From Aeriscardovia sp. (GTDB lineage: Bacteria > Actinomycetota > Actinomycetes > Actinomycetales > Bifidobacteriaceae): a DNA stretch of 64,000 nucleotides. Shown in pieces: positions 1-64,000 of this stretch. Numbering within the stretch: the first letter of the stretch is position 1; every line of letters starts with the position of its first letter. Location: the NCBI GenBank assembly GCA_017405305.1, contig JAFRAT010000008.1, positions 1 to 64,000 of the forward strand. Reading direction: 5' to 3'. A program made the position numbers and the translations under genes. The notes under the pieces are model-generated. The model saw only the letters and a program-made list of their open reading frames with translations. It ran no database searches and was not told where the DNA came from.

Positions 1-101
1 CCAGTCTATCAAAGAGGATGGACGCTAATTATCAGCGTCGCCGTCCACATCTTCAGCTTCGGCTTCCAGTCTATCAAAGAGGATGGACGCTAATTATCAG
101 C
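1..101. CRISPR. Edge of a CRISPR array (two repeats, one spacer)
   Basis: A 36-nt direct repeat occurs at 1-36 and is repeated identically at 66-101, separated by a 29-nt unique spacer at 37-65. The repeat begins CCAGTCTATCAAAGAGG on the + strand, so on the - strand it ends in CTTTGATAGACTGG. That end resembles the ...TGATAGACTT ends of actinobacterial type II-C repeats (from memory of the family, not a search). The array is cut by the window edge, so the number of repeats and the cas genes are not visible. If the array is read on the - strand, its leader side would be the DNA just right of 101. No cas gene and no clear tracrRNA lie in the window. Confidence 0.72.
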
Positions 102-477
102 CTTTCCAGGCGATGATTCAACTCACCGAACCGAGCCCTGATAGAAATCAGAAAACGGTGTGGGCGCGGAAGCACGTCGTCCACTAGGGGGGCGTCGACG
201 TCGTCATGAGCGCGGACGAGAATGGCGCAAAGGTACTCACGTACATCAGCAACGGCGATCCATCGTCGTGAACGATTCCCGGACCGCGCGAAAATATCTT
301 GAACAAGACGACATGTTCGGGTCATTCGATGACCGAGGATCCGGCGGCGAGACCGTCAGTGCCTGATTCCTTATCATGAGTTTTTGCGGTTTTTCATGAT
401 TACAATGGCGGGCGGCGCGCGTAAACACGAATTTTCATATTAACGAGGCGCGGGAAACGCGAACAAAGAAGGCGGCT
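102..477. other. Intergenic stretch between CRISPR array and yjbR-like gene
   Basis: No open frame here has a convincing start or known motif. It may include the CRISPR leader. A short inverted repeat (ATCATGA at 373-379, TCATGAT at 394-400) is followed by a possible -10 box, TACAAT at 401-406, about 70 bases before the next gene. Otherwise I see nothing. Confidence 0.4.
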
Positions 478-897
478 ATGGCAGATTCAACAACAGTTCC
501 GACGCCCAGCGCGACAACATCCCTGGAGCCGGACCTGCTTCGGTATGCGATGGAGCAGTACGGCGCGGCGGCGGACAACCCGTTCTCGAAAGGCGCTTGC
601 CGGTCGCTGCGCACGCCGGAGAACAAGTGGTTCGCGCTGTTCCTCACCGCTCCGGGCCGGGCATTCGGGCTAGACGCGGGATCCGTGCGCGTGATGAACG
701 TCAAATGCGATCCGGCGGTGCTCGACGGCCTCGTATGCGCGGGCGTTCCGGGCGTGCACCGAGCCTGGCACATGAACCACGAGAAGTGGGCGTCCGTCGA
801 GATGAGCGGCGCGGCGCCGCTGGACTTGGCGGAGGACATGCTCGACGCGAGCTGGAGGCTTGTCATGGGCGCGCGTGCGAGCGGACACGATCGGTGA
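478..897 (+). CDS. MmcQ/YjbR family protein
   Basis: A 139-residue protein of the MmcQ/YjbR (DUF419) family, small cytosolic proteins with a double-wing, CyaY-like fold whose exact role is unknown. Family features are visible in order: YAMEQYGAAADNPF near residue 21, NKWFALF near residue 49, NVKCDP near residue 74, a glycine-valine turn, then HMNHEKWASVEM near residue 99 and a final helix. The length is normal for the family. The start is ATG 478, preceded by a purine-rich GAAGG ribosome binding site. It stands alone between the CRISPR edge and the mevalonate cluster, on the same strand as the latter but separated by 81 bases. Confidence 0.85.
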   Translation: MADSTTVPTPSATTSLEPDLLRYAMEQYGAAADNPFSKGACRSLRTPENKWFALFLTAPGRAFGLDAGSVRVMNVKCDPAVLDGLVCAGVPGVHRAWHMNHEKWASVEMSGAAPLDLAEDMLDASWRLVMGARASGHDR

Positions 898-966
898 ACG
901 CAGATCCGTTCGTGGGAATTTATCACATTTTTCAGAGCGCGAGATCGTAGAAGAGCCGCGTTTTGT

Positions 967-972
967 TAGCGT
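967..972 (+). promoter_or_regulatory. Extended -10 box directly before the aminotransferase GTG
   Basis: TGTTAGCGT (965-972 with its upstream TG) matches TGn plus a TAnnnT hexamer. Six bases separate it from GTG 979, and there is no Shine-Dalgarno sequence. Transcription would begin at the start codon, giving a leaderless message for the mevalonate operon. Confidence 0.45.
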
Positions 973-978
973 GGGTCC

Positions 979-2319
979 GTGCACAATGAACAAGGGCGAC
1001 GGTTTGACACGCCGCGCCAGCGTCTGCGCGCCTCGTTGGCGGCGGCGACACGGACGAATCCGGAAGAATGGTTCCCCGTCTTCAAAGCCCGGTACGGCAT
1101 GGAAATCGTTTTCGACCAGCTCCGGCAGCACCGGCACAGGGGGAGCGGCGCTCCAGCCGGTTCCAGCGCCATCGGCCGCGCCGGCAAATCTTCAGCCGGA
1201 TCCGTCGTCACGCAGCTGTTCACTTGCTGCACGGCCATCGACCCGATTCTAGCGGCAGGCCTCGAACCCGTTTACGCCGACATCGACCCCGGCACCATGG
1301 CCATCGACCCGTCCCGCGCCGAAGACGCCATCAGCAACGTTTCGACGCTCGCGGTCGTTCTGCAGCACACGTTCGGCATCATCGACGACGCGTCGTCCCG
1401 AACGTTCGCCGCGACAACGCGAAGACTCAACCCGCAGGCGCTGTTCGTCGAGGATTGCGCCCATTGCGTCGCGCGTTTGGCCCGCGACGCGGGGCACCGA
1501 CCACTCGCCGACGTGTCCGTCCACTCCTTCGGTGTCGAGAAAGTGCTGCCCACGCGCTTCGGCGGAGCCCTCTGGCTGAACCCCGAACTTGGCCGGCGCG
1601 ACCCGCAATTGCACGCGGACCTCACCACGGCCCTCGAAGCGTTGCCGGAACCGGGCAGCGTCCTCAACCGTGTCTGCAAAGCGTACGTCGCCGAAAACCA
1701 CGTCCTGGGGCGTTTGGGTCCGATGGAAACGGTGGCGCGCGCCTGGTTGCAGAAGCGCGGCTTGTACGAGCCGCCGATCAGCGAATCCGAACGCCGCGGC
1801 GGGCTCGCCTACCGGCCGATGGGAATGTCCGCTTGGATGGAAGGGAAGGCCGCCGCCGCGCTCGACAGCCTTGGAGCGAACTACCGGCTGCGCCAGCGGA
1901 ACGCGGAACTGTATGCGGATGGTTTGAAAGAATGCCGCGAAACCGGGCAGTTGTCCCTGCCACGTAGCATGGAGACGATGGCGGCCGGACGGATGCAGCC
2001 AGTCCTGCGGTTCCCGTTCCTCGCGCCGGACGCTGCCGCCGCCGACCGGATCATCGCGGCCGTGCGCCGCGCCGGCGTGCTGGCCGAACGGTGGTACCGC
2101 CCACAGCTGTTCCCCGGTGTCGAGAACCCAGAGGCGTACCGCGTGCCGCGCGACCGTTCAAGCCTGGCCCAGGGCGACACGGTGTCGGACCGCATCGTCT
2201 GCCTGCCGACCGACCTGCCCGACGAGCGCGTCAGGCTCGCTGTGAAAACGGTCGCGGACGCCGCGAAACCATTGACGACATTGCCCGCGCGAGACGGGAA
2301 GAACGAAGGAAAGGCGTAA
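979..2319 (+). CDS. DegT/DnrJ/EryC1/StrS-family PLP-dependent aminotransferase-like protein
   Basis: A 446-residue protein with the fold type I PLP-enzyme layout of the DegT/StrS sugar aminotransferase family. The segment VYADIDPGTMAID (about residues 97-109) matches the family's strand before the cofactor pocket, VEDCAHC (about 157-163) supplies the aspartate expected to contact the pyridine nitrogen, and SFGVEKVLPTRFGG contains Lys188, the likely Schiff-base lysine. The substrate is unknown. The start is GTG 979, chosen because a -10-like box ends six bases upstream. The stop lies three bases before the mevalonate kinase start, so it is the first gene of the mevalonate operon. It has no established step in that pathway. 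Its job could be a sugar or lipid-carrier modification, but this is only a guess. Confidence 0.72.
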   Translation: MHNEQGRRFDTPRQRLRASLAAATRTNPEEWFPVFKARYGMEIVFDQLRQHRHRGSGAPAGSSAIGRAGKSSAGSVVTQLFTCCTAIDPILAAGLEPVYADIDPGTMAIDPSRAEDAISNVSTLAVVLQHTFGIIDDASSRTFAATTRRLNPQALFVEDCAHCVARLARDAGHRPLADVSVHSFGVEKVLPTRFGGALWLNPELGRRDPQLHADLTTALEALPEPGSVLNRVCKAYVAENHVLGRLGPMETVARAWLQKRGLYEPPISESERRGGLAYRPMGMSAWMEGKAAAALDSLGANYRLRQRNAELYADGLKECRETGQLSLPRSMETMAAGRMQPVLRFPFLAPDAAAADRIIAAVRRAGVLAERWYRPQLFPGVENPEAYRVPRDRSSLAQGDTVSDRIVCLPTDLPDERVRLAVKTVADAAKPLTTLPARDGKNEGKA

Positions 2320-2322
2320 GAC

Positions 2323-3237
2323 ATGACAATCAGAACCGTGAGCGCCATCGCCCATGCGAAAGCCATCCTGCTGGGAGAACACGCCGCCGTGTACGGGTAT
2401 CCCGCGTTGGCGGTTCCGGTGACAGCCATGACGCTGACGGCGACAGTAGAGACTTTCGGGCCGGACGGCGGACCGTCGATGCTGAACACGGATCGCTACC
2501 ACGGTCCGCTGGACCAGGCTCCGAAGGAATACGGCGGCCTGGCGTTCCTGGCGTCCCTCATGGCCCGGGACGCCGTCAAACTATCGTACCGCGGCTCCAT
2601 TCCGCAAGGACGCGGATTGGGTTCGTCGGCGGCAAGCGCGTGGGCCACAGCGCAAGCGTTGAACCAAGCCGAAGATTTGGATTGGTCGTCGGAACGGCTG
2701 GTCGAGGCGAGCGACCAGGCGGAGGATATCGTCCACGGCGAAGCCAGCGGCGTGGATCTAGCGGCAGTGCGCAGCAACAGGCTCGTTGTGTACCGCAGAA
2801 CCAAAGGCTTCAGCACGGTGGGCAACCGCCTGGGCGCATGGCTCGTGATTGCAGACACGGGCCAGGCGGGCAGCACGAAGACAGCCGTGGCGTCGGTGCG
2901 CCGCCAGATCGAAACCAGCGAACCCAAGAAAACAGCCATGGACCGTCTAGGAGCCATCGCCACGCAAGGGATCGAAGCATGGCGGCGACGGGACGCAGCC
3001 AGGTTAGGAACATTGTTCGACCAAGCGCAGGACATCCTCGCCGGATTCGGATTGTCGACAGCGGAGATAGACCGGCTGATCCGTTTAGCGCATCAAGCAG
3101 GCGCGCAGGGCGCCAAACTCAGCGGTTCGGGCCTGGGCGGCGCGATCATCGCGCTAGCGAAAGACCGGGAACAAGCGGAATCGGTAGGACAGGCCCTGCA
3201 AACCGCAGCATCAGGTGTGTGGACGCAGGAGATATGA
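2323..3237 (+). CDS. mvk: Mevalonate kinase
   Basis: A cytosolic GHMP kinase of 304 residues that phosphorylates mevalonate with ATP to 5-phosphomevalonate. The N-terminal AHAKAILLGEHAAVYGYPAL is the family signature (residues about 10-29). The ATP-binding loop reads IPQGRGLGSSAA near residue 93, DQAEDIVHGEASGVD near residue 131 carries the catalytic aspartate, and KLSGSGLGGAIIAL near residue 266 is the third GHMP motif. The start is ATG 2323, with GGAAAGG just upstream. It is the second gene of a tightly packed operon and leads directly into mvaD. Isopentenyl diphosphate made here supplies, among others, the undecaprenyl carrier used by MraY and MurG. Confidence 0.93.
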   Translation: MTIRTVSAIAHAKAILLGEHAAVYGYPALAVPVTAMTLTATVETFGPDGGPSMLNTDRYHGPLDQAPKEYGGLAFLASLMARDAVKLSYRGSIPQGRGLGSSAASAWATAQALNQAEDLDWSSERLVEASDQAEDIVHGEASGVDLAAVRSNRLVVYRRTKGFSTVGNRLGAWLVIADTGQAGSTKTAVASVRRQIETSEPKKTAMDRLGAIATQGIEAWRRRDAARLGTLFDQAQDILAGFGLSTAEIDRLIRLAHQAGAQGAKLSGSGLGGAIIALAKDREQAESVGQALQTAASGVWTQEI

Positions 3238-3238
3238 C

Positions 3239-4333
3239 GTGGCCAGCATGACCAAGGAACACGAAGCGGAACAACAGGAACGAATCCGAACAACACCAGC
3301 GCAGGCGATCCCGGGCCGGGCAGGCGTAGCGCGCGCACACGCCAACGTCGCGCTCGTCAAATACTGGGGCAAACGCGACGAGCGGCTGCGCATTCCCTGG
3401 GCATCGAGCATCTCCATGACTTTGGACGGCTACTGGACCACCACCCGCTTCACCGCACTCGCCGACCCCTCATGCCGCACGTTCCTGCTGGACGGCGCGC
3501 CCGCGCCCAAAGCGGCCGCCGGCCGCGCGGCCCATGCCATCAACATCCTGCGCGAACGCTACGGCTTGCCGACAGATGGCGAAAACAGCGGCTACTTCCT
3601 CGAATCATGGAACCATGTGCCGGTTTCGTCCGGGTTCGCCAGCTCCGCGTCCGGGTTCGCCGCGCTCGCCGGAGCGTTCGCCGACGCGTCCGGACTGAAA
3701 GATATCGGACACCGCGAACTGTCGCGTTTGGCCCGCCTGGGATCAGGGTCGGCGTCTCGCTCGATCGACGGAGGTTTCGTCGAATGGCACGCGGGAACGG
3801 ACGACGCCTCCTCGTACGCTGAACCATTGGACGAACATCCTGGGGTCGACCTGCGGATGATGTCGGTCATGATAAGCGACGCGCAAAAGGAGATCGCCTC
3901 CACCGAGGGAATGCGCCGTTCCGCGCGGTCGCCGTACTTTTCGGTATGGGTCGGGCAGTGCGAGGACGCCTGCCGCCGGATGCGCGAAGCCGTCGCCGAG
4001 AACGACATCGAGGCCATCGGATCTATCGCTGAGGGCAACGCACGCCAGATGCACGCCATGACCCTGTGCGCGGGCTTCACCTACTTCACGCCGGGAACGC
4101 TGGCCGTCACGCGGCTCGTCGAACAGCTCCGCGCCGACGGACTGGAATGCTTCTGGACATGCGACGCCGGGGCGAACCCGAAAATCCTCGTGCCGGCCTC
4201 GAACGAAAACCAAGTCGCGGCGGCCATCGCCGAACGCTTCCCGCAAGCACGCTGCGAATCGTCTGGCTTCGGCCCCGGCATCGCCATCGGCCACCACCAA
4301 AACCGGGAAGAGAGGAAAGAAGACGACGCATGA
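3239..4333 (+). CDS. mvaD: Diphosphomevalonate decarboxylase
   Basis: Converts 5-diphosphomevalonate and ATP to isopentenyl diphosphate, ADP, phosphate and CO2. The 364-residue GHMP-fold protein has AHANVALVKYWGKRD followed by PWASSISMTLD, both diagnostic of this decarboxylase. Later it has SSGFASSASGFAAL (the ATP loop), SGSASRSIDGGFVEW, and a C-terminal TCDAGANPKILV block. I chose GTG 3239 because AGGAG at 3227-3231 is seven bases upstream. ATG 3248, in the same frame, lies 16 bases from it and is the alternative. The mvk stop is one base away. The stop overlaps the next start as ATGA, so translation of mvaD and the phosphomevalonate kinase gene is likely coupled. Confidence 0.93.
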   Translation: MASMTKEHEAEQQERIRTTPAQAIPGRAGVARAHANVALVKYWGKRDERLRIPWASSISMTLDGYWTTTRFTALADPSCRTFLLDGAPAPKAAAGRAAHAINILRERYGLPTDGENSGYFLESWNHVPVSSGFASSASGFAALAGAFADASGLKDIGHRELSRLARLGSGSASRSIDGGFVEWHAGTDDASSYAEPLDEHPGVDLRMMSVMISDAQKEIASTEGMRRSARSPYFSVWVGQCEDACRRMREAVAENDIEAIGSIAEGNARQMHAMTLCAGFTYFTPGTLAVTRLVEQLRADGLECFWTCDAGANPKILVPASNENQVAAAIAERFPQARCESSGFGPGIAIGHHQNREERKEDDA

Positions 4334-5430
4334 CCATCCAGCAAGACGCTCCGGGCAAACTGTACGTCGCGGGAGAATACGCTGTCCTGAACGCCGGCAA
4401 CCCAGCCGTGATCACGCCAGTCGGACGAAAACTGACCGTGACAGCCTCCCGCCCGGCAAACCATGGTCGCGCGCGCATCGAATCCGACCAGTTCCCAGGA
4501 CAAACCGCCGACTGGAGAATCCAACCGAACGGATCGCCCACGTTCGGATTCCCATCCTCCGGCGCACGGGAAAAACAAACGTTCACCGCATCGGCGCTCC
4601 GCACGGCCGAGGAATACGCCGCTGCGAAACAACATAGACAAGCGGCCAGCGAACCATACGACCTGCGGATATCCAGCAAGCTGGACGCCTCCGACGGCAG
4701 GAAACTCGGCATCGGATCCTCCGCCGCAGTGACCGTCGCCACCATCAAAACGGCGCTCGCTTGGCATGGCATCCTCCCCGAGGATCCGAAGCAGGCGACG
4801 CCTCTCGTCTTCAAACTGGCGGCGATCGCTCATCTGATGGCACAGGGGAACGGTTCTTGCGGGGACATCGCCGCTTGCGCAGCAGGACGTCTCGTGGAAT
4901 ACCGGTCGTTCGACAGGGAATGGCTCCGCGCCGAACTCGGCAGGAACCCGATGCCGGCGTTGATTGACGCGCGCTGGCCTGGTCTTTCAATCGAGCCTCT
5001 GCCGGAACGGAACGATATCAGGTTCCTGGCCGGGTGGACGGGAACACCCGCTTCCACCAAAGAATTCGTCAGCAAAACGCGGCATGGCGGAGTTTCGGCC
5101 GCCATGGAAGGTTTCGCCTCCGCCAGCGCCCGCGTCGTGGAGTTTTTGGCCGGGGCGCTGCGCGACGACGATCCCGAAACGGCGCGCAGCGCAATCCGGC
5201 AGGACCGGGCGTTGTTGGAGTCTTTCGCCGCCAACCGGGGCATCGAGCTGGAAACCCCCGCCATCGCCGCCGCGCTCCGCGCCGCCGATTCCATCGGCGT
5301 CGCGGCGAAAACCTCAGGGGCAGGCGGAGGAGACTGCCTGATCGCCTGCGTATCTTCCGAACTGGAAGAAGAAGCGGTCAAAAACCTTTGGATCCGGATC
5401 GGTGTCGTTCCGTTGGAATCCGTTGAATGA
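4330..5430 (+). CDS. mvaK2: Phosphomevalonate kinase
   Basis: The third GHMP enzyme of the operon phosphorylates 5-phosphomevalonate to the diphosphate. The 366-residue protein starts with APGKLYVAGEYAVLNAGNPAV, typical of bacterial phosphomevalonate kinases. It has KLGIGSSAAVTVATIKT as ATP loop near residue 121, and a glycine-rich KTSGAGGGDCLIAC near the C-terminus. ATG 4330 overlaps the mvaD stop by four bases. No further gene follows for 590 bases, so the operon ends here. The remaining enzyme, the isomerase, is at 9086. Synthesis of mevalonate itself (HMG-CoA synthase and reductase) is not in the window. Confidence 0.92.
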   Translation: MTIQQDAPGKLYVAGEYAVLNAGNPAVITPVGRKLTVTASRPANHGRARIESDQFPGQTADWRIQPNGSPTFGFPSSGAREKQTFTASALRTAEEYAAAKQHRQAASEPYDLRISSKLDASDGRKLGIGSSAAVTVATIKTALAWHGILPEDPKQATPLVFKLAAIAHLMAQGNGSCGDIAACAAGRLVEYRSFDREWLRAELGRNPMPALIDARWPGLSIEPLPERNDIRFLAGWTGTPASTKEFVSKTRHGGVSAAMEGFASASARVVEFLAGALRDDDPETARSAIRQDRALLESFAANRGIELETPAIAAALRAADSIGVAAKTSGAGGGDCLIACVSSELEEEAVKNLWIRIGVVPLESVE

Positions 5431-5961
5431 GGAAACCGTTGCACGGAAAAAGCGGGGAACCGGGGAGGCTGATTCCAGCATGCCGGGACAACGCAAGGCA
5501 ATCGGTTTTGAAGCGGCAGCAGGACGGCGTGTTCAGCGCGTCGGGATCGCCGGCCTTCCTCAACCCGTCGGCTGCCTAGCGCGCGGACCAGCCGCGCTGT
5601 GAAAAGCCTTTTATGATGGGCGGTCCTGAGGCGTGTCTGAAATCCGCTCCACGGCCTTCGCTCTGCGCGCCAAAGACATACCGCGACGCACCGGCGCCGT
5701 TTTATAGGTGGGCGTTGATCCCATCCCTCGGCCAGTTGTTCCTCCGGAGGCTTCCATCGAAGGCGAAGAGCTTTCCGGACGTCGGCAGGCGGGTCAGGCT
5801 CCTGGGGCATCCTGACACCCTCGGAAATGTTCTCCTCACAATTCCAGGAAGCGCGGAAAACCATCGAAACCCTTTTGTGTTTTTCCGACAGCCCTCGAAG
5901 CCCTGCGCCGCGACGTTCGGAACCAGCTGTCGAACACCATTTCTGGCTTTCGGCTACGCTT
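5431..5961. other. Intergenic stretch after the mevalonate operon
   Basis: About 530 bases with no gene I can support. Open frames on either strand show no family motif and no ribosome binding site. No clear terminator hairpin was found after the phosphomevalonate kinase stop. Confidence 0.4.
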
Positions 5962-5991
5962 TTGCTATGGATCCGAAGGCCCTGGTAGGAT
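5962..5991 (+). promoter_or_regulatory. Possible promoter of the surface-protein gene
   Basis: TTGCTA at 5962-5967 and TAGGAT at 5986-5991 are separated by 18 bases. TGG precedes the second hexamer, giving an extended -10 element. Transcription would start near 5998, leaving a short leader made largely of the G10 tract. The assignment is from consensus only. Confidence 0.35.
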
Positions 5992-6007
5992 TGGCGCCAT
6001 CACCAAC

Positions 6008-6017
6008 GGGGGGGGGG
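6008..6017 (+). repeat. Poly-G tract of ten bases upstream of the surface-protein start
   Basis: Ten consecutive G at 6008-6017 end two bases before the TTG start codon at 6020, where a ribosome binding site would lie. Homopolymers of this length slip during replication. A change in length would alter spacing of the leader, and eleven G would also place ATG 5967 in frame with the protein. Confidence 0.85.
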
Positions 6018-6019
6018 TC

Positions 6020-8236
6020 TTGAAGTCTTTCGTTGAAAAATCTTTTGTTTCGGTAGCAGCGCTGGCCGTCATGGCGCTGGTTTGCCTCGTTTTCGCCGCC
6101 GCCGGTTCCCCGGTGAGGGCCTACGCGTCGGAATCGGAGACGGCCGGGACTGACATCTCATCCCTGGGGTCAGCTGTCATTCTCTCCATCACTGACGGGT
6201 CAGGGAACGTGTTCACCGGCATCAACACGGAGGGAGAAACGGTCGGCACGGAAAGCCCGAACGGAGACCAGCCGGACAGCCTCTCCCTGCGGATCACCTT
6301 CGACTCCGGGGATACTTTCAAACCCGGCGAGAAAATCGTCGTGCCGATCACGAACGGCGCGCATCAGCCGTTCTACCAGTCTTCCATCACAGCGCCGTCA
6401 TACGTCTCGCTGCCGGACGGGACGCACCTTTTCTCGGCGACGTCCCGACTGGAAGGGGACGCGGCGACTGACACGGAATACCCCGAACTGATTCTGACCG
6501 CGCTCCCTGCGATCGCGTCGATGAGCGACGTCACGACGGTGACGGTGAAGTGCGCCGGTAGTCTTATGCGCGCGAATGTCAGGTCTGATTTGGTCAGCTC
6601 CACGAAGAGCACGTTCACGACGACGGGCAACACGTACACGATCACGAACAAAGCGTTCGATTTGGCCGCTTGCTTCTCAAGCAACCTTAACAAAGTCTTC
6701 ATGAAAACGGAGCATTCGCTGGGCGGAGGAGCCAGCATGTCGATCGGTTACGACGCGCGCTGCATCATCAACCAAGCGCTGAAAACAGGCGATAAGAACC
6801 CTGTCGCCCATGCCAGCCTGTCCGAACCCATCATCGTCTGGCAGCATCTCGCCGGGTCGTCGCCGTTCACGATCAACCACGCGGCTTCGACGACCGGCAT
6901 ACAAGGCGTCGTCAACTGGGTTTCGTCGCAAGCCGGATACATCTCAGGGAAACAGGCATATTCGGAGACGAACACGTCCTGGCAGTCCGGAAGCGGCATC
7001 GCGTCCTTCTCTGCAGCGCAATCCACGCTCCGAGGGCATGTCGGCGAGACGATCGTGCAGGCCGACGGCTCCGGCGGATACTACGTGGCGTCGAACATCG
7101 GCGCGCCAGGGGACCAGCCGTCCAACGACCTCGACACGATGGAACCGTACGCGTCCAACAACACAGGGATGTCCTCCATCGTCAGCAAACTGAAAGGGAT
7201 GGGATTGGACTATCCGTCCAGATGGACGCAAAGGGTCTTCGTGCAGTTCACGGACGATCCCGACATCTCGCAATCGGTGTCGGACCAATGGGAGATAGGC
7301 CCGGCAACCGCGGATAGCAGCTCTGCTTACAACGGCAGTATCATCAATCCCGCGATGTCCGGGACCGCGACGCTGACGAGCCAGAACGTGTTCGGACAGA
7401 CGAACGGCAAGCAATACGCCGCCTTGCATTACGACGCGAACGGCGGAAACGGGACCATGGGCGACGTCATCGTCATCGCCGGTTCGTCCGTGTCTCTCGA
7501 GCAGAACGGGTTCACCCGCCACGGGTACACGTTCACCGGATGGAACACGGAAGCCGACGGGAGCGGCACCTCCTACCAACCCGGGGCAAGCATCACTCTG
7601 AAGAGCGGCGTGACAGTCGTTTACGCGCAATGGGAGAGGAACCCAGAGGAGCAGGTCATCTACGAGGGGAACGGCGCGACGTCCGGATCAACACCAACCC
7701 AGAACCAAACGGAAGGCCTGTCCGTGTCTCTCGAGCAGAACGGGTTCACCCGCCCCGGGTACACGTTCACCGGATGGAACACGGAAGCCGACGGGAGCGG
7801 CACCTCCTACCAACCCAACGACTCATACACGATCCCCGGTCATACGACGTACTTGTACGCGCAATGGAAACGTGACGAAGGAACAATCGTCTATAACGCG
7901 AACGGCGGAAGCGGCACGATGGCAAGCCAGAGCGGCGGCGTTGGTTCGTCCGTGCCTCTTGAGCAGAACGGGTTCACCCGCCCCGGGTACACGTTCACCG
8001 GGTGGAACACGGAAGCCGACGGGAGCGGCACCTCCTACCAACCCGGAGCAAGCATCACCATCATCGATGGAACGCGGACGCTGTACGCGCAATGGGTCAT
8101 GTCGGTCAATTCCCTTCCGATGACCGGCGGCCGCGGTTCTCTCGCTCCGATCATGGTCGGGTTCATTGTTTCCTGCGCAGCGATCGCTGTGGCCGCGGCA
8201 GCAGCTTGGAGGAAACGAAGCGAAGAATCGGAATGA
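6020..8236 (+). CDS. LPXTG-anchored surface protein with InlB B-repeats
   Basis: A 738-residue exported, wall-anchored protein. Residues 1-35 form a signal peptide (basic start, hydrophobic ALAVMALVCLVFAAAG, then a small-residue cleavage region). About 430 residues of unrecognised ectodomain follow. Three Listeria-Bacteroides (InlB B / Flg_new) repeats lie at residues 471-538, 548-616 and 625-692, each with GYTFTGWNTEADGSG and ending in YAQW. The tail has LPMTGG at 699-704, a hydrophobic helix and a KRSEESE end, which is the sortase signal. The proposed start is TTG 6020, chosen because the signal peptide begins there. Its only ribosome-binding candidate is the G10 tract. Probable role is adhesion, by inference. 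Expression may be phase variable. Confidence 0.85.
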   Translation: MKSFVEKSFVSVAALAVMALVCLVFAAAGSPVRAYASESETAGTDISSLGSAVILSITDGSGNVFTGINTEGETVGTESPNGDQPDSLSLRITFDSGDTFKPGEKIVVPITNGAHQPFYQSSITAPSYVSLPDGTHLFSATSRLEGDAATDTEYPELILTALPAIASMSDVTTVTVKCAGSLMRANVRSDLVSSTKSTFTTTGNTYTITNKAFDLAACFSSNLNKVFMKTEHSLGGGASMSIGYDARCIINQALKTGDKNPVAHASLSEPIIVWQHLAGSSPFTINHAASTTGIQGVVNWVSSQAGYISGKQAYSETNTSWQSGSGIASFSAAQSTLRGHVGETIVQADGSGGYYVASNIGAPGDQPSNDLDTMEPYASNNTGMSSIVSKLKGMGLDYPSRWTQRVFVQFTDDPDISQSVSDQWEIGPATADSSSAYNGSIINPAMSGTATLTSQNVFGQTNGKQYAALHYDANGGNGTMGDVIVIAGSSVSLEQNGFTRHGYTFTGWNTEADGSGTSYQPGASITLKSGVTVVYAQWERNPEEQVIYEGNGATSGSTPTQNQTEGLSVSLEQNGFTRPGYTFTGWNTEADGSGTSYQPNDSYTIPGHTTYLYAQWKRDEGTIVYNANGGSGTMASQSGGVGSSVPLEQNGFTRPGYTFTGWNTEADGSGTSYQPGASITIIDGTRTLYAQWVMSVNSLPMTGGRGSLAPIMVGFIVSCAAIAVAAAAAWRKRSEESE
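7430..8095 (+). repeat. Three InlB-type repeat units with near-identical DNA
   Basis: Units span 7430-7633, 7661-7867 and 7892-8095. Within each, roughly 85 bases covering EQNGFTR..GYTFTGWNTEADGSGTSYQP (about 7498-7580, 7731-7816 and 7960-8045) are almost identical at DNA level, while the flanks diverge. Such sequence identity permits unit gain, loss or conversion by recombination. Confidence 0.85.
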
Positions 8237-8250
8237 CCGATGAATAACCG

Positions 8251-8287
8251 CAGGGTCCGCGACGTCTTGAACGAGTCGCGGACCCTG
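8251..8287 (+). terminator. Terminator after the surface-protein gene
   Basis: A perfect 13-bp stem (CAGGGTCCGCGAC at 8251-8263 with 8275-8287) has an 11-base loop and a following TTCTTCC. It sits 14 bases past the stop codon. Confidence 0.75.
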
Positions 8288-9085
8288 TTCTTCCGCATCG
8301 GCTTCCCATGATCCGCACAATAGCCTGGCGTCCAATTCCCGAGTAATCACCGTTGGACGATTCGCGAATTGGACCTGCAGGAATCGAGCCGCGCGTTTGT
8401 GCGCGGAGAGCGGACGGCGGCGACTCGACCGCCGGCGGTGCCGGAACTCGAGCGCTGGCTGGACGGCCCAGCCATATGAAACCGCCGGCACCCGACCCAT
8501 GTCCGGCCGCGCTCGAAACGCGACATGGAATTCCCTATAGACTCGAAGCGGCAATCCAGATCCGGAGCGCTCCGCCGCAACGGTTGCCGATCACGCCCGG
8601 TTGCTTCGGTGAACGGCGGCGGCGCGTTCTGGCTCGAGGAACAGGCGAATTTCTCCATAAAAATCCAAGGAACCGCGGATCCAGCGTCTTCCGCCATCAT
8701 TGGCGTCAACGGGAAAGCTGCTGGCGCGAGCGCTGGCGATTGGCTTCGATTCCTTTGTCAGCTCCTGATCGTCCACGGCCGGCAGCTTCCTATGGCCGGT
8801 TCCGAATCGGCGCTTCTCGCCGGAAACGCGGATTGCGGGGAGGTGTGCTGCAGCCATATTGCCGTCGTCGTGGAGAGGGCCAGGCAGCGGGACAAAAGGC
8901 ATGGCTGTGGCAAGTTGCCGGAGCCGTGTCGCGCAGCCGTGTGCGTAGGCAGCTCCGGTCTCTTCGCCAGCCTCGCGACACGCCGTGCGGTATGGAAAGT
9001 CTGTGGCGGTTGGCGGATGCCGCTCCGCTGGGACCCGTCGGATGCGCATACTCGGTCCGAGCGGGTAGCGATAGGGGGAAGGGCG
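8288..9085. other. Intergenic stretch before fni
   Basis: Roughly 800 bases without a supportable gene. An open frame from 8525 runs into fni, but its 187 extra residues match no family and precede the real enzyme start at 9086, which has its own ribosome binding site. A T-arm-like sequence near 8375 does not fold into a tRNA. The fni promoter should be here but I could not place it. Confidence 0.4.
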
Positions 9086-10210
9086 ATGAATCCTGGTCAG
9101 AGGATGGCGCAACGCAAGCGCACCCATATCCGTCTGGCGGACGAACAGGCGGCGGCGTCGCGGTCCAACGATTTTGATTTGGTGTCTTTGGTCCGTCCGG
9201 CGCTGCCCGAGACCCGCGTCAACCAGCGCGTCTTGCTCACGGACTTCTTCGGGGCACCGGTGTCGGCCCCGTTTTTCATCAACGCGATGACCGGCGGCAC
9301 GAACGAAGCCACGGCCATCAACGGCGCACTGTGCCGCGTGGCCCGTAAGACCGGAATCGCCATGGCCTTTGGCTCGGCCGACATCGTTTCCAAGGACTTC
9401 TCCCGTCTGGACGGGTTCCTGCAGGCGCGCGCCGAGAACCCGGACGGCCCTGTCCTCGTCAACGTCAACCCGACGACGCCCGTCGAATCCGTGCGGCTGC
9501 TCGTCGACAGGCTCAAGCCAGTCGCTCTCCAGATCCACGTGAACGCCGTGCAGGAAGCCGTCATGCCGGAAGGGGATCGCGACTTCCGTTGGATGGACGG
9601 CATCAAACGCCTGCGCCAGGCCATGCCAGTGCCGGTTGTCGTCAAGGAGGTCGGTTTCGGCTTCGATGTCGCGTCCATCGGCATGTTGGCCCAGGCCGGC
9701 GTCGACGCCGTCGACGTGTCGGGCAAGGGTGGCACTGATTTCGCCGCCATCGAGAACGCCCGGTCTTTGGCCGCCGGCGGCGCGGATTTCTCCTACCTGC
9801 AGGGCATCGGCGCGTCCACGGTCCAGTCGCTGCTGAACGCGCGGCTCGTCACGCAACTGATGCGCGGCCGCGGTTCGACGAGCCGTATGGCCCACGGCGC
9901 CGACGAGCAGGAGGCAACCATGCCGATCGTCATCGCTTCAGGCGGAGTGCGCAACCCGCTGGACGTCCTCAAATGCTTGGCGATGGGCGCACGCTGGGTC
10001 GGCGTCAGCGGCCGGTTCCTCCACATCCTGCTGTCCGACGGGGAAGAGGCGTTGGAACGGGCCATTGAATCCTGGAAGTCGCAGCTGGCCATGCTGCTCG
10101 CCCTGTATGGCGCGAAGCGCTTGCCGGCCGCCGCCCGCATCGACTGGACGCTTGAGCCGCGGCTGGAAAGCTACCTGCGCCAGATGCGCGCGCTCTGCGG
10201 CCTGGAGTGA
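9086..10210 (+). CDS. fni: Type 2 isopentenyl-diphosphate delta-isomerase
   Basis: An FMN- and NADPH-dependent TIM-barrel isomerase that interconverts IPP and DMAPP, completing the mevalonate route. The 374-residue protein contains RKRTHIRLA at the N-terminus, then INAMTGGTNEATAINGAL (substrate and FMN binding), GSADIVSKDF, LQIHVNAVQEAVMPEGDRDF, VVVKEVGFGFD, VDVSGKGGTDF, and IASGGVRNPLDVLKCLAMGARWVGVSGRFL at the phosphate-binding end. The length is slightly above the usual 340-350. ATG 9086 follows AGGGGGAAGGG. It is separated from the other mevalonate genes by the surface-protein gene, so it is a distinct transcription unit. It converges on lexA. Confidence 0.93.
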   Translation: MNPGQRMAQRKRTHIRLADEQAAASRSNDFDLVSLVRPALPETRVNQRVLLTDFFGAPVSAPFFINAMTGGTNEATAINGALCRVARKTGIAMAFGSADIVSKDFSRLDGFLQARAENPDGPVLVNVNPTTPVESVRLLVDRLKPVALQIHVNAVQEAVMPEGDRDFRWMDGIKRLRQAMPVPVVVKEVGFGFDVASIGMLAQAGVDAVDVSGKGGTDFAAIENARSLAAGGADFSYLQGIGASTVQSLLNARLVTQLMRGRGSTSRMAHGADEQEATMPIVIASGGVRNPLDVLKCLAMGARWVGVSGRFLHILLSDGEEALERAIESWKSQLAMLLALYGAKRLPAAARIDWTLEPRLESYLRQMRALCGLE

Positions 10211-10278
10211 CGCGGCGTCTAGGAGCCGCGGCGATGGAACGCCGAGGCGAAACGGAAATGCGCTTGGAACGCCTGATC

Positions 10279-11007
10279 TCAGATTCTCCGCAGCAGCGAC
10301 ACCACCTTGCCCATGACGCGCGCGCGGGTGCCGTCCAGGGGAGCGTAGGAAGCGTTGTGCGGCATGAGCCAGACGTGCCCGTCGCGGCTGCGCTGGAAAG
10401 TCTTCACCGTCGCTTCGCCGTCCAGGAGCGCCGCCACGATGTCGCCGTTCTCCGCTGTGTTCTGCCGGCGCACGACCACGTAGTCGCCGTCGCGGATGGC
10501 GGCGTCGATCATGGAGTCGCCGCGCACCTCCAGCATGAACAGAGAGCCGCCGCCGGTCAGTTGACGGGGCAGACGCATCACGTCGTCGATGTGCTCCTCG
10601 GCCGTGATGGGCGTTCCAGCGGCGATCCGGCCCACGAGCGGAACGGACACGGAGTCGAAGACGGACTGTCGGTCGGCCGGAATCGACGGACAGACGGTTT
10701 CATCCAGCCGCGGCTGCATCGCGCCGAAGATGTCCCTGTTCGGACTGACGTTGCCGTCGATGATCTCGATGGCGCGCCCCTTGCCGGCACCCGCGCGGAT
10801 GTACCCCTTCTTCTCGAGCATGTCTAGCTGGTGCTTGACGGAAGACGTGCTGCTCAGGCCTGTTTCCGCGCCGATTTCGCGGAACGACGGGGCGAAGCCG
10901 TCCTGGTGGATGTGCGTGCGAATGCATTCGAGGATCTTACGCTGCCGGTCGGTAAGCCGGGGGCGCTGGTCCCAGGCGTTGGAAGGAAACGGGGTGTTCG
11001 GCGTCAT
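10279..11007 (-). CDS. lexA: LexA repressor, SOS regulator
   Basis: A 242-residue autocleaving repressor of DNA-damage genes. The N-terminal winged helix (LTDRQRKILECIRTHI, then FAPSFREIGAETGLSS) binds SOS boxes. The C-terminal S24 peptidase domain has the Ala130-Gly131 scission bond in RIAAGTPI, Ser165 in GDSMIDA, and Lys202 in GEATVKTF, the catalytic pair. The start at 11007 has AAGGAG upstream. An operator lies 52 bases upstream of the start, so autoregulation is expected. It is divergent from nrdR, as in many actinobacteria, with about 150 bases between them. Confidence 0.95.
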   Translation of the reverse strand: MTPNTPFPSNAWDQRPRLTDRQRKILECIRTHIHQDGFAPSFREIGAETGLSSTSSVKHQLDMLEKKGYIRAGAGKGRAIEIIDGNVSPNRDIFGAMQPRLDETVCPSIPADRQSVFDSVSVPLVGRIAAGTPITAEEHIDDVMRLPRQLTGGGSLFMLEVRGDSMIDAAIRDGDYVVVRRQNTAENGDIVAALLDGEATVKTFQRSRDGHVWLMPHNASYAPLDGTRARVMGKVVSLLRRI

Positions 11008-11058
11008 GATGCTCCTTCGACGGTGCTTGTCCGAGGATAGCCCGAAAACACCGGGAAA

Positions 11059-11074
11059 TCAAACGGACGTTCGA
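11059..11074. promoter_or_regulatory. LexA operator (SOS box)
   Basis: TCAAACGGACGTTCGA matches the actinobacterial SOS box TCGAAC-N4-GTTCGA with one mismatch. It lies between the divergent lexA and nrdR genes, in position to repress lexA. Confidence 0.8.
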
Positions 11075-11141
11075 TGCCGATCCGGGCGCTGAAACCGTCA
11101 AGATAGTGTGAAGGGAGCGGAATCGCGGCGATGCCCCGGGC

Positions 11142-11147
11142 TATCGT
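11142..11147 (+). promoter_or_regulatory. -10 box abutting nrdR
   Basis: TATCGT at 11142-11147 is followed by seven bases and ATG 11155. No Shine-Dalgarno sequence precedes the ATG, so a leaderless transcript is likely. Confidence 0.4.
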
Positions 11148-11154
11148 TGCCTAT

Positions 11155-11661
11155 ATGCATTGCCCGTTCTGCCAGAATCCCGACACGAAAGTGGTCGACA
11201 CGCGCGAAAGCGACGACGGCAATTCCATCCGCCGCCGCCGCGTGTGCCTGCAGTGCGGGCGCCGTTTCACGACCATCGAATCCACGCAGCTTCTCATCCT
11301 CAAGCGCAACGGCGATCTCGAGCCATTCAGCCGCGACAAGGTCATCAACGGCGTGCGCCGCGCCTGCCAAGGCCGTCACATCGATGACGCCGCCCTGCGC
11401 CAGCTCGGCCGCCAGGTAGAGGAGCGCCTGCGCGCCAGCGGCAGCGCCCAGGTCACCAGCGAACAAGTCGGCATGGCCGTCCTGGAGCCGCTGCGCGACG
11501 TCGACACGATCGCCTACCTGCGTTTCGCCAGCGTCTACCGGAACTTTTCCAGCCTTGACGATTTCGAGGAAGCCGTCGAAGAACTCCGCCGCTGCGCTGC
11601 CGGGAAAACAGGGGGAGCAGGGAAGACGGACGAGACAGACAAGACGCTTCCCGCCCGGTGA
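11155..11661 (+). CDS. nrdR: NrdR, ribonucleotide reductase repressor
   Basis: A 168-residue transcriptional repressor of ribonucleotide reductase genes. The start [18 protein letters not shown] and the later [16 protein letters not shown] form the zinc ribbon (CxxC twice, residues about 3-34). The ATP-cone domain follows from about residue 49 ([22 protein letters not shown]), and it senses ATP/dATP. The extension after residue 145, rich in Gly, Lys and Thr, is not part of the core. ATG 11155 was chosen because the zinc finger begins right after it and a -10 box ends seven bases upstream. An in-frame ATG at 11131 is the alternative. It converges on helD with 45 bases between stops. Confidence 0.95.
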
Positions 11662-11706
11662 ACCGGCGCCGCTCGCCCTGCCCGCGCCGGACCCGTCCCC
11701 GCTCTT

Positions 11707-14004
11707 CTACTCGCTGGTCTGCCCCTGCGCGAGACGCACGGCTTCCGCGTCCTTCGCCGTCTGCATGACGAGGAGCTTCTGCGTCGGGCGAGTCATGGAC
11801 ACATAGATGTCCGCGGCGGCCGACAGGCGGCTCGCGCTGGAAGCTTCGATGGCGCCCGGCTGCGCCAGGAGCACCGCGTCGTACTCCAAACCCTTCGATT
11901 CTTGTGGCGTGACGAGATCCAGCTGGCGCGCCCACGCCGGCTGGGAACGCAGCCGTTCCGCTTCCTTCCCGCCGCAGCCGGCCGCGACAGCCGGCCACAG
12001 CTCCTTTTCCACGCGCGACAGCGTTCCGGCGTCCGCCACGACGGCCACACGGCCCGTGCCGTCGGAGGAAAGGTACTCGCGCGACAGCGCCACCGCGGCG
12101 TCGACGATGAGGGGTATGAGCTCGCCGTCCGGCACGACGCTGGCCGACACGGAATCGGGGGTTTCCCGTGCCGCGGTCGTCGTCGAGACCTTCAGGCCTG
12201 CCGAACGCGCGAACGCGTTGGCCAGCTCCGCCACCTGCTTGGGATTGCGGTAGTCGATCGTCAGCTTGTCGAGCTGCCAGCGGCCGGCGCCGAAGACGGA
12301 ATCCATCGTCGTCGCCCAATCGCGCGTGCCGCCCAGAGCCGAAGTCTGCGCCACGTCGCCCACGATGGTGAAAGAGCGCGAGGGGCAGCGCCTCCTGAGC
12401 ATCCGCCAGTCCATGGCCGTCAGCTCCTGCGCTTCGTCGACGACGATATGGCCGTACGTCCAGGAGCGGTCGCGTGCCGCCTTGTCGATGAGAGAGCCGT
12501 CGTCCGAGCCGCCCTCCATGCTGTCGACGAGCTGGCGAGCGCTGACCATCGACGAGCTGACGCCGTACGTGGCCATCGAGTCCTTGGCGAACTGCTCCGC
12601 CGCGGCAAGCTCGCGTTCGCGGGCTGTCTGGGCGGCGGAGCGCGGGTCGTCGCCGATAAGTTCCATCGCTTCGTCCAGCAGCGGGATGTCGGATGAGGTC
12701 CACGCCGAACCCTTCTGCCGTTCCAGCGCCGCTGCTTCTTCGTCGGACAGCCAAGGCGCGCAGGCGCGCAGGTGCCGTGGCTTGGCCCATAGGTCCTGCA
12801 AAAGCCAGGTGGCCGTCAGCGGCAGCCAGGAGAGGTTCAAGGTCCTCTTGACGACGTCGTCGAGCCGCAAGCTGTCGGAGACGTGGTCCAGCTCGTCGGC
12901 GTCGGGCGCGTAGGGGAGCGCCGCGGCGTAGCGGCGCGTCAGCGCCGAGATCATCGCGTTGACGAAGGTGACGCGCGCGCGGTTGTGCGGCAGATGCGTG
13001 CGGCGCGCGGCGTTCTGGGCGGCGCGGATGTCGTCCGCTTCGATCGGGATGCGGACCGGCCCCATCGGGATGGTCGGCAGGTCCTTGGGAACGCGGACAT
13101 GCAGTTGGACGGCGTTCCTGATGGCGTCCGCCATGCGCGCGTCGCCCTTGAGCTTCGCCGTCAGCGGTGTCTCCGTCCCGGTGGCTTCGAAGCCTGGCAG
13201 CAGCGTGCCGATGGTGCGGCTGAGCACGCCGGTCTCGCCTAGGCTTGGCAGCACCTGCCCGATGTAATGGAGGAAGGAATCGGACGGTCCGACGACGAGC
13301 ACGCCCGAATGCGACAACCGGCGGCGGTGCGTGTACAGCAGGTACGCCGCGCGGTGCAGCGCCACGGCCGTCTTGCCGGTGCCCGGGCCGCCCTGAACGA
13401 TGGTGACCGTGTCGAGCGGCGCGCGGATGACGCGGTCCTGTTCCGCCTGGATCGTCGCTACGATGTCGGCCATCCGGCTGGTGCGGCGCGAAGACAGGGA
13501 CGCCAGGAGCGCGCCCTCGCCGTTCAGCGTGCCCTCCTGCGCCGCCCGGCGCGCCCACGGCGAATCGATGTCGAGCACCTCGTCCTCGATGCCGGCGACG
13601 GTGCGGTACTTCAGCGACAGGTGGCGGCGCAGGACCAAGCCCATGCGGTCCTCGGCGGTCGCTTCGTAGAACGGGCGCGCCGCTTCCGCGCGCCAGTCGG
13701 TGAGCATACGATCATGGTCCTCGCTCGACAGGCCGATGCGGCCGATGTAGCTCGTCTCGCCGGATTCGGAATCTAGCCGGCCGAAGACCAGACGGTCCTC
13801 GACAGCGCGCAGCTGCGTGAGCCGGTCCTCGTACATGGCAGCGAAGGAGTCGCGCTCCGCCTGGTGCGTCGGCGAGCCCTTGCCGCCCTCGGCGCGAACC
13901 CGCGCCAGGCGTTTCCTCGCGATGCCGGAAAGCTCGTCGAGACGCGCGTAGATGGAATCGACTTTTTTCTGTTCGCGGGCGAGCTGGTCAGCGTAGTCGG
14001 TCAT
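11707..14004 (-). CDS. helD: HelD-like superfamily 1 helicase
   Basis: A 765-residue UvrD-type ATPase of the HelD family, which in other Gram-positive bacteria binds RNA polymerase and releases it from stalled complexes. It starts with a coiled-coil region (DQLAREQKKVDSIYARLDEL...). Walker A is IVQGGPGTGKTAVALHRAAYLLY, the Walker B region is HIVVDEAQELTAMDWRML, and TIVGDVAQTS, LTIDYRNPKQVAELA and the C-terminal VSMTRPTQKLLVM are helicase motifs III to VI. The start is ATG 14004, preceded by GGAGGGTCC; longer upstream frames lack support. It is convergent with nrdR and divergent from the dcw cluster. Confidence 0.88.
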   Translation of the reverse strand: MTDYADQLAREQKKVDSIYARLDELSGIARKRLARVRAEGGKGSPTHQAERDSFAAMYEDRLTQLRAVEDRLVFGRLDSESGETSYIGRIGLSSEDHDRMLTDWRAEAARPFYEATAEDRMGLVLRRHLSLKYRTVAGIEDEVLDIDSPWARRAAQEGTLNGEGALLASLSSRRTSRMADIVATIQAEQDRVIRAPLDTVTIVQGGPGTGKTAVALHRAAYLLYTHRRRLSHSGVLVVGPSDSFLHYIGQVLPSLGETGVLSRTIGTLLPGFEATGTETPLTAKLKGDARMADAIRNAVQLHVRVPKDLPTIPMGPVRIPIEADDIRAAQNAARRTHLPHNRARVTFVNAMISALTRRYAAALPYAPDADELDHVSDSLRLDDVVKRTLNLSWLPLTATWLLQDLWAKPRHLRACAPWLSDEEAAALERQKGSAWTSSDIPLLDEAMELIGDDPRSAAQTARERELAAAEQFAKDSMATYGVSSSMVSARQLVDSMEGGSDDGSLIDKAARDRSWTYGHIVVDEAQELTAMDWRMLRRRCPSRSFTIVGDVAQTSALGGTRDWATTMDSVFGAGRWQLDKLTIDYRNPKQVAELANAFARSAGLKVSTTTAARETPDSVSASVVPDGELIPLIVDAAVALSREYLSSDGTGRVAVVADAGTLSRVEKELWPAVAAGCGGKEAERLRSQPAWARQLDLVTPQESKGLEYDAVLLAQPGAIEASSASRLSAAADIYVSMTRPTQKLLVMQTAKDAEAVRLAQGQTSE

Positions 14005-14234
14005 GGACCCTCCATGGGTATCCGCAGGAAAGCGGTGAGAATGCGATGATTTTGCGGGCATCTTATTATAGTCCCGGATCTGCGACAGACCGCGCCGGCC
14101 CGGCCGCCGGACGAGGGAACCGTCCAACCGCCGCGATTCCCAGGACTCATACACCATGTCGAGGTACAGTGAGCGGAAAGAGACGCATGAACACCGGGAC
14201 CGGCCTGCGGCGCGTTCCGCGAATGGAGTGAGAG

Positions 14235-15326
14235 ATGGCGGATGAGAAGGCTTCTGTGGAGGACATCGCTCCAGGGGCCATCGCGCGGGCCGCGGACATC
14301 ACGGACGGCATCGCCGCCCGGATCCACCGGCCAGTCCTCCTCGACGAGTGCGTCGACCTCCTGCTGCCAGCCGGCCGCCGCCCCGACCCCGTCATCGTCG
14401 ACTGCACGCTGGGCCTGGCCGGGCATTCGCTGGCCTTCTGCGAAGCCGCGCCGGCAGCACGCCTCATCGGCATCGACCGCGACAAGGAGGCCCTGGAGCT
14501 GGCCGCGCGCCGGTTGTCGGCCCACGCCGACCGGTTCACGCCCGTCCACGCGTCCTTCGCCCGGTTCGCCGCGGTCCTCGACGAGCTGGGCATCGACGAA
14601 GTCGACGGCGCGTTCCTGGACCTGGGCCTCTCCAGCCTGCAGATCGACGAGAAGGACCGAGGCTTCGCCTATTCCGCCGACGGCCCGCTGGACATGCGCA
14701 TGGACGCCGCCCAGCCGCTGACCGCGGCGGACGTCCTCGCCTCCTACTCCGTAGACGGCCTGACCCGGGTTTTCCGCGACTACGGCCAGGAACGCTGGGC
14801 GCGCCGCATCGCCCAGGCCATCGCCGAGCAACGGCAGCGCGAGCCGCTGGAGCATGCCTCGCAGCTGGTGGACCTCATCGACCGCGCCGTTCCCCGCAGG
14901 AACCGCCCCGCCGGGAACCCGGCCAAGCGCGTGTTCCAGGCTCTGCGCATCGAGGTCAACGGCGAACTCGACGAGCTGCGGTCCGTATTGCCCCAGATCG
15001 CGCTGCGCCTGGCCGTTGGCGGCCGCATCGTCGTCGAGTCGTACCATTCCCTGGAAGACAGGATCACCAAACGTTTCTTCGTGCGCGGCTCCCGCGTGGA
15101 CATGCCCCGCGGCATGCCGCAGATCCCGGAGGGGCTGCGCCCGTACTTCCGCGACGTCTCCCATGGCGCCGTCAAAGCCGGCAAGGACGAGATCGCCGGG
15201 AATCCGCGGTCCGGGTCCGTGCGCCTGCGCGCCGTCGAGCTGACGCTCCCCCTGCCGCCGGCCGTCCGCAACGAGATGCTCCGCGACATCGAGCTCGCCG
15301 AGCAAAGAAAGGAGAAACGCCGATGA
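14235..15326 (+). CDS. rsmH: 16S rRNA (cytosine(1402)-N(4))-methyltransferase
   Basis: RsmH (MraW) adds the N4-methyl group to C1402 of 16S rRNA in the ribosomal P site. The 363-residue protein has HRPVLLDECVDLL, the SAM-binding IVDCTLGLAGHSLAFCEA, GIDRDKEALELA, the signature DGAFLDLGLSSLQIDEKDRGFAYSADGPLDMRMD, and the C-terminal SYHSLEDRITKRFF. A GGAG site precedes ATG 14235. This is the first gene of the dcw cluster. No mraZ precedes it; helD is there instead, on the other strand. The stop overlaps the next start (ATGA). Confidence 0.95.
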   Translation: MADEKASVEDIAPGAIARAADITDGIAARIHRPVLLDECVDLLLPAGRRPDPVIVDCTLGLAGHSLAFCEAAPAARLIGIDRDKEALELAARRLSAHADRFTPVHASFARFAAVLDELGIDEVDGAFLDLGLSSLQIDEKDRGFAYSADGPLDMRMDAAQPLTAADVLASYSVDGLTRVFRDYGQERWARRIAQAIAEQRQREPLEHASQLVDLIDRAVPRRNRPAGNPAKRVFQALRIEVNGELDELRSVLPQIALRLAVGGRIVVESYHSLEDRITKRFFVRGSRVDMPRGMPQIPEGLRPYFRDVSHGAVKAGKDEIAGNPRSGSVRLRAVELTLPLPPAVRNEMLRDIELAEQRKEKRR

Positions 15327-15730
15327 GCGCACAGAGGAAAGGCCGTCCGGAAGGGCGACGGACTTCCGGACAGGGCCGCGGCTTCGGAGCGAGGTTCCTG
15401 GGCGCTGTCGCACGCGTCAGCGCCGGGACCTGGCTCGCCGTTGCCGTCGTCGCGATGGTCCTGTCGCTGGGCGCCTCGCTGCTCCTGCACGTCAAAATGG
15501 ACCAGGATTCCTTCACGATGGCGTCCGTGCAGACCAATATCGGCATGCTCACGCAGGACGTCCAGGACGAACAGACGACCCTCAACAAAGAGGAGTACTC
15601 GCTGCCGCAGAAGGCCGAGCAGATGGGCATGGCCCTGGCCACGAATTCGATCACCATCAATCTGGCGAAGCCGCTGGGAACGCCGATCAACCCCGGCTAC
15701 ACCAACGTCCTGCTGCCGAACCAGACATGA
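15323..15730 (+). CDS. ftsL: FtsL-like division membrane protein
   Basis: A 135-residue bitopic membrane protein in the ftsL position, between rsmH and ftsI. A basic N-terminal 30 residues are followed by one membrane helix (WLAVAVVAMVLSLGASLLL, about 37-55). A short extracytoplasmic part may form a coiled coil (NIGMLTQDVQDEQTTLNKEE). Family sequence identity is always low, so the call rests on position, size and topology. It would form the FtsQ-FtsL-FtsB complex that activates FtsWI. ATG 15323 overlaps the rsmH stop, and an AAGGAG site lies within the rsmH end. Confidence 0.75.
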   Translation: MSAQRKGRPEGRRTSGQGRGFGARFLGAVARVSAGTWLAVAVVAMVLSLGASLLLHVKMDQDSFTMASVQTNIGMLTQDVQDEQTTLNKEEYSLPQKAEQMGMALATNSITINLAKPLGTPINPGYTNVLLPNQT

Positions 15731-15798
15731 TCCGGCGTTCCGCAGGCGTTTTCGAACGACCGATCTGACTGACAAACCCCATCGACGAAAGGGATCCT

Positions 15799-17706
15799 AT
15801 GGCGAGCGCACACGACGACAAGCGCCGCGGCCAGAAGACGGCCCGGCCCGCCGGCCCGGGGAAGAAGCCGCTCGGCTTCTGGGCTGGCCGCCGCGGGGGC
15901 CGCGGGGACACGACGACTTTCAACCGCCGCACGCGCATCCTGGCGGCCATCCTGGCCGCGGCTATCGTCCTGTGCCTCGTCAAGCTCGTCGTCGTCCAGC
16001 TGGTCCATGGCCCGGCCACCGCGCAGGCGGCGGCCGACTCCCGGACCGTCACGGAGATCCTGCCGGCCCGCCGCGGCGAAATCGTCAGTTCGAACGGGGC
16101 GATCCTAGCGCAGAGCGTCGAACGGTATACCATTTTCGGCGACCAGAGGGCGGCGGCCGCTTTCACGCCGATCCCGTGCACCAAGACGAACACGAGCGTG
16201 TGCAACGCAGTCAACGGCCGCTCCGTGCAGGGCACCGGCCCGCAGGCGGTGGCGGAGCTGCTCTCGCCGGTTATCGGCATCAGCGTGCAGACCCTGACCC
16301 AGGAGCTGACCGGCACCAGCGGCTACGTCGTCCTCAAAAAAGACGTCGTAGCCGCCGTGGAGCGCAACATCGAGAAACTCAACATCTCCAGCGTCGTCGG
16401 CGCGACGATGACCACCCAGCGCAGCTATCCGGACCAGAGCGACATGGGCGCGCTCGTGGGCCTCGTCGACTCCGAAGGGAAAGGCGTGGCCGGCGTCGAG
16501 GAAATGGAGAACTCGGTCCTTTCCGGCAAGGACGGCAAGATCACCTACCAGCAAGGCGCTGACGGCGAGAGGATCCCGGGCACGACCACCACGTCCGTGC
16601 CAGCGCAGAACGGCGGCACCGTCACGCTCACCATCAACTCCGACGTGCAGTGGTACGTGGAGAACGCCATCCGCGAGGGCGAGAAGGCCTATAACGCCAA
16701 ATGGGCCATCGGCGTGGTCCAGGACGTGAAGACCGGCGAGCTGCTGGCCGTCGCCGACGGCGACGCCAACGAGCTATCGGCGGAGGAGCGCGGCCCGCGC
16801 GCCTTCACCACCGTGTTCGAACCGGGTTCGCTGGGCAAGCTCATCACCACGGCCGGCCTGCTGACGGATCACGACATCACCACTAGCTCGCGGTTCGAAG
16901 TGCCGCACGATCTCGTCTTCCAGGGCCTGCACTACAAGGACGCCGAGGATCATCCGGTCTCCGACTGGACGATCGCCGGAATCGTGCAGCATTCCTCCAA
17001 CGACGGCATGATCCTGGCCTCCCAGAAAATGTCGCTCCAACAGCGCTACGACTGGATCAAGAAATTCGGCATCGGCGTGCCTGACGGCATCGGCATGCCC
17101 GGCACGTCCGTGGGCCTGCTGCGCCCGTGGCAGGACTGGGAGGGCCGCACCAAGCAGGTCGTCCTCTTCGGCCAGGGCTACGCGGCCAACGCGCTGCAGT
17201 TGACCAACGTCGCGGCGACGCTCGCCAACGGCGGCGTCATGAACGAGCAGAGCCTCATCAAATCCGTGACGGTCAACGGCAAAACCAAGGACATGCTCCA
17301 CCATAAGCAGACGCGCGTCTGCAGCGAGCAGACAGCCGCCGACGTGCTCAACATGATGGCCTCCGTCAACGACCTGTACGCCGGCATGGAGAAGGTCAAC
17401 GGCTACGTGTCCGCCGGCAAATCCGGCACGGCGCAGGTCGCCGACCCGCAGACCGGGCAGCTGACCGACACCGTCGCCGACATGCTCGACGTGTTCCCGT
17501 ACCGCAACCCGCGCTTCGCCGTGTTCGTAGCGTACCTCAACCCGGACAACACCTGGGCCTGCCTCAACGTCGGCGTCACCGCGATGCAGATCGGCGCTTT
17601 CCTGATGCAGAAATACGGCATTCCGGAGTCGACACCGCGCGTCGACGCCATCCCTACCAACTGGGCCGACGAGGACATCCCCGGCGACGGCGTGAACAAG
17701 CAGTGA
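15799..17706 (+). CDS. ftsI: Penicillin-binding protein FtsI (PBP3-type transpeptidase)
   Basis: A septal peptidoglycan transpeptidase of 635 residues. A basic cytoplasmic segment precedes one membrane anchor (ILAAILAAAIVLCLVKLVVVQL, about 50-71). The dimerisation domain begins with ILPARRGEIVSSNGAILA. The transpeptidase active site is visible as Ser344-x-x-Lys347 (SLGK), Ser399-Ser400-Asn401 (SxN) and Lys541-Ser-Gly-Thr (KSGT). All three motifs are intact. ATG 15799 follows AAAGGGA. It pairs with FtsW, encoded further down the cluster. It lies 68 bases after the FtsL-like gene. Confidence 0.94.
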   Translation: MASAHDDKRRGQKTARPAGPGKKPLGFWAGRRGGRGDTTTFNRRTRILAAILAAAIVLCLVKLVVVQLVHGPATAQAAADSRTVTEILPARRGEIVSSNGAILAQSVERYTIFGDQRAAAAFTPIPCTKTNTSVCNAVNGRSVQGTGPQAVAELLSPVIGISVQTLTQELTGTSGYVVLKKDVVAAVERNIEKLNISSVVGATMTTQRSYPDQSDMGALVGLVDSEGKGVAGVEEMENSVLSGKDGKITYQQGADGERIPGTTTTSVPAQNGGTVTLTINSDVQWYVENAIREGEKAYNAKWAIGVVQDVKTGELLAVADGDANELSAEERGPRAFTTVFEPGSLGKLITTAGLLTDHDITTSSRFEVPHDLVFQGLHYKDAEDHPVSDWTIAGIVQHSSNDGMILASQKMSLQQRYDWIKKFGIGVPDGIGMPGTSVGLLRPWQDWEGRTKQVVLFGQGYAANALQLTNVAATLANGGVMNEQSLIKSVTVNGKTKDMLHHKQTRVCSEQTAADVLNMMASVNDLYAGMEKVNGYVSAGKSGTAQVADPQTGQLTDTVADMLDVFPYRNPRFAVFVAYLNPDNTWACLNVGVTAMQIGAFLMQKYGIPESTPRVDAIPTNWADEDIPGDGVNKQ

Positions 17707-17757
17707 CACGCCGGCGACGGCGCGCGGAACCGCGGAAAACGGAAGGAGAGACGCCAG

Positions 17758-18681
17758 ATGGCTGCGAGCGAAGCACGGAACCGGCGTTTGACGGTCGAGT
17801 ACCTGCGGCGTACGTTCGCCGCGACGACGAAGCGGCCCTTCGTCGGCAATGTCACTTTCACGTCGGTGCCCACGGCTTTGGCGGACGTGACGCCGGGATC
17901 CCTGTTCGCCCCGCTGGACCCGCGCGAACAGCAGGAGCCGGCGTTGCAGCGCGCCGTGCTCAAAGGCGCCTACGGGATCCTGCTGGAGGCGCGCAAAGGC
18001 CTCGACGAGCTCCAGGTGGACGTTCCCGTCGTGCAGATGCGCGACGTCGAGAGGAACCTGGGCCTCATCGGCTCCTACCTGGAGAACGACCCGTCGCTGA
18101 AAGCGGCCGTCTTCATCTGCTTCGGCCCGGAGGTTTCCCCGGTCGCCGTCAAACTGGCGTCGCTGCTGCACCTGCTGGGCAACCCCGTCGGGTTCGTGTG
18201 CGCCGACGCGGAGTCGTACTCCGTGACCCGCCCGCTGGAGCCGGACTACCCGCTGAAAGGCCCCGAGCTGCAGCAGATCGAGGCGGCGGCCGTGGAAGAC
18301 GGAGCCGCAGCGCTGGTCATCGCCGCCGACGAGAAAACCCTGGCTCCCTGGGCCCTGGCCGGCACGCAGGTCGACATCTGCTGCGGGCTGCGGGCGCTGA
18401 CGAGCGCCGAAAAACCGCGGTCCACGGCCGGCAAGCCGGCGCTGTCGGCGCAGACGCGCTCCCTGTTCGGCGCCGTCTTCGACTCCGAGACGCGCATCGT
18501 GGGCAACGGCTCCGCGTACGACGTGTCCGTGGGCAGCGACATCTTCAACCGGCTCATCGACGTGGTCCCCATGGGGGAGCCGGCGACACGCATCGCCATC
18601 TCCATGGCCGTCGCGGCCGGCATCACACCGGAGTCGATCAAGAAAGCCATCGCGGTGTCGAAGGAATTCTCAGAGGAATAG
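17758..18681 (+). CDS. Uncharacterised protein in the murE position
   Basis: A 307-residue protein I cannot assign. It sits between ftsI and murF, where murE lies in most bacteria, yet it has no P-loop of the GTxGKTT type and no Mur-ligase substrate motifs. It is therefore not a working ligase. Visible features are an Arg-rich first 25 residues, KGAYGILLEARKGLDELQVDVPVVQMRDVERNLG around 82-115, and a C-terminal VPMGEPATRIAISMAVAAGITPESIKKAI that vaguely resembles the start of a Mur-ligase domain interface. No membrane helix or signal peptide is evident. AAGGAG precedes ATG 17758. Location within a co-directional cell-wall operon suggests a peptidoglycan role, by inference only. Confidence 0.6.
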   Translation: MAASEARNRRLTVEYLRRTFAATTKRPFVGNVTFTSVPTALADVTPGSLFAPLDPREQQEPALQRAVLKGAYGILLEARKGLDELQVDVPVVQMRDVERNLGLIGSYLENDPSLKAAVFICFGPEVSPVAVKLASLLHLLGNPVGFVCADAESYSVTRPLEPDYPLKGPELQQIEAAAVEDGAAALVIAADEKTLAPWALAGTQVDICCGLRALTSAEKPRSTAGKPALSAQTRSLFGAVFDSETRIVGNGSAYDVSVGSDIFNRLIDVVPMGEPATRIAISMAVAAGITPESIKKAIAVSKEFSEE

Positions 18682-18704
18682 AGGAATAAAGGAGTGATGG
18701 ACAC

Positions 18705-20192
18705 ATGATTTCCATGGATCTCGAAGAAGCCGCGGCCGCAGCCGGCGGACAACTGCAGGCCGTCGGCCCGGCACAGGCCAAGGGGATACGCGTGTCAGCG
18801 GCAGGCACGGATTCGCGCATCCCCGTGCGCGACGGCCTGTTCGTCGCCATCAAAGGCGAGCGCGCCGACGGCCATGACTTCCTGGAAGCCGCCGCAGCGC
18901 ACGGCTTCGTCGCGGCCGTCGTCGACCATGCCGTCGCCGGAGCGCCGCTGCCGCTGATCGTCGTGCCCGACACCGTCGCCGCCCTGGGCCTGCTGGCCCG
19001 GCGCAACATCGAGAAACGTCGCGCGCTGGGGACCCCGTTCACGCTCGTGGGCATCACCGGCTCGGTGGGCAAGACCACGACGAAGGACCTGACGAAGACG
19101 CTGCTGGCGTCCCTGGCGCCGACCGTGGCCCCGGTCGGCTCCTTCAACAACGAGATCGGCCTGCCGCTGACGGCGCTGACGGTGGACGAGAGCACGCGGT
19201 ACTTCGTCGCCGAGATGGGCGCGAACCACCTGGGCGAGATCCGATCGCTGACGCGCATCGCGCCGCCGGACCTGGGCGTGGAGCTGAAGGTCGGCACCGC
19301 GCACGTCGGCGAATTCGGCGGCGTGGAGAACATCTACGAGGCCAAGTCCGAACTGGTGGAGGCCCTGCCGGCCGGCGGGAAGGCTTTGCTCAACGCAGGC
19401 GATCCGAACGTCGCGCGCATGGCTGACCGCACCCGGGCCGACGCCGTGTGGTTCGGCCTGGAGTCCGACGCATCCGGCAAGCGCCCGCTGACGGTGATGG
19501 CCCGCGGCATCAGGGCCGACGAATTCGACCATCCGAGCTTCGAGCTGGTCGTGGAGGGCCGTTCCGCCGGCCGCGTGCAGCTGGGCCTAGTCGGCTGCCA
19601 CAATGTCATCAACGCCGTCGCGGCCGCGGCCGTCGCCTGGAGCGCGGGCATGCCGGCCGACGCCATTGCGGCGGGCCTGAACGCGAGCATCGCCCTCAGC
19701 CCGCACCGCATGGCCCTGCGCTCTCTGTCCGCCGGCAGGACCCCGTTCACGCTGCTGGACGACACGTTCAACGCCAACCCGGACTCCATGAAGGCCGCTC
19801 TCGACGCTCTGGCGGCCATGTCCGCCGCGCGCGGCGGCTCGCTGCGCACCGTCGCCGTCCTGGGCCCGATGCTCGAACTGGGCGACGACGGGGAGAAGCT
19901 CCACCGCAGCGTGGGCGCGTACGCGGCGGAATCCGGCGTCGACGCCCTCGTGGCCGTCGGCATCGCCGGGGACAAGACCGGCCGGAAGCTGGCCGACGCC
20001 TGCGCGGAAGGCGCCAGAGACTCCCGGAGCGGTGATTCTGTGCTAATTCGGCGCGCCGACGACGCCGGACAGGCGAAAAAGATGATTCTTGAGGAAGTGG
20101 CGGCCCACAGCCGCTGCGTCGTCCTGCTCAAGGGTTCCCACGCCTCCGGGCTGAGCTCCCTGGCGGACGACCTGGCCGGGCGCTGCCGGTGA
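18705..20192 (+). CDS. murF: UDP-N-acetylmuramoyl-tripeptide--D-alanyl-D-alanine ligase
   Basis: Adds D-Ala-D-Ala to the UDP-MurNAc-tripeptide, the last cytosolic step of the precursor. The 495-residue protein has the N-terminal substrate domain (TDSRIPVRDGLFVAIKGERADGHDF), the ATP loop GITGSVGKTTTKD at 116-128 with Lys123, FNNEIGLPLT, YFVAEMGANHLGEI, the HNVINAVAAAAVAW interface, DDTFNANPDSMKAAL, and the C-terminal domain ending ASGLSSLADDL. AAGGAG lies upstream of ATG 18705. It is co-directional with its neighbours in the dcw cluster. Confidence 0.95.
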   Translation: MISMDLEEAAAAAGGQLQAVGPAQAKGIRVSAAGTDSRIPVRDGLFVAIKGERADGHDFLEAAAAHGFVAAVVDHAVAGAPLPLIVVPDTVAALGLLARRNIEKRRALGTPFTLVGITGSVGKTTTKDLTKTLLASLAPTVAPVGSFNNEIGLPLTALTVDESTRYFVAEMGANHLGEIRSLTRIAPPDLGVELKVGTAHVGEFGGVENIYEAKSELVEALPAGGKALLNAGDPNVARMADRTRADAVWFGLESDASGKRPLTVMARGIRADEFDHPSFELVVEGRSAGRVQLGLVGCHNVINAVAAAAVAWSAGMPADAIAAGLNASIALSPHRMALRSLSAGRTPFTLLDDTFNANPDSMKAALDALAAMSAARGGSLRTVAVLGPMLELGDDGEKLHRSVGAYAAESGVDALVAVGIAGDKTGRKLADACAEGARDSRSGDSVLIRRADDAGQAKKMILEEVAAHSRCVVLLKGSHASGLSSLADDLAGRCR

Positions 20193-20242
20193 CACGCGCG
20201 TCCCTCGGCGGAACAGTTGGCAACACAAGGAGGACATAGCCG

Positions 20243-21346
20243 GTGAAAGGCTACATCATCGCATTCGTCGTGGCCCTCGTCGCCGCGTTCGTCCTGACGC
20301 CGGCAACGATTCATGTCGTCCAGAAACTGCATTACGGCCAGTACATCCGCCAGGACGGCCCGAAATCGCATCTGGTCAAGCGCGGCACGCCGACGCTCGG
20401 AGGCGCGGCCATCATCCTGTCCGTCCTGCTAGGGTGGGGAGCCGCGGCCCTGTACCGCTACTGCTCGCGGGGGACCGTCCCGTCCTGCGCGTCCCTGCTG
20501 ACGCTGTTCTGCATGGCGGGTTTCGGCCTCATCGGCTTCATCGACGACTTCCTCAAGGTGCGCAAGAAACGCAACCTCGGCCTGACCATCCACGCCAAGC
20601 TCGTCGGCCAGTTCATCATCTCCACCGCGTACGCGGTCCTGTCCCTGATCCTGCCGACGCATTCGCGCTTCCACGTGGCCCGTCTGGCCATCTCCTGGGT
20701 GGAAACGCCCGTCATCAACCTCGACTTCGCCGGCAAGGCCGCCGGCATCGTCCTGTTCGTCGTCTGGGTGAACTCCCTGATGACGGCGTGGACCAACGCC
20801 ATCAACCTCACCGACGGCCTCGACGGGCTGGCGGCAGGCAGCTCCACCTTCGCGTTCGCCGGCTTCGCCGTCATCGCCTTCTGGGAAAGCTACCATCTGG
20901 CCGCCAGCCACGCCGAAGGATTCCAATACACGTCCTCCGACCCGCAGGACATGGCGCTCATCGCCCTAGCGACGGTGGCCGCCTGCCTGGGCTTCCTCTG
21001 GTACAACGCCAACCCCGCCGAAATCTTCATGGGGGACACCGGCTCCCTGGCCCTGGGCGGCCTGTTCGCCGCGCTGTCGGTCAACCTGCACGTCGAACTG
21101 CTCGCCATCGTGCTGGGCGGCCTGTTCGTCATGGAAACCATGTCGGACGTCATCCAGATCTCCGCTTTCCGCCTGTTCCACAAACGCGTGTTCAGAATGG
21201 CGCCGCTGCACCACCACTTCGAACTGCTGGGATGGAAGGAAACCCGCGTCGTCGTCCGCTTCTGGATGATGGAACTCGGATTCACCGTGGTCGCGGTCAT
21301 CCTCTTCTACATGGACTGGCTCGTCAAATCAGGGCAGCTGCGCTGA
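20243..21346 (+). CDS. mraY: Phospho-N-acetylmuramoyl-pentapeptide-transferase
   Basis: An integral membrane enzyme that transfers phospho-MurNAc-pentapeptide to undecaprenyl phosphate, making lipid I. The 367-residue protein has about ten membrane helices. The expected motifs are GPKSHLVKRGTPTLGG, the Asp-rich GLIGFIDDFLKVRKKRNLGL, NAINLTDGLDGLAAG, FMGDTGSLALGG, and APLHHHFELLGWKE near the end. The start is GTG 20243, preceded by AAGGAGG nine bases upstream. It needs the polyprenyl carrier whose isoprene units come from the mevalonate genes in this window. Confidence 0.96.
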   Translation: MKGYIIAFVVALVAAFVLTPATIHVVQKLHYGQYIRQDGPKSHLVKRGTPTLGGAAIILSVLLGWGAAALYRYCSRGTVPSCASLLTLFCMAGFGLIGFIDDFLKVRKKRNLGLTIHAKLVGQFIISTAYAVLSLILPTHSRFHVARLAISWVETPVINLDFAGKAAGIVLFVVWVNSLMTAWTNAINLTDGLDGLAAGSSTFAFAGFAVIAFWESYHLAASHAEGFQYTSSDPQDMALIALATVAACLGFLWYNANPAEIFMGDTGSLALGGLFAALSVNLHVELLAIVLGGLFVMETMSDVIQISAFRLFHKRVFRMAPLHHHFELLGWKETRVVVRFWMMELGFTVVAVILFYMDWLVKSGQLR

Positions 21347-21425
21347 CGCCGCCCGCGCCAAAGCCTCGAACCACGGTCCGCCCCCACGGCAGACGCGCAA
21401 CCGCGCGAAAAGCGGAAAGGACACT

Positions 21426-22871
21426 ATGAACAGCACTCGCATCGGGCAATACGATTTCACCGGCATGACGGTCCTCGTCGCCGGCATGGGCGTCACCGGC
21501 ACACACGTCAACGCCATCCTGCGCGCCCACGGCGTCAGAACCATCACCGTCGACGAGAAAAAAACGGACGCCGACCTGCGCTCCTTCGCAAACATCGACT
21601 GGAACACCATCAGCCTCATCGTCATCTCCCCGGTCTTCACCCCGAAAACCGACTGGGTGCTCACCGCCCAACGCCTAGGAATCCCCGTATGGAGCGAAAT
21701 CGAATTCGCCTGGCGCACGCAGACCAACCACGAAAACAACAACAAACGCATCCCATGGATCGGCATCACCGGCACCAACGGCAAAACCACAACCACGGAA
21801 ATGATCTCCGCCATCATGACAGCCGACAACAAAAAAGCCCCGGCCGTAGGCAACATAGGCGTGTCCGTGTCCCAAGCCGCGCAAAACCCGACCAACGACA
21901 TCCTATGCGTAGAACTCAGCTCCTTCGCCCTGCACTTCACCCAATCGCTCCACCTCGACACCGCCGTATGGACAAACATCGACCAAGACCACCTCGACTG
22001 GCACGGCGGCTTCGAGAACTACCGCAACGACAAAGCCAAAATCTTCACCAACGCGCGCCACGCCATCATCTACAACCACGACGACACGCAGGTCGCCCGC
22101 GCCGCCCGCACCGCCCCAACCGAACAAGGCTGCCAACGCATCGGCTTCACCATCAACAAACCAGAAACCGGTTGCATCGGCATAGAAAACGGCTGGATCG
22201 TCGACCGCGCGCTGAACAACACACCGCAAGGCCGCCGCATCATGGCGCTCGCCGACGCGAACGACGCGCTCAAAAACGCCAACGGCGCCATATACCCCCA
22301 CCTGGCATCCGACGCGCTCGCAGCGACGGCGGCCTGCCTGGCATCCGGCACGCCGCCCGAAGCGATCCGCTCCGCGCTCGCGGCGTTCCATCCGGACGCC
22401 CACCGCATCGAGCCGGTGGCGTCGTACGCGCCGGCTGGCGAACAGGCCGTCCGTTTCATCGACGATTCCAAGGCGACCAACGGCCATGCCGCGATGGCGT
22501 CCCTGGCCGGTTTCCCCGATGGTTCCGTAGTGTGGATCGCCGGTGGCCTGGCCAAGGGTTCCCGCTTCGAGGACCTTGTGCGCGCCCGCCGTTCCAAGCT
22601 GGCGGCCGCCGTCGTCATCGGCGTGGACCGCGCCCCGTTCCTCGAAGCGCTGGAAAGCGAGGCTCCAGATGTCCCGCATGTCGAAATCGAGGGGGCCGGC
22701 GGCGAAGCCGTGATGGCGAAGGCCGTCGCCGCGGCGATGTCCTTCGCCCGTCCAGGCGGCGTGGTGCTGCTGGCTCCGGCAGCGGCCTCCATGGACCAGT
22801 TCGCCAATATGGCCGACCGCGGCGACAAGTTCGCGGCCGCCGCGCGGGCTTGGATCGAGCAGCATGCCTGA
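21426..22871 (+). CDS. murD: UDP-N-acetylmuramoyl-L-alanine--D-glutamate ligase
   Basis: Adds D-glutamate to UDP-MurNAc-L-Ala. The 481-residue protein has a Rossmann-type start (TVLVAGMGVTGTHVNAIL), ATP loop GITGTNGKTTTTEMIS near residue 116, the VELSSFALH block, NIDQDHLDWHGGFENYRNDKAKIF, and a C-terminal FIDDSKATNGHAAMASL. The codons change along the gene. Up to about 22,300 Lys, Glu and Gln are mostly AAA, GAA and CAA, whereas after about 22,400 AAG, GAG and CAG take over. This suggests a mosaic origin or local gene conversion. GGAAAGG precedes ATG 21426. The stop overlaps the ftsW start by eight bases. Confidence 0.95.
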   Translation: MNSTRIGQYDFTGMTVLVAGMGVTGTHVNAILRAHGVRTITVDEKKTDADLRSFANIDWNTISLIVISPVFTPKTDWVLTAQRLGIPVWSEIEFAWRTQTNHENNNKRIPWIGITGTNGKTTTTEMISAIMTADNKKAPAVGNIGVSVSQAAQNPTNDILCVELSSFALHFTQSLHLDTAVWTNIDQDHLDWHGGFENYRNDKAKIFTNARHAIIYNHDDTQVARAARTAPTEQGCQRIGFTINKPETGCIGIENGWIVDRALNNTPQGRRIMALADANDALKNANGAIYPHLASDALAATAACLASGTPPEAIRSALAAFHPDAHRIEPVASYAPAGEQAVRFIDDSKATNGHAAMASLAGFPDGSVVWIAGGLAKGSRFEDLVRARRSKLAAAVVIGVDRAPFLEALESEAPDVPHVEIEGAGGEAVMAKAVAAAMSFARPGGVVLLAPAAASMDQFANMADRGDKFAAAARAWIEQHA

Positions 22872-24237
22872 GTCCAGGTCCCGGCGCGCGCCGCGGCGCA
22901 GCCAAAGCCAGTCGGTGCCGGAACGCCGGCGGCAGCAAAGAGGAGGAGCGGCGTCCGGCTCGTCGTCGAACGCGCCGGCCTCATCCTCGTCGGCCGTCTC
23001 GCGCCGCGGAAGGTGGCGGCGGTTCCTGACGGACCCCCTGATCTGCTATTACCTGTTCATCGCCGTTGTTCTGCTGCTGACGTTCCTCGGCGTCATCATG
23101 GTCTTCTCCTCGTCCACGGTGGATCTGCTGTCCGACGGCGAATCGCCCTACAGCCAGCTCATCCGCCAGGGCGCCTACGCGATCGTGGGCATCGCGGCCG
23201 CCGTCGCGCTGTCCTTCGTCAACGCCAAGCGCTTCCCGAAGTGGGCGTTTTGGATCCTTGTCGCCGCCGGGCTGCTGCAGGCCCTGACATTGACGCATCT
23301 GGGCCGTGACGCGGGCGGCAACGGCGGTTGGCTGGCCCTGGGCCCCATCGAGTTCGAACCCGCGGAGATCCTCAAGTTCTCCCTGTGCCTGTGGATGCCG
23401 TTCGCCATCGCGGTGGGCAAGAAACGCTCCGTGGAGCACGAGGGCAAGGTCAGCGGCAGCAAATCCTTCGCCGTGGCCCTGGCCGCCTGCTTCCTGTCGT
23501 TTATCATGGTCATGATGGGCGGCGATCTGGGCACCGGCGTCATCCTGCTGATGATCTGCGCGGCGGCCGTATTCGTCGGCGGTCTCGACATCAAGCAGTT
23601 TTGGGGCGGCATCGTCGCCGTCACGGCGATGGTCATCCTCCTGTTCGTGGCCCACAGCTCCAACCGCATGCGCCGCATCATGGCAGCGTACACCGGCTGC
23701 GACGCCAAAGGAGCGGCCGAAGGCGTGTGCTATCAGGTCATCCATGGCCAGTACGCGCTGGCTTCAGGCGGCTTCTTCGGCGTTGGCCTGGGCGCCAGCC
23801 GCGAGAAATGGGATTATTTGCCGGAAGCCCGCAACGATTTCATTTTCGCCATCATCGGCGAGGAGCTGGGATTCGTGGGCGCGGTCGTCGTCATCCTCTG
23901 CTTCGTGCTGCTGGGCTGGTGCCTGATCAACGTGGCGCTGCGCATGCCGGACCATCCCTACGAGCGGCTCGTCCTCGTGTGCGTGGCCGCGTGGACCTGC
24001 GGCCAGGCGATCGTCAATATCCTCGTCGTCCTCCAGCTGCTGCCGGTGATCGGCCTGCCGTTGCCGTACATCTCGGCCGGCGGAACGGCGTTGATCAGCA
24101 ATCTGGCGGCCTCCGGCGTGTGCGTCAGCATGATGCGCCAGCAGGACGACATCAAGCGCGTCCTGGGCGCAGCGGCCTGGGCGAACGCGAAGAAGAGGAA
24201 AGCGAAGAAACAGCAGCGCCGTCGCCGGACGGCGTGA
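22864..24237 (+). CDS. ftsW: Lipid II polymerase FtsW (SEDS family)
   Basis: A SEDS-family peptidoglycan glycosyltransferase acting at the septum with FtsI. The 457-residue protein has an unusual basic, Ser/Arg-rich cytoplasmic first 55 residues, then about ten membrane helices beginning with LICYYLFIAVVLLLTFLGVIM. Family motifs include GGWLALGPIEFEPAEILKF, MGGDLGTGVILL, YALASGGFFGVGLGASREKWDYLPEARNDFIFAIIGEELGF, and LPLPYISAGGTALISNL. A basic KKRKAKKQQRRRR tail ends the protein. ATG 22864 lies inside the murD end, so translation is likely coupled. Confidence 0.95.
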   Translation: MPESRSRRAPRRSQSQSVPERRRQQRGGAASGSSSNAPASSSSAVSRRGRWRRFLTDPLICYYLFIAVVLLLTFLGVIMVFSSSTVDLLSDGESPYSQLIRQGAYAIVGIAAAVALSFVNAKRFPKWAFWILVAAGLLQALTLTHLGRDAGGNGGWLALGPIEFEPAEILKFSLCLWMPFAIAVGKKRSVEHEGKVSGSKSFAVALAACFLSFIMVMMGGDLGTGVILLMICAAAVFVGGLDIKQFWGGIVAVTAMVILLFVAHSSNRMRRIMAAYTGCDAKGAAEGVCYQVIHGQYALASGGFFGVGLGASREKWDYLPEARNDFIFAIIGEELGFVGAVVVILCFVLLGWCLINVALRMPDHPYERLVLVCVAAWTCGQAIVNILVVLQLLPVIGLPLPYISAGGTALISNLAASGVCVSMMRQQDDIKRVLGAAAWANAKKRKAKKQQRRRRTA

Positions 24238-24276
24238 TGCCAGCGCATGGCGGGCAAGCTCGAGAAGAAGGGAAAC

Positions 24277-25491
24277 ATGGGTACAGGAGCAGCTCCGGTG
24301 GAACGGGGAAGCAAACCGCTGTCGGTGGTTCTGGCAGGAGGCGGAACGGCCGGGCATGTCAACCCCCTGCTGGCCATCGCTTCAGCCGTCGCCACCAAGG
24401 AACCGCGGGCCAGCATGACCGTCGTGGGCACGAAATCGGGCCTTGAAGCGCGTCTGGTGCCGCGGGCCGGATACCCGCTGGAGACCATCCCCAAGGTGCC
24501 GTTCCCGCGCAAGCCGGACCTCGATGCGCTGGCGTTCCCAGGCCGGTGGATTTCCGAGGTCAGACGCGTCGAACGCATCCTGAAGGACGCCCGCGCCGAC
24601 GTCGTCGTGGGCGTGGGCGGGTACGCGGCCGCTCCGGCATACAGGGCCGCGCGGCGGATGGGCCTGCCGATCGTCATCCACGAGCAGAACGCCCGCGCCG
24701 GCATGGCGAACAAGCTGGGCGCGAAATGGGCGGCCTTCGTAGGCACCGCTTACGGGAACACCGATCTGAAGGTCGGCGCCAAGGGCGCGATGCGCCGCGT
24801 TGGCCTGCCGCTGCGCCCCGCCATCGCCTCCACGGCGGCGGCCATGGAGAAGGATCCCGCCGCGGCCCGGCGATCGGCCGCCTGCCGGCTCGGCCTGGAC
24901 CCCGACCGCCCGATCCTGCTGGTCACCGGCGGGTCGCTGGGCGCGCTGAGCGTGAACGGCGCCGTCGCCGGCGCCTGCAAGGACCTGCTGGCCTGCGCGC
25001 AGATCGTGCATCTGTGCGGCGCCGGCAAGGCCGGCCCCGTGCGCCGGACCGTCGCGGCCGCCGTTGGAGAGGACCGGCTGGCGGGCATCGGCCCCGAATG
25101 GGCTGGCAAGGGCGATTACCATCTGACGGAGTACTTCGAGCACATCGAGCTCGCCCTCGCTTGCGCCGACCTGGTCATCTGCCGCTCCGGCGCCGGCACG
25201 GTCAGCGAAATCGCGGCTCTGGGCGTGCCGGCCGTGTATGTGCCGCTTGCCATCGGAAACGGCGAACAGCGCTACAACGCCGAACCGGTCGTGAAGGCCG
25301 GCGGCGGAGTGCTCGTCGATGACGCTGATTTCACGGTGGATTGGGCGGCGCGCGCCGTGCCGCGGCTGCTGTCCGACCCGACGAAGCTAGGTGACATGCG
25401 CGCAGCGGCATGGCGGTACGGCGTCCGCGACGCGGCGGCGCGCATGGCGGACGCGGTGATCGAGATCGGCAGGAAGGGACAGCGGCGATGA
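24277..25491 (+). CDS. murG: UDP-GlcNAc:lipid I N-acetylglucosaminyltransferase
   Basis: A membrane-peripheral GT-B glycosyltransferase that makes lipid II from lipid I. The 404-residue protein shows the signature [17 protein letters not shown] near residue 20, [48 protein letters not shown], and the C-terminal UDP-sugar site [24 protein letters not shown] chose ATG 24277 because AAGAAGGGAAAC directly precedes it; ATG 24247 in the same frame has no ribosome binding site. The stop overlaps the murC start as ATGA. Confidence 0.95.
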
Positions 25492-27221
25492 GCATGCGCA
25501 ACGACATCAACGACACGAACAACGGCAGGACGACGGAAAATCCGCCGGCGCGTCCGCTGCCGGCGGACGACTCCCTGGCCGACATCGACGGCCTCGCGCG
25601 GCTGGGGACCGTTTTCTTCAGCGGCATCGGCGGCTCCGGCATGAGCGTGCTGGCCCGCATGCTGCGCCAGTCCGGCGCGCCGGTCGCCGGCTCGGACCGC
25701 GTCGAATCCTCGTACACGCGCCAGCTGGAGGAGCTGGGCATCCCGGTCGCCATCGGCCAAAAGGCGGAGAACGTGGACGACGCCGACACCGTCGTCTGGT
25801 CCAGCGCCATCCCGGCGGACGCGCCCGAAATGCTGGAGGCCCGCCGCCTGGGCAAACGCCTGGCGCACCGCTCCGACATCCTGGCGCTGCTGCTGCGCGT
25901 GCACCGGTCCATCGCGGTGGCCGGCACGCACGGCAAGACGACCACCGCGTCCCTGATCGCCACGATCCTGCAGACGGTCGGCGAGAAGCCGAGCTTCGCC
26001 ATCGGCGGATCGCTGAAAACGCCGGATGGCATCGTTCCGGGCGGCCGTGTCGGAACGGGGCGGTGGATCGTCGCAGAGGCCGACGAGTCCGACGGCAGCT
26101 TCGGCAAGTACCGTCCGACGATCGCCGTCATCACCAACGCCGAAGGCGACCACCTCGACCACTACGGCACCATCGCCCGCTACCGCGCCGCGTTCGAATC
26201 CTTCGCCGGACAGGCGCAGCAGGCCATTGTCCTATGCGGCGACGACGAGGGCGCGCGCGAGGTCTACAACCATCTGCCGCAGGATGCCGTCGACAGGACC
26301 GTCGTGTACGCGACGACGCCGTTCGACGAGCTGTTCCCGCTGATGCCGGCGCTGGACGCCGGCCGTTTCGCGTTTGTCGGCTCGCCCGCCGAGATTCCCG
26401 TTAGCGACGACTCCCGCTTGCGGGAACTGGAGGACGCGACCGCCGCGGCGATGAGTTCCGGCAGCAGCGTCATTGTCGACGAAGGCGTCCAGGAGACCTT
26501 CGCCCTGGCCATGCCCGCGGCCCTGCTGAACGGCGGCGCCTCGACGCTGGATGTCAGTCTGAAGGTGCCGGGCGTCCACAACGCCCGCAACGCCGCCGCC
26601 GCCATCCTCGCGTCCGTTCTGGCAGGCGTCAACCCGGTCCAGGCCGCCGCTGCCGCCGCGACGTTCCTCGGCGCGGCCCGGCGCTTCGATTTCCAGGGCG
26701 CCGTCGGCGGTGTCCGCCTGTACACGGACTACGGCCACCATCCGACGGAAATCGCCACGTTCCTATCCGCCGTGCGACGCCGCTTCCCGCAGGCCACGGT
26801 TCGCGTCCTGTTCCAGCCGCACACGTACTCGCGCACCCGGACCTTCGCCGCGGAGCTGGTCGACGCGCTCGGCCAGGCCGACGCCGTGTATCTCAGCTGT
26901 CTATTCGCCGCCCGCGAGGACGCCAGCGACTATCCTGGCGTCTCCTCGCGGACGTTGATCGACGAAGCGGAGCGTCGCGGCATCGGCGACCGGTTCATCC
27001 TCATCGACGACAAGTCCGCCGCGGCTCTCGCCATGGCCCATGACGCCCGTCCGGGCGACGTTCTGGCCACGGTCGGCGGCGGCGACATCAACCTTGTCAA
27101 CCCCGTCATTCTCCAGGAGCTGCGGTGCCTGGAGAACCAGCGCGCCGGCCAGCGGGACGCGCGTCCGGACGGATCCGGCGCACCGGAGCGGTCCCTGTCC
27201 AGCGCGGAGGACCGCCGCTGA
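25488..27221 (+). CDS. murC: UDP-N-acetylmuramate--L-alanine ligase
   Basis: Adds L-alanine to UDP-MurNAc, the first amino acid of the stem peptide. At 577 residues it is longer than the usual 460-490. The extra length lies in a 35-residue N-terminal leader and an internal insertion (about residues 270-340), plus a C-terminal tail. Motifs are [35 protein letters not shown] as ATP loop near residue 144, [30 protein letters not shown], and [15 protein letters not shown]. It overlaps murG by four bases (ATGA) and ftsQ by one (TGATG), consistent with coupled translation. Confidence 0.94.
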
Positions 27222-28309
27222 TGGGCCGCCGTCGGGTAGTGGCGTCCGGTCCGAAGGACAAGCCGCTCAGAACCGCGTCCAACACGCCTGCCCGCCGCAC
27301 GGCTTCGTCGGCGGCGCGCTCCGGCCAGGCTTCGGCCCGCCGCGCCGTCGGGTCGACGAACGCGTCCGACGCGTCATTCGTCGACCCACGCCGTCTGGAT
27401 CCGCCAATGCCGGTCGCCGACCAGATCGCCGTCGACGCAGCGACGAAACAGGGCCTGTTCGCCGACTCGCCCGATCCGGACACCGAACTCAAAAGCCAAG
27501 CCGCCCGGAACGCAGCCGCCCGTAAGTCCGCCCGCCGTTCGATCCGAAACAAGGCGGCCGCCATCGGCGTCGGCGCCGTCGCCGCCGTCTGCGTGGCGGC
27601 GTGGGCGCTGCTGTTCGCTCCCTGGTGCCGCGTGGCGGCGTCGTCCATCGACGTCACCGGGACGAACCAGTGGGTATCCGCGCAGACCGTGGAGCGGAAG
27701 GCGCAGTCGGCGGTCGGCAAGCCGGTGCTTCTGGTATCGGCCTCGGCCCTGTCGAACAGCCTCGAACAGATCCCGGGCGTTGACCACGTCTCCATCAGCC
27801 GCTCGCTGTTCAACCGTCTGAAGATCGCCGTCTCGCCGGCCGATCCGCAGGCCGTCCTCAAAGGTCCGGACGGCTCCATGACCGTGGTCGACAAGGACGG
27901 CCGCACCATCGGCACGACGAAACAGGAAATCCCCGGTGTGCCGACCATTGCGGTCGATGAGCCCGGCTCGCAGATCCACAGCGCGAGCGTCAAGCTGGCG
28001 TTGAGCGTGCTGTCCCAAATCCCGTCCTCGCTGCACAGCCAGCTGATGGCCGTCACCGCCATGTCGGCGGACTCTGTCAGCACCTCCACGGAGGACGGCT
28101 ACACCATCGTCTGGGGCGACGCCTCGGACATGTACCTCAAGTGCGACATCGTCGAGCATCTCATCTACGCCCGCGGCGGCATCGAAGGCTACAAAACCAT
28201 CAACGTGGCCGACCCGAAACGTCCGACGGTCAGTAACAACGGCTCCAACGCCGAGATACCCAGCGGCACGTCGTCGCATATGACCTTCGCCCAGCTCATG
28301 TCGCAGTGA
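27221..28309 (+). CDS. ftsQ: Division protein FtsQ (POTRA domain)
   Basis: A bitopic division protein of 362 residues. A long, Arg/Ala-rich cytoplasmic N-terminus of about 110 residues is followed by one membrane helix (AAIGVGAVAAVCVAAWALLF, about 112-131). The POTRA domain starts at CRVAASSIDVTGTNQWVS, and the FtsQ beta domain continues to about residue 335. ATG 27221 shares its A with the murC TGA stop. Together with the FtsL-like protein it would regulate FtsWI. The cluster stops here. No ftsA or ftsZ follows; dtd and ssrA do. Confidence 0.88.
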   Translation: MGRRRVVASGPKDKPLRTASNTPARRTASSAARSGQASARRAVGSTNASDASFVDPRRLDPPMPVADQIAVDAATKQGLFADSPDPDTELKSQAARNAAARKSARRSIRNKAAAIGVGAVAAVCVAAWALLFAPWCRVAASSIDVTGTNQWVSAQTVERKAQSAVGKPVLLVSASALSNSLEQIPGVDHVSISRSLFNRLKIAVSPADPQAVLKGPDGSMTVVDKDGRTIGTTKQEIPGVPTIAVDEPGSQIHSASVKLALSVLSQIPSSLHSQLMAVTAMSADSVSTSTEDGYTIVWGDASDMYLKCDIVEHLIYARGGIEGYKTINVADPKRPTVSNNGSNAEIPSGTSSHMTFAQLMSQ

Positions 28310-28378
28310 GCTGCCCGCGGCCCGATGGCGGACGGCGGCGGGAAGAACGGAAGAGAACCGCGGAAAGGAGAGAGTCGA

Positions 28379-28861
28379 ATGCGCGTCGTCGTGCAGGCCG
28401 TGGATTCCGCGGCCGTGGACATCGAGAAGGAGGGCTGGCACCGGTCCATCGGACGGGGGCTCGTCGCGTTCGTGGGCATCGCCGATTCCGACGGCGACGC
28501 CGAAGCCGAATGGATGGCCCGCAAGCTTGCCAGCCTGCGGATCTTCCCCGACGGGAACGGACGCATCAACCTCAGCGTCGCCGATATCGCCGGCTCCGTC
28601 CTGTCCGTCTCGCAGTTCACGCTCTTCGCCGATGTGCGCAAGGGCGCGCGACCGAACTTCTCGACAGCAGGGGAACCAACGCACGCCAAGGAGATGTGGC
28701 TGCGCTTCAACGAGATCCTCGCGCGCAAGTGGAACGTGCCCGTGGAGACCGGCCTGTTCGCCACGGATATGAAAGTTTCGCTGGTGAACCACGGCCCGAT
28801 GACCATCGTCATCGACACGGATGCTATGATGGGGCGTGCGGCGAAAGCCGCTGCTGTTTGA
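28379..28861 (+). CDS. dtd: D-aminoacyl-tRNA deacylase
   Basis: Hydrolyses D-amino acids and glycine from mischarged tRNA. The 160-residue protein starts MRVVVQAVDSAAVDI and has the two active-site elements of the family: SVSQFTLFAD near residue 79 and the cross-subunit NHGPMTIVID near residue 137, with the Gly-Pro motif. AAAGGAGAG lies upstream of ATG 28379. A possible promoter for the following tmRNA (TGCTATGAT, ending at 28830) lies within its last codons. Confidence 0.94.
   Translation: MRVVVQAVDSAAVDIEKEGWHRSIGRGLVAFVGIADSDGDAEAEWMARKLASLRIFPDGNGRINLSVADIAGSVLSVSQFTLFADVRKGARPNFSTAGEPTHAKEMWLRFNEILARKWNVPVETGLFATDMKVSLVNHGPMTIVIDTDAMMGRAAKAAAV
28825..28830 (+). promoter_or_regulatory. 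Probable -10 box of ssrA
   Basis: TGC precedes TATGAT at 28825-28830, forming an extended -10 element inside the dtd 3' end. Transcription from about 28837 would give a precursor that RNase P trims at 28872. Confidence 0.4.
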
Positions 28862-28871
28862 TAACCGCAAA

Positions 28872-29270
28872 GGGGCCGATCGGTTTCGACGGTGGCCTGT
28901 CCATCGCAGGGAAGCGTGCCGAGAACGCGGGGGTCTGCTCGTTAACGTCCCTCCGCAAAGAACAAGTGCTAAATCCAATCGCACTGAGTTCGCTCTTGCT
29001 GCCTGAGCTTTCGCGCCAGGATTAACCAGCGAGTCAGCGACTCCGCTCACGCCGGGTTGTCTTCGCCCGGCAGTTGAACGTCGTTGAGAAGACTTGCTCG
29101 AAGCGTTGCGCCGCACGGCGCTTCGGGGACTTTCAGTGCCGCTGGGCCCACTGCGGGCTGTCCATGGCATCCGCAGGGGCCGAGAAATTGCCGTCAGGCC
29201 AATGGACTGCGCACGGAGAAGACTGCGAGTTCGGTCATCGGACCCGGGTTCAATCCCCGGCGGCTCCACC
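28872..29270 (+). ncRNA. ssrA: tmRNA (SsrA)
   Basis: Transfer-messenger RNA for ribosome rescue. The 5' end GGGGCCG pairs with CGGCTCC at 29261-29267 with the G3-U wobble needed for alanylation. The T-arm GGGTTCAATCCCC is next to it. The tag frame at 28968-29006 encodes AKSNRTEFALAA followed by TGA, the bifidobacterial tag as I remember it. The 3' CCA is not fully encoded (ACC then G). Confidence 0.97.
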
Positions 29271-29272
29271 GC

Positions 29273-29322
29273 AAATAAAAGATCCCTTGTTCCGCATCGC
29301 TGGAACAAGGGATCTTTTATTT
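29273..29322. terminator. Terminator of ssrA
   Basis: A perfect 21-bp stem (29273-29293 with 29302-29322) has an 8-base loop, with A-rich and T-rich ends. It can work in both directions. Confidence 0.9.
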
Positions 29323-31048
29323 CCGTTGCAACGTCTTCGGGTGGTTCCGATGAGCAACCGAACGAAGCAAAATAACTGGAACGCAATCTTTCAATCCCAG
29401 AGGCAACCGCCAGCATGATGACCGCCGGGTCGATAGTCACCAACGCTTCTTGAACATGAGGTGCGTTGGTCTGAAACGCAAATTGGCCGCACGAACGCCA
29501 CTGCGTCTCCAAAGGAGAGGACAGAGACGGACACCATGCCGTTTGGGCGAAACGCCGTGCAGGAGCTCGTCAGCATCCTCAGGCGTAGCTGCCGGCCGGC
29601 GTGAGCGGGGGGGGTAGAGGAAAAACCGGAAACGGGAGGAACGGATATGGCCGCCGGCGAAGCCGAGGACGCGGTCGATAAGACTGGACTTCTGTAGCAT
29701 GACAAGGAAGCGGAACGCATCTACCTGGCTTACAAGAACAAGACCCGGGATACGTGCTGACTCGTCCAGACGGATAAGTCCATCCGCATCGAGGTCTGTG
29801 AGAACGTCGATGGCGGACGTCGTGGCGTCTTCGCTGTCCCATGTACGTGGCAAGGCGACGCCGCTCGGCAAAACCATTCGCTGGAGCATCTCAACGAACC
29901 GAAGCGGCGCGACTGGACTTTGCGCGGCCGGCTGATGCGGCGTCGCGCCGTCAAATCGATGGATCTGAAGGAACTCCGCGCCAGGACAAAGAACTGCGTT
30001 GCAACAAGATCGAAGCCGAAGCTTCACGCAATCAATAGACATGGGAAGCACGGCGGCCGACATCAGGACAACCGGTGCTCTACCGACACCAGGAATACGC
30101 GGCACCTCTCTTTCAGCGGGCCGCATCTCCGCAGCAGAGAGGAGCATGCCCAGATATTCTCTTCGTGGAACGCTCATGAACAGGTTTCTTGCAGCCGCCG
30201 AGACCAAGTTCAGCAAGCCCATTCACCCATGACGATGTTCTCGTTGAAGACGTCTCAACACCACCAGTCCTTCCAGTGCCGGCAAAAGCACACTGGCGGA
30301 GACCTGGATAACGCATGCCGGCAAGCTTCCCAGTGCGTATGAAGGCATACCGCGCGACGTATGCCTTGCTCCACGAAAAAACGATTTCGGCGCCATCAAA
30401 GCAAAGACCGTCATGGCCGAGTGACACATTCGGAATCCACGATACCACCAGGACGCTGGACAACAACGGCTCCGTCACGCCCGACTACCGACTGTCGCAG
30501 AACAGGGCCGTAGACCGGCTCCACGAGAACTTTCGCAATGCCATGCCCGTTTCCTGGTCGTCAACCCGCTGACCAGAATGACAGCTGGAACCGCTCACAG
30601 CCTATCCGACAGGCTCCGGAGCACTGACCCGTCAGCGCAGATCCGTCAAGAACCGTGCGTTCCACGCATCAAAATCATGCGCATACGGACAAGACACTGG
30701 GCCGAAAGACCAGGAACACGACCCAAGGTTCAACTACTTTCGTCGATACCTCCCGAACCCGCGGAAGAACCAAGCGCATAATAACAGCCTCAAACGCTAC
30801 GATGCGCGCAAGCCGGGACCGTCCCGCCCCTATACGCAATCACGAAAACAGGAGACATCCAAACCTGGTCGGAAAGAAAACAAAACCAGCAGACCCACGG
30901 AACAGAACCAAAACACCGCACACCAACACCGGCAACCAGAACGAAATCCTCCCACAGATGGGCCATCGGCCTTCCTTAAGCCCCATAAGACAGTCCACTA
31001 CGCAAAACGCATGGACAACCAACAAAGCAACCAACGCTCGCGGAAGCC
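29323..31048. other. Decayed region upstream of the restriction-modification genes
   Basis: About 1.7 kb with no intact gene I can support. On the + strand near 29700-29960 a frame interrupted by a stop reads DKEAERIYLAYKNKTRD and, beyond the stop, TDKSIRIEVCENVDGGRRGVF. It looks like a broken coding sequence of unknown family. The opposite strand holds a 261-residue open frame (29437-30222) without motif or ribosome binding site. A run of eight G lies at 29607-29614. From 30600 to 31000 the + strand is A- and C-rich and appears non-coding. Confidence 0.4.
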
Positions 31049-31117
31049 GTGGCCAGCTGCTTTCCGTCGGCGGTACTATCGGAAGGGACCCGTGATGATG
31101 GCGGAATGGAGGCAAGC

Positions 31118-33281
31118 ATGGCGGATGACGCTGACACGGCGCAAGCGCTCATGGATAGGGCTGTCGCGGATGGGGATCCGCGGCTGGCCGAGGCTATCGG
31201 AAGGTTCGCGCGTGCGAGAGAATACGGTCTGGTTTTCGAGCATAACAGGCCGGAGGCGATGCGCTTGTACGGCAAACCGATCAAGCCGGGCGACACAGTG
31301 AATGTTCTGCCCGAACGCGGGAAGAGAGGGGAGGCCGGGAACCGGGTTCCCTGGCTTGTCGAAAACATCGACAAAGGAACCGCCATGCTCCGGCCTGTCG
31401 GCCGCGCCCAGGATTCCACGGGGGGGGGGTCGTACTGTTGGTCTCTCCGATTTGGTGGCGGTCTGCGAACCCGGGGAGCCTGTCTACCCGGGGTTGAGGG
31501 AAACCGGCCGTGTCGAACGAGGCGGCGGCAGTCTCGGGAACCCGGGCGGCAAACCGTATCACGTGGTCATCAACGCCGAAAACTATCACGCGCTTGAAGC
31601 CCTAGAGTTCTGCTATGCGGGCCGAGTGGACTGCGTTTACATCGACCCGCCGTACAACACAGGAGCCAAGGACTGGAAGTACAACAACGATTACGTTGGC
31701 AAGACCGACGCGTACCGTCACAGCAAGTGGCTCGCCTGGATGGAACGGCGTCTCAAGCTCGCGAAAAAGCTTTTGAACCCGGATAACTCCGTGCTCGTTT
31801 GCACTATCGACGAGAAAGAATACCTGCGCCTAGGCCTGCTGTTGGAGCAAACATTCCCCGAAGCACGCATGCAAATGGTGAGCAGCATCATCAGCCGCAA
31901 AGGATCATCTCGAGGAGACGAATTCTACCGCACCAACGAATACCTGTATTTCATAATGCTGGGTGATGCTCAACCGATCGCACTGGAACTATCCGGCGAA
32001 TGGCTCGGCGTCAGCGAACGGAAAACCACAAGAACAGGTCTCCAGTGGACTAGCCTGATGCGATCCGGTGCCGGCAGCGCGCGGCAGGACAGGCCTCGTC
32101 TGTTCTATCCGATATACGTGTCCGATGACGAGCCGCGGATCGTCTCCGCTGGCCCCTCCCTGGCGCAAGACGCTGATTATCATACGATTCCCGATATGCC
32201 CGGATGTCATACGCTGTGGCCCATTCATTCCGATGGTTCGGAAGGGCGTTGGCAATTGTCGCAACCGGCTTTGGAAAAAGCGTGTGCTTCCGGATTCGTC
32301 AAACTCGGGAAAACGAACGCTCACGGCGGAATGGCTGTTTCCTTCCTTAGGAAAGGAGAAAGGGAGAAGATCGAGAAAGGCTTGTTCCCGATTACCGGGC
32401 ATCGCTCCGACGGTTCGATCATCGTTGACGACTCCGCATACAGGCCGAAGTTTGTCCCGGGGACGCAATGGAATATCACCAGCCACGACGCTTCGGCGCA
32501 CGGATCGACTCTGCTGGGAAACCTGCTTGGCGGCAAGCGTTTTCCTTACCCGAAGTCCCTGTATGCTGTCGAGGATACGCTTCGTTTCTTCATCGGCGGC
32601 AAACCGGATGCGCTGGTTCTTGATTTCTTCGCCGGTTCCGGCACGACAGCGCACGCGGTCATGCGCCTCAATCATCAAGACGGGGGACGCAGGATCTCCA
32701 TCAGCGTCACGAACAACGAGGTGTCCGCCGCCGAGGAACGGGAATTGACGGCAGCCGGATTGCGCCAGGGGGACGCCGGCTGGGAGAAACATGGAATCTG
32801 CCGTCACGTGACCATACCGCGCATCCGCGCGGCCATCACCGGAAGAACCCCGCAAAACCAGCCTATTAAAGGCAACTACCGGTTCACCGACCCGTTCCCC
32901 ATGGCCGACGGGTTCAAGGAGAACGCCGTGTTCTTCGACCTGACATACCAGGACCCGTATCAAGTGGAACTGAGACGCGATTTCCAGGCGATCGCGCCCC
33001 TCCTGTGGATGCGCGCCGGATGCCGCGGCCCGATCATCCGCAAGGAGAACGACACATACGCGATCGCCGACACATACGCCGTCCTGTTCCATTGGTCCGC
33101 CGTCAACGCTTTCATCAAGCGACTGGAAGAACAACCGGAAGCCAGGACCGTGTACGTGGTGACAGACGACCCGACGCAATACACGCGGCTCTGCGGAATG
33201 CTCCCGGACCGTGACGTGATCCGACTGTACAGGTCGTACCTGGAATCGTTCAAAATCGCAAGCGAAGGGGCGGTGGACTAA
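31118..33281 (+). CDS. mod: Type III-like DNA methyltransferase (Mod), frameshifted at a G10 tract
   Basis: A beta-class adenine methyltransferase, the Mod subunit of a Type III-like system. ATG 31118 has GGAGG five bases upstream. The first frame covers AREYGLVFEHNRPEAMRLYGKPIKPGDTVNV and runs into ten G at 31420-31429, then ends out of frame at 31597. The second frame continues with TVGLSDLVAVCEPGEPVYPGL, then DPPYNTG (Asp176 in the joined numbering), YNNDYV, and FFAGSGTT (from Phe504). One fewer G (nine), or two more (twelve), joins both into 720 residues. As written the gene is off. This is probably true phase variation, but sequencing error in the homopolymer cannot be excluded. The stop overlaps the res start. 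Confidence 0.9.
31420..31429 (+). repeat. Poly-G tract of ten bases inside mod
   Basis: Ten consecutive G interrupt the mod reading frame after codon 100. Frame arithmetic shows nine G gives ...DSTGGGRTVGLSDL, the expected continuous product, whereas ten G gives ...DSTGGGSYCWSL and an early stop at 31597. Confidence 0.92.
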
Positions 33282-36271
33282 TGAGGTTCGAACTGAAGGA
33301 TTTCCAGGAGGAAGCAGTCGGCCAGCTGTTGGACGATTTCAGCAGGATGCGCGCGATGCGCGACGCGGGGATGCTTCCCTCTGCCTGCTTGAGCGCGCCG
33401 ACAGGATCAGGCAAAACCGTCATGTCCGCGGCCGTCATCGAGGCGTTGTTCTACGGCAGCGATGTTTTCGACTGCGAGCCGGACCCCGAAGCAATGGTCC
33501 TGTGGCTGTCGGATTCGCCCACGCTCAACGAGCAGACGAAAGCGAGGTTCGAGGAAGCGTCCGACGAACTAGCGCCGTTCGGCGATCAGTATTTGGAAAC
33601 CATCGGCCCTGATTTTTGCGCCGGCCACGCGCAGCTGGAACCGAGGCGAGTCTATTTCCTCAATCAGCAGATGCTGAGCACCGGCAATAGCCTGGTTACA
33701 CCGAACGAGAAGAACGGCGGACGCCTGTTCTGGGACGTCCTCGAGAACACCGTTTCCGCCGACCGACACCTGGTCCTGTTCATCGACGAGGCGCACCGCG
33801 GTTTCGGCGGCAAAACAAGCAAGCCAAGCGCCGTCGCAACCATTTACCAGAAGCTCGTGTCCGGCGTCGACGGACAGCACAGCCCGATGCCGATAGTCGT
33901 GGGCGTCTCTGCCACGCCCGACAGGTTCATCGCGGCCATGGGGAAGCTGGGACGCACGTGCCTGCCGTCCGTCGCCGTCAATCCCAAAGCAGTGCAGGAC
34001 TCCGGCCTGCTCAAGGATACCATCGTGCTATGCGTGCCGGAGGACGGGGAAACCGCCGTCGAACACCTGTACCTGGGCAAAGCATGCCGTCAGTTCGCCC
34101 TATCCTGCCGGATGTGGAAGGACTATTGCAGCGAACAGGGAATCCGACCTGTCCGTCCACTAATGGTCGTGCAGGTCAAGGACGGTACCAGCGCAAGCCG
34201 TCTCCACGACCTGTGCGAACAGGTTATCGACGCTACGCGGGGTACGCGGGGATTGCATCTGAGGAAAAGCACGTCCTTCGCCAACGTATTCGGCGAGCAT
34301 CAGACCATCGACGCGGGCGGCGGCTACATCATCCCATACATGGAACCAGAAACAGTCCAATCGCGTTCGCAGATCCGCGTCCTGTTCGCCAAGGAAGCGA
34401 TTTCCAATGGTTGGGACTGCCCGCGAGCGGAAGTCATCTATTCGGAACGGCACCGCCACGACCCCACGTACATCGCCCAGCTGATCGGACGCATGGTCCG
34501 CACTCCTCTGGCCCGGCGCATTGACGCCGAGCCGTTGCTCAATTCCGCGTTCTGCTACCTGCCGGACTTCGATCCGCAAGCGGCTCAGAGTGTCGTCGAC
34601 TACCTGACCGGCAAAAAGGACGAGTTCGGTGGAACCTGCGCCAAAGAAATCATCGTCAACGCTGTGCTGACGCAGGCCCCGGCCGCGCTCGACGCGCAGG
34701 AAATGAAACTGCTCGAAGAAAGGAAATACGAACAGCTCCGGCAAGAGGAGGAAGCAAACCGGCTACGCCGCCGCGAAGCGTATCGCGCCGAGAAAACCAA
34801 AAAAACCGAAGCGGTGGAAACGCGGCAGGATTCGCTGGGCATCGCCGCCGGTATCCCGATTGCCTCCGATTCCAACATAGGCATAGCTCCGATCTGCATG
34901 ACGGACAGCCAGGAACCCGGCGGCAAATCCGCTATTGGACAGACGGAACCGGCCCTGACAGACGAGCAGGTCAGCCGCAAGCTGTGCTTGCCCGAACCGA
35001 TGACAGACCAGCAGATGCGCGAACAGGCCAAACGGGAAGCGGAAACCGACTGCTACAGCTCTTTTTCCAAGAAGGAGATGGCCGAGATTCGCCGCGCCTA
35101 CGAGTCCATTCTTGTACAACGCATCCACAACAAGCCGCGCAACGAGTTCAAGGCATTGCTCGACGTGACGACGTTCCTAGCGGAAACAGGCATCGACCCG
35201 GCCGCCGACGACATGGTGGAAAAGGATTTCTGCATCGATCTCGACGCAGAAATCGAAAAGCACCACGAGGAATATCAGCGGGCAGCGGACCAGATCGCCA
35301 GCACGGACGTGCGCGTCATCGTCATCGACCGCCGCCATACTGATAGCGCGGGAAGGGGAGTCACCGCGCGCATCGACGCCGTGGACACCGATTCCATCGG
35401 ACTGCGCGCCGCGGCCAAGGAAGCCGACAAGGCATCCGCCTTCGGCAACGGCAAACTCACCGAAGCGTACCGCCGTCATCTGGCCAAGAAGAACGGAGAC
35501 GGCGAGGACGAAGCGAATTTGGTCTTGGCCGCCGTCGCACGGACCAGGAGCGTCGTCGACGCGATGGCGAAGCGGGCGGCTGACAGGCGCGCCGGGCTTC
35601 TCGAGAAACATCTCATGGACCGCGACGGCATGACGGACATAGAACGAAGCCGGTACGACGCTTTGCTCGAGACCAGCGATATCAATGCGCCGAAGCCTCT
35701 GGAATGGCCGTCGGGCCAGATGCCCGCGAGTTCTGATTGGCCGCGTTTCGAAAGACATATCCTTCAGGATCAGGAGGCAAAGGACGGGACATGCCCGCTC
35801 AATCTCAATGATTTGGAACAGTTCGTTGTGCGCACGGAGATGGGGAGGACGGGCCGCTCGGAGCGGGTGGCTTTCTACCGCAATCCAGCGGACCGTCGGC
35901 CCTCGAGCTTCGGCATTCCGTTCAAGCGGACGGATGGGAGCATGGGCATGGTCAAGCCTGATTTCATTTTCTTCGGGCGCGACGGCTCTCATGTCCTCAA
36001 ACCGTTGATCGTCGACCCGCATGGCGATTTTCTGGCCGATTCCGTTGGCAAGCTGAAGGGGTACGTGGCGTATTTGCGCGATAAGCGGACCCATGGCGCC
36101 GACACTTTCCTATCCGTCATTTCCGTCAGTGGTCCCGACGGGAACGGGGAATGCCGGTATCTCGATTTGAAGGATCCGGCGACGCAGGAGGCCGTTCTGG
36201 CGTACAACGGTGCCGATGCGAAAGCGCTGTACACCGGGGAGAAATCCCATAAGTATGGAACCATGAAGTGA
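33281..36271 (+). CDS. res: DEAD/DEAH helicase, Res partner of the Type III-like Mod
   Basis: A 996-residue superfamily 2 ATPase. Walker A is APTGSGKTV (Lys45), the DEAH box is at 169-172 (FIDEAHRGF), and SATPDRF is motif III. The second RecA domain has NGWDCPRAEV and QLIGRMVRTPLARR. The C-terminal part carries KPDFIFF (Asp894) and LIVDPHGDFLADSVGKLKGYVAYL. A PD-(D/E)xK nuclease would need a Lys where this has His914. As far as I recall, DPH is standard in this Mod-associated family, so whether it cuts DNA is open. ATG 33281 overlaps the mod stop (TAATG). The helicase frame is intact even though mod is off. Confidence 0.88.
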   Translation: MRFELKDFQEEAVGQLLDDFSRMRAMRDAGMLPSACLSAPTGSGKTVMSAAVIEALFYGSDVFDCEPDPEAMVLWLSDSPTLNEQTKARFEEASDELAPFGDQYLETIGPDFCAGHAQLEPRRVYFLNQQMLSTGNSLVTPNEKNGGRLFWDVLENTVSADRHLVLFIDEAHRGFGGKTSKPSAVATIYQKLVSGVDGQHSPMPIVVGVSATPDRFIAAMGKLGRTCLPSVAVNPKAVQDSGLLKDTIVLCVPEDGETAVEHLYLGKACRQFALSCRMWKDYCSEQGIRPVRPLMVVQVKDGTSASRLHDLCEQVIDATRGTRGLHLRKSTSFANVFGEHQTIDAGGGYIIPYMEPETVQSRSQIRVLFAKEAISNGWDCPRAEVIYSERHRHDPTYIAQLIGRMVRTPLARRIDAEPLLNSAFCYLPDFDPQAAQSVVDYLTGKKDEFGGTCAKEIIVNAVLTQAPAALDAQEMKLLEERKYEQLRQEEEANRLRRREAYRAEKTKKTEAVETRQDSLGIAAGIPIASDSNIGIAPICMTDSQEPGGKSAIGQTEPALTDEQVSRKLCLPEPMTDQQMREQAKREAETDCYSSFSKKEMAEIRRAYESILVQRIHNKPRNEFKALLDVTTFLAETGIDPAADDMVEKDFCIDLDAEIEKHHEEYQRAADQIASTDVRVIVIDRRHTDSAGRGVTARIDAVDTDSIGLRAAAKEADKASAFGNGKLTEAYRRHLAKKNGDGEDEANLVLAAVARTRSVVDAMAKRAADRRAGLLEKHLMDRDGMTDIERSRYDALLETSDINAPKPLEWPSGQMPASSDWPRFERHILQDQEAKDGTCPLNLNDLEQFVVRTEMGRTGRSERVAFYRNPADRRPSSFGIPFKRTDGSMGMVKPDFIFFGRDGSHVLKPLIVDPHGDFLADSVGKLKGYVAYLRDKRTHGADTFLSVISVSGPDGNGECRYLDLKDPATQEAVLAYNGADAKALYTGEKSHKYGTMK

Positions 36272-36297
36272 ACGGATAGAGGCAGGGCGAGGCCATT

Positions 36298-36340
36298 CCG
36301 CTGTGGAAAGCGCGGAACAGCCCCGCCCTTTCCACAGCGG
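36298..36340 (+). terminator. Hairpin after res
   Basis: A 13-bp perfect stem (CCGCTGTGGAAAG at 36298-36310 with 36328-36340) lies 27 bases after the res stop. No T-run follows, so its strength is uncertain. Confidence 0.55.
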
Positions 36341-36658
36341 CGGGTGCGGTCGAATCGCCAACAAACGCGAATGGCCCTACATCAAACGCGAGCATCCGCT
36401 AACGAACAATAACATCGATGCTTTCGACATCGCCATGCCTGCAGCTGTTGGCAGGGGGATCCCGAAGAGATTTGCCCTAACCGGTCCTTCTTGAAACGGG
36501 CGAAGAATGCACTGGTTCATTTATCAGTATTGGTGCATCGCAAATGCGACATAAGGCAGAGGACTTGATGAAGCATATCAAAACCAAGTCCTTCCGCGCA
36601 TTGCGGCATATTCTGAAGCGGACACAAAAATAACCGACGGTCTACCTGGAGGTATGTT

Positions 36659-36796
36659 CCTCTTCAGGATTTCTTTTCTTCCTTCGGCATCGATTGGTTG
36701 CGGACGGTGGCCGGCATAGACCGGCAGCTGTATGCCAAGTATGGTCTGGACAATAACGAAATCGGTTTCATCGAGCCGCACGTGAAGGAGATGAAG
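36659..36796 (+). pseudogene. C-terminal fragment of an Eco57I-like restriction-modification methylase
   Basis: The frame PLQDFFSSFGIDWLRTVAG followed by IDRQLYAKYGLDNNEIGFIEPHVKEMK is typical of the last 40-45 residues of large helicase-methylase restriction proteins. No start or upstream body is attached to it. The natural stop is lost, and the frame runs on to 37018 in unrelated sequence. Confidence 0.6.
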
Positions 36797-37140
36797 CGAC
36801 CATGGCATCCATCCAATATGCTCCGTCCATCAAAAACGCTCCGGCCGGCGGCCCCGTCATTCACGCGTACATCTGAAAAAGGAACTCGAATCAATCGCCT
36901 CGCGCAGCATCGAGCAAAACATCCGCCAGTACAAAGTCGGCCGCAACCAGATCAGAAGCGTCCGGGCACAGGAACCGGCCGCTGCGGAAACCAGCGAGGC
37001 AGAAAACGCTATCAATAAGCGCTCCGCGCGAAAGCAAATCGAGGCCGAACGCCAGTTCGAGAATTCCGTGAAGGACGCTTCCGTGGCAGTCGCGCAGGCG
37101 GCCGCGAAACCAGTGAACGAACAGAAAGAAGCATACGCAG

Positions 37141-37892
37141 GACGATATCGAGAACGAAGCGCGCCGCCGTCTGCGCGGGTTCTCGCGCACCATCCCTTCG
37201 TTCCTCATGGCCCTACGGCGACGGGAACACCACGCTTGCCAACTTCGACGAGCTGATTCCATACACAGTGTTCAAAGACGTCGCAGGCATCATACCGGAG
37301 GAATTCCGCTCCTGCGCGGAGGCGGCGACTATCCGGACAACGAGACCGACGAAAACAAGCGTTTTAAAGGGGTGTCTTTTCAACGAAACCGTCTTCAACA
37401 ATTCCGCGAGGATGCTCCTGGACTTGCGTGAGAAGCTTGCAAACCGGTTCGACGAAGATCAGACGGAGGATATTCTTGACCATATTCCGCTGCAGAAGAC
37501 AAATCAGGTGTTCACTCCTAGGAAGACGGTCGGGCGTATGGTCGACCTGTTCGAAAGAGAGAGTCCAGGCTGTTTCGGTGACCCGGACCACACGCTCGCC
37601 GACCTGTGCATGGAATCGGAGATGCTCGTCACCGCAAATCGTCAAGCGTCTCTGCAACAGCGCAGCGATGCGTCGGCTGTTCCCCGATGACCGGCAGCGG
37701 CTGCGGCATATCTTCGAAAAGCGGATGTTCGGCGCCGTGTCCACGGAAATCATCCTTCGCATCGCCGAACATTACACTCTCGGTTTCCTCGAAGATGCCG
37801 ATACTGGCTGGAACACTCACTTTGTTCTGGGCGACACGGAAAAGCGGGCCGAGGAAAGAAGTCTGGACGGGCAGTTCGGACCCGACCGCTAA
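37141..37892 (+). pseudogene. Internal fragment of an Eco57I-like restriction-modification methylase, several frameshifts
   Basis: Pieces in different frames line up as one protein: DIENEARRRLRGFSRTIPSFLMA, then after a frameshift near 37214 YGDGNTTLANFDELIPYTVFKDVAGI, then GGDYPDNETDENKRFKG, then VFNNSARMLLDLREKLANRF with QKTNQVFTPRKTVGRMVDLFE and ADLCMESEM. After another shift near 37630 come QIVKRLCNSAAMRRLFPDD and TEIILRIAEHYTLGFLED. These match the SAM-binding core of large N6-adenine methylase/helicase restriction enzymes. The NPPY catalytic block and both ends are missing. The C-terminal piece of the same family lies upstream at 36659, so the locus was rearranged as well as frameshifted. 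Confidence 0.75.
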
Positions 37893-38146
37893 CCGCTGCG
37901 TCAAGCGAAGGCCACGCTGGCCCGCGCTGTTTCTGACGCGGGCCAGCATAACCTTCATTCATCGGCGGGCAATCAAAACATCCCAGTCGCCCGCTGCGAA
38001 TCGCGCGCAAACACAGGCGGTTTTTTCCTTCTAAACTAACGTGAAAGGGGTGCGCGCGTTTCATGCGCTGCAGGTTCTCTTGGCAGGCAGTGAAGCAGTC
38101 AGCGTTCCCGTGCGAACCGGAAACAGGGAAAGGGGGAGTCGTTGCG

Positions 38147-39622
38147 ATGAGCAATCGGGTCAAAATCACTCTAGGCACTTTCGTAGGAATTGCCATGGCG
38201 TTGATCGCTTCAGTGCGAAGCGTTCCACAGCTGGCGGCGACCGGCTGGCAGATGATCGTGTATATGATCATCGCCGTGCTGTTCTTCGCGCTGCCGCTGG
38301 CGCTGCTGGCCGGCGAGCTGGGAGGCATGCTTCCCGGCGCCGGAGGCCCTCAGCGATGGGTCCGCACCGGCCTGTCCGACCGTTGGGGTTTCGTCGTCGC
38401 CTGGCTGCTATGGGCGCAGATGTTCCCCGGCATGGTAATGATAGCCGCTCCTCTTGGACCACTATTCGGCAACACGATCGGCGACATCCAGCTGGGCAAC
38501 AACCACTGGTTCATCATGGGCAGCATCATCGTCATTTACTGGCTGGTGACGCTTCTGAACCTCAAGTTCGACATGGCCAAGATCGGCGGCGACATCGGCG
38601 TGTGGCTGGGCGTGTACATTCCGATCGCTTTCATGCTCGTCCTGGGCCTGGCCACCATGATCAAGGCAGGCATACGCCCGGGCATGCTGCTCGGCGCCTT
38701 CCACTGGAAGCTCCTGCTGCCGCAAGCAGGCACGCTGCAGTACGTGGCGTCCATCGCGTTCATCTTCTGCGGCATCTCCACACTGGGCGTGTACATCCCG
38801 CGCATCGAGAACTCCACACGCAACTTCGCGCGCGGCCTCATCATCGCCCTGGTCATCGTCGTGCTGATGAACGAAATTCCAGCGTTCCTCATGTCGAACG
38901 TCGTCACCGCCAGCAACATTCAGCTGACCAACATCTCGCAGCCGGTCATCCTTTTCTGCCGGATCCTCGGCTGGCCGCTGTGGTTGAACAACATCTTCAG
39001 CTGCATGGGCTTCATCGGCGTGCTCGTCGCGCTCTCCGGCTGGGTCACCGGCCCGTCGCAAGCCATGATCCAGGTTGCCAGCGAAGGCCTTGTACCGGAC
39101 AAGTGGCGGTTCTACCAGCACAACGAGCTCGGCGTCTCCAAGCCGATCCTCATTACGCAGGCGACCCTCATCTCGCTGTTCGCCCTGCTGTACGCGCTGC
39201 CGAACGTCAACAACATCTTCATGCTCATGACTAACACGACCACCATGTTCTACGTCGTGGTCTACACGCTCATTGCCATCGCCTTCATCAAACTGCGCTA
39301 CGATCACAAGGACCTCAAGCGTCCGTTCCGCCTAGGCAAGAAAGGCAACGCCGTCGGCTGGATGTGGACATGCTTCCTCTGTGCCGGCCTGCTGTTCGTG
39401 GCCGTCACGGCCGTCGCCACCGGCTCCACGCTGTCGGCGACCATCATGATCGTGTTCACGATCATCTTCGCGGGCATTCCGCTCGTCATCTACCACTTCC
39501 GCAAGGACAGCTGGCTGGCGGCTGCCAAGGCCTGGAACCAGGACTACGACGCCCGCCACCGTCTCGACTACGGAGAAGGCGCGCTCAAGCAGGACGCGCT
39601 CGAGTCCACAGCCAGCAAGTGA
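38147..39622 (+). CDS. APC-family amino acid permease (GadC-like)
   Basis: A 491-residue inner-membrane transporter with about 12 helices. FVGIAMALIASVRSVPQLAATGW matches the unwound first helix region of APC antiporters. Later segments AAPLGPLFGN, IFCGISTLGVYIPRIENSTRNF and SGWVTGPSQAMIQVASEG agree with the glutamate/GABA-antiporter branch, though the substrate cannot be read from sequence. ATG 38147 has AGGGGGAG upstream, whereas the longer frame from 38063 lacks a signal. A strong terminator follows. It stands alone next to the restriction island. Confidence 0.85.
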   Translation: MSNRVKITLGTFVGIAMALIASVRSVPQLAATGWQMIVYMIIAVLFFALPLALLAGELGGMLPGAGGPQRWVRTGLSDRWGFVVAWLLWAQMFPGMVMIAAPLGPLFGNTIGDIQLGNNHWFIMGSIIVIYWLVTLLNLKFDMAKIGGDIGVWLGVYIPIAFMLVLGLATMIKAGIRPGMLLGAFHWKLLLPQAGTLQYVASIAFIFCGISTLGVYIPRIENSTRNFARGLIIALVIVVLMNEIPAFLMSNVVTASNIQLTNISQPVILFCRILGWPLWLNNIFSCMGFIGVLVALSGWVTGPSQAMIQVASEGLVPDKWRFYQHNELGVSKPILITQATLISLFALLYALPNVNNIFMLMTNTTTMFYVVVYTLIAIAFIKLRYDHKDLKRPFRLGKKGNAVGWMWTCFLCAGLLFVAVTAVATGSTLSATIMIVFTIIFAGIPLVIYHFRKDSWLAAAKAWNQDYDARHRLDYGEGALKQDALESTASK

Positions 39623-39662
39623 CGCCGAGCTTTTGGTCGTCAGTCCAGTGGCCTGGAATAAG

Positions 39663-39697
39663 GAATCCCTCCCGTTCTGAGCAAACGGGAGGGATTC
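39663..39697. terminator. Bidirectional terminator between permease and tRNA-Pro
   Basis: A 14-bp perfect stem (GAATCCCTCCCGTT at 39663-39676 with 39684-39697) has a 7-base loop, flanked by A and T runs. It serves the permease on the + strand and the tRNA on the - strand. Confidence 0.85.
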
Positions 39698-39703
39698 TTA
39701 TCG

Positions 39704-39776
39704 TCGGGCCGGCGGGACTCGAACCCGCGGCCTTCCGGCCCCCAGCCGGACGCGCTACCAACTGCGCTACGGCCCG
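39704..39776 (-). tRNA. tRNA-Pro (GGG)
   Basis: The 73-nt cloverleaf on the - strand has a 7-bp acceptor (CGGGCCG with CGGCCCG), D-arm AGCGCAGTTGGTAGCGC, anticodon arm TCCGG-CTGGGGG-CCGGA with anticodon GGG, and T-arm GCGGGTTCGAGTCCCGC. The 3' CCA is not encoded. Confidence 0.95.
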
Positions 39777-40594
39777 AACCGCCGACCCGTGGGTCATGCC
39801 TCAGGCCGACGCGAACCCATTGTACCGCACCCGGAAGATTTCCGTGCGGGCTCATGCCGATGGCGCGCTGAACGCTTGGCGGGACTGGCGGTTAGACGGG
39901 AACCGTTCCACAGGAAGACACGGCATGAATTGGTGAGAAACCATTGTTCCTGTCCCGCTCGACGCCGTTCGCGCGCGGATCGCCGCCATGGCAGCAGCGG
40001 AGAAACACGCGACTCCATCGGACAGCGCGGCGCCTTGTCCCGCGATGCGCCCTGCGCAGTTTCCCGGAACACTCTAGGGGCGCCGACGACGTTAACGCGC
40101 GCTGCGGATCATCGCGCCTTCACGAGACGAAACGATGTAGAATAACCTGCACGGTCGCGCGGGTGACATGCGTCAGGCCGTGTTCATCCGGAAACCAGCA
40201 GCGCTCGAGAATCTCACTGTCCGGCAGAGGGAGAAGAAGCCGCGCTGCAGACTTCTCGTCGCTGATCTGAAAACAGACGAGAGTGATCGACAAGAACCGG
40301 TGAGTAGGAGCTCTCGCGCAGGTCGACGCCGATGATTCCCGTCGCGTCCGGCAGCCCGCGGTGGATCGTGATACCAGGCGTGCTTTCAGCCAGGTCCATC
40401 CTCGAGGCGCTGACAGCTCGCCCATCCATGCCGTCCAACGTGACGTGCTGGACGAAGCTCGCCGGCGTTCCGCTAGCCCACGGCTCGTCGGGCAACAGGT
40501 TCCCGCGGCGCTTCGCCGATTCCCAGGACACTGGGAGACGCCAGGGTCGAGGGAAGGGTAGTGAAAAAGCAAGTAGCCGCGCGGTATCCGCGGA
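39777..40594. other. Gene-poor stretch with a possible broken gene on the - strand
   Basis: 39777-40120 shows nothing. On the - strand from about 40540 to 40120 one frame reads FVQHVTLDGMDGRAVSASRMDLAESTPG and TGIIGVDLRESSYSPVLVDHS. The adjacent frame continues FLSITLVCFQISDEKSAARLLLP, ERCWFPDEHGLTHVTRATVQVIL, and stops at 40120. Together these look like one frameshifted protein whose family I do not recognise. Its 5' end runs toward the ROK promoter. Confidence 0.35.
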
Positions 40595-40623
40595 TATACT
40601 GGAAAAGCACGTTTTTCGCGAAA
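40595..40623 (+). promoter_or_regulatory. Promoter and palindrome before the ROK regulator
   Basis: TATACT at 40595-40600 is a good -10 match. Fourteen bases on, TTTCGCGAAA at 40614-40623 is a perfect 10-bp palindrome just at or after the expected transcription start, suggesting a repressor site, possibly for the ROK protein itself. Confidence 0.4.
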
Positions 40624-40637
40624 GGTAAGGTGCCGTT

Positions 40638-41864
40638 ATGCCCAAGCTCCGGAAGATCAACCAAGACAACCTCCGCGAGCACAATCTCTCAATCGTCATG
40701 CAGACGCTGCTGAGCGCTGGGCACCCGATGAGCCGGGCCGATTTCGCCAAGTCGACAGGACTGACGAAGGCCGCCATGTCCATGCTCTCGGAAATCCTCA
40801 TCCGCAACAACATCTTTTGCCAGCTGACGCCGGTGGCGGACTCCACGTACGGCCGTCCGAGCACGCCGCTGTCATTCTGTTCGCGGCACTGGGCCGGCAT
40901 CGGCCTTCAAGTGGACACCAGCGGCTACGGTTTCACCGTCCTGGACCTCGCTGGCGGCAGCGTGCACACAGAGTGGGTGAGCGCCGCGATGGTCGACGTC
41001 ACTCCGGAAGACATTTTCTCCAAGCTCGACCGCATGATCCAGCCGGTCGAAAAAGAGCTGAAGGCTCTGGGGTATACCGTGTGTGGCGCGGGCCTGGCCG
41101 TGCCGGGCCTGGTCAAAGACCGCTCTGTGCTCCTAGGTGCCCGCAACCTGGGGTGGAAGGACGTCGACCTGCGCCGATTCGACGTTGTCAGCCGCCTCAA
41201 CGCGATCGCCGTCAACGAGGCCGACGTCGCCGCCGTCGCTCAGATCCCGGGCTATGCCGCGGCACCGATTGCTAGTCCCGCCATGCTGGACATCGAATCC
41301 TCGTTCATCTACCTGTCAACCGACGTCGGCATCAGCGGCGCTGTCGTCAGCCAAGGCAAGGTCATGGAAGGCGAGCACCATTTCGCCGGCGAGATCGGGC
41401 ATCTGTCCGTCGACTGGAACGGCCCGCAGTGTCCCTGCGGCCGCCGCGGCTGCCTAGAGCAGTACGCCGGCCGGCGCGCTCTCGTCGAAGCGGCCGGCAT
41501 CGCCACCGGAGCGGAGTCTGCATCCATGGATTCCGTGAACCGGCTGTTGTCCGCCTGGCACGCGAGAGACGAGCGCGCCGTCAAGGCCATCAACCGTGGT
41601 CTAGCGGCCATGGCGTCCGGGCTATGCTCGGCAGTCAACCTGCTGGACATCCACACCATCGTCCTGGGCGGGTTCTGGACGAACTTTACGGACACCGTTG
41701 CCAAGAAGCTGGAAAAGCGCATCCAGGAGCATGCTCTGGGCCGTGACGCCATGGACATCTCCGTCCTGGTCGCCCCGGTCCCGGACCATCCAGCGCTGCG
41801 TGGCGCGGCCACCGTCGGATTGCGCGAACTCATCGATCACCCGATGCGCTTCATCCACACCTGA
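40638..41864 (+). CDS. ROK-family transcriptional regulator
   Basis: A 408-residue regulator with an N-terminal winged helix (NLSIVMQTLLSAGHPMSRADFAKSTGLTKAAMSMLSEILI) and a sugar-kinase-like ROK domain. ROK signatures are AGLAVPGLVKD, LSTDVGISGAVVSQGKVMEGEHHFAGEIGHL, and the zinc motif CPCGRRGCLEQYAG. Such proteins (NagC, XylR, Mlc types) repress sugar-use genes and respond to sugars or their phosphates. No sugar transport or hydrolase gene is next to it, so the target is unknown. ATG 40638 has AAGG about seven bases upstream. It converges on murE across a terminator. Confidence 0.9.
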   Translation: MPKLRKINQDNLREHNLSIVMQTLLSAGHPMSRADFAKSTGLTKAAMSMLSEILIRNNIFCQLTPVADSTYGRPSTPLSFCSRHWAGIGLQVDTSGYGFTVLDLAGGSVHTEWVSAAMVDVTPEDIFSKLDRMIQPVEKELKALGYTVCGAGLAVPGLVKDRSVLLGARNLGWKDVDLRRFDVVSRLNAIAVNEADVAAVAQIPGYAAAPIASPAMLDIESSFIYLSTDVGISGAVVSQGKVMEGEHHFAGEIGHLSVDWNGPQCPCGRRGCLEQYAGRRALVEAAGIATGAESASMDSVNRLLSAWHARDERAVKAINRGLAAMASGLCSAVNLLDIHTIVLGGFWTNFTDTVAKKLEKRIQEHALGRDAMDISVLVAPVPDHPALRGAATVGLRELIDHPMRFIHT

Positions 41865-41942
41865 GCGCAGCCGACCGGCCGACAAATCCAATTGGGAGGG
41901 GACCACCGCTGCGACGATCAGATCGTGGGCAACCAAGGCATG

Positions 41943-41990
41943 AAAAGGAGGCCCGGGAACCAGCCGACCGCTGTTCCCAGACCTCCTTTT
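41943..41990. terminator. Terminator between convergent ROK gene and murE
   Basis: AAAAGGAGG at 41943-41951 pairs with CCTCCTTTT at 41982-41990, with an inner GGGAAC/GTTCCC stem. The A-run and T-run ends suit both directions. Confidence 0.8.
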
Positions 41991-42014
41991 ACCATCGCCG
42001 GCACCTGGCCGGCC

Positions 42015-43589
42015 TCACTCATGGGCAGCGAGGCCGGAGACGATGTCGATGTCGGAGCGGACAGGCACATGCTTGCCCTTAATCTTCACCCAGGCCTCGT
42101 CGCCTTTGCCGATGACGAGGACCACGTTGACACGACCATTGTCTCGCTGGTCCTTCGACGCCAGGCGGAACGCCTCGCGGATGGCATCCTCGCGGCCATG
42201 GCCGTAGATTTGACGCACGTCGAGAGCGGGATTGGTGACATGGCTCTGCATCTCGTCGTTGATGGCGCGGACGTCTTCGAAGTCGCTGTCCTCCTGCGTG
42301 AGGATGAAGCAGTCGGCGTTTTCGCTAGCCGCCTTCGCCAGACCTGCACGCCGGTCAATGGCCTTGCCGCCGGCAGTGCCGGTGACGACCGTGATGCGCG
42401 AGTTCGGTTCCTGGCCACGCACGTACTCCAGCAGCGACTTGAGGCTGATGTAATTATGCGCGTAGTCTACGTAGGCAATGACGCCGTCAGGCATATCGAA
42501 CCGCTGCATGCGGCCGGGGATAGCGACGGATTCGAAGGCATGCAGCGCATCCTGGTCGTCGGGCGTGACACCGGCAGCCAGGGCGATGGCCACGGCGGCC
42601 AGGGCATTGTCGTAGTTGAAATCGCCGTCCATGGCCAGGCTGTAGCCACCGAGGTCGGCGTCCTGGCTGGAGCTGCGGAAATGCGCGGAGCCAGAGATGC
42701 CCAGCGAGCCAATGACGTCGGCGGCAACGGAGCTGTCCATGCTGAAAGTGGTGTACGGCGTGCCCGCGAGCTGCGCAGCCTGTTCGACGAGCGCGGTCTT
42801 CCAGCCGAGCGCAGCGTTGATGACGGCCTGTTTGGAGTTGGCCACAAGGCGGCGCTTGCAGTAGAAGTAGTCCTCGAACGTCGGGTGTTCGATCGGGGAG
42901 ATGTGATCAGGCGAAATATTGAGAAACGCGCCGATGTCGTAGGTGACGCCGTAGACGCGGTTGACCTTGTACGCCTGTGAGCTGATCTCCATAACCAGAT
43001 GCGTCATGCCATTGTCCAGTGCCTCGCGCATCAGGCGAAACAGGTCGAGGGATTCCGGCGTCGTCAGGTCGGAGGGAATCCAGTGTTCGCCATCGAGGCA
43101 GTCGGCCTCGGAGCTAAGGATGGCCGCGTGGCCCTTCGTCCAGCGGTTGAGGATGGAGTGCGTGTAGTACGCGGTCGTGGTTTTGCCCTTGGTGCCGGTG
43201 ATGCCGACGACGAACATCTTGCGCTCCGGGTTGCCATAGAACCGCGCCGACAGCAGCGCCATGGCCTTGCGGACGTCGGTGACGATAACGCCCCACGCGC
43301 TGGCCGCCTCGTCGTACGGCGTTTCGGCGACATAGCAGCTCAAGCCGCAGGCGCTGGCCGCCCTCAGGTATTCGCCCTTGAACGCGCCCTTGCAGAACAG
43401 CAGGGTTGAAGCCGTCACGGTCCTGGTGTCATAGCTGATAGCGTCGAAATCCATGTCCGGCAGCGCGGCGAGGTCGAGGGACCAGTCGTCCCCATGAATC
43501 GTTTCGCGCAGAAGACCCTGTTTGGCAAGGAAACCGACGGCGTCGCGCAGGCTCAGTCGCGGTGCCGGCAATGGGACGGGAGTGCTCAT
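42015..43589 (-). CDS. murE: MurE-type UDP-N-acetylmuramoyl-dipeptide--amino acid ligase
   Basis: Adds the third, diamino acid residue to UDP-MurNAc-L-Ala-D-Glu. The 524-residue protein has ISYDTRTVTASTLLFCKGAFKGEYL (substrate domain), FVVGITGTKGKTTTAYYTHSIL (ATP loop), SDLTTPESLDLFRLM, LVMEISSQAYKVNRVYG, FLNISPDHISPIEHPTFEDYF, and VDYAHNYISLKSLLEYV. I cannot tell Lys from ornithine specificity; a DNPR motif for meso-diaminopimelate is not seen (TQEDSDFED stands in that region), which fits a Lys- or Orn-type wall. The start is ATG 43589, with AAAGAAG upstream. It is the only murE candidate here and lies 14 kb from the dcw cluster. Confidence 0.9.
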   Translation of the reverse strand: MSTPVPLPAPRLSLRDAVGFLAKQGLLRETIHGDDWSLDLAALPDMDFDAISYDTRTVTASTLLFCKGAFKGEYLRAASACGLSCYVAETPYDEAASAWGVIVTDVRKAMALLSARFYGNPERKMFVVGITGTKGKTTTAYYTHSILNRWTKGHAAILSSEADCLDGEHWIPSDLTTPESLDLFRLMREALDNGMTHLVMEISSQAYKVNRVYGVTYDIGAFLNISPDHISPIEHPTFEDYFYCKRRLVANSKQAVINAALGWKTALVEQAAQLAGTPYTTFSMDSSVAADVIGSLGISGSAHFRSSSQDADLGGYSLAMDGDFNYDNALAAVAIALAAGVTPDDQDALHAFESVAIPGRMQRFDMPDGVIAYVDYAHNYISLKSLLEYVRGQEPNSRITVVTGTAGGKAIDRRAGLAKAASENADCFILTQEDSDFEDVRAINDEMQSHVTNPALDVRQIYGHGREDAIREAFRLASKDQRDNGRVNVVLVIGKGDEAWVKIKGKHVPVRSDIDIVSGLAAHE

Positions 43590-43743
43590 GGCTGCTTCTT
43601 TCACGATGTTCCAATAAAAGCGTTTCAATTCTAGATTTCCCATCGCGGATTGGAGCAGATCCCCAAGCATTCCGCCCCAATCATCCCCAATGGACGCCCC
43701 ACTCAGCGACATTGCAGCAGAACAGCCATGGAAGCGCCCAGCA

Positions 43744-44526
43744 TTAACGACGGCAAGGATGCCGCTGGTGCCACCGTTGACACGCGTCCTGTTCCCAGCC
43801 GCCCACCTTGGTCAACGGCAAGGATCCGACATCCGGGTGCAGCCGGCACAACGAGGCCAGCACGTCCAACGCAGCGATAGTGTCGATCGTCGCGTCGTGG
43901 AAATCGCCGCGTGGGCTGACGCCATAGTAGAACGCCGTGTCCGCCAGCCTCCTCCGCTCATTGCGGTCGCTGACCGCCCGATCAAACACCAGCGGGTCAA
44001 CGACCAGCAGCTCTTCAGGACCAAGGACAAGGGGCACGCCGGCGGCATCCGGATCGTTGAACAGGCCGTCTGCTCCGGCCAGGCGCTCGGCAACGGTCGG
44101 CAGATGCCACCGGCGCAGGTCGTTGCGCAGCATCCGGACATCGAAAGGGGCGTTGTACGCCAGCAGCGGGATATTCCGGCTCTGCGCCAGGGCGATGACA
44201 GCGGCGATGGTGTCCAGCGCGTCCTGCGGCTCCAGGCCGCGTCGGCGCAGCTCCTCGTCCGTGAAGCCGTTGACGGCCGCCGCGGCAGGCGACAGGGAAC
44301 GGTGCGGGTTGATCGTCCAAGACAGGGCCGCGTCCCCGTCGTGTCCGGCAGCCGGGGCGCGCAGCACGAGCGCCGCTGACACGATGGCGTCGGCCGAGGA
44401 CAGACCCGTGGTTTCGGTGTCGAAACCGAGAAGAAGGGAATCACGCAGGGGTGTGAGCGGGTCCTGTCGCCGACAGTCGCGCAGCGCCGCTATCACGGCG
44501 GGAATCGTCATCAGAGCAGTGGGCAT
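43744..44526 (-). CDS. DnaQ-like 3'-5' exonuclease (DEDDh)
   Basis: A 260-residue exonuclease-domain protein related to the DNA polymerase III epsilon subunit. The Exo I motif is GFDTETTGLSSADAIVSAALV with Asp and Glu, Exo II is LLAYNAPFDVRML, and Exo III is GDFHDATIDTIAAL with the His and Asp of the DEDDh type. There is no obvious polymerase-binding tail, so proofreading or a repair role are both possible. I chose ATG 44526 because CAGAAT on the - strand ends six bases before it (44538-44533), giving a leaderless start. ATG 44532 is the alternative. It diverges from the sigma factor gene. Confidence 0.85.
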   Translation of the reverse strand: MPTALMTIPAVIAALRDCRRQDPLTPLRDSLLLGFDTETTGLSSADAIVSAALVLRAPAAGHDGDAALSWTINPHRSLSPAAAAVNGFTDEELRRRGLEPQDALDTIAAVIALAQSRNIPLLAYNAPFDVRMLRNDLRRWHLPTVAERLAGADGLFNDPDAAGVPLVLGPEELLVVDPLVFDRAVSDRNERRRLADTAFYYGVSPRGDFHDATIDTIAALDVLASLCRLHPDVGSLPLTKVGGWEQDACQRWHQRHPCRR

Positions 44527-44643
44527 CCCCATATTCTGCGTTTTCCGTCCGACATCCCGAGGACGGCGTCGGCCGCGTCGAAAATCCACCGGTTCCAGCC
44601 GCGGGACGTCGCGGAAACCCCTTGTCATGGGCGGCTCGCATGG

Positions 44644-44649
44644 CACAAT
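44644..44649 (+). promoter_or_regulatory. -10 box abutting the sigma-factor start
   Basis: TGG-CACAAT (hexamer 44644-44649) lies six bases before ATG 44656. There is no Shine-Dalgarno sequence, so the transcript is probably leaderless. Confidence 0.4.
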
Positions 44650-44655
44650 GGGTTT

Positions 44656-45483
44656 ATGACGACAATGGGGGTTATGGCATCGGGCGCTGAGAAGAAGGGC
44701 GCCGCTCCCGGCGACGGTGCAGCTGGCTTGGGGGAAAAGCGGGCTGAGTTCGAACGCCTTGCTGTCCCGGCTCTCGACATGCTGTACCGTCAGGCGATGA
44801 AGTACACGAACAACCCCGACAGCGCGCAGGACCTGGTGCAGGACACCTTCGAGCGTGGTTTCAAAGCGTTCGACTCCTTCCAGCGCGGCACCAACATCGA
44901 AGCCTGGTTGACGACGATTCTGCGCAACACATATTTCAATCAGTATCACAAGGCCAAGCGCCGTCCGAAGCGCGCCGACTCCGACGCCAGCGAACTGAGC
45001 GACCACGAGGCATACGGCGCCGCCGGCCGCCAGGCAAACGGTCTGAAATCGGCCGAAGACCAGTACCTCGACGGCTTCGCCTCGCAGGAGATTATGACGG
45101 CGCTGGCATCGCTCGCGCCGGAACGCCGGCAGGTCTTCATCGACGCGGCCGTCGATGGGAAAAGCTACAAGCAGATCGCCCAGGAGCAGCATATCAAAAT
45201 CGGCACGGTCATGAGCCGTCTCAACCGTGCACGCAAGCAGCTGCGCGAACAGCTCGGCGACTACGCCCGGGAACGCGGCTATGGCAAGTCGACGATAGGT
45301 GGAAGGGCCTCGAGCCACGCCGTCAAATCGCGATCCGTTGCCGCTGAGCGGAATAACGGCGGCGACGGAGCTGTTGCCATTAGGAGGAGTCCAGCAGGAG
45401 AGCCGATTACAGAACCGGAATACGCAGTGCAAAAGGAGCGCGACGGGGTGGGTCGGCGCGCGTGTGGCAAGGAGGGCCTGTGA
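44656..45483 (+). CDS. sigR: ECF RNA polymerase sigma factor, SigR/SigH type
   Basis: An alternative sigma factor related to the thiol-oxidative stress factors SigR/SigH of other actinobacteria. The sigma-2 region is MLYRQAMKYTNNPDSAQDLVQDTFERGFKAFDSF with NIEAWLTTILRNTYFNQYHKAKRRP. The sigma-4 region is LASLAPERRQVFIDAAVDGKSYKQIAQEQHIKIGTVMSRLNRARKQLRE. The 275-residue length includes a disordered 65-residue C-terminal tail longer than usual. ATG 44656 was chosen because a -10 box ends six bases upstream. The stop overlaps the next start as GTGA, which marks the downstream gene as a probable partner. Confidence 0.88.
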   Translation: MTTMGVMASGAEKKGAAPGDGAAGLGEKRAEFERLAVPALDMLYRQAMKYTNNPDSAQDLVQDTFERGFKAFDSFQRGTNIEAWLTTILRNTYFNQYHKAKRRPKRADSDASELSDHEAYGAAGRQANGLKSAEDQYLDGFASQEIMTALASLAPERRQVFIDAAVDGKSYKQIAQEQHIKIGTVMSRLNRARKQLREQLGDYARERGYGKSTIGGRASSHAVKSRSVAAERNNGGDGAVAIRRSPAGEPITEPEYAVQKERDGVGRRACGKEGL

Positions 45484-45938
45484 CCGAGATCAGGACGACC
45501 GTTTGCCGGTCGATCGTTTCCAAGGGTACCCTATCGACAGACGTCGTGACAGTGACATCGATGGCCCGACGGGCCAGCCATGAGCAGATCGAGTCGATCG
45601 AGGATTTCGGTGACCTGTACCAGTGTGGCCTGGCATGGGACCAGCGTTCCGGCCGCATCCCCGCATTCTCCGACGGGTTCGACCCGGACAGCGAGTGCAC
45701 GGCGGAGGAGCTGGCCATGCTGTCAGCGCTTCGCCGGTTCCTCCGTCCGCAGAGGGCGCCCCGCGGTCTGCTGGAACGCTGCCTGCGTGCCCTGGGCGAG
45801 GCCAGCGTGAACGATCCGAACGAGAAAACGGATCAAAGCACTAAGCCGACGACAATGGAAGCAAGCAGCGATTCCTGCAATGACGCCGGCGAGGGAATCC
45901 CCATCGAAGACGTCGAAGCGCAACGCTTTCCGCGGTGA
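45480..45938 (+). CDS. Uncharacterised protein in the anti-sigma position
   Basis: A 152-residue protein with its GTG start overlapping the sigma-factor stop and AAGGAGGG four bases upstream. Position suggests the anti-sigma factor, but the zinc motif HxxxCxxC of RsrA/RshA is absent. Cysteines at about residue 9, 44 and 68 are scattered instead. The middle, SHEQIESIEDFGDLYQCGLAWDQRSGRIPAFSDGFDPDSECTAEELAML, is the only distinctive part. The last 50 residues are acidic and disordered. If it controls the sigma factor, it does so without the usual redox zinc centre. No membrane helix is seen. Confidence 0.6.
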   Translation: MTEIRTTVCRSIVSKGTLSTDVVTVTSMARRASHEQIESIEDFGDLYQCGLAWDQRSGRIPAFSDGFDPDSECTAEELAMLSALRRFLRPQRAPRGLLERCLRALGEASVNDPNEKTDQSTKPTTMEASSDSCNDAGEGIPIEDVEAQRFPR

Positions 45939-45999
45939 AACCAGCGCCGCGGAAAGCCTGGGAGGGTCCGTTTGCCGTCAGATTCTTCGGCAAACGGGT

Positions 46000-46028
46000 T
46001 TGTGCTGTCGAGGCCTCTGTGAGACAAT
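46000..46028 (+). promoter_or_regulatory. Promoter of the bL37 gene
   Basis: TTGTGC at 46000-46005 and GACAAT at 46023-46028 are spaced by 17 bases, with TGA before the second hexamer. Confidence 0.55.
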
Positions 46029-46063
46029 AAGTCCAGTTTTGTCGTCTATACAAAGGAGAAAAC

Positions 46064-46138
46064 ATGGGTAAGCGCGGACGTATGCGTCGTGCTCGTCGGC
46101 ATCATGCGGCGAATCACGGCAAAAGGCCAAATGCTTGA
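46064..46138 (+). CDS. Ribosomal protein bL37, 24 residues
   Basis: A 24-residue, Arg/Lys-rich protein starting MGKRGRMRRARR and ending in ANHGKRPNA. The NHGKRPN end and MxKRGR start match the actinobacterial bL37 protein first seen in mycobacterial 50S structures. An excellent AAAGGAGAAAAC ribosome binding site precedes ATG 46064. The promoter and terminator are both its own, so it is a complete single-gene unit. Small size makes it easy to miss in annotation. Confidence 0.85.
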   Translation: MGKRGRMRRARRHHAANHGKRPNA

Positions 46139-46146
46139 TTCAAACG

Positions 46147-46176
46147 AAAGGAGGCTCGCTTCGGCGGGCCTCCTTT
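46147..46176 (+). terminator. Terminator of the bL37 gene
   Basis: A 13-bp stem (AAAGGAGGCTCGC at 46147-46159 with 46164-46176, one G-U pair) has a TTCG loop and continues into a T-run. It starts eight bases after the stop. Confidence 0.92.
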
Positions 46177-46177
46177 T

Positions 46178-47750
46178 TATCTCGTTCGTTCTTATTGTGT
46201 TGCTGCAACGCATTGCTACGTACGATTGCGCTTCTTTTACGGTGGCTAGCGTCAAGCACCGCCGCCCCACTAGTTCGCGCTGAAGCAGATCGTGCTGCCG
46301 ACGTCCTTGTCGGTGCGCGCATCGCTCCGACAGTGACGTCGGTCTGGTGCTTCTCGTCGGGAAATCCGATGCCGCTGCGCATCTGTCAGGCGTTGATGCT
46401 TCTCCTCGCCAGTGACAGTGATCCGGACATCGTCGCGCCTGGTGAAGACCGCACCGACCGCGTTGACGCTATGACGGGGTTGTGGTCCGTTCCCGGTGGA
46501 CATCGTCGGCCACGTGGCCTTCGGGCAGCAGACCGTCGGCCAGGCCGTGGTGCGGCGCATCGTCCACGTTTTCAGCGAACCGGCTGTTGTCAGCCGGTTC
46601 GCTGAAGCGATGATGTGTGTCCAGGTGCCGATCCGAAGCTGGTGCCGGTTGTTGTTGTGGTCGATGGCGTCCGCGCCGAGCTTGCTTGCCGCGCGCCGGC
46701 CGAACTCTGTCGTGCTTGTCGGTTTCCTTGGAGTCGGGCGCGTCCAGCGAGACTGGTAGCCCAGGACGTGCAGAGGTCGGCGATGGACAGGTTCGTCAAT
46801 AGGGAAGCGGTGCGGCTCGCCTTCGAAGAGGTGCCTGTCCTCGATGCGGTTCGGGTACGACGCCAGGATGGTGCTGTACGAACAGGAATCGGCTTGTGCA
46901 CGCTGAACAGGATAACGACGACTGCCGCACGCCACGTCAACTGGCAGCGGCACGCCCTGCGGCGTGGTCGCTGTGACGAGACTCTTGCTGCGTGCCGGTG
47001 GAAGACATCGTTGGCTGTGTTGCCTTGTCAGCGCCGGTGGACGCCGTGGTTTTTCCCCGCATATTGGCGATGGTCGGAGCGGCTTTGGACGTGGCGGCGG
47101 CCATCAGGCCACCTTCATTGCAAGGAATGGCGGTGGGATTCCTGGAATTTCCCTACGCTGGGCCATATGGGCAAGAAGAGAAGACAAGGAAGGCTCCGCC
47201 CCGTCGGCGCGGAGAGCAGAAGGCGGGAGCGCAATTCAGGACGATGGAGTACAGGACGGCAGCCGACCACATGGACGACGGGTGCGGTCCGGGAAGCGTG
47301 CGCAGGCTCGACATGGACCCGCATCGGACGTTCAAGACATGCTCGCCTGGCTCAGAGATTGCGACAGGGGGGCTATCCGGAAATGTGGAAACTCGCCGCC
47401 GCGCGGACTCCAAGAAGTTGGAGATGGCCGATCTGAAGAAGGCCGCGGCGCCACTGGCTCTACGCATATGCGGCGACTTCGCGGGGTTCGGCCGGAAGAT
47501 GAAGCACCGCACGTTCCTGAATCTGTCGGCGCTGAAGTTCCCAACGATTCTCGTCTCCAGCGGCAGACGCGGCTTTAGCATCGTCACCGGCTCGCGGAAT
47601 TACTGGCGGTGGTCTGGGTCAGACCATCGATATCGCAAACATCAGCCGGCAAGCGAATGGCTGCTTCGTACCGGTGGCGCAGACGAAAATCAGCGCCGGC
47701 AAAAGACACGCCGCTGTCGTCGTCACTGAGAGGAACGGGCAACGGAACGG
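46178..47750. other. Gene-poor stretch between bL37 and gap
   Basis: About 1.6 kb with long but motif-free open frames on both strands and no ribosome binding sites. I recognise no family and no insertion-sequence ends. It probably holds decayed genes. One distinct element is the hairpin at 46571-46606. Confidence 0.4.
46571..46606. repeat. Perfect 16-bp inverted repeat
   Basis: TTCAGCGAACCGGCTG at 46571-46586 and its exact complement at 46591-46606 flank a 4-base loop (TTGT). No T-run follows on either strand. It could be a terminator of a lost gene or a regulatory hairpin. Confidence 0.75.
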
Positions 47751-47751
47751 A

Positions 47752-47799
47752 AAATGGGCGGGGGAAGGGCAGCGTCATCACCGTGCACCCCGCCCATTT
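47752..47799 (-). terminator. Terminator of gap
   Basis: AAATGGGCGGGG at 47752-47763 pairs with CCCCGCCCATTT at 47788-47799. On the - strand the stem ends in a short T-run, about 40 bases after the gap stop. Confidence 0.7.
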
Positions 47800-47837
47800 G
47801 CCGGTCGGCCTAGGCGTTAAAACCGAGTTGAGTCCGC

Positions 47838-48896
47838 TCATCCCTCGTTGATCTTGGCGAAGTAGAGCAGCGTACGAACCATGTTGCAAGTGAAGCCGTA
47901 CTCGTTGTCATAGTAGGAGACGGTGCGCACCAGCTGGTCGTCGCCCACGTGCAGGACCTCGGTTTGGGTCGGGTCGAACACGCCACCGTGGGTATCGCCG
48001 AGGATGTCGCTGGAGACGATGCCGTCGCCGTTGTAGCCGAAATCCTCGCGGTCGGAGAATTCCGCCTTGAACGCGGCGTTGATTTCCTCGGCGGTGGTCT
48101 TCTTGTCGAGGATGGTGGTCAGCTCGGTGACGGAGCCGTCCGGCGTCGCCACGCGCTGCGCATGGCCGGTGAGCTTGCCGTCGACGGACGGGACGACCTT
48201 GCCGATGGCGATGGCCGCGCCGCTAGAGTGCGGAATCGTGTTAACCGCAGCGGAACGGTTGGAACGGCCGTCCTTGAAGCGGGGGCCGTCGAGAATCATC
48301 TGCGTGCTGGTGTAGGCGTGGATGGTCGTCATGAGGCCCGCGCGCACGCCCCACTTCTCGTCGAGGAGCTTGACCATAGCGGCCAGGGAATTGGTGGTGC
48401 AGGATCCGGCGGAGACGATTTTATCAGAGGCCTTGAGGATTTCGTGGTTCACGCCGTACACGACGGTCGGAGTGACATCGTCCTTAGCTGGAGCGGAGAT
48501 GAGGACCTTCTTGGCGCCGGCATCAATATGCGCCCTGGATTTCTCCGCGGAGGTATAGAAGCCGGTGCATTCGAGCACGTAGTCGACGCCGTCATTCTTG
48601 ACCCAAGGGATGTTGCGGGCGTCCCGCTCGGAATAGACCGTGTACTCGGCACCGTCGACGATGATGGAGTGCTCGGTGGATTCAACGTCGACGGGGCGTC
48701 CGTCGGCGTGACGGAACCGGCCGTGGGTGCTGTCGTACTTGAGCAAGTAGGCCAGCATGGCCGGAGTCGTCAGATCGTTGATGGCAGCGACCTCAATGTC
48801 GTTCGCTTCTCCGCTCTGCTCCTGCAGCTGGAAGATGCGGCGAAACGCGAGGCGGCCGATACGCCCGAAACCGTTGATACCAATTTTTACTGTCAT
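47838..48896 (-). CDS. gap: Glyceraldehyde-3-phosphate dehydrogenase, type I
   Basis: Oxidises glyceraldehyde-3-phosphate to 1,3-bisphosphoglycerate with NAD and phosphate. It serves the lower glycolytic part of the bifid shunt if this is a bifidobacterium. The 352-residue protein has the Rossmann signature [41 protein letters not shown], the catalytic [13 protein letters not shown] with Cys166, the HAYTSTQ block, [16 protein letters not shown]-like sequence ([18 protein letters not shown]), and the C-terminal [19 protein letters not shown]. The start is ATG 48896, with AGGAGGA upstream. It is a single-gene unit, divergent from infC. Confidence 0.97.
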
Positions 48897-49071
48897 GTTG
48901 CGTCCTCCTGGAACCGGTGTAAACCCCTTCATCGTACTTCTTTTTCTGTACTTGCCAAGGCGCGAAAACGGTGCAACGAATATAAAAGGCTGAATAAAAC
49001 CGGTCCACTGCCAAAGAGGCGGGAGCCGGTTCCGGAAACGGACGGAGGATGCGCGTTCCACCGATCCGTGG

Positions 49072-49244
49072 TACACTTGCCGCTGGCTTGAGGAATCAAG
49101 AAAGTGGAATTTCCCACCTGAGGGCTTTTCGCAGTCCTGGGTCTGCGCGTTTTTCGCGTCACGCCGCGTCCCGTGTGGAACGCGTTCGTGGAACGAGAGT
49201 CGCTGAATTCCACGCGGACACACAGTTGATTGAATGGAGTCATC
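49072..49244 (+). promoter_or_regulatory. Promoter and leader of the infC operon
   Basis: TGG-TACACT (hexamer 49072-49077) is an extended -10 box, with transcription expected near 49084. The leader is then about 160 bases. It contains GTGGAATTTCCCAC at about 49101-49114 and a G- and C-rich downstream part able to pair. Leaders of infC-rpmI-rplT operons often carry autoregulation by L20 or IF-3. I cannot assign a known class here. Confidence 0.45.
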
Positions 49245-49916
49245 ATCAGCGAACCGAACATTAACGAGGACATCCGAGCGGCCAAAGTGCGCCTGATCGG
49301 CCCTAACGGGGAACAGGTCGGCGTCATCGCCACGTCGGTTGCTTTGAACCTCGCGAGGGAGGCAGACCTCGATTTGGTCGAGGTCGCGCCGAACGCCAAG
49401 CCGCCGGTCGCCAAGCTCATCGATTACGGCAAGTTCAAGTACAACGAAAAGGTGAAGCAGCGCGAAGCGCGACACAACCAGAACAAGGTCGAGATCAAGG
49501 AAATCCGCTTCCGGCTGAAGATCGATGACCATGACTTCGAGACCAAGGAAGGCCATGTCCGCCGCTTCCTTCAGGGCGGCGACAAGGTCAAGGTCACGAT
49601 CATGCTGCGCGGCCGTGAAAGGTCCCGTCCGATCGGCGGCACGGAGCTCCTGCTTCGTCTGGCGCAGGACGTCGAGGAGCTGGGCACCATCGAATCCCAG
49701 CCGCGCCAGGAGGGCCGCGACATCTACATGACCCTCGCGCCGAAGGGCAAGAAGGTGCACACCCAGTCCGAGCAGCGCCGCCGCGGCCGGCAAGCCCGCG
49801 CGGAGCGCCAAGCGCGCCAGGCCGCACGCCTGGCGACCGCCGAGGCGAAGAAGAACGAGGCTTCCACGGAAGAACCGACAACCAAGGAGGGCAGCGATGC
49901 CAAAAATGAAGACTAA
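49245..49916 (+). CDS. infC: Translation initiation factor IF-3
   Basis: Binds the 30S subunit and checks start codon and initiator tRNA. The protein begins [27 protein letters not shown] (N-domain), the linker helix holds [27 protein letters not shown], and the C-domain runs to about residue 175. It then has a disordered basic/acidic tail of some 50 residues beyond the usual end. No ATG or GTG suits the conserved N-terminus. GGAG at 49236-49239 points to ATC 49245 (or ATC 49242). A non-AUG start fits IF-3 autoregulation known in other bacteria. An in-frame TTG at 49230 has no ribosome binding site. The end overlaps rpmI by 20 bases. Confidence 0.9.
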
Positions 49917-50091
49917 GACGGCAGCAGCAAAGCGCATTCGCGTCACCGGCAGCGGAAAACTCATGGCGTGCGGCACGGGCATGCGTCACCATCTGGAGCA
50001 CAAATCCTCCAAGACCCGCCGCGCACTGTCCCGCGACCAGCACATCGCCAAAGACCAGCTCAAGAGCATGTCCGGCCTTCTGTGCCGCTGA
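49897..50091 (+). CDS. rpmI: 50S ribosomal protein bL35
   Basis: A 64-residue ribosomal protein, [22 protein letters not shown] then [18 protein letters not shown], the usual bL35 sequence and size. AAGGAGGGCAGC upstream lies within the infC end, and the genes overlap by 20 bases. Confidence 0.97.
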
Positions 50092-50138
50092 GCACAGGAC
50101 CGACCAGTAACTGTCTTTTAACAGAAAGAAGTCGAATA

Positions 50139-50522
50139 ATGGCACGTGTCAAGCGCGCGGTGAACGCGCACAAGAAGCGTCGTACTGTCCTCGAGCGAGC
50201 GAAGGGCTACCGCGGTGCCCGTTCCCGTTCCTACCGGCGTGCGAAGGAACAGCTCCTCCATTCTTACAACTACTCGTTCCGTGATCGCCGTCACCGCAAG
50301 GACCAGTTCCGCAAGCTCTGGATCCAGCGCATCAACGCGGCCGTCCGCACCCAAGGCCTGACCTACAACCGCTTCATGCAGGGCTTGCGCCTCGCCGGCA
50401 TCGAGCTGGACCGCCGCTCCCTGTCCGAACTTGCCATCGCCGAGCCGGAGGTCTTCGCTCAAATCGTCGAAGCCGCCAAGAAGGCTCTTCCGGCTGACGT
50501 CAACGCGCCGGTCGAGGATTGA
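50139..50522 (+). CDS. rplT: 50S ribosomal protein bL20
   Basis: A 127-residue ribosomal protein needed early in 50S assembly. It starts [26 protein letters not shown], followed by [21 protein letters not shown] and [27 protein letters not shown] 50139 has AGAAAGAAG upstream; longer frames are unsupported. It is the last gene of the infC operon and is followed by a terminator. Confidence 0.97.
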
Positions 50523-50537
50523 TCCTCTTCAGCGGCA

Positions 50538-50585
50538 AGCCCGTCCACCGTGCCAGCGCGGCGCGGCGGACGGGCTGTTTTTTAT
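50538..50585 (+). terminator. Terminator of the infC-rpmI-rplT operon
   Basis: AGCCCGTCC at 50538-50546 pairs with GGACGGGCT at 50568-50576, with inner G/C pairing, followed by GTTTTTTAT. Confidence 0.88.
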
Positions 50586-50671
50586 CTATCCATGGCTCCA
50601 GAATGATACCGGGTTCCTGCGGAGAACCCTTAGAGCCGCAGTGGCCACGATGGCCGGAAACGCGAGGCGGA

Positions 50672-51613
50672 ATGCTGGACAAGTCCATGGGAAGCACCAG
50701 GTTCGACGACCTGCTGGAGCAGTTCCTCGTGCACAGCGGAGTGGAACGAGGACTATCGCCAGCAACCGTCTCCGCATACCGGACCGACCTGGTCAAATAC
50801 TTTTCCTGGCTGGCCGAACATGGGAAAACAACGATCAGCAGCGTGTCGTCGCAAGACATCGACGGCTTCCTGCAGTCGCTGTCCGGGCTGAGCGCGCGCA
50901 CCCGCGCCCGGGCGCTGGCTTCCGTTCACGACGTGCACCGGTTCGCCCTGGATCAAGGCCTGACAGACATCGACGTTTCGCGGAAGATCAAAGCCCCGAA
51001 GACCAGCAGCCAGCTACCGCAGGTGCTAAGCATCGAAGAGGTGGCCAGGCTCATCGGCGCCGCGTCCATCGGCGACGGCACGGATCCAGCCAGCCTGAGG
51101 GACCGCGCGCTGCTGGAGTTCCTCTACGCCACCGGAGCGCGCGTCTCCGAAGCCGTCGGCGCTAATCTCGGCGACCTCGACTTCGACGAGCGCATCGCAC
51201 GCCTGACCGGCAAAGGCAGCAAGCAACGTCTCGTACCGTTCGGCTCCTACGCGGCCGACGCCCTGACGCGCTACCTCAACGTGGGCCGCGGCCCGCTGCA
51301 GCGCGCGGCCAAAGGAACACAGGAGACTTCAGCGGTGTTCCTCAACAAGCGGGGCAAACGGCTAAGCCGCCAAAGCGCGTGGGAGATCATCCAGAGCTGC
51401 GCCTCCCGTGCCCATCTTTGCAAACCGGTGCACCCGCACAGCCTGCGGCACTCGTTCGCCACGCATCTGATCCAGGGGGGCGCCGACGTGCGCACCGTCC
51501 AGGAGCTGCTTGGACATGCGTCCGTGTCGACCACGCAGATCTACACGCACATCACGCCGACGATGCTGATGGAGGAGTACGTGACCGCGCATCCGCGGGC
51601 GGTTAAACGGTAG
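50672..51613 (+). CDS. xerD: Tyrosine recombinase XerD
   Basis: A site-specific recombinase of 313 residues that resolves chromosome dimers at dif together with XerC. The SAM-like core-binding domain spans about residues 10-95 (RFDDLLEQFLVHSGVERGLSPATVSAYRTDL). The catalytic residues are all visible: Arg157 (ATGARVSE), Lys181 (GKGSKQR), His256 and Arg259 (HSLRH), His282 (LGHAS) and nucleophile Tyr291 (IYTH). ATG 50672 follows GAGGCGG and gives a normal length. Naming as XerD rather than XerC rests on the rplT/parA neighbourhood. Confidence 0.88.
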   Translation: MLDKSMGSTRFDDLLEQFLVHSGVERGLSPATVSAYRTDLVKYFSWLAEHGKTTISSVSSQDIDGFLQSLSGLSARTRARALASVHDVHRFALDQGLTDIDVSRKIKAPKTSSQLPQVLSIEEVARLIGAASIGDGTDPASLRDRALLEFLYATGARVSEAVGANLGDLDFDERIARLTGKGSKQRLVPFGSYAADALTRYLNVGRGPLQRAAKGTQETSAVFLNKRGKRLSRQSAWEIIQSCASRAHLCKPVHPHSLRHSFATHLIQGGADVRTVQELLGHASVSTTQIYTHITPTMLMEEYVTAHPRAVKR

Positions 51614-51641
51614 GCCCGCGAGCAAGTCCAGGGACGCATCG

Positions 51642-51647
51642 TATAAA
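51642..51647 (+). promoter_or_regulatory. -10 box abutting parA
   Basis: TATAAA at 51642-51647 lies eight bases before ATG 51656 with no ribosome binding site between, suggesting a leaderless or near-leaderless message. Confidence 0.4.
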
Positions 51648-51655
51648 GTGGAATC

Positions 51656-52495
51656 ATGCCTACAGATCTTCTCGGACGCGATTATGGCGTTTTCCCGGCG
51701 CCTCCAACGCTGAAGCAGCATGGCCCGGCCACGATCATCGCCATGTGCAACCAGAAGGGCGGAGTCGGCAAGACTACCAGCTCCATCAACATCGCCGGCG
51801 CTTTGAGCCAGTACGGCCGCAAGGTCCTGGCCATCGATTTCGACCCCCAGGGCGCGTTGACCGTCGGTCTGGGCATCAACGGCAACCAAGCGGAGAACAC
51901 CATCTACACTGCCCTGTTCGAGCCACATTTCGACGTGCACGACGCCGTCGTCCACACACGGTTCGAGAACCTCGACGTCATCCCGGCGAACATCGACCTG
52001 TCTGCGGCTGAAGTACAGCTTGTCACAGAGATGGGCCGCGAGCGCATCCTCGAATCAACCATCCGGCCGCTGGTGGACGAGTACGACGCGATCATCATCG
52101 ACTGCCAGCCGTCCTTGGGCCTGCTGACCGTCAACGCGCTGACGGCGGCGAACGGCGTCATCATTCCGGTGGAGACAGAATTCTTCGCGCTGCGCGGCGT
52201 GGCGCTGCTGATGCAATCCATCGAGAAAGTGCAAACGCGCATCAACGCTGGCCTCAAGGTCTTCGGCGTGCTGCCGACCATGTACACGCGCACGTTGCAC
52301 TCCGAGGAGGTCTTACAGCGCATCTACGAGGCATTTGGCGAGACGGTGTTCCACACGGTTATCTCTCGGTCGGTCAAGCTGCCGGACGCGACGGTGGCCG
52401 CTGCGCCGATCACGGTGTTCGCTCCGGAGCACAAGGTGGCCAAGGAATACCGCGAGGCGACGCGCGAGATCATCGCGCGCGGCATCGTCGCCTGA
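51656..52495 (+). CDS. ParA/Soj-like ATPase
   Basis: A 279-residue deviant-Walker ATPase of the ParA family, which partitions DNA or positions cargo in the cell. The P-loop is CNQKGGVGKTTSSINIAGAL, Walker A' is FDPQGALTVGLG, and Walker B is YDAIIIDCQPSLGLLTVNAL, followed by PVETEFFALRGVALL. In many actinobacteria a ParA-like gene after xerD is followed by the condensin genes scpA and scpB; here they are absent and typA follows. The origin-linked parAB pair is not in this window. A hairpin overlaps the stop codon. Confidence 0.88.
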   Translation: MPTDLLGRDYGVFPAPPTLKQHGPATIIAMCNQKGGVGKTTSSINIAGALSQYGRKVLAIDFDPQGALTVGLGINGNQAENTIYTALFEPHFDVHDAVVHTRFENLDVIPANIDLSAAEVQLVTEMGRERILESTIRPLVDEYDAIIIDCQPSLGLLTVNALTAANGVIIPVETEFFALRGVALLMQSIEKVQTRINAGLKVFGVLPTMYTRTLHSEEVLQRIYEAFGETVFHTVISRSVKLPDATVAAAPITVFAPEHKVAKEYREATREIIARGIVA

Positions 52496-52532
52496 TTCTA
52501 CGCGTCCGCCGTCGCGGCGGACGCGTAGAATC
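52494..52532. terminator. Hairpin between parA-like gene and typA
   Basis: A perfect 17-bp stem (52494-52510 with 52516-52532) with a 5-base loop starts within the parA stop codon. No T-run follows, so it may act as a weak terminator or stabilise the 3' end. Confidence 0.6.
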
Positions 52533-52582
52533 GCGGTGTTTGTCAGCAAGTCAGTCATTTCAGTAAAAAGAGGTTTGCCCTT

Positions 52583-54535
52583 ATGGCAGTTCGCTCGGAT
52601 ATCCGCAATGTTGCCATCGTCGCCCACGTCGATCACGGCAAAACGACGCTGGTCGACGCGATGCTCAAGCAGTCGCACGTCTTCTCGGATCGTGATAAGG
52701 TCCCGGATCGCGTGATGGATTCCGGCGACATCGAGCGCGAGAAGGGCATCACTATCCTTGCCAAAAACACCGCCGTGCGCTACACCGGTCCGCTGGCTGC
52801 CGGGATGGGCGAGCCGGACGGCATCACCATCAACGTCGTCGACACCCCAGGCCATGCCGATTTCGGCGGTGAGGTCGAGCGCGGCATCTCCATGGTCGAC
52901 GGCGTCGTCCTGCTGGTGGACGCGTCCGAAGGCCCGTTGCCGCAGACCCGTTTCGTGCTGCGCAAGGCGCTAGAGGCAGACCTGCCGATCATCCTCGTCA
53001 TCAACAAGACCGACCGTCCGGACGCCCGCATCGAGGAGGTCGTCTCCGAGACCACCGACCTGCTACTGGGCCTGGCCAACGACGTGTCCGAGGAAGGCGT
53101 CGACCTCGACATCGACAAGCTCCTCGATCTGCCGATCCTCTACGCGTCCGCCAAGGCCGGGCGCGTCGACACCAGGCAGCCGGCGAACGGCTCTCTGCCG
53201 GAGAACGACAATCTGGAGCCGCTGTTCGAGTCCATCCTCAAGAACATCCCGGCGCCGGAGTACGACCCGGACGCTCCGCTGCAGGCGCACGTCACCAACA
53301 TCGATTCCTCCGACTTCCTCGGCCGGCTCGGCCTCATCCGTATCTACAACGGCTACATCGAGCATGGCAAAACCTATGGCTTGTCCCGCGTCAACGGCAC
53401 CATCGAGAGCTTCAAGGTCACCGAGCTGCTGCGCACGATGGGCCTCGACCGCACGCCGACCCCGAAAGCGGGTCCCGGCGACATCGTCGCCGTCGCCGGC
53501 GTGGACGACATCATGATCGGCGAAACGATCGTCGACCAAAACGATCCGCGTCCGCTGCCGCTCATCCACGTGGACGAGCCGGCCATCTCCATGACCTTCG
53601 GCGTCAACGACTCGCCGTTGGTCGGCACCGAGGGCAAGGACCACAAGCTCACCGCCCGCATGATCAAAGACCGCCTCGACCGCGAACTCATCGGCAACGT
53701 CTCCATCCGCGTCCTGCCCACCGACCGCCCCGACGCCTGGAAAGTGCAGGGCCGCGGCGAGCTGGCGCTGGCCGTCCTCGCCGAACAGATGCGCCGCGAA
53801 GGCTATGAGCTGACCCTCGGCCGTCCGCAGGTCGTCACCCGCGTCATCGACGGCGTGGTCAACGAGCCGTACGAGAACACCACGATCGACGCGCCGGAGG
53901 AGTACATGGGTGCCGTCACCCAGCTGATGGCTTCCCGCAAAGGCCAGATGACCTCCATGGTCAACCACGGATCCGGCTGGATCCGCCTGCAGTTCCTCGT
54001 TCCGTCCCGCGGTCTCATCGGTTTCCGCGCGCGCCTGCTGACCGAAACGCACGGCACCGGGATCTCCTCGTCCATCTCCGCGGGCTACAAACCATGGGCG
54101 GGCGACATTTCCATGCGCCAGAACGGCTCCATGGTCTGCGACCGCCGCGGCCAGGCGACCCCGTACTCCATGCAGAAGCTCCAGGCCCGCGGCTCCTTCT
54201 TCGTGCAGCCGCAAAGCCAGGTGTACGAAGGCCAGATCGTCGGCATCGCCAACAAGCCAGGCGACCTGGACGTGAACATCACCCTCGCCAAGCATATGAC
54301 CAATATGCGCAACTCGACCGCCGACGTCCTCGAGACGCTGACACCGCCGATTCAGATGAGCCTGGAGGAGTCCCTCGACTTCGCGAACGACGACGAGTGC
54401 GTCGAAGTCACGCCGGAATCCATCCGCGTGCGCAAGATTATCCTCGACCGAGAGCAGTGGCACAAGTGGAACGCCCGCGAGTACCGCAAGAACCAGGCTG
54501 CCAAACAGCAGGACGCCAACAACAGCAACGACTGA
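52583..54535 (+). CDS. typA: GTP-binding protein TypA/BipA
   Basis: A translational GTPase of 650 residues involved in ribosome assembly and stress adaptation. G1 is AHVDHGKTT, switch I has [13 protein letters not shown]3 is [15 protein letters not shown], and G4 is [10 protein letters not shown]. Domains II, III and V follow, then the BipA-specific C-terminal domain with [29 protein letters not shown] precedes ATG 52583. It is slightly longer than the E. coli protein because of a lysine/glutamine/asparagine-rich tail. Confidence 0.95.
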
Positions 54536-54584
54536 GCAAGCAAGACAGGAGCCGGCGCGGTCGGCGCGCAGGAGGGCGAGCGGC

Positions 54585-55043
54585 GTGCATAAACCACAGG
54601 AACCACGGAATGGAAGCGCCACGGAAACGAGGGAGCGCCCGTGGCTGCTGTCTGTCGCGCTAATCGCCTTCTTCGCCACCGCCACGGCGCTAGTCGGCAC
54701 AGCGCTGCACCGCTCCGGCGTCGACGCCGACCTGCCCTGGGGGCTGTGCCTGGCGTACCTGCTGATCGGCTGGTCGGCGGCGTTCGCCCGTCAACGGCTC
54801 GGCATGATAGGCGTCGGCTTCCATCTCGTGGTCAGCGGGCTAGTCATCTGGATCCTCGCCACGACAAGCGGAGCCGCCGGCAGCGTGCTCGTCCCCGTCG
54901 GGTCGACGGCGTTCACCACGTTCTTCAGCCTCCGCGCCGGGTATTTCTGGCTGTTCGGCTCGACCATTGTCCAGATCCTGGCGATGTTCCTGCCGAAAAG
55001 GTGGTTTAAGAGAGGAACCCCTGCCGCAGTCCACGGCGAGTGA
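54585..55043 (+). CDS. Small membrane protein, function unknown
   Basis: A 152-residue protein with four predicted membrane helices: LLSVALIAFFATATALVGTAL, WGLCLAYLLIGWSAAFA, VGFHLVVSGLVIWILATTS and YFWLFGSTIVQILAMFLP. The N-terminal 20 residues are polar, and the last 15 are basic. I recognise no family. GTG 54585 has GGAGG upstream. It follows typA by about 50 bases and may be co-transcribed. Its end overlaps by 38 bases the end of a convergent gene. Confidence 0.75.
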   Translation: MHKPQEPRNGSATETRERPWLLSVALIAFFATATALVGTALHRSGVDADLPWGLCLAYLLIGWSAAFARQRLGMIGVGFHLVVSGLVIWILATTSGAAGSVLVPVGSTAFTTFFSLRAGYFWLFGSTIVQILAMFLPKRWFKRGTPAAVHGE

Positions 55044-55296
55044 GGTCCCGCGTTCCACGTTCGGGCACTGGTTTCAACGCCCGGATTTTCGTCATGGGGA
55101 CGCGGATCGTTTCCGCCGGCCGGCTTCCGTCGGCAGCCGGGTCGCGTGAAAGGATCAGCGTCGTCCCATCAGCGGAAAGCACATGGCCCACGTAATGCGA
55201 GTACTTCATCCGATGGTCGACAGCGTCCATGCCAGCTTCGATACTGAGACTGACGCGGACGCCGGCGGGAATCACGATGTTTTCCAAGCCGTCCAT
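55006..55296 (-). CDS. Small conserved-looking protein, function unknown
   Basis: A protein of 96 residues starting MDGLENIVIPAGVRVSLSIEAG and including YVGHVLSADGTTLILSRDPAADGSRPAETIRVPMTKIRALKPVPER. It resembles short proteins common in bifidobacteria (a DUF6725-like type, from memory, unverified). The all-beta look suggests a small barrel. ATG 55296 was preferred because the conserved part starts there; an upstream GTG at 55335 would add 13 residues. It is divergent from xerC, with about 75 bases between starts. Confidence 0.6.
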   Translation of the reverse strand: MDGLENIVIPAGVRVSLSIEAGMDAVDHRMKYSHYVGHVLSADGTTLILSRDPAADGSRPAETIRVPMTKIRALKPVPERGTRDLTRRGLRQGFLS

Positions 55297-55359
55297 GTTC
55301 CCAGCATAAAGAGGCTCCCAGGAGAGCGGCGACACCGGGAACAGGAATCACGTCCGGCT

Positions 55360-55365
55360 TATGCT
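55360..55365 (+). promoter_or_regulatory. -10 box abutting xerC
   Basis: TATGCT at 55360-55365 is six bases before ATG 55372. There is no convincing ribosome binding site, so a leaderless message is likely. Confidence 0.4.
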
Positions 55366-55371
55366 GAAAGC

Positions 55372-56334
55372 ATGGAATCCGTTCTCCCGCCGTCATGGCA
55401 GCGCGCCTGCGACAGCTATCTGCAGTGGCTGTCCGCCAGCAAAGGCCTGTCCGCCAACACAGTGAAATCGTATGGCTCCGACATCCGTGAGTGCCTGCGC
55501 GTCTTGGCGTTGCGCGGCATCGGTGATCTGGAATCGGTCAGGTTGATAGATCTGCGCTCCTGGCTGGCGCACGAGGCGCGGACCCATGCGTCGGCGAGTC
55601 TGGCGCGCAAGACCGTGGTGGTCCGGTCGTTCTTCGCGTACTGCGCGGACCGCAACGGCTGGGAGGCCGACCCGGCGGCGCGCCTGATGACGCCGAAAAT
55701 CGGCGAGCAGCTGCCGAAGGTCCTCAACGAGCAGGAAGCGCGGGCATTGATGGACCGGGCGGACGAGCGGGCTGCTGAGGCTCTTCGCGGCGTCCGCGGC
55801 TTGTCCCCTCAGCGGTTGACGCTGAAGCGGGCGGAGGCCGTGCGCGACTGCGCCATCGCTGAACTGTTGTACGCGACGGGCATCCGCGTAGGGGAACTGA
55901 CGGCCATCGACCTGCCCGACGTGTCGGAGCAGACGCGCACGGTGCTCGTCCACGGCAAAGGCGGCAAAGACCGCGTCGTCCCCTTCGGCGTCCCGGCACA
56001 GCAGGCGTTGGATTCCTGGTTGGACGAAGGCCGCCCCGTCCTGGCGAACGGCCACTCAGGCGGAGCGCTGTTCCTTGGCGTCCGCGGGGGAAGGATCGAT
56101 CAGCGGCAGGTGCGGACCATCGTGCACCGGCAAGCCATGGAAGCCGGCGTCCCTGACATCTCCCCGCATGCGCTGCGCCATTCGGCGGCAACGCACCTGC
56201 TCGACGGCGGCGCCGATCTGCGCGAAGTGCAGGAGCTGCTGGGCCACGCCAACCTGGCGACGACGCAACGCTACACTCACGTGTCTCTCGAGCAGATGAA
56301 ACGCCGGTACCGCCAGGCGTTCCCGCGCGCCTGA
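55372..56334 (+). CDS. xerC: Tyrosine recombinase XerC
   Basis: The second chromosomal Xer recombinase, 320 residues, partner of XerD at dif. The N-terminal domain is WQRACDSYLQWLSASKGLSANTVKSYGSDI. Catalytic residues visible are Arg172 (ATGIRVGE), the Lys in HGKGGKDR, His266 and Arg269 (HALRHS), the His in LLGHANL, and Tyr301 (RYTHVS). ATG 55372 gives the family length and follows a -10 box by six bases. It lies before exonuclease III with 65 bases between. Confidence 0.88.
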   Translation: MESVLPPSWQRACDSYLQWLSASKGLSANTVKSYGSDIRECLRVLALRGIGDLESVRLIDLRSWLAHEARTHASASLARKTVVVRSFFAYCADRNGWEADPAARLMTPKIGEQLPKVLNEQEARALMDRADERAAEALRGVRGLSPQRLTLKRAEAVRDCAIAELLYATGIRVGELTAIDLPDVSEQTRTVLVHGKGGKDRVVPFGVPAQQALDSWLDEGRPVLANGHSGGALFLGVRGGRIDQRQVRTIVHRQAMEAGVPDISPHALRHSAATHLLDGGADLREVQELLGHANLATTQRYTHVSLEQMKRRYRQAFPRA

Positions 56335-56387
56335 AACGACGCGTTCCGCCAAGCCCGCGGCCGGCGAACCCGCTCGAAGCCGGCTGA

Positions 56388-56393
56388 TAAGCT
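56388..56393 (+). promoter_or_regulatory. -10 box abutting the exonuclease III gene
   Basis: TGA-TAAGCT (hexamer 56388-56393) is an extended -10 box six bases before GTG 56400, which has no ribosome binding site. Confidence 0.4.
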
Positions 56394-56399
56394 CGAAGA

Positions 56400-57269
56400 G
56401 TGACGGAAAACATCCTGACGATTGCTACATCGAACATGAACGGCCTGCGAGCGGCCCACCGCAAAGGAGTATCGCAGTGGGTCGAACGCGTGATGCCGGA
56501 CATCTGGTGCCTGCAGGAAACGCGAGCCCCGCAGGACGCCATCGACCCGATCGTCGCCGACTTCGCGAAAATCTACGCCGCCGACGGCAAAAACCTGCTG
56601 AACCAGGACGAAGTCTGCCGGATCAAAGGACGGGCAGGCGTCGCCCTCATGACGCCACTGCCCATCCTGGACGTCCGCCGCGGACTGCCAGGACTGAACG
56701 AAGACGTCGACACCGGCCGCTGGCTGGAGGCGGATATCAAAACCCCGAACGGCGCGACGCTCACGGTCGTCTGCGTCTACGTGCATTCCGGCGACATCGC
56801 CGACCCCGCCAAAATGGAGCAGAAATACCGCTTCCTCAACGCGATGACACAGCGCCTGCGCTGGTTCCAGGATCGCGCCAGTGAGGAAAACGGCGTCCAA
56901 ACAGCGGTCTGCGGCGACTTCAACATCGCCCACACGCCCCGGGACATCAAAAACGCGAAACCCAACGAAACCCACTCCGGCTTCCTGCCGCAAGAACGCG
57001 CCTACATGGACAATTGGTTCAACCGCATCGGCCTCGTCGACACAGTGCGAACGCTCGCCGGCCCGGTCCAGGGGCCGTACACCTGGTGGAGCCAGCGGGG
57101 CAGGGCTTTCGACCACGACACCGGATGGCGGCTCGACTACCAGGTCGACACGCCGAAGCTCGCCGCGGCGGCCCGTTCCTTCGCCATCGACAAGGCCGAC
57201 AGCTACGCCTCCCGGTGGTCGGATCACGCGCCTTTGACCATTTCATACGATCTCCAGGCCTTGCGGTGA
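56400..57269 (+). CDS. xthA: Exodeoxyribonuclease III / AP endonuclease
   Basis: A base-excision repair nuclease of the EEP superfamily. The 289-residue protein shows ATSNMNGLRAAHRKGV, IWCLQETRAP (metal-binding Glu), VVCVYVHSG, VCGDFNIAHTPRDIKN (active-site Asp and Asn), YTWWSQRGRAFDHDTGWRLDYQVDT, and the final SDHAPLTISYD with the catalytic Asp-His. The first asparagine segment is normally WN(V/L)NG; here SNMNG. GTG 56400 has a -10 element directly upstream. Confidence 0.93.
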   Translation: MTENILTIATSNMNGLRAAHRKGVSQWVERVMPDIWCLQETRAPQDAIDPIVADFAKIYAADGKNLLNQDEVCRIKGRAGVALMTPLPILDVRRGLPGLNEDVDTGRWLEADIKTPNGATLTVVCVYVHSGDIADPAKMEQKYRFLNAMTQRLRWFQDRASEENGVQTAVCGDFNIAHTPRDIKNAKPNETHSGFLPQERAYMDNWFNRIGLVDTVRTLAGPVQGPYTWWSQRGRAFDHDTGWRLDYQVDTPKLAAAARSFAIDKADSYASRWSDHAPLTISYDLQALR

Positions 57270-57333
57270 TTGACCATCGGTCGTGAGAAAATCGGGTCTG
57301 CTCATTTCAGCGGCAGAGGAAAGTGACCACGAT

Positions 57334-58224
57334 ATGTCTATTTTTGGACGCAGAAAGAAAAAGCCCGCGAAGGATCCCGATTCCACCATCGCCGAACAGG
57401 ACGCCGCCCAGGGCGACGTCATGGAAAACAGCGCTGGGGAATCCGCCGGGAAAAGTCCTCGAACCGCCGAACGGAAAGAAGGAGACGCCGATGCCGCGAA
57501 GGCTGCCGACGGTTCTCATGACTCCGCCGAAGACGCTTCCGATGGCGACGGCGTCGAATATGCCGGCCCGTACGACGTCGACGACGAGAACATTCCGGAC
57601 AGGAAATACTTCGACCTGGGCGCCATCAAAATCCCCGGCCGCGTCGGCATCCAACTGCGCCTGACCGCCAACAGTGACAAGACGCAGGTGACCAACCTCA
57701 CCGTGACCTACGGCCAGTCGAGCCTGCAGCTGACGGCTCTGGCGGCCCCCCGCGCCTTGGGCCTGTGGGACTCCGTGCGCGAGGGTCTTCTGGACGGCAG
57801 CCCCGAGGCCCAGGAAGCCGACGGCGATTTCGGCAAGGAAGTCCTGCTGGAGATCCCGATCCCCGGTGGTCGCGTCGTGCCGGCCCGCATCGTCGGCGTC
57901 GACGGCCCGCGCTGGATGCTGCGGGGCATTTTCACCGGTCCGGCTTCCCGCGCCGGCGAGCAGAAGCGCGTCCTGGACGAGTTCTTCGCGTCCGTCGTCG
58001 TCGACCGCGGCTCCGAGCCGCTGGCACCGCGTGAACCGCTGATCCTGCTGTTCCCCCAGCAGCTCTTGCCGGAGAACCAACGTCCCGCCGACGGGGAAGG
58101 CGCCGGCTCGCGCAGCCTTCCCGGCCGGCCGCAGGGTCCGACCGTCAAAACCGAGGACGTGCGCGCCGAAACCAGCGTCCAGAACGTCCTCGAAAGGGGA
58201 CCGATGTTCAGCGAAGTCCGCTGA
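57334..58224 (+). CDS. DUF3710 domain protein
   Basis: A 296-residue actinobacterial protein of unknown function. The first 85 residues are charged and disordered (MSIFGRRKKKPAKDPDS...). The DUF3710 domain starts near RKYFDLGAIKIPGRVGIQLRL and includes LQLTALAAPRALGLWDSVRE, GRVVPARIVGVDGPRWMLRGIFTGPA, and VVVDRGSEPLAPREPLILLFP. ATG 57334 starts the conserved basic MSIFGRRK end and has AGAGGAAAG upstream; upstream frames are not supported. It lies 25 bases before a DUF3159 gene, a pairing common in actinobacteria. Confidence 0.85.
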   Translation: MSIFGRRKKKPAKDPDSTIAEQDAAQGDVMENSAGESAGKSPRTAERKEGDADAAKAADGSHDSAEDASDGDGVEYAGPYDVDDENIPDRKYFDLGAIKIPGRVGIQLRLTANSDKTQVTNLTVTYGQSSLQLTALAAPRALGLWDSVREGLLDGSPEAQEADGDFGKEVLLEIPIPGGRVVPARIVGVDGPRWMLRGIFTGPASRAGEQKRVLDEFFASVVVDRGSEPLAPREPLILLFPQQLLPENQRPADGEGAGSRSLPGRPQGPTVKTEDVRAETSVQNVLERGPMFSEVR

Positions 58225-58249
58225 CAGCTGAAAGGATCACAGTATTCCC

Positions 58250-59182
58250 ATGTCATTCCTCGACGACAATCCGAACAGCAGCGACAGGCGCGTCGGCAGA
58301 CGGGTCGCGTCCAACCCGGAGTTCACGAGCGCGGGCAGCGGTTCCGCTGACGCGGCCGAGCCGCTCGACTTCCCGTCTGGCGCGCGGCGCGCCGCCAGCG
58401 GAACCTATCCGACCGCCGAGCCGTTCGACGCCATCTTCGAAAGGGGCGAACGGCTCGGCGACAGCCGGACGGCCGGCAGGCAGCGCCGTTCTGCCGGCAA
58501 GAAAAGCCTGGCCGACATCGCCCGGTCAGAGGATTTCTCGATCATGGACGCCATCGGCGGAGTGCGCGGCATCGTCGAAGCGGTGGCCCCCTCGCTGATT
58601 TTCCTGATTCTATTCATCGCCGTTCCGCACAAGCTGGGCGTCGCCGTGGTTTTCTCCGGCCTGGTGTCCATCGCGTTCGTGCTGTGGCGCGTCGTCAAGC
58701 GCGAGCAGCTGCGCTCAGCGCTCTTCGGTCTGGCGCTGGCCTGCATCTACCTGGCGTCGGCCTGGTTCAGCCATAGCGCGAAGAACTACTACACACCCGC
58801 GTTCGTCCTCGATTTCGTCGCAGTGATCGTGCTGCTTATCTCCTTGGCATGCCGTTTCCCGCTGCTGGGCGTTTTCGTCGAAGCCTTCCACACGTCCCTC
58901 AAGAACGGTCTGGGCCATTGGGCGCGCCAGTGGCGGTCCGACCTGCTGCTGCGCCGCTCCTACATGCGCGCCACCTGGACGTGGGCCATCCTCTTCGCGT
59001 TCCGCCTCGTCGTCGAGGTGCCGTTCTGGTGGGCCGATAATGTCAAGGTTCTCGGCATCCTGCATCTGGCGCTGGGCCTGCCGTTGTACGTGCTGGTCGC
59101 ATGGCTGAGCTGGGTCTTCGTCTCCCCGGAAATCAAGCGCGTCGACGCTACCCGCCGCCAGGGAGGCGTCCGTGTCCGCTGA
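58250..59182 (+). CDS. DUF3159 membrane protein
   Basis: A 310-residue membrane protein of unknown function. A polar first 85 residues lead to SIMDAIGGVRGIVEAVAPSLIFLILF, typical of DUF3159. Six or so helices follow, such as VVFSGLVSIAFVLWRVV, FALDFVAVIVLLISLA-like FVLDFVAVIVLLISL, and LGLPLYVLVAWLSWVFV at the end. ATG 58250 has GAAAGGA upstream. It overlaps the next gene by 11 bases. Confidence 0.85.
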   Translation: MSFLDDNPNSSDRRVGRRVASNPEFTSAGSGSADAAEPLDFPSGARRAASGTYPTAEPFDAIFERGERLGDSRTAGRQRRSAGKKSLADIARSEDFSIMDAIGGVRGIVEAVAPSLIFLILFIAVPHKLGVAVVFSGLVSIAFVLWRVVKREQLRSALFGLALACIYLASAWFSHSAKNYYTPAFVLDFVAVIVLLISLACRFPLLGVFVEAFHTSLKNGLGHWARQWRSDLLLRRSYMRATWTWAILFAFRLVVEVPFWWADNVKVLGILHLALGLPLYVLVAWLSWVFVSPEIKRVDATRRQGGVRVR

Positions 59183-60458
59183 GAGGGTGGAGAAGGAAGT
59201 CGAAATCGAGCGGTTCACCGACCAGGGGCGTTGCATCGCCCACATCGACGGTCGCGTCGTGTTCGTGCGTTTCGCTCTGCCCGGCGAGATTGACCGCATT
59301 GTCCTGGACGAGCCGCATGACCGCGGCGACCGTTTCTGGACGGGCGAGGTCGTGGACGTCGCCCGTCCCTCGCGCTGGCGCGTCGACCCTGTCTGGAAGC
59401 CGGCGGGACCGCTGGCGCAAGGCGGCGGTCTCGGCGGCGCGGACCTGATCCACGTCAGCCTGGAAGGCCAACGCGCCTGGAAGAAGTCTGTCATCGATCA
59501 GCAGATGGAACGCCTGGGCGGCGTCCATACCGACGTCGAGCTGCACGCCGTGCCCGGCGACGCGAAGCGCGGCGGGCTGCACTGGCGCACGCGCATCGAG
59601 ATGATCGCCGGCGACGACGGTCGTCCGTCCATGCGGCGGCGCGACAGCCACGACCGCGTGGCGATCGACGCTATGCCGCTGGCAGCGCGGGAGGTCCTGG
59701 ACACGGCCGAAAAACACCATGTGTGGGATGGCGGCTTCCAGCCGGGCGCCAAGATCCGTATAGCCGCTCCGGCCATCCACGAAGGCGAGGAGCCGCTGGG
59801 AGACAACTACGCCGTCAGCGTCGACGGGAAGGTCGTCGCCGGCAACGCCACGCTCGTCGAACGGGTTCCCGGCATCGGCTCGACCGGTTCGACGCTGGAG
59901 TACGAGGTGGGCGCCAATGGTTTCTGGCAGGTCCACCGCGAGGCGCCGTCCACGCTGGTGTCCCATGTGCTGGATCTGGCCCGCCGTTCTTTCGGCTCCG
60001 CCCCGCATACGATGTGGGATCTGTATTCCGGCTCCGGCCTGTTCACCGTCGCTCTGGGGGCGATGGCCGACAAAGGCGGCACCGGCCTGATGAGCGTTGA
60101 AAGCGCTCCGGACGCTGTCCGCCATGCCCGCCGCAACGCGAAGGCCGCCGGCCTGGGCCAGGCGCGGATCCGCCACGGCGACGTGTGCAAGTCGCTGAAG
60201 TCCGTTCCGCGGCGCTATCTGCATCCGCAGCTGGTCGTCCTCGATCCGCCACGCGCTGGCGCCAAGCGCGACGTCTGCCAGCAACTGGCGCAGGCGCGGG
60301 CGCAGACCATCATCTACATCGCCTGCAATCCGACGAGCCTGGCGCGCGACACGAAGACGATGCTGTCGCTGGGTTACCGGCTGGTGTCGCTCACGGCGTT
60401 CGACATCTACCCGATGACGCATCACGTCGAAACGGTGGCGCTGTTCCAGCTGCGATGA
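59172..60458 (+). CDS. TRAM-domain RNA (uracil-C5) methyltransferase
   Basis: A SAM-dependent enzyme of the TrmA/RlmC/RlmD family that methylates uridine C5 in rRNA or tRNA. The 428-residue protein starts with a TRAM domain (VEIERFTDQGRCIAHIDGRVVFVRFALPGE). The methyltransferase part shows GANGFWQVHREAPSTLV, WDLYSGSGLFTVAL (SAM), VVLDPPRAGAKRDV, IIYIACNPTSLARD with the nucleophile Cys, and HHVETVALFQL with the general-base Glu. No four-cysteine iron-sulfur motif is seen. Which RNA is the target is unknown. GTG 59172 overlaps the DUF3159 gene. Confidence 0.88.
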   Translation: MSAERVEKEVEIERFTDQGRCIAHIDGRVVFVRFALPGEIDRIVLDEPHDRGDRFWTGEVVDVARPSRWRVDPVWKPAGPLAQGGGLGGADLIHVSLEGQRAWKKSVIDQQMERLGGVHTDVELHAVPGDAKRGGLHWRTRIEMIAGDDGRPSMRRRDSHDRVAIDAMPLAAREVLDTAEKHHVWDGGFQPGAKIRIAAPAIHEGEEPLGDNYAVSVDGKVVAGNATLVERVPGIGSTGSTLEYEVGANGFWQVHREAPSTLVSHVLDLARRSFGSAPHTMWDLYSGSGLFTVALGAMADKGGTGLMSVESAPDAVRHARRNAKAAGLGQARIRHGDVCKSLKSVPRRYLHPQLVVLDPPRAGAKRDVCQQLAQARAQTIIYIACNPTSLARDTKTMLSLGYRLVSLTAFDIYPMTHHVETVALFQLR

Positions 60459-60499
60459 TGTCTTGGACGGTTCGCGGCAACGGCCGGCAGAGGGCCGAG

Positions 60500-60505
60500 T
60501 AGGGT
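60500..60505 (+). promoter_or_regulatory. -10 box abutting the lipoprotein gene
   Basis: TAGGGT at 60500-60505 is seven bases before GTG 60513. This supports GTG 60513 over GTG 60504 as start, on a leaderless message. GGAGGG between them could alternatively serve as a very close ribosome binding site. Confidence 0.35.
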
Positions 60506-60512
60506 GGAGGGA

Positions 60513-61601
60513 GTGACGAAGCAAGGACACTCCTCCAGGAAACGCCGCCGGTTCCCCAAAGCACTGGCCGCCATGCTGCTGCCGGTCGCGACGCTGGCGA
60601 CGGCAGCGTGCGGACAGCAGTCGGCGGCCACGGCGTCCAGCAAACCGGCGGCGCCGGCGGACGTCACCATCGGTTTCGTGGGCGCCGGGGCGACGCAGGG
60701 TCCACGCGTCCAGCAGATGGAGCAACAGACCGTTGCCGGCCTGCGTTCGATAGGGATAAAGGTCGACTACGTGGCTGCGCGCACGGCCCTCGACCAGACG
60801 AAGGCCATCGACCATTTCGTTAATGACAAAGCGTCCGTCATCGTCCTCAGCCCCGAGTCGCTGCCGTCCTTGGGAGATGCCCTGCAAGCCGCCCGCGCCC
60901 AGGGCCGCAATGTCGTGCTTCTCGACCGTATGCCGTCGTCCGCGACGCTGGGCGACTACAACTCCTACATCGGTCCGAACTATCAGGCGCTCGGCGATCA
61001 GGCCGGCCAGTGGGCGCTGAAGCACGGGGCCGCGAAAGGCAGTCTCGAGGACGGCGACTTCATCGTCGTGCGATCCGCCCTCGACTCGGTGGCGGGCATC
61101 CACGCGACGTACGGCTGGCTCATCGCGACCGGCACCGATCCGAACACCGACACCGACAGCAAGGCGCCGACCGACCGCAACCCCGTCGTCGGCTGGAACG
61201 TCGACGAGGCGACGGCGTCGCTGCGGCAGCAGTGGTCGAAGCTCGCGGCGGAGCACCGCACGCCCAACGTGATCTTCGCAACGTCGCAGGTCGCGGCGCA
61301 GGCGGCCGCCCGCACGCTGCACGACAACGGCATCTCGACGCAGCCCGACGGGCCGGGCGCGCCGTCGGCGTCGCGCATCATGCTTGTCGCCCTGTGCTAC
61401 CAGCAGGCCTGCGGCATCAGCGCGGCGGACGGACTCGGCTCCGACTTGCCGACGCAGGTGTTCCTGCTGCCGACGAACTACTCCCGTCCGCTGGCGGCCG
61501 TCAGCGAGCGTTTGGCCGCAGGGCTGCCGGTGTACAAGAACGTCGTCGTCGACACGCAGGAACAGGCGGACGGGTATTCCCCAGGTGCCGAACGGCCATG
61601 A
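60513..61601 (+). CDS. Substrate-binding lipoprotein, sugar-ABC type
   Basis: A secreted lipoprotein of 362 residues with a periplasmic-binding-protein fold of the ribose/galactose type. A basic start (SSRKRRRF), a hydrophobic stretch AAMLLPVATLATAACG and the lipobox Cys (about residue 33) mark it for lipid attachment. Matching core features are VTIGFVGAG, VIVLSPESLPSLGDALQAARAQGRNVVLLDR, and VIFATSQVAAQAAARTLHDNGI. No ABC permease or ATPase gene is adjacent, so it is an orphan binding protein, or its transporter lies elsewhere. The substrate is unknown. Confidence 0.8.
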   Translation: MTKQGHSSRKRRRFPKALAAMLLPVATLATAACGQQSAATASSKPAAPADVTIGFVGAGATQGPRVQQMEQQTVAGLRSIGIKVDYVAARTALDQTKAIDHFVNDKASVIVLSPESLPSLGDALQAARAQGRNVVLLDRMPSSATLGDYNSYIGPNYQALGDQAGQWALKHGAAKGSLEDGDFIVVRSALDSVAGIHATYGWLIATGTDPNTDTDSKAPTDRNPVVGWNVDEATASLRQQWSKLAAEHRTPNVIFATSQVAAQAAARTLHDNGISTQPDGPGAPSASRIMLVALCYQQACGISAADGLGSDLPTQVFLLPTNYSRPLAAVSERLAAGLPVYKNVVVDTQEQADGYSPGAERP

Positions 61602-61768
61602 ACAGCCACAGGCGACGGGTTTCCCGGTCGCCCGACGGGATGGTTCTGGGCATCGACGTCCGATTACGCGGCTCGTCCGAGGCGCAAGCTGAGGAGTTCA
61701 GGCGCGTCCATTCCGGTCTGCTGGGGCAGCGTCAACATAGTTGCGGTATCTGGGCGCGCCAAGCTGTT

Positions 61769-61817
61769 CCCTCCGTGCTGCCGGCCCAGTCGACGCGAGG
61801 GCCGGCAGCACGGAGGG
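61769..61817 (+). terminator. Terminator after the lipoprotein gene
   Basis: A perfect 19-bp stem (61769-61787 with 61799-61817) with an 11-base loop is followed by TTCTTC. Confidence 0.75.
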
Positions 61818-62080
61818 TTCTTCGGAATTCCGGGGGAGAGGATTGTCTGGTTCGGACGCGGGTGGCCGCGTGGCGGCGCAGGACTAGCTGTCCGGATGCG
61901 CTGGCATGGCGCTGCAGCATGCCATGCCATCAATGCCGACGGGCCTCCCGCGTTCCGTGGACGAGGACGAAGCCACGGCCGCATCCCGTCCCCGGGAAGG
62001 AATAAGCGGCGAAGTTCAGGAGGTCCGGCGACATGCAGCGGCATGCCGATGAATCCAGGGCGAACGTGGCCCTGCGGCTT

Positions 62081-62131
62081 CAGAACCGTGGAGGGGGGGC
62101 TTCCCGAAGGAAGCCCCCCTCCACGGTTCTG
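62081..62131 (-). terminator. Long hairpin downstream of the Bax inhibitor gene
   Basis: CAGAACCGTGGAGG... at 62081-62104 pairs with 62109-62131 over 23 bp with one bulged G (seven G against six C) and a CGAA loop. It lies about 30 bases past the stop of the - strand gene. Confidence 0.7.
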
Positions 62132-62163
62132 AGCCGGTCTTTCCGGTCTTTGCCCGCTGGCCG

Positions 62164-62955
62164 TCAGTTGTCGCGGGAGACTCCGACGATCTGGAGAATG
62201 TCGATGAACATGTTGATGAAATCCAGGTAGAGATTCAGCGCTGCCAGGATGGACACGCGCTTGACCATCTCGTCGCTGGTCGCGTAGGCGTCGAACAGAC
62301 GGCGCGTCCACTGGGCGTCGTAGACGGTCATGCCGGCGAACAGGATCAGGCTGATGCCGGTAAGCAGCATCGTCGCCCCGGACGCATGGACGAAGGAGAG
62401 GATCAGCTCGGCGACAATGAGCACGATGAGACCGACCATGAGGATCGGACCGGCCTTGAGCATATCCTTCTTGGTCGTCAGGCCGATCATCGTCAGGCAC
62501 AGGAAGAACCCGGCCGTCAGCAGCAGGGCGAGGGCGATGCTGCCGAAACTGAACTCCAGGAACACCGTCGAGAGAGTGAAGCCCATGAGCACCGCGTAAG
62601 CGTAGAAGAGCACGCGGGCCGTCGACGGCTTCAAACGCATGACGCGCACACTGAGGAACCCGGCGATGGCGATCTGCGCGATGCACACGATGAGCCAGCC
62701 GATGCCGCCCGTCGTCTCGATGAACCGATAGACGGCCCCGCTCGCGGCAGCCAGCCAGGCCGTGACAGCGGTGATCAGCAGGCCGATGGCCATCTCGCCG
62801 TACGCTTTGGACACGGACGTGCGCGCCGCTTTCTCGCTGACCGTTCGCCCCTGGCCGTTGACGTAGCCGCCGGGGAACCCGGACCCCTGCTGGTAGCCGT
62901 TCTGCTGCGGATTGTACGGCCGTCCGTACTGAGGGCTGTTGAAGGAATCTGGCAT
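62164..62955 (-). CDS. Bax inhibitor-1 family membrane protein
   Basis: A 263-residue integral membrane protein of the Bax inhibitor-1/YccA-like family, which in bacteria includes pH-sensitive calcium leak channels. The first 45 residues are Gly/Gln/Asn/Tyr-rich and cytosolic. About seven helices follow, from MAIGLLITAVTAWLAAASGAVY to LNLYLDFINMFIDILQIVG. Family features are FTLSTVFLEF, LTMIGLTTKKDML, and the C-terminal YDAQWTRRLFDAYATSDEMVKRVSILAALNLYLDF. AGGAGGT is upstream of ATG 62955. Confidence 0.92.
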   Translation of the reverse strand: MPDSFNSPQYGRPYNPQQNGYQQGSGFPGGYVNGQGRTVSEKAARTSVSKAYGEMAIGLLITAVTAWLAAASGAVYRFIETTGGIGWLIVCIAQIAIAGFLSVRVMRLKPSTARVLFYAYAVLMGFTLSTVFLEFSFGSIALALLLTAGFFLCLTMIGLTTKKDMLKAGPILMVGLIVLIVAELILSFVHASGATMLLTGISLILFAGMTVYDAQWTRRLFDAYATSDEMVKRVSILAALNLYLDFINMFIDILQIVGVSRDN

Positions 62956-63072
62956 CGCTTGACCTCCTGTGCCGATAGATGCTCGACTGGCATTTTCTCC
63001 ATTCTACGGAGTCCGCTGCACGTTTGCTGAACGCTTCGGCGCCGGCGGAAACCCCGATCCCGAACGGCCCCG

Positions 63073-63078
63073 TATAAT
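63073..63078 (+). promoter_or_regulatory. Consensus -10 box abutting miaB
   Basis: TATAAT at 63073-63078 is the exact consensus and is followed by seven bases and GTG 63086. Transcription should begin on the start codon. Confidence 0.5.
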
Positions 63079-63085
63079 GGCCCGC

Positions 63086-64000
63086 GTGGACGAAAGCCAG
63101 ATGACATCGGACGAGAAGGCCGCCGAGACCGCAGCACCGGCAAAAAACCGCGGCAAAGGACGGTACGCCATCCGCACGCTGGGATGCCAGATGAACGTAG
63201 CCGATTCGGAACGCATAGCCGGCGTGCTCGAAACCGACGGGTACACGCCAGCCAGCGGCGAGCAAGTCAAAGCCGGAGACGTCGACCTCGTCGTGCTCAA
63301 CACGTGCGCCGTGCGCCAGAACGCCACCGAACGCATGTACGGCACGCTGGGCCGCTGGCACCGCTTCAAGCTCTGCAACCCCGAAGCCCAGATTGCCGTC
63401 GGCGGCTGCATGGCCCAGAAGGACCGCGACGCCATCCTCAAACGCGACCCCTGGGTCGACGCCGTCTTCGGCACGCACACCATCGACGCGCTGCCGCAGC
63501 TGCTCGACAAAGCCCGCGCCACTAAAAAACCGCAAATCAAAATCACGCGCGAGCTGACAGGCTTTCCCAGCGACCTGCCGGCCGTCCGCGGTCACCGCGC
63601 CTCCGCCTGGGTGTCGATCTCCATGGGCTGCAACAACACCTGCACGTTCTGCATCGTGCCGTCGGTCCGCGGCCGTGAACGCGACAGGCCCGAAACCGAC
63701 GTGCTCGCCGAAATCCGCTCCGTCGTCGCCGCAGGCGCCAAGGAAATCACCCTGCTGGGCCAGAACGTCAACTCCTACGGATACTCGGAAGGCGACCGGT
63801 ACGCGTTCTCCCGACTGCTGCGCGACTGCGGCCGCATCGAAGGCCTGGAACGCGTGCGCTTCACGTCCCCGCATCCGGCCGCCTTCACCGACGACGTCAT
63901 CGAAACCATGGCGCAAACGCCGAATATCATGCACCAGCTGCACATGCCGCTGCAGTCCGGCTCCGACAAAACCCTGCGCGCCATGCGCCGCTCATACCGC
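63086..64000 (+). CDS. miaB: tRNA-2-methylthio-N6-dimethylallyladenosine synthase, cut by window end
   Basis: A radical-SAM methylthiotransferase that modifies A37 of tRNAs reading UNN codons. Its substrate carries the dimethylallyl group from DMAPP, which the mevalonate route makes. The visible 305 residues hold the N-terminal cluster domain (TLGCQMN with Cys34, [17 protein letters not shown]) and the radical-SAM motif GCNNTCTFC (Cys182, Cys186, Cys189) with [11 protein letters not shown]. The frame is open to the last base, so the TRAM domain and stop are outside. GTG 63086 is chosen for its position after TATAAT. ATG 63077 overlaps that box and is less likely. Confidence 0.92.

Follow-up and report, generated by a model that had tools for sequence, protein, structure and literature searches.

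The G10 tract and the start of the surface-protein gene

Within the window, the first 64,000 nucleotides of an Aeriscardovia sp. contig (JAFRAT010000008.1, forward strand), an uninterrupted run of ten G residues stands directly before a gene for a sortase-anchored surface protein, in the place where a ribosome binding site would be expected. This raises the question of whether the run is a length-variable control element and, if so, at which step of expression it acts. The preliminary description had placed the run two bases ahead of the TTG start of an LPXTG protein gene, and reading of the window bears this out: G10 occupies 6008–6017 and is followed by TC and then by TTG at 6020, which opens an ORF reaching 8236 (738 aa).

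6008–6017, + strand: G10 homopolymer in the probable 5′ leader, 2 nt before the likely start codon, in Shine–Dalgarno position; same length in the sibling contig L083
6020–8236, + strand: LPMTG-anchored surface protein of 738 aa with a likely TTG start, signal peptide, repeats and LPMTGG tail; ortholog in G001

The protein begins with a Sec-type signal peptide, MKSFVEKSFVSVAALAVMALVCLVFAAAGSPVRAYA (judged by eye), contains three Flg_new/InlB-type repeats (PF09479, E 1.5e-34, with matches to TIGR02543 as well), and ends in LPMTGG, a membrane span and a positively charged KRS tail, the motif being intact by sequence. With signal peptide, repeats and anchor with tail all present, it was assigned to the LPXTG proteins with InlB-B/Flg_new repeats, its score against the TIGR01167 LPXTG model (12.8) lying below the cut-off of 15.9. 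The N-terminal region (approximately aa 41–460) holds no named domain and was not found in the other genus or family genomes searched; an AlphaFold prediction of the region, made without relatives, gave a pLDDT of 32 and was uninformative. A mevalonate-pathway gene cluster (operon) lies upstream of the gene. No sortase is found near it (C10:6–10 kb), the two sortases of the genome being at C14:48165 and C18:4128; the gene stands alone and does not head a pilus operon with a dedicated sortase.

TTG 6020 is the likely start of the protein, because the signal peptide is complete from there and the G001 ortholog (L002, 62% aa) has its ATG at the corresponding position, preceded by a GGGAG Shine–Dalgarno sequence. 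This ortholog is 41% GC and carries no G tract. Read backwards from TTG 6020, the gene's frame stays open across the tract as far as 5816, and no ATG, GTG or TTG occurs in that open frame upstream of the tract. The first in-frame ATG (6071) was rejected as the start codon, because the signal peptide would then lose its charged beginning. Initiation at TTG 6020 would place the tract in the 5′ leader, where it could serve as the Shine–Dalgarno sequence.

Long G tracts in the genome

Runs of G or C of at least 9 nt number 21 in the whole 1.1-Mb genome. Extrapolation from runs of 5 nt at a ratio of ~0.13 per added base gave an expectation of ~0.2 such runs. In a 236-kb sample the spectrum was bimodal (819, 108, 7, 5, 6, 9, 7, 4 and 1 runs for lengths of 4, 5, 6, 7, 8, 9, 10, 11 and 12 nt, respectively); this sample holds all tracts of at least 8 nt but not all short runs, which makes the true contrast a little less marked. 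Given the excess over expectation and the bimodal spectrum, the long G tracts, that at 6008 included, are not due to chance, and the G10 is a slippable, over-represented homopolymer of the kind that marks a contingency locus. Other genomes of the family hold 1 to 69 runs of at least 9 nt each, which makes the feature one of several lineages and not of this genome alone. Two family members, G027 and G016, are even richer, with 69 and 45 G runs of at least 9 nt in about 2 Mb.

All tracts of at least 8 nt in the genome were read in place, and the long ones were found mainly in defence and surface genes.

31420–31429, + strand: the window's other G10, which lies within a gene for an N6_N4 DNA methylase and breaks its frame
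L071 4110–4120 (G000:C11:192609–192619): G11 in an MmeI-type gene
L062 4089–4097 (G000:C3:26088–26096): G9 in an ISP-type restriction enzyme gene
L072 4188–4196 (G000:C11:214687–214695): tract in an Abi_2-type gene
L078 7117–7127 (G000:C18): G11 in the leader of a SpaH-type pilin gene

In the MmeI-type (type IIL) restriction-modification gene, G11 separates the N-terminal/helicase-spacer part from the methylase/TRD domains exactly; the frame of the ISP-type gene is broken by G9 near its start, and the Abi_2 gene is split by C9 (G9 on the other strand). The methylase gene of the window is coding on both sides of its tract in different frames (N-terminal part 31094–31417, methylase part from 31430) and in the sister species G002 its frame is likewise broken, by a tract of other length; on its reading frames it is likely a phase-variable methyltransferase. 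The SpaH-type LPXTG pilin gene, which lies beside a sortase, has G11 in its leader, an HSDR_N/RAMA gene is preceded by C11 at 15 nt, and a small DUF6290-like gene carries G8-CC-ATG (L078 2790–2797, G000:C18), its tract lying 2 nt ahead of the ATG as at the surface-protein gene. The earlier proposal of a hypermutable-type G tract that takes the ribosome-binding-site position ahead of a sortase-anchored protein and lies outside its coding sequence is upheld, in a genome rich in similar tracts at genes of phase-variable type.

The longest tract of the genome, G12 (L081 3845–3856, G000:C20:69344–69355), lies after an inverted repeat and before a Mem_trans membrane transport gene. At the contig edge, in positions 1–101 of the window, a ~36-nt repeat, CCAGTCTATCAAAGAGGATGGACGCTAATTATCAGC, occurs twice around a spacer of ~30 nt, resembling the end of a CRISPR-like array.

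Tract length in related assemblies

Most comparable tracts are of other length, or absent, in G002. The methylase tract is G10TC in the present genome (G000) and G9C in G002, the ISP tract G9 and G7, the tract in the Abi region G9 and G5, and the HSDR leader tract G11 and G6, respectively; the pilin leader has G11 in G000 and no tract (interrupted) in G002, and an MFS leader tract (L076) is G9 in both. In a sibling contig (L083/L089), G9 is found (L089 1500) at the place where the window has G6 (187–192). Judged from these differences between assemblies, tract length is labile in this lineage; the tract at 6008 itself is G10 in both available alleles (window and L083), with no length variation between them.

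The second allele lies on contig L083 (JAFRJC010000145.1) of a MAG from goat jejunum that bears the label Eggerthellaceae; it has 98% nucleotide identity over 6.2 kb. The contig is probably mis-binned, since the RGIG2516 bin holds only that contig of interest and few G runs. A search for other alleles found no homology to the 5′ part of the gene in G001 or G002; G002 is syntenic downstream of the gene (93% nt), and its contig breaks inside the gene, with the 5′ part missing. Between 5955 and 6007, a region chosen for comparison after it had been seen, the window and L083 differ at 6 of 53 sites, compared with about 2% elsewhere (p about 9e-4). None of the six differences touches TTGCTA, TGGTAGGAT, the tract or TCTTG.

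An assembly is a consensus, tract lengths in assemblies are unreliable, and short-read assemblies miscount G tracts (PMC9187656), so that the observed length might be an assembly or sequencing artefact with nothing behind it beyond a G-rich leader. We regard this as very improbable: the same G10 was recovered from a related strain that was assembled independently, and the excess of G tracts is both genome-wide and locus-specific.

Reading frames upstream of the tract

The preliminary description had also pointed out that an upstream ATG would come into frame with the signal peptide if the tract had eleven G residues.

5967–6023, + strand: short ORF of 18 codons (ATG...TGA) upstream, which G11 would join to the gene; probably unused

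By sequence the frame relation is correct, and at G10 this ORF ends at TGA 6021–6023, which overlaps TTG 6020. Its use as a fusion is unlikely, because in L083 the frame from the same ATG (ATG TAC CCG AAG GCC CTG GTA GGA TGA) ends before the tract while the tract stays G10, and fusion at G11 was discarded as the main model for this reason. ATG 5967 has no Shine–Dalgarno sequence and, if the promoter predicted below is right, lies upstream of the transcript.

More generally, translation might start somewhere upstream, with the tract inside the coding sequence and its length setting the frame, as in the B. breve pili, where such a layout is established. The ON state would then be G11 or G8 in the window (from ATG 5967 or TTG 5991) and G10 in L083 (from ATG AGC GCC ATC ACC AGC GGG...). 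In keeping with this, an ATG is in frame at G10 in L083, 18 nt before the tract, ATG 5967 and TTG 5991 of the window both fuse to the gene at G11, and a coding-like codon score continues upstream of the tract. Against it, the two siblings do not share a frame for the upstream starts, which all lack a Shine–Dalgarno sequence, and indels of 1 and 4 nt upstream break frame conservation; as the frame from ATG 5967 ends early in L083 and a different ATG is in frame there, the upstream start codons are not conserved. The in-frame ATG of L083 overlaps the candidate −10 (TAGGAT), and in G002 a comparable ATG upstream of the pilin gene is out of frame with it. A start at TTG 6020 already yields the whole signal peptide, and the G001 ortholog starts there with its own Shine–Dalgarno sequence. 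The L083 stop and the ortholog-supported start at TTG 6020 argue that the tract is not intragenic as in a B. breve-type frame switch, and we consider upstream initiation distinctly unlikely.

Predicted Shine–Dalgarno pairing and folding of the leader

Predicted pairing of the tract with an actinobacterial anti-Shine–Dalgarno sequence, assumed from general knowledge as the 16S was not found in this assembly, was −14.4 kcal/mol, compared with a median of −7.0 over 101 genes, placing it among the strongest 1%. For G9 to G12, predicted pairing ranged from −13.9 to −14.5 kcal/mol (a spread of 0.6) and the opening cost from 8.7 to 8.9; pairing is near-equal over this range because any G register can pair with the anti-Shine–Dalgarno sequence. 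The leader may in addition fold into a hairpin.

6004–6036, + strand: possible leader hairpin (predicted fold) in which CAAC and the first G residues (6004–6013) pair with TCTTTCGTTG (6027–6036)

The loop would hold the remaining tract and TTG 6020, and tract length has almost no influence on the predicted fold; its arms, CAACGGGGGG with TCTTTCGTTG, are predicted to be as length-insensitive as the pairing. The suggestion in the preliminary description that length changes would alter initiation by way of Shine–Dalgarno spacing therefore finds no support in these predictions, and a spacing switch of this type was rejected on the flat effect from G9 to G12.

A simpler possibility is that the tract is an overgrown Shine–Dalgarno sequence, in which slippage occurs, lengths of about 8 or more are equivalent and no phenotype follows. 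The flat predicted pairing and opening cost would fit, as would the G8-CC-ATG arrangement at another gene (L078:2790) and the finding of G10 in both known alleles. Long G tracts are nevertheless kept mainly in defence and surface genes, and even a slight change can have an effect, as espR shows (PMC11898584). On balance we think a tract without phenotype rather unlikely, while noting that one G more or less brings only a small predicted change in folding and Shine–Dalgarno pairing, which counts against a role in tuning expression.

A candidate promoter upstream of the tract

5962–5967, + strand: candidate −35, TTGCTA, 18 nt before the −10; unchanged in L083
5986–5991, + strand: candidate −10, TAGGAT, with a TGG extension at 5983–5985; also at the pilin gene, hexamer unchanged in L083

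The candidate promoter, TTGCTA-N18-TAGGAT, ends 16 nt upstream of the tract; a simple scanner with a stricter 9-of-12 rule returned no sigma-70 site. Control through promoter spacing, also raised in the preliminary description, does not agree with this arrangement, as the tract is not between −35 and −10. A tract within a −35/−10 spacer, of the porA or PPA1880 type, was likewise rejected in view of the candidate promoter, there being no fitting −10-like hexamer downstream of the tract.

At both tract-bearing LPXTG genes an extended −10, TGnTAGnAT (search pattern TGnTAnnnT), stands exactly 16 nt before the tract. In the pilin leader this is TGATAGCAT, 16 nt before G11, and the G002 counterpart keeps TGGTAGAAT though it has no tract. 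No such box was found within 80 nt of any other tract in this genome. The pilin start (MKNIVRH, with a strong Shine–Dalgarno sequence) lies ~130 nt past its tract and the start of the surface protein only 2 nt past; with equal box-to-tract spacing and such different start distances, the coordinate shared by the two genes would be the promoter and not the start codon. Across 189 family genomes, TGnTAGnAT-N16-G8 gave 4 matches (2 of them in this genome) compared with 14 for the reversed control, so there is no family-wide enrichment, and the fixed spacing, seen in two cases, hints at an effect close to where transcription begins and is a lead, not a result. That a G tract 9–10 nt past the transcription start and 16 nt from an extended −10 tunes sortase-anchored proteins of this lineage at promoter escape or early elongation is put forward as a speculation, and an unlikely one. 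If true, the layout would be distinct from frame switching and from −35/−10 spacer switching, and a real fixed spacing would point to a little-studied control point.

Discussion

We lean, with modest confidence, towards the G10 being a contingency-type homopolymer of the leader whose slippage tunes expression at initiation and does not switch frame; its probable role is that of a bet-hedging tuner of expression, of a type that related bacteria are already known to have. The G10, one of about 21 long tracts, would lie in the 5′ leader of a stand-alone gene for a sortase-anchored InlB-repeat protein, translation would start from TTG 6020, and the tract would double as the Shine–Dalgarno sequence. 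Replication slippage is expected to shift tract length within the population, and length may then tune initiation, either through the first transcribed bases beside the extended −10 or through ribosome access to the leader. With an apparently untranslated tract, a simple gene, and both ribosome binding site and promoter adjacent, the locus offers a clean case for separating an effect on the start of transcription from one on the start of translation.

Among known systems, the B. breve analogy of the preliminary description holds in part: the phasome and the protein class fit, but the position does not, the tract there being inside the coding sequence (PMC9187656). In B. breve UCC2003 pili (bbr_0113 and bbr_1889), an intragenic G tract acts as a switch with slippage in the population, and other tracts, within genes as well as in promoter spacers, are mentioned by the authors (PMC9187656). 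In both cases a gene for a sortase-anchored protein has G10–G11 close to its 5′ end. The B. breve tract links two ORFs at the head of a pilus operon that includes a sortase, whereas the present tract is most likely untranslated and has no adjacent sortase.

In Gardnerella, many variable G/C tracts occur upstream of InlB-B-repeat/LPXTG genes and in methyltransferases, about 70% of tracts lie within 300 bp upstream of ORFs, slipped-strand mispairing has been proposed, and length variation was shown for one gene (PMC11287997). Long G/C tracts beside InlB B-repeat, LPXTG surface proteins are common to both (PMC11287997), in a different organism and gene.

The espR gene of Mycobacterium tuberculosis, in which a length change of a poly-G in the mRNA leader alters translation (PMC11898584), resembles the present case in having a leader poly-G that changes length without a change of frame. 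Its leader, however, is longer, and the tract, placed at the 5′ end, acts by way of folding across the ribosome binding site; here the tract occupies that site and the predicted fold is length-insensitive. In Treponema pallidum, poly-G length in the promoters of tprL and tprE/G/J sets reporter expression (PMC7864442). There too a surface-protein gene has a poly-G near its transcription start, on the upstream side of the mapped site, in contrast to the position 9–10 nt downstream that is predicted here.

In P. acnes, tracts occur at adhesin and autolysin genes, in the 5′ UTR, within the gene or at the promoter (PMC3224659, PMC4746626), and tract lengths followed clades, suggesting slow drift over active switching (PMC4746626). 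PPA1880 and PPA2127 of Cutibacterium (Propionibacterium) acnes share with the present locus 5′ G/C tracts at surface genes and the same ambiguity between promoter and N terminus (PMC3224659, PMC4746626); the tract of PPA1880 was proposed in the −35/−10 spacer and that of PPA2127 in the coding sequence, and the present tract fits neither. The locus adds a gut-derived actinobacterium to the bacteria with slippage-prone G tracts across surface and defence genes, and its G10 joins a known kind of tract in a position that is unusual but not unique.
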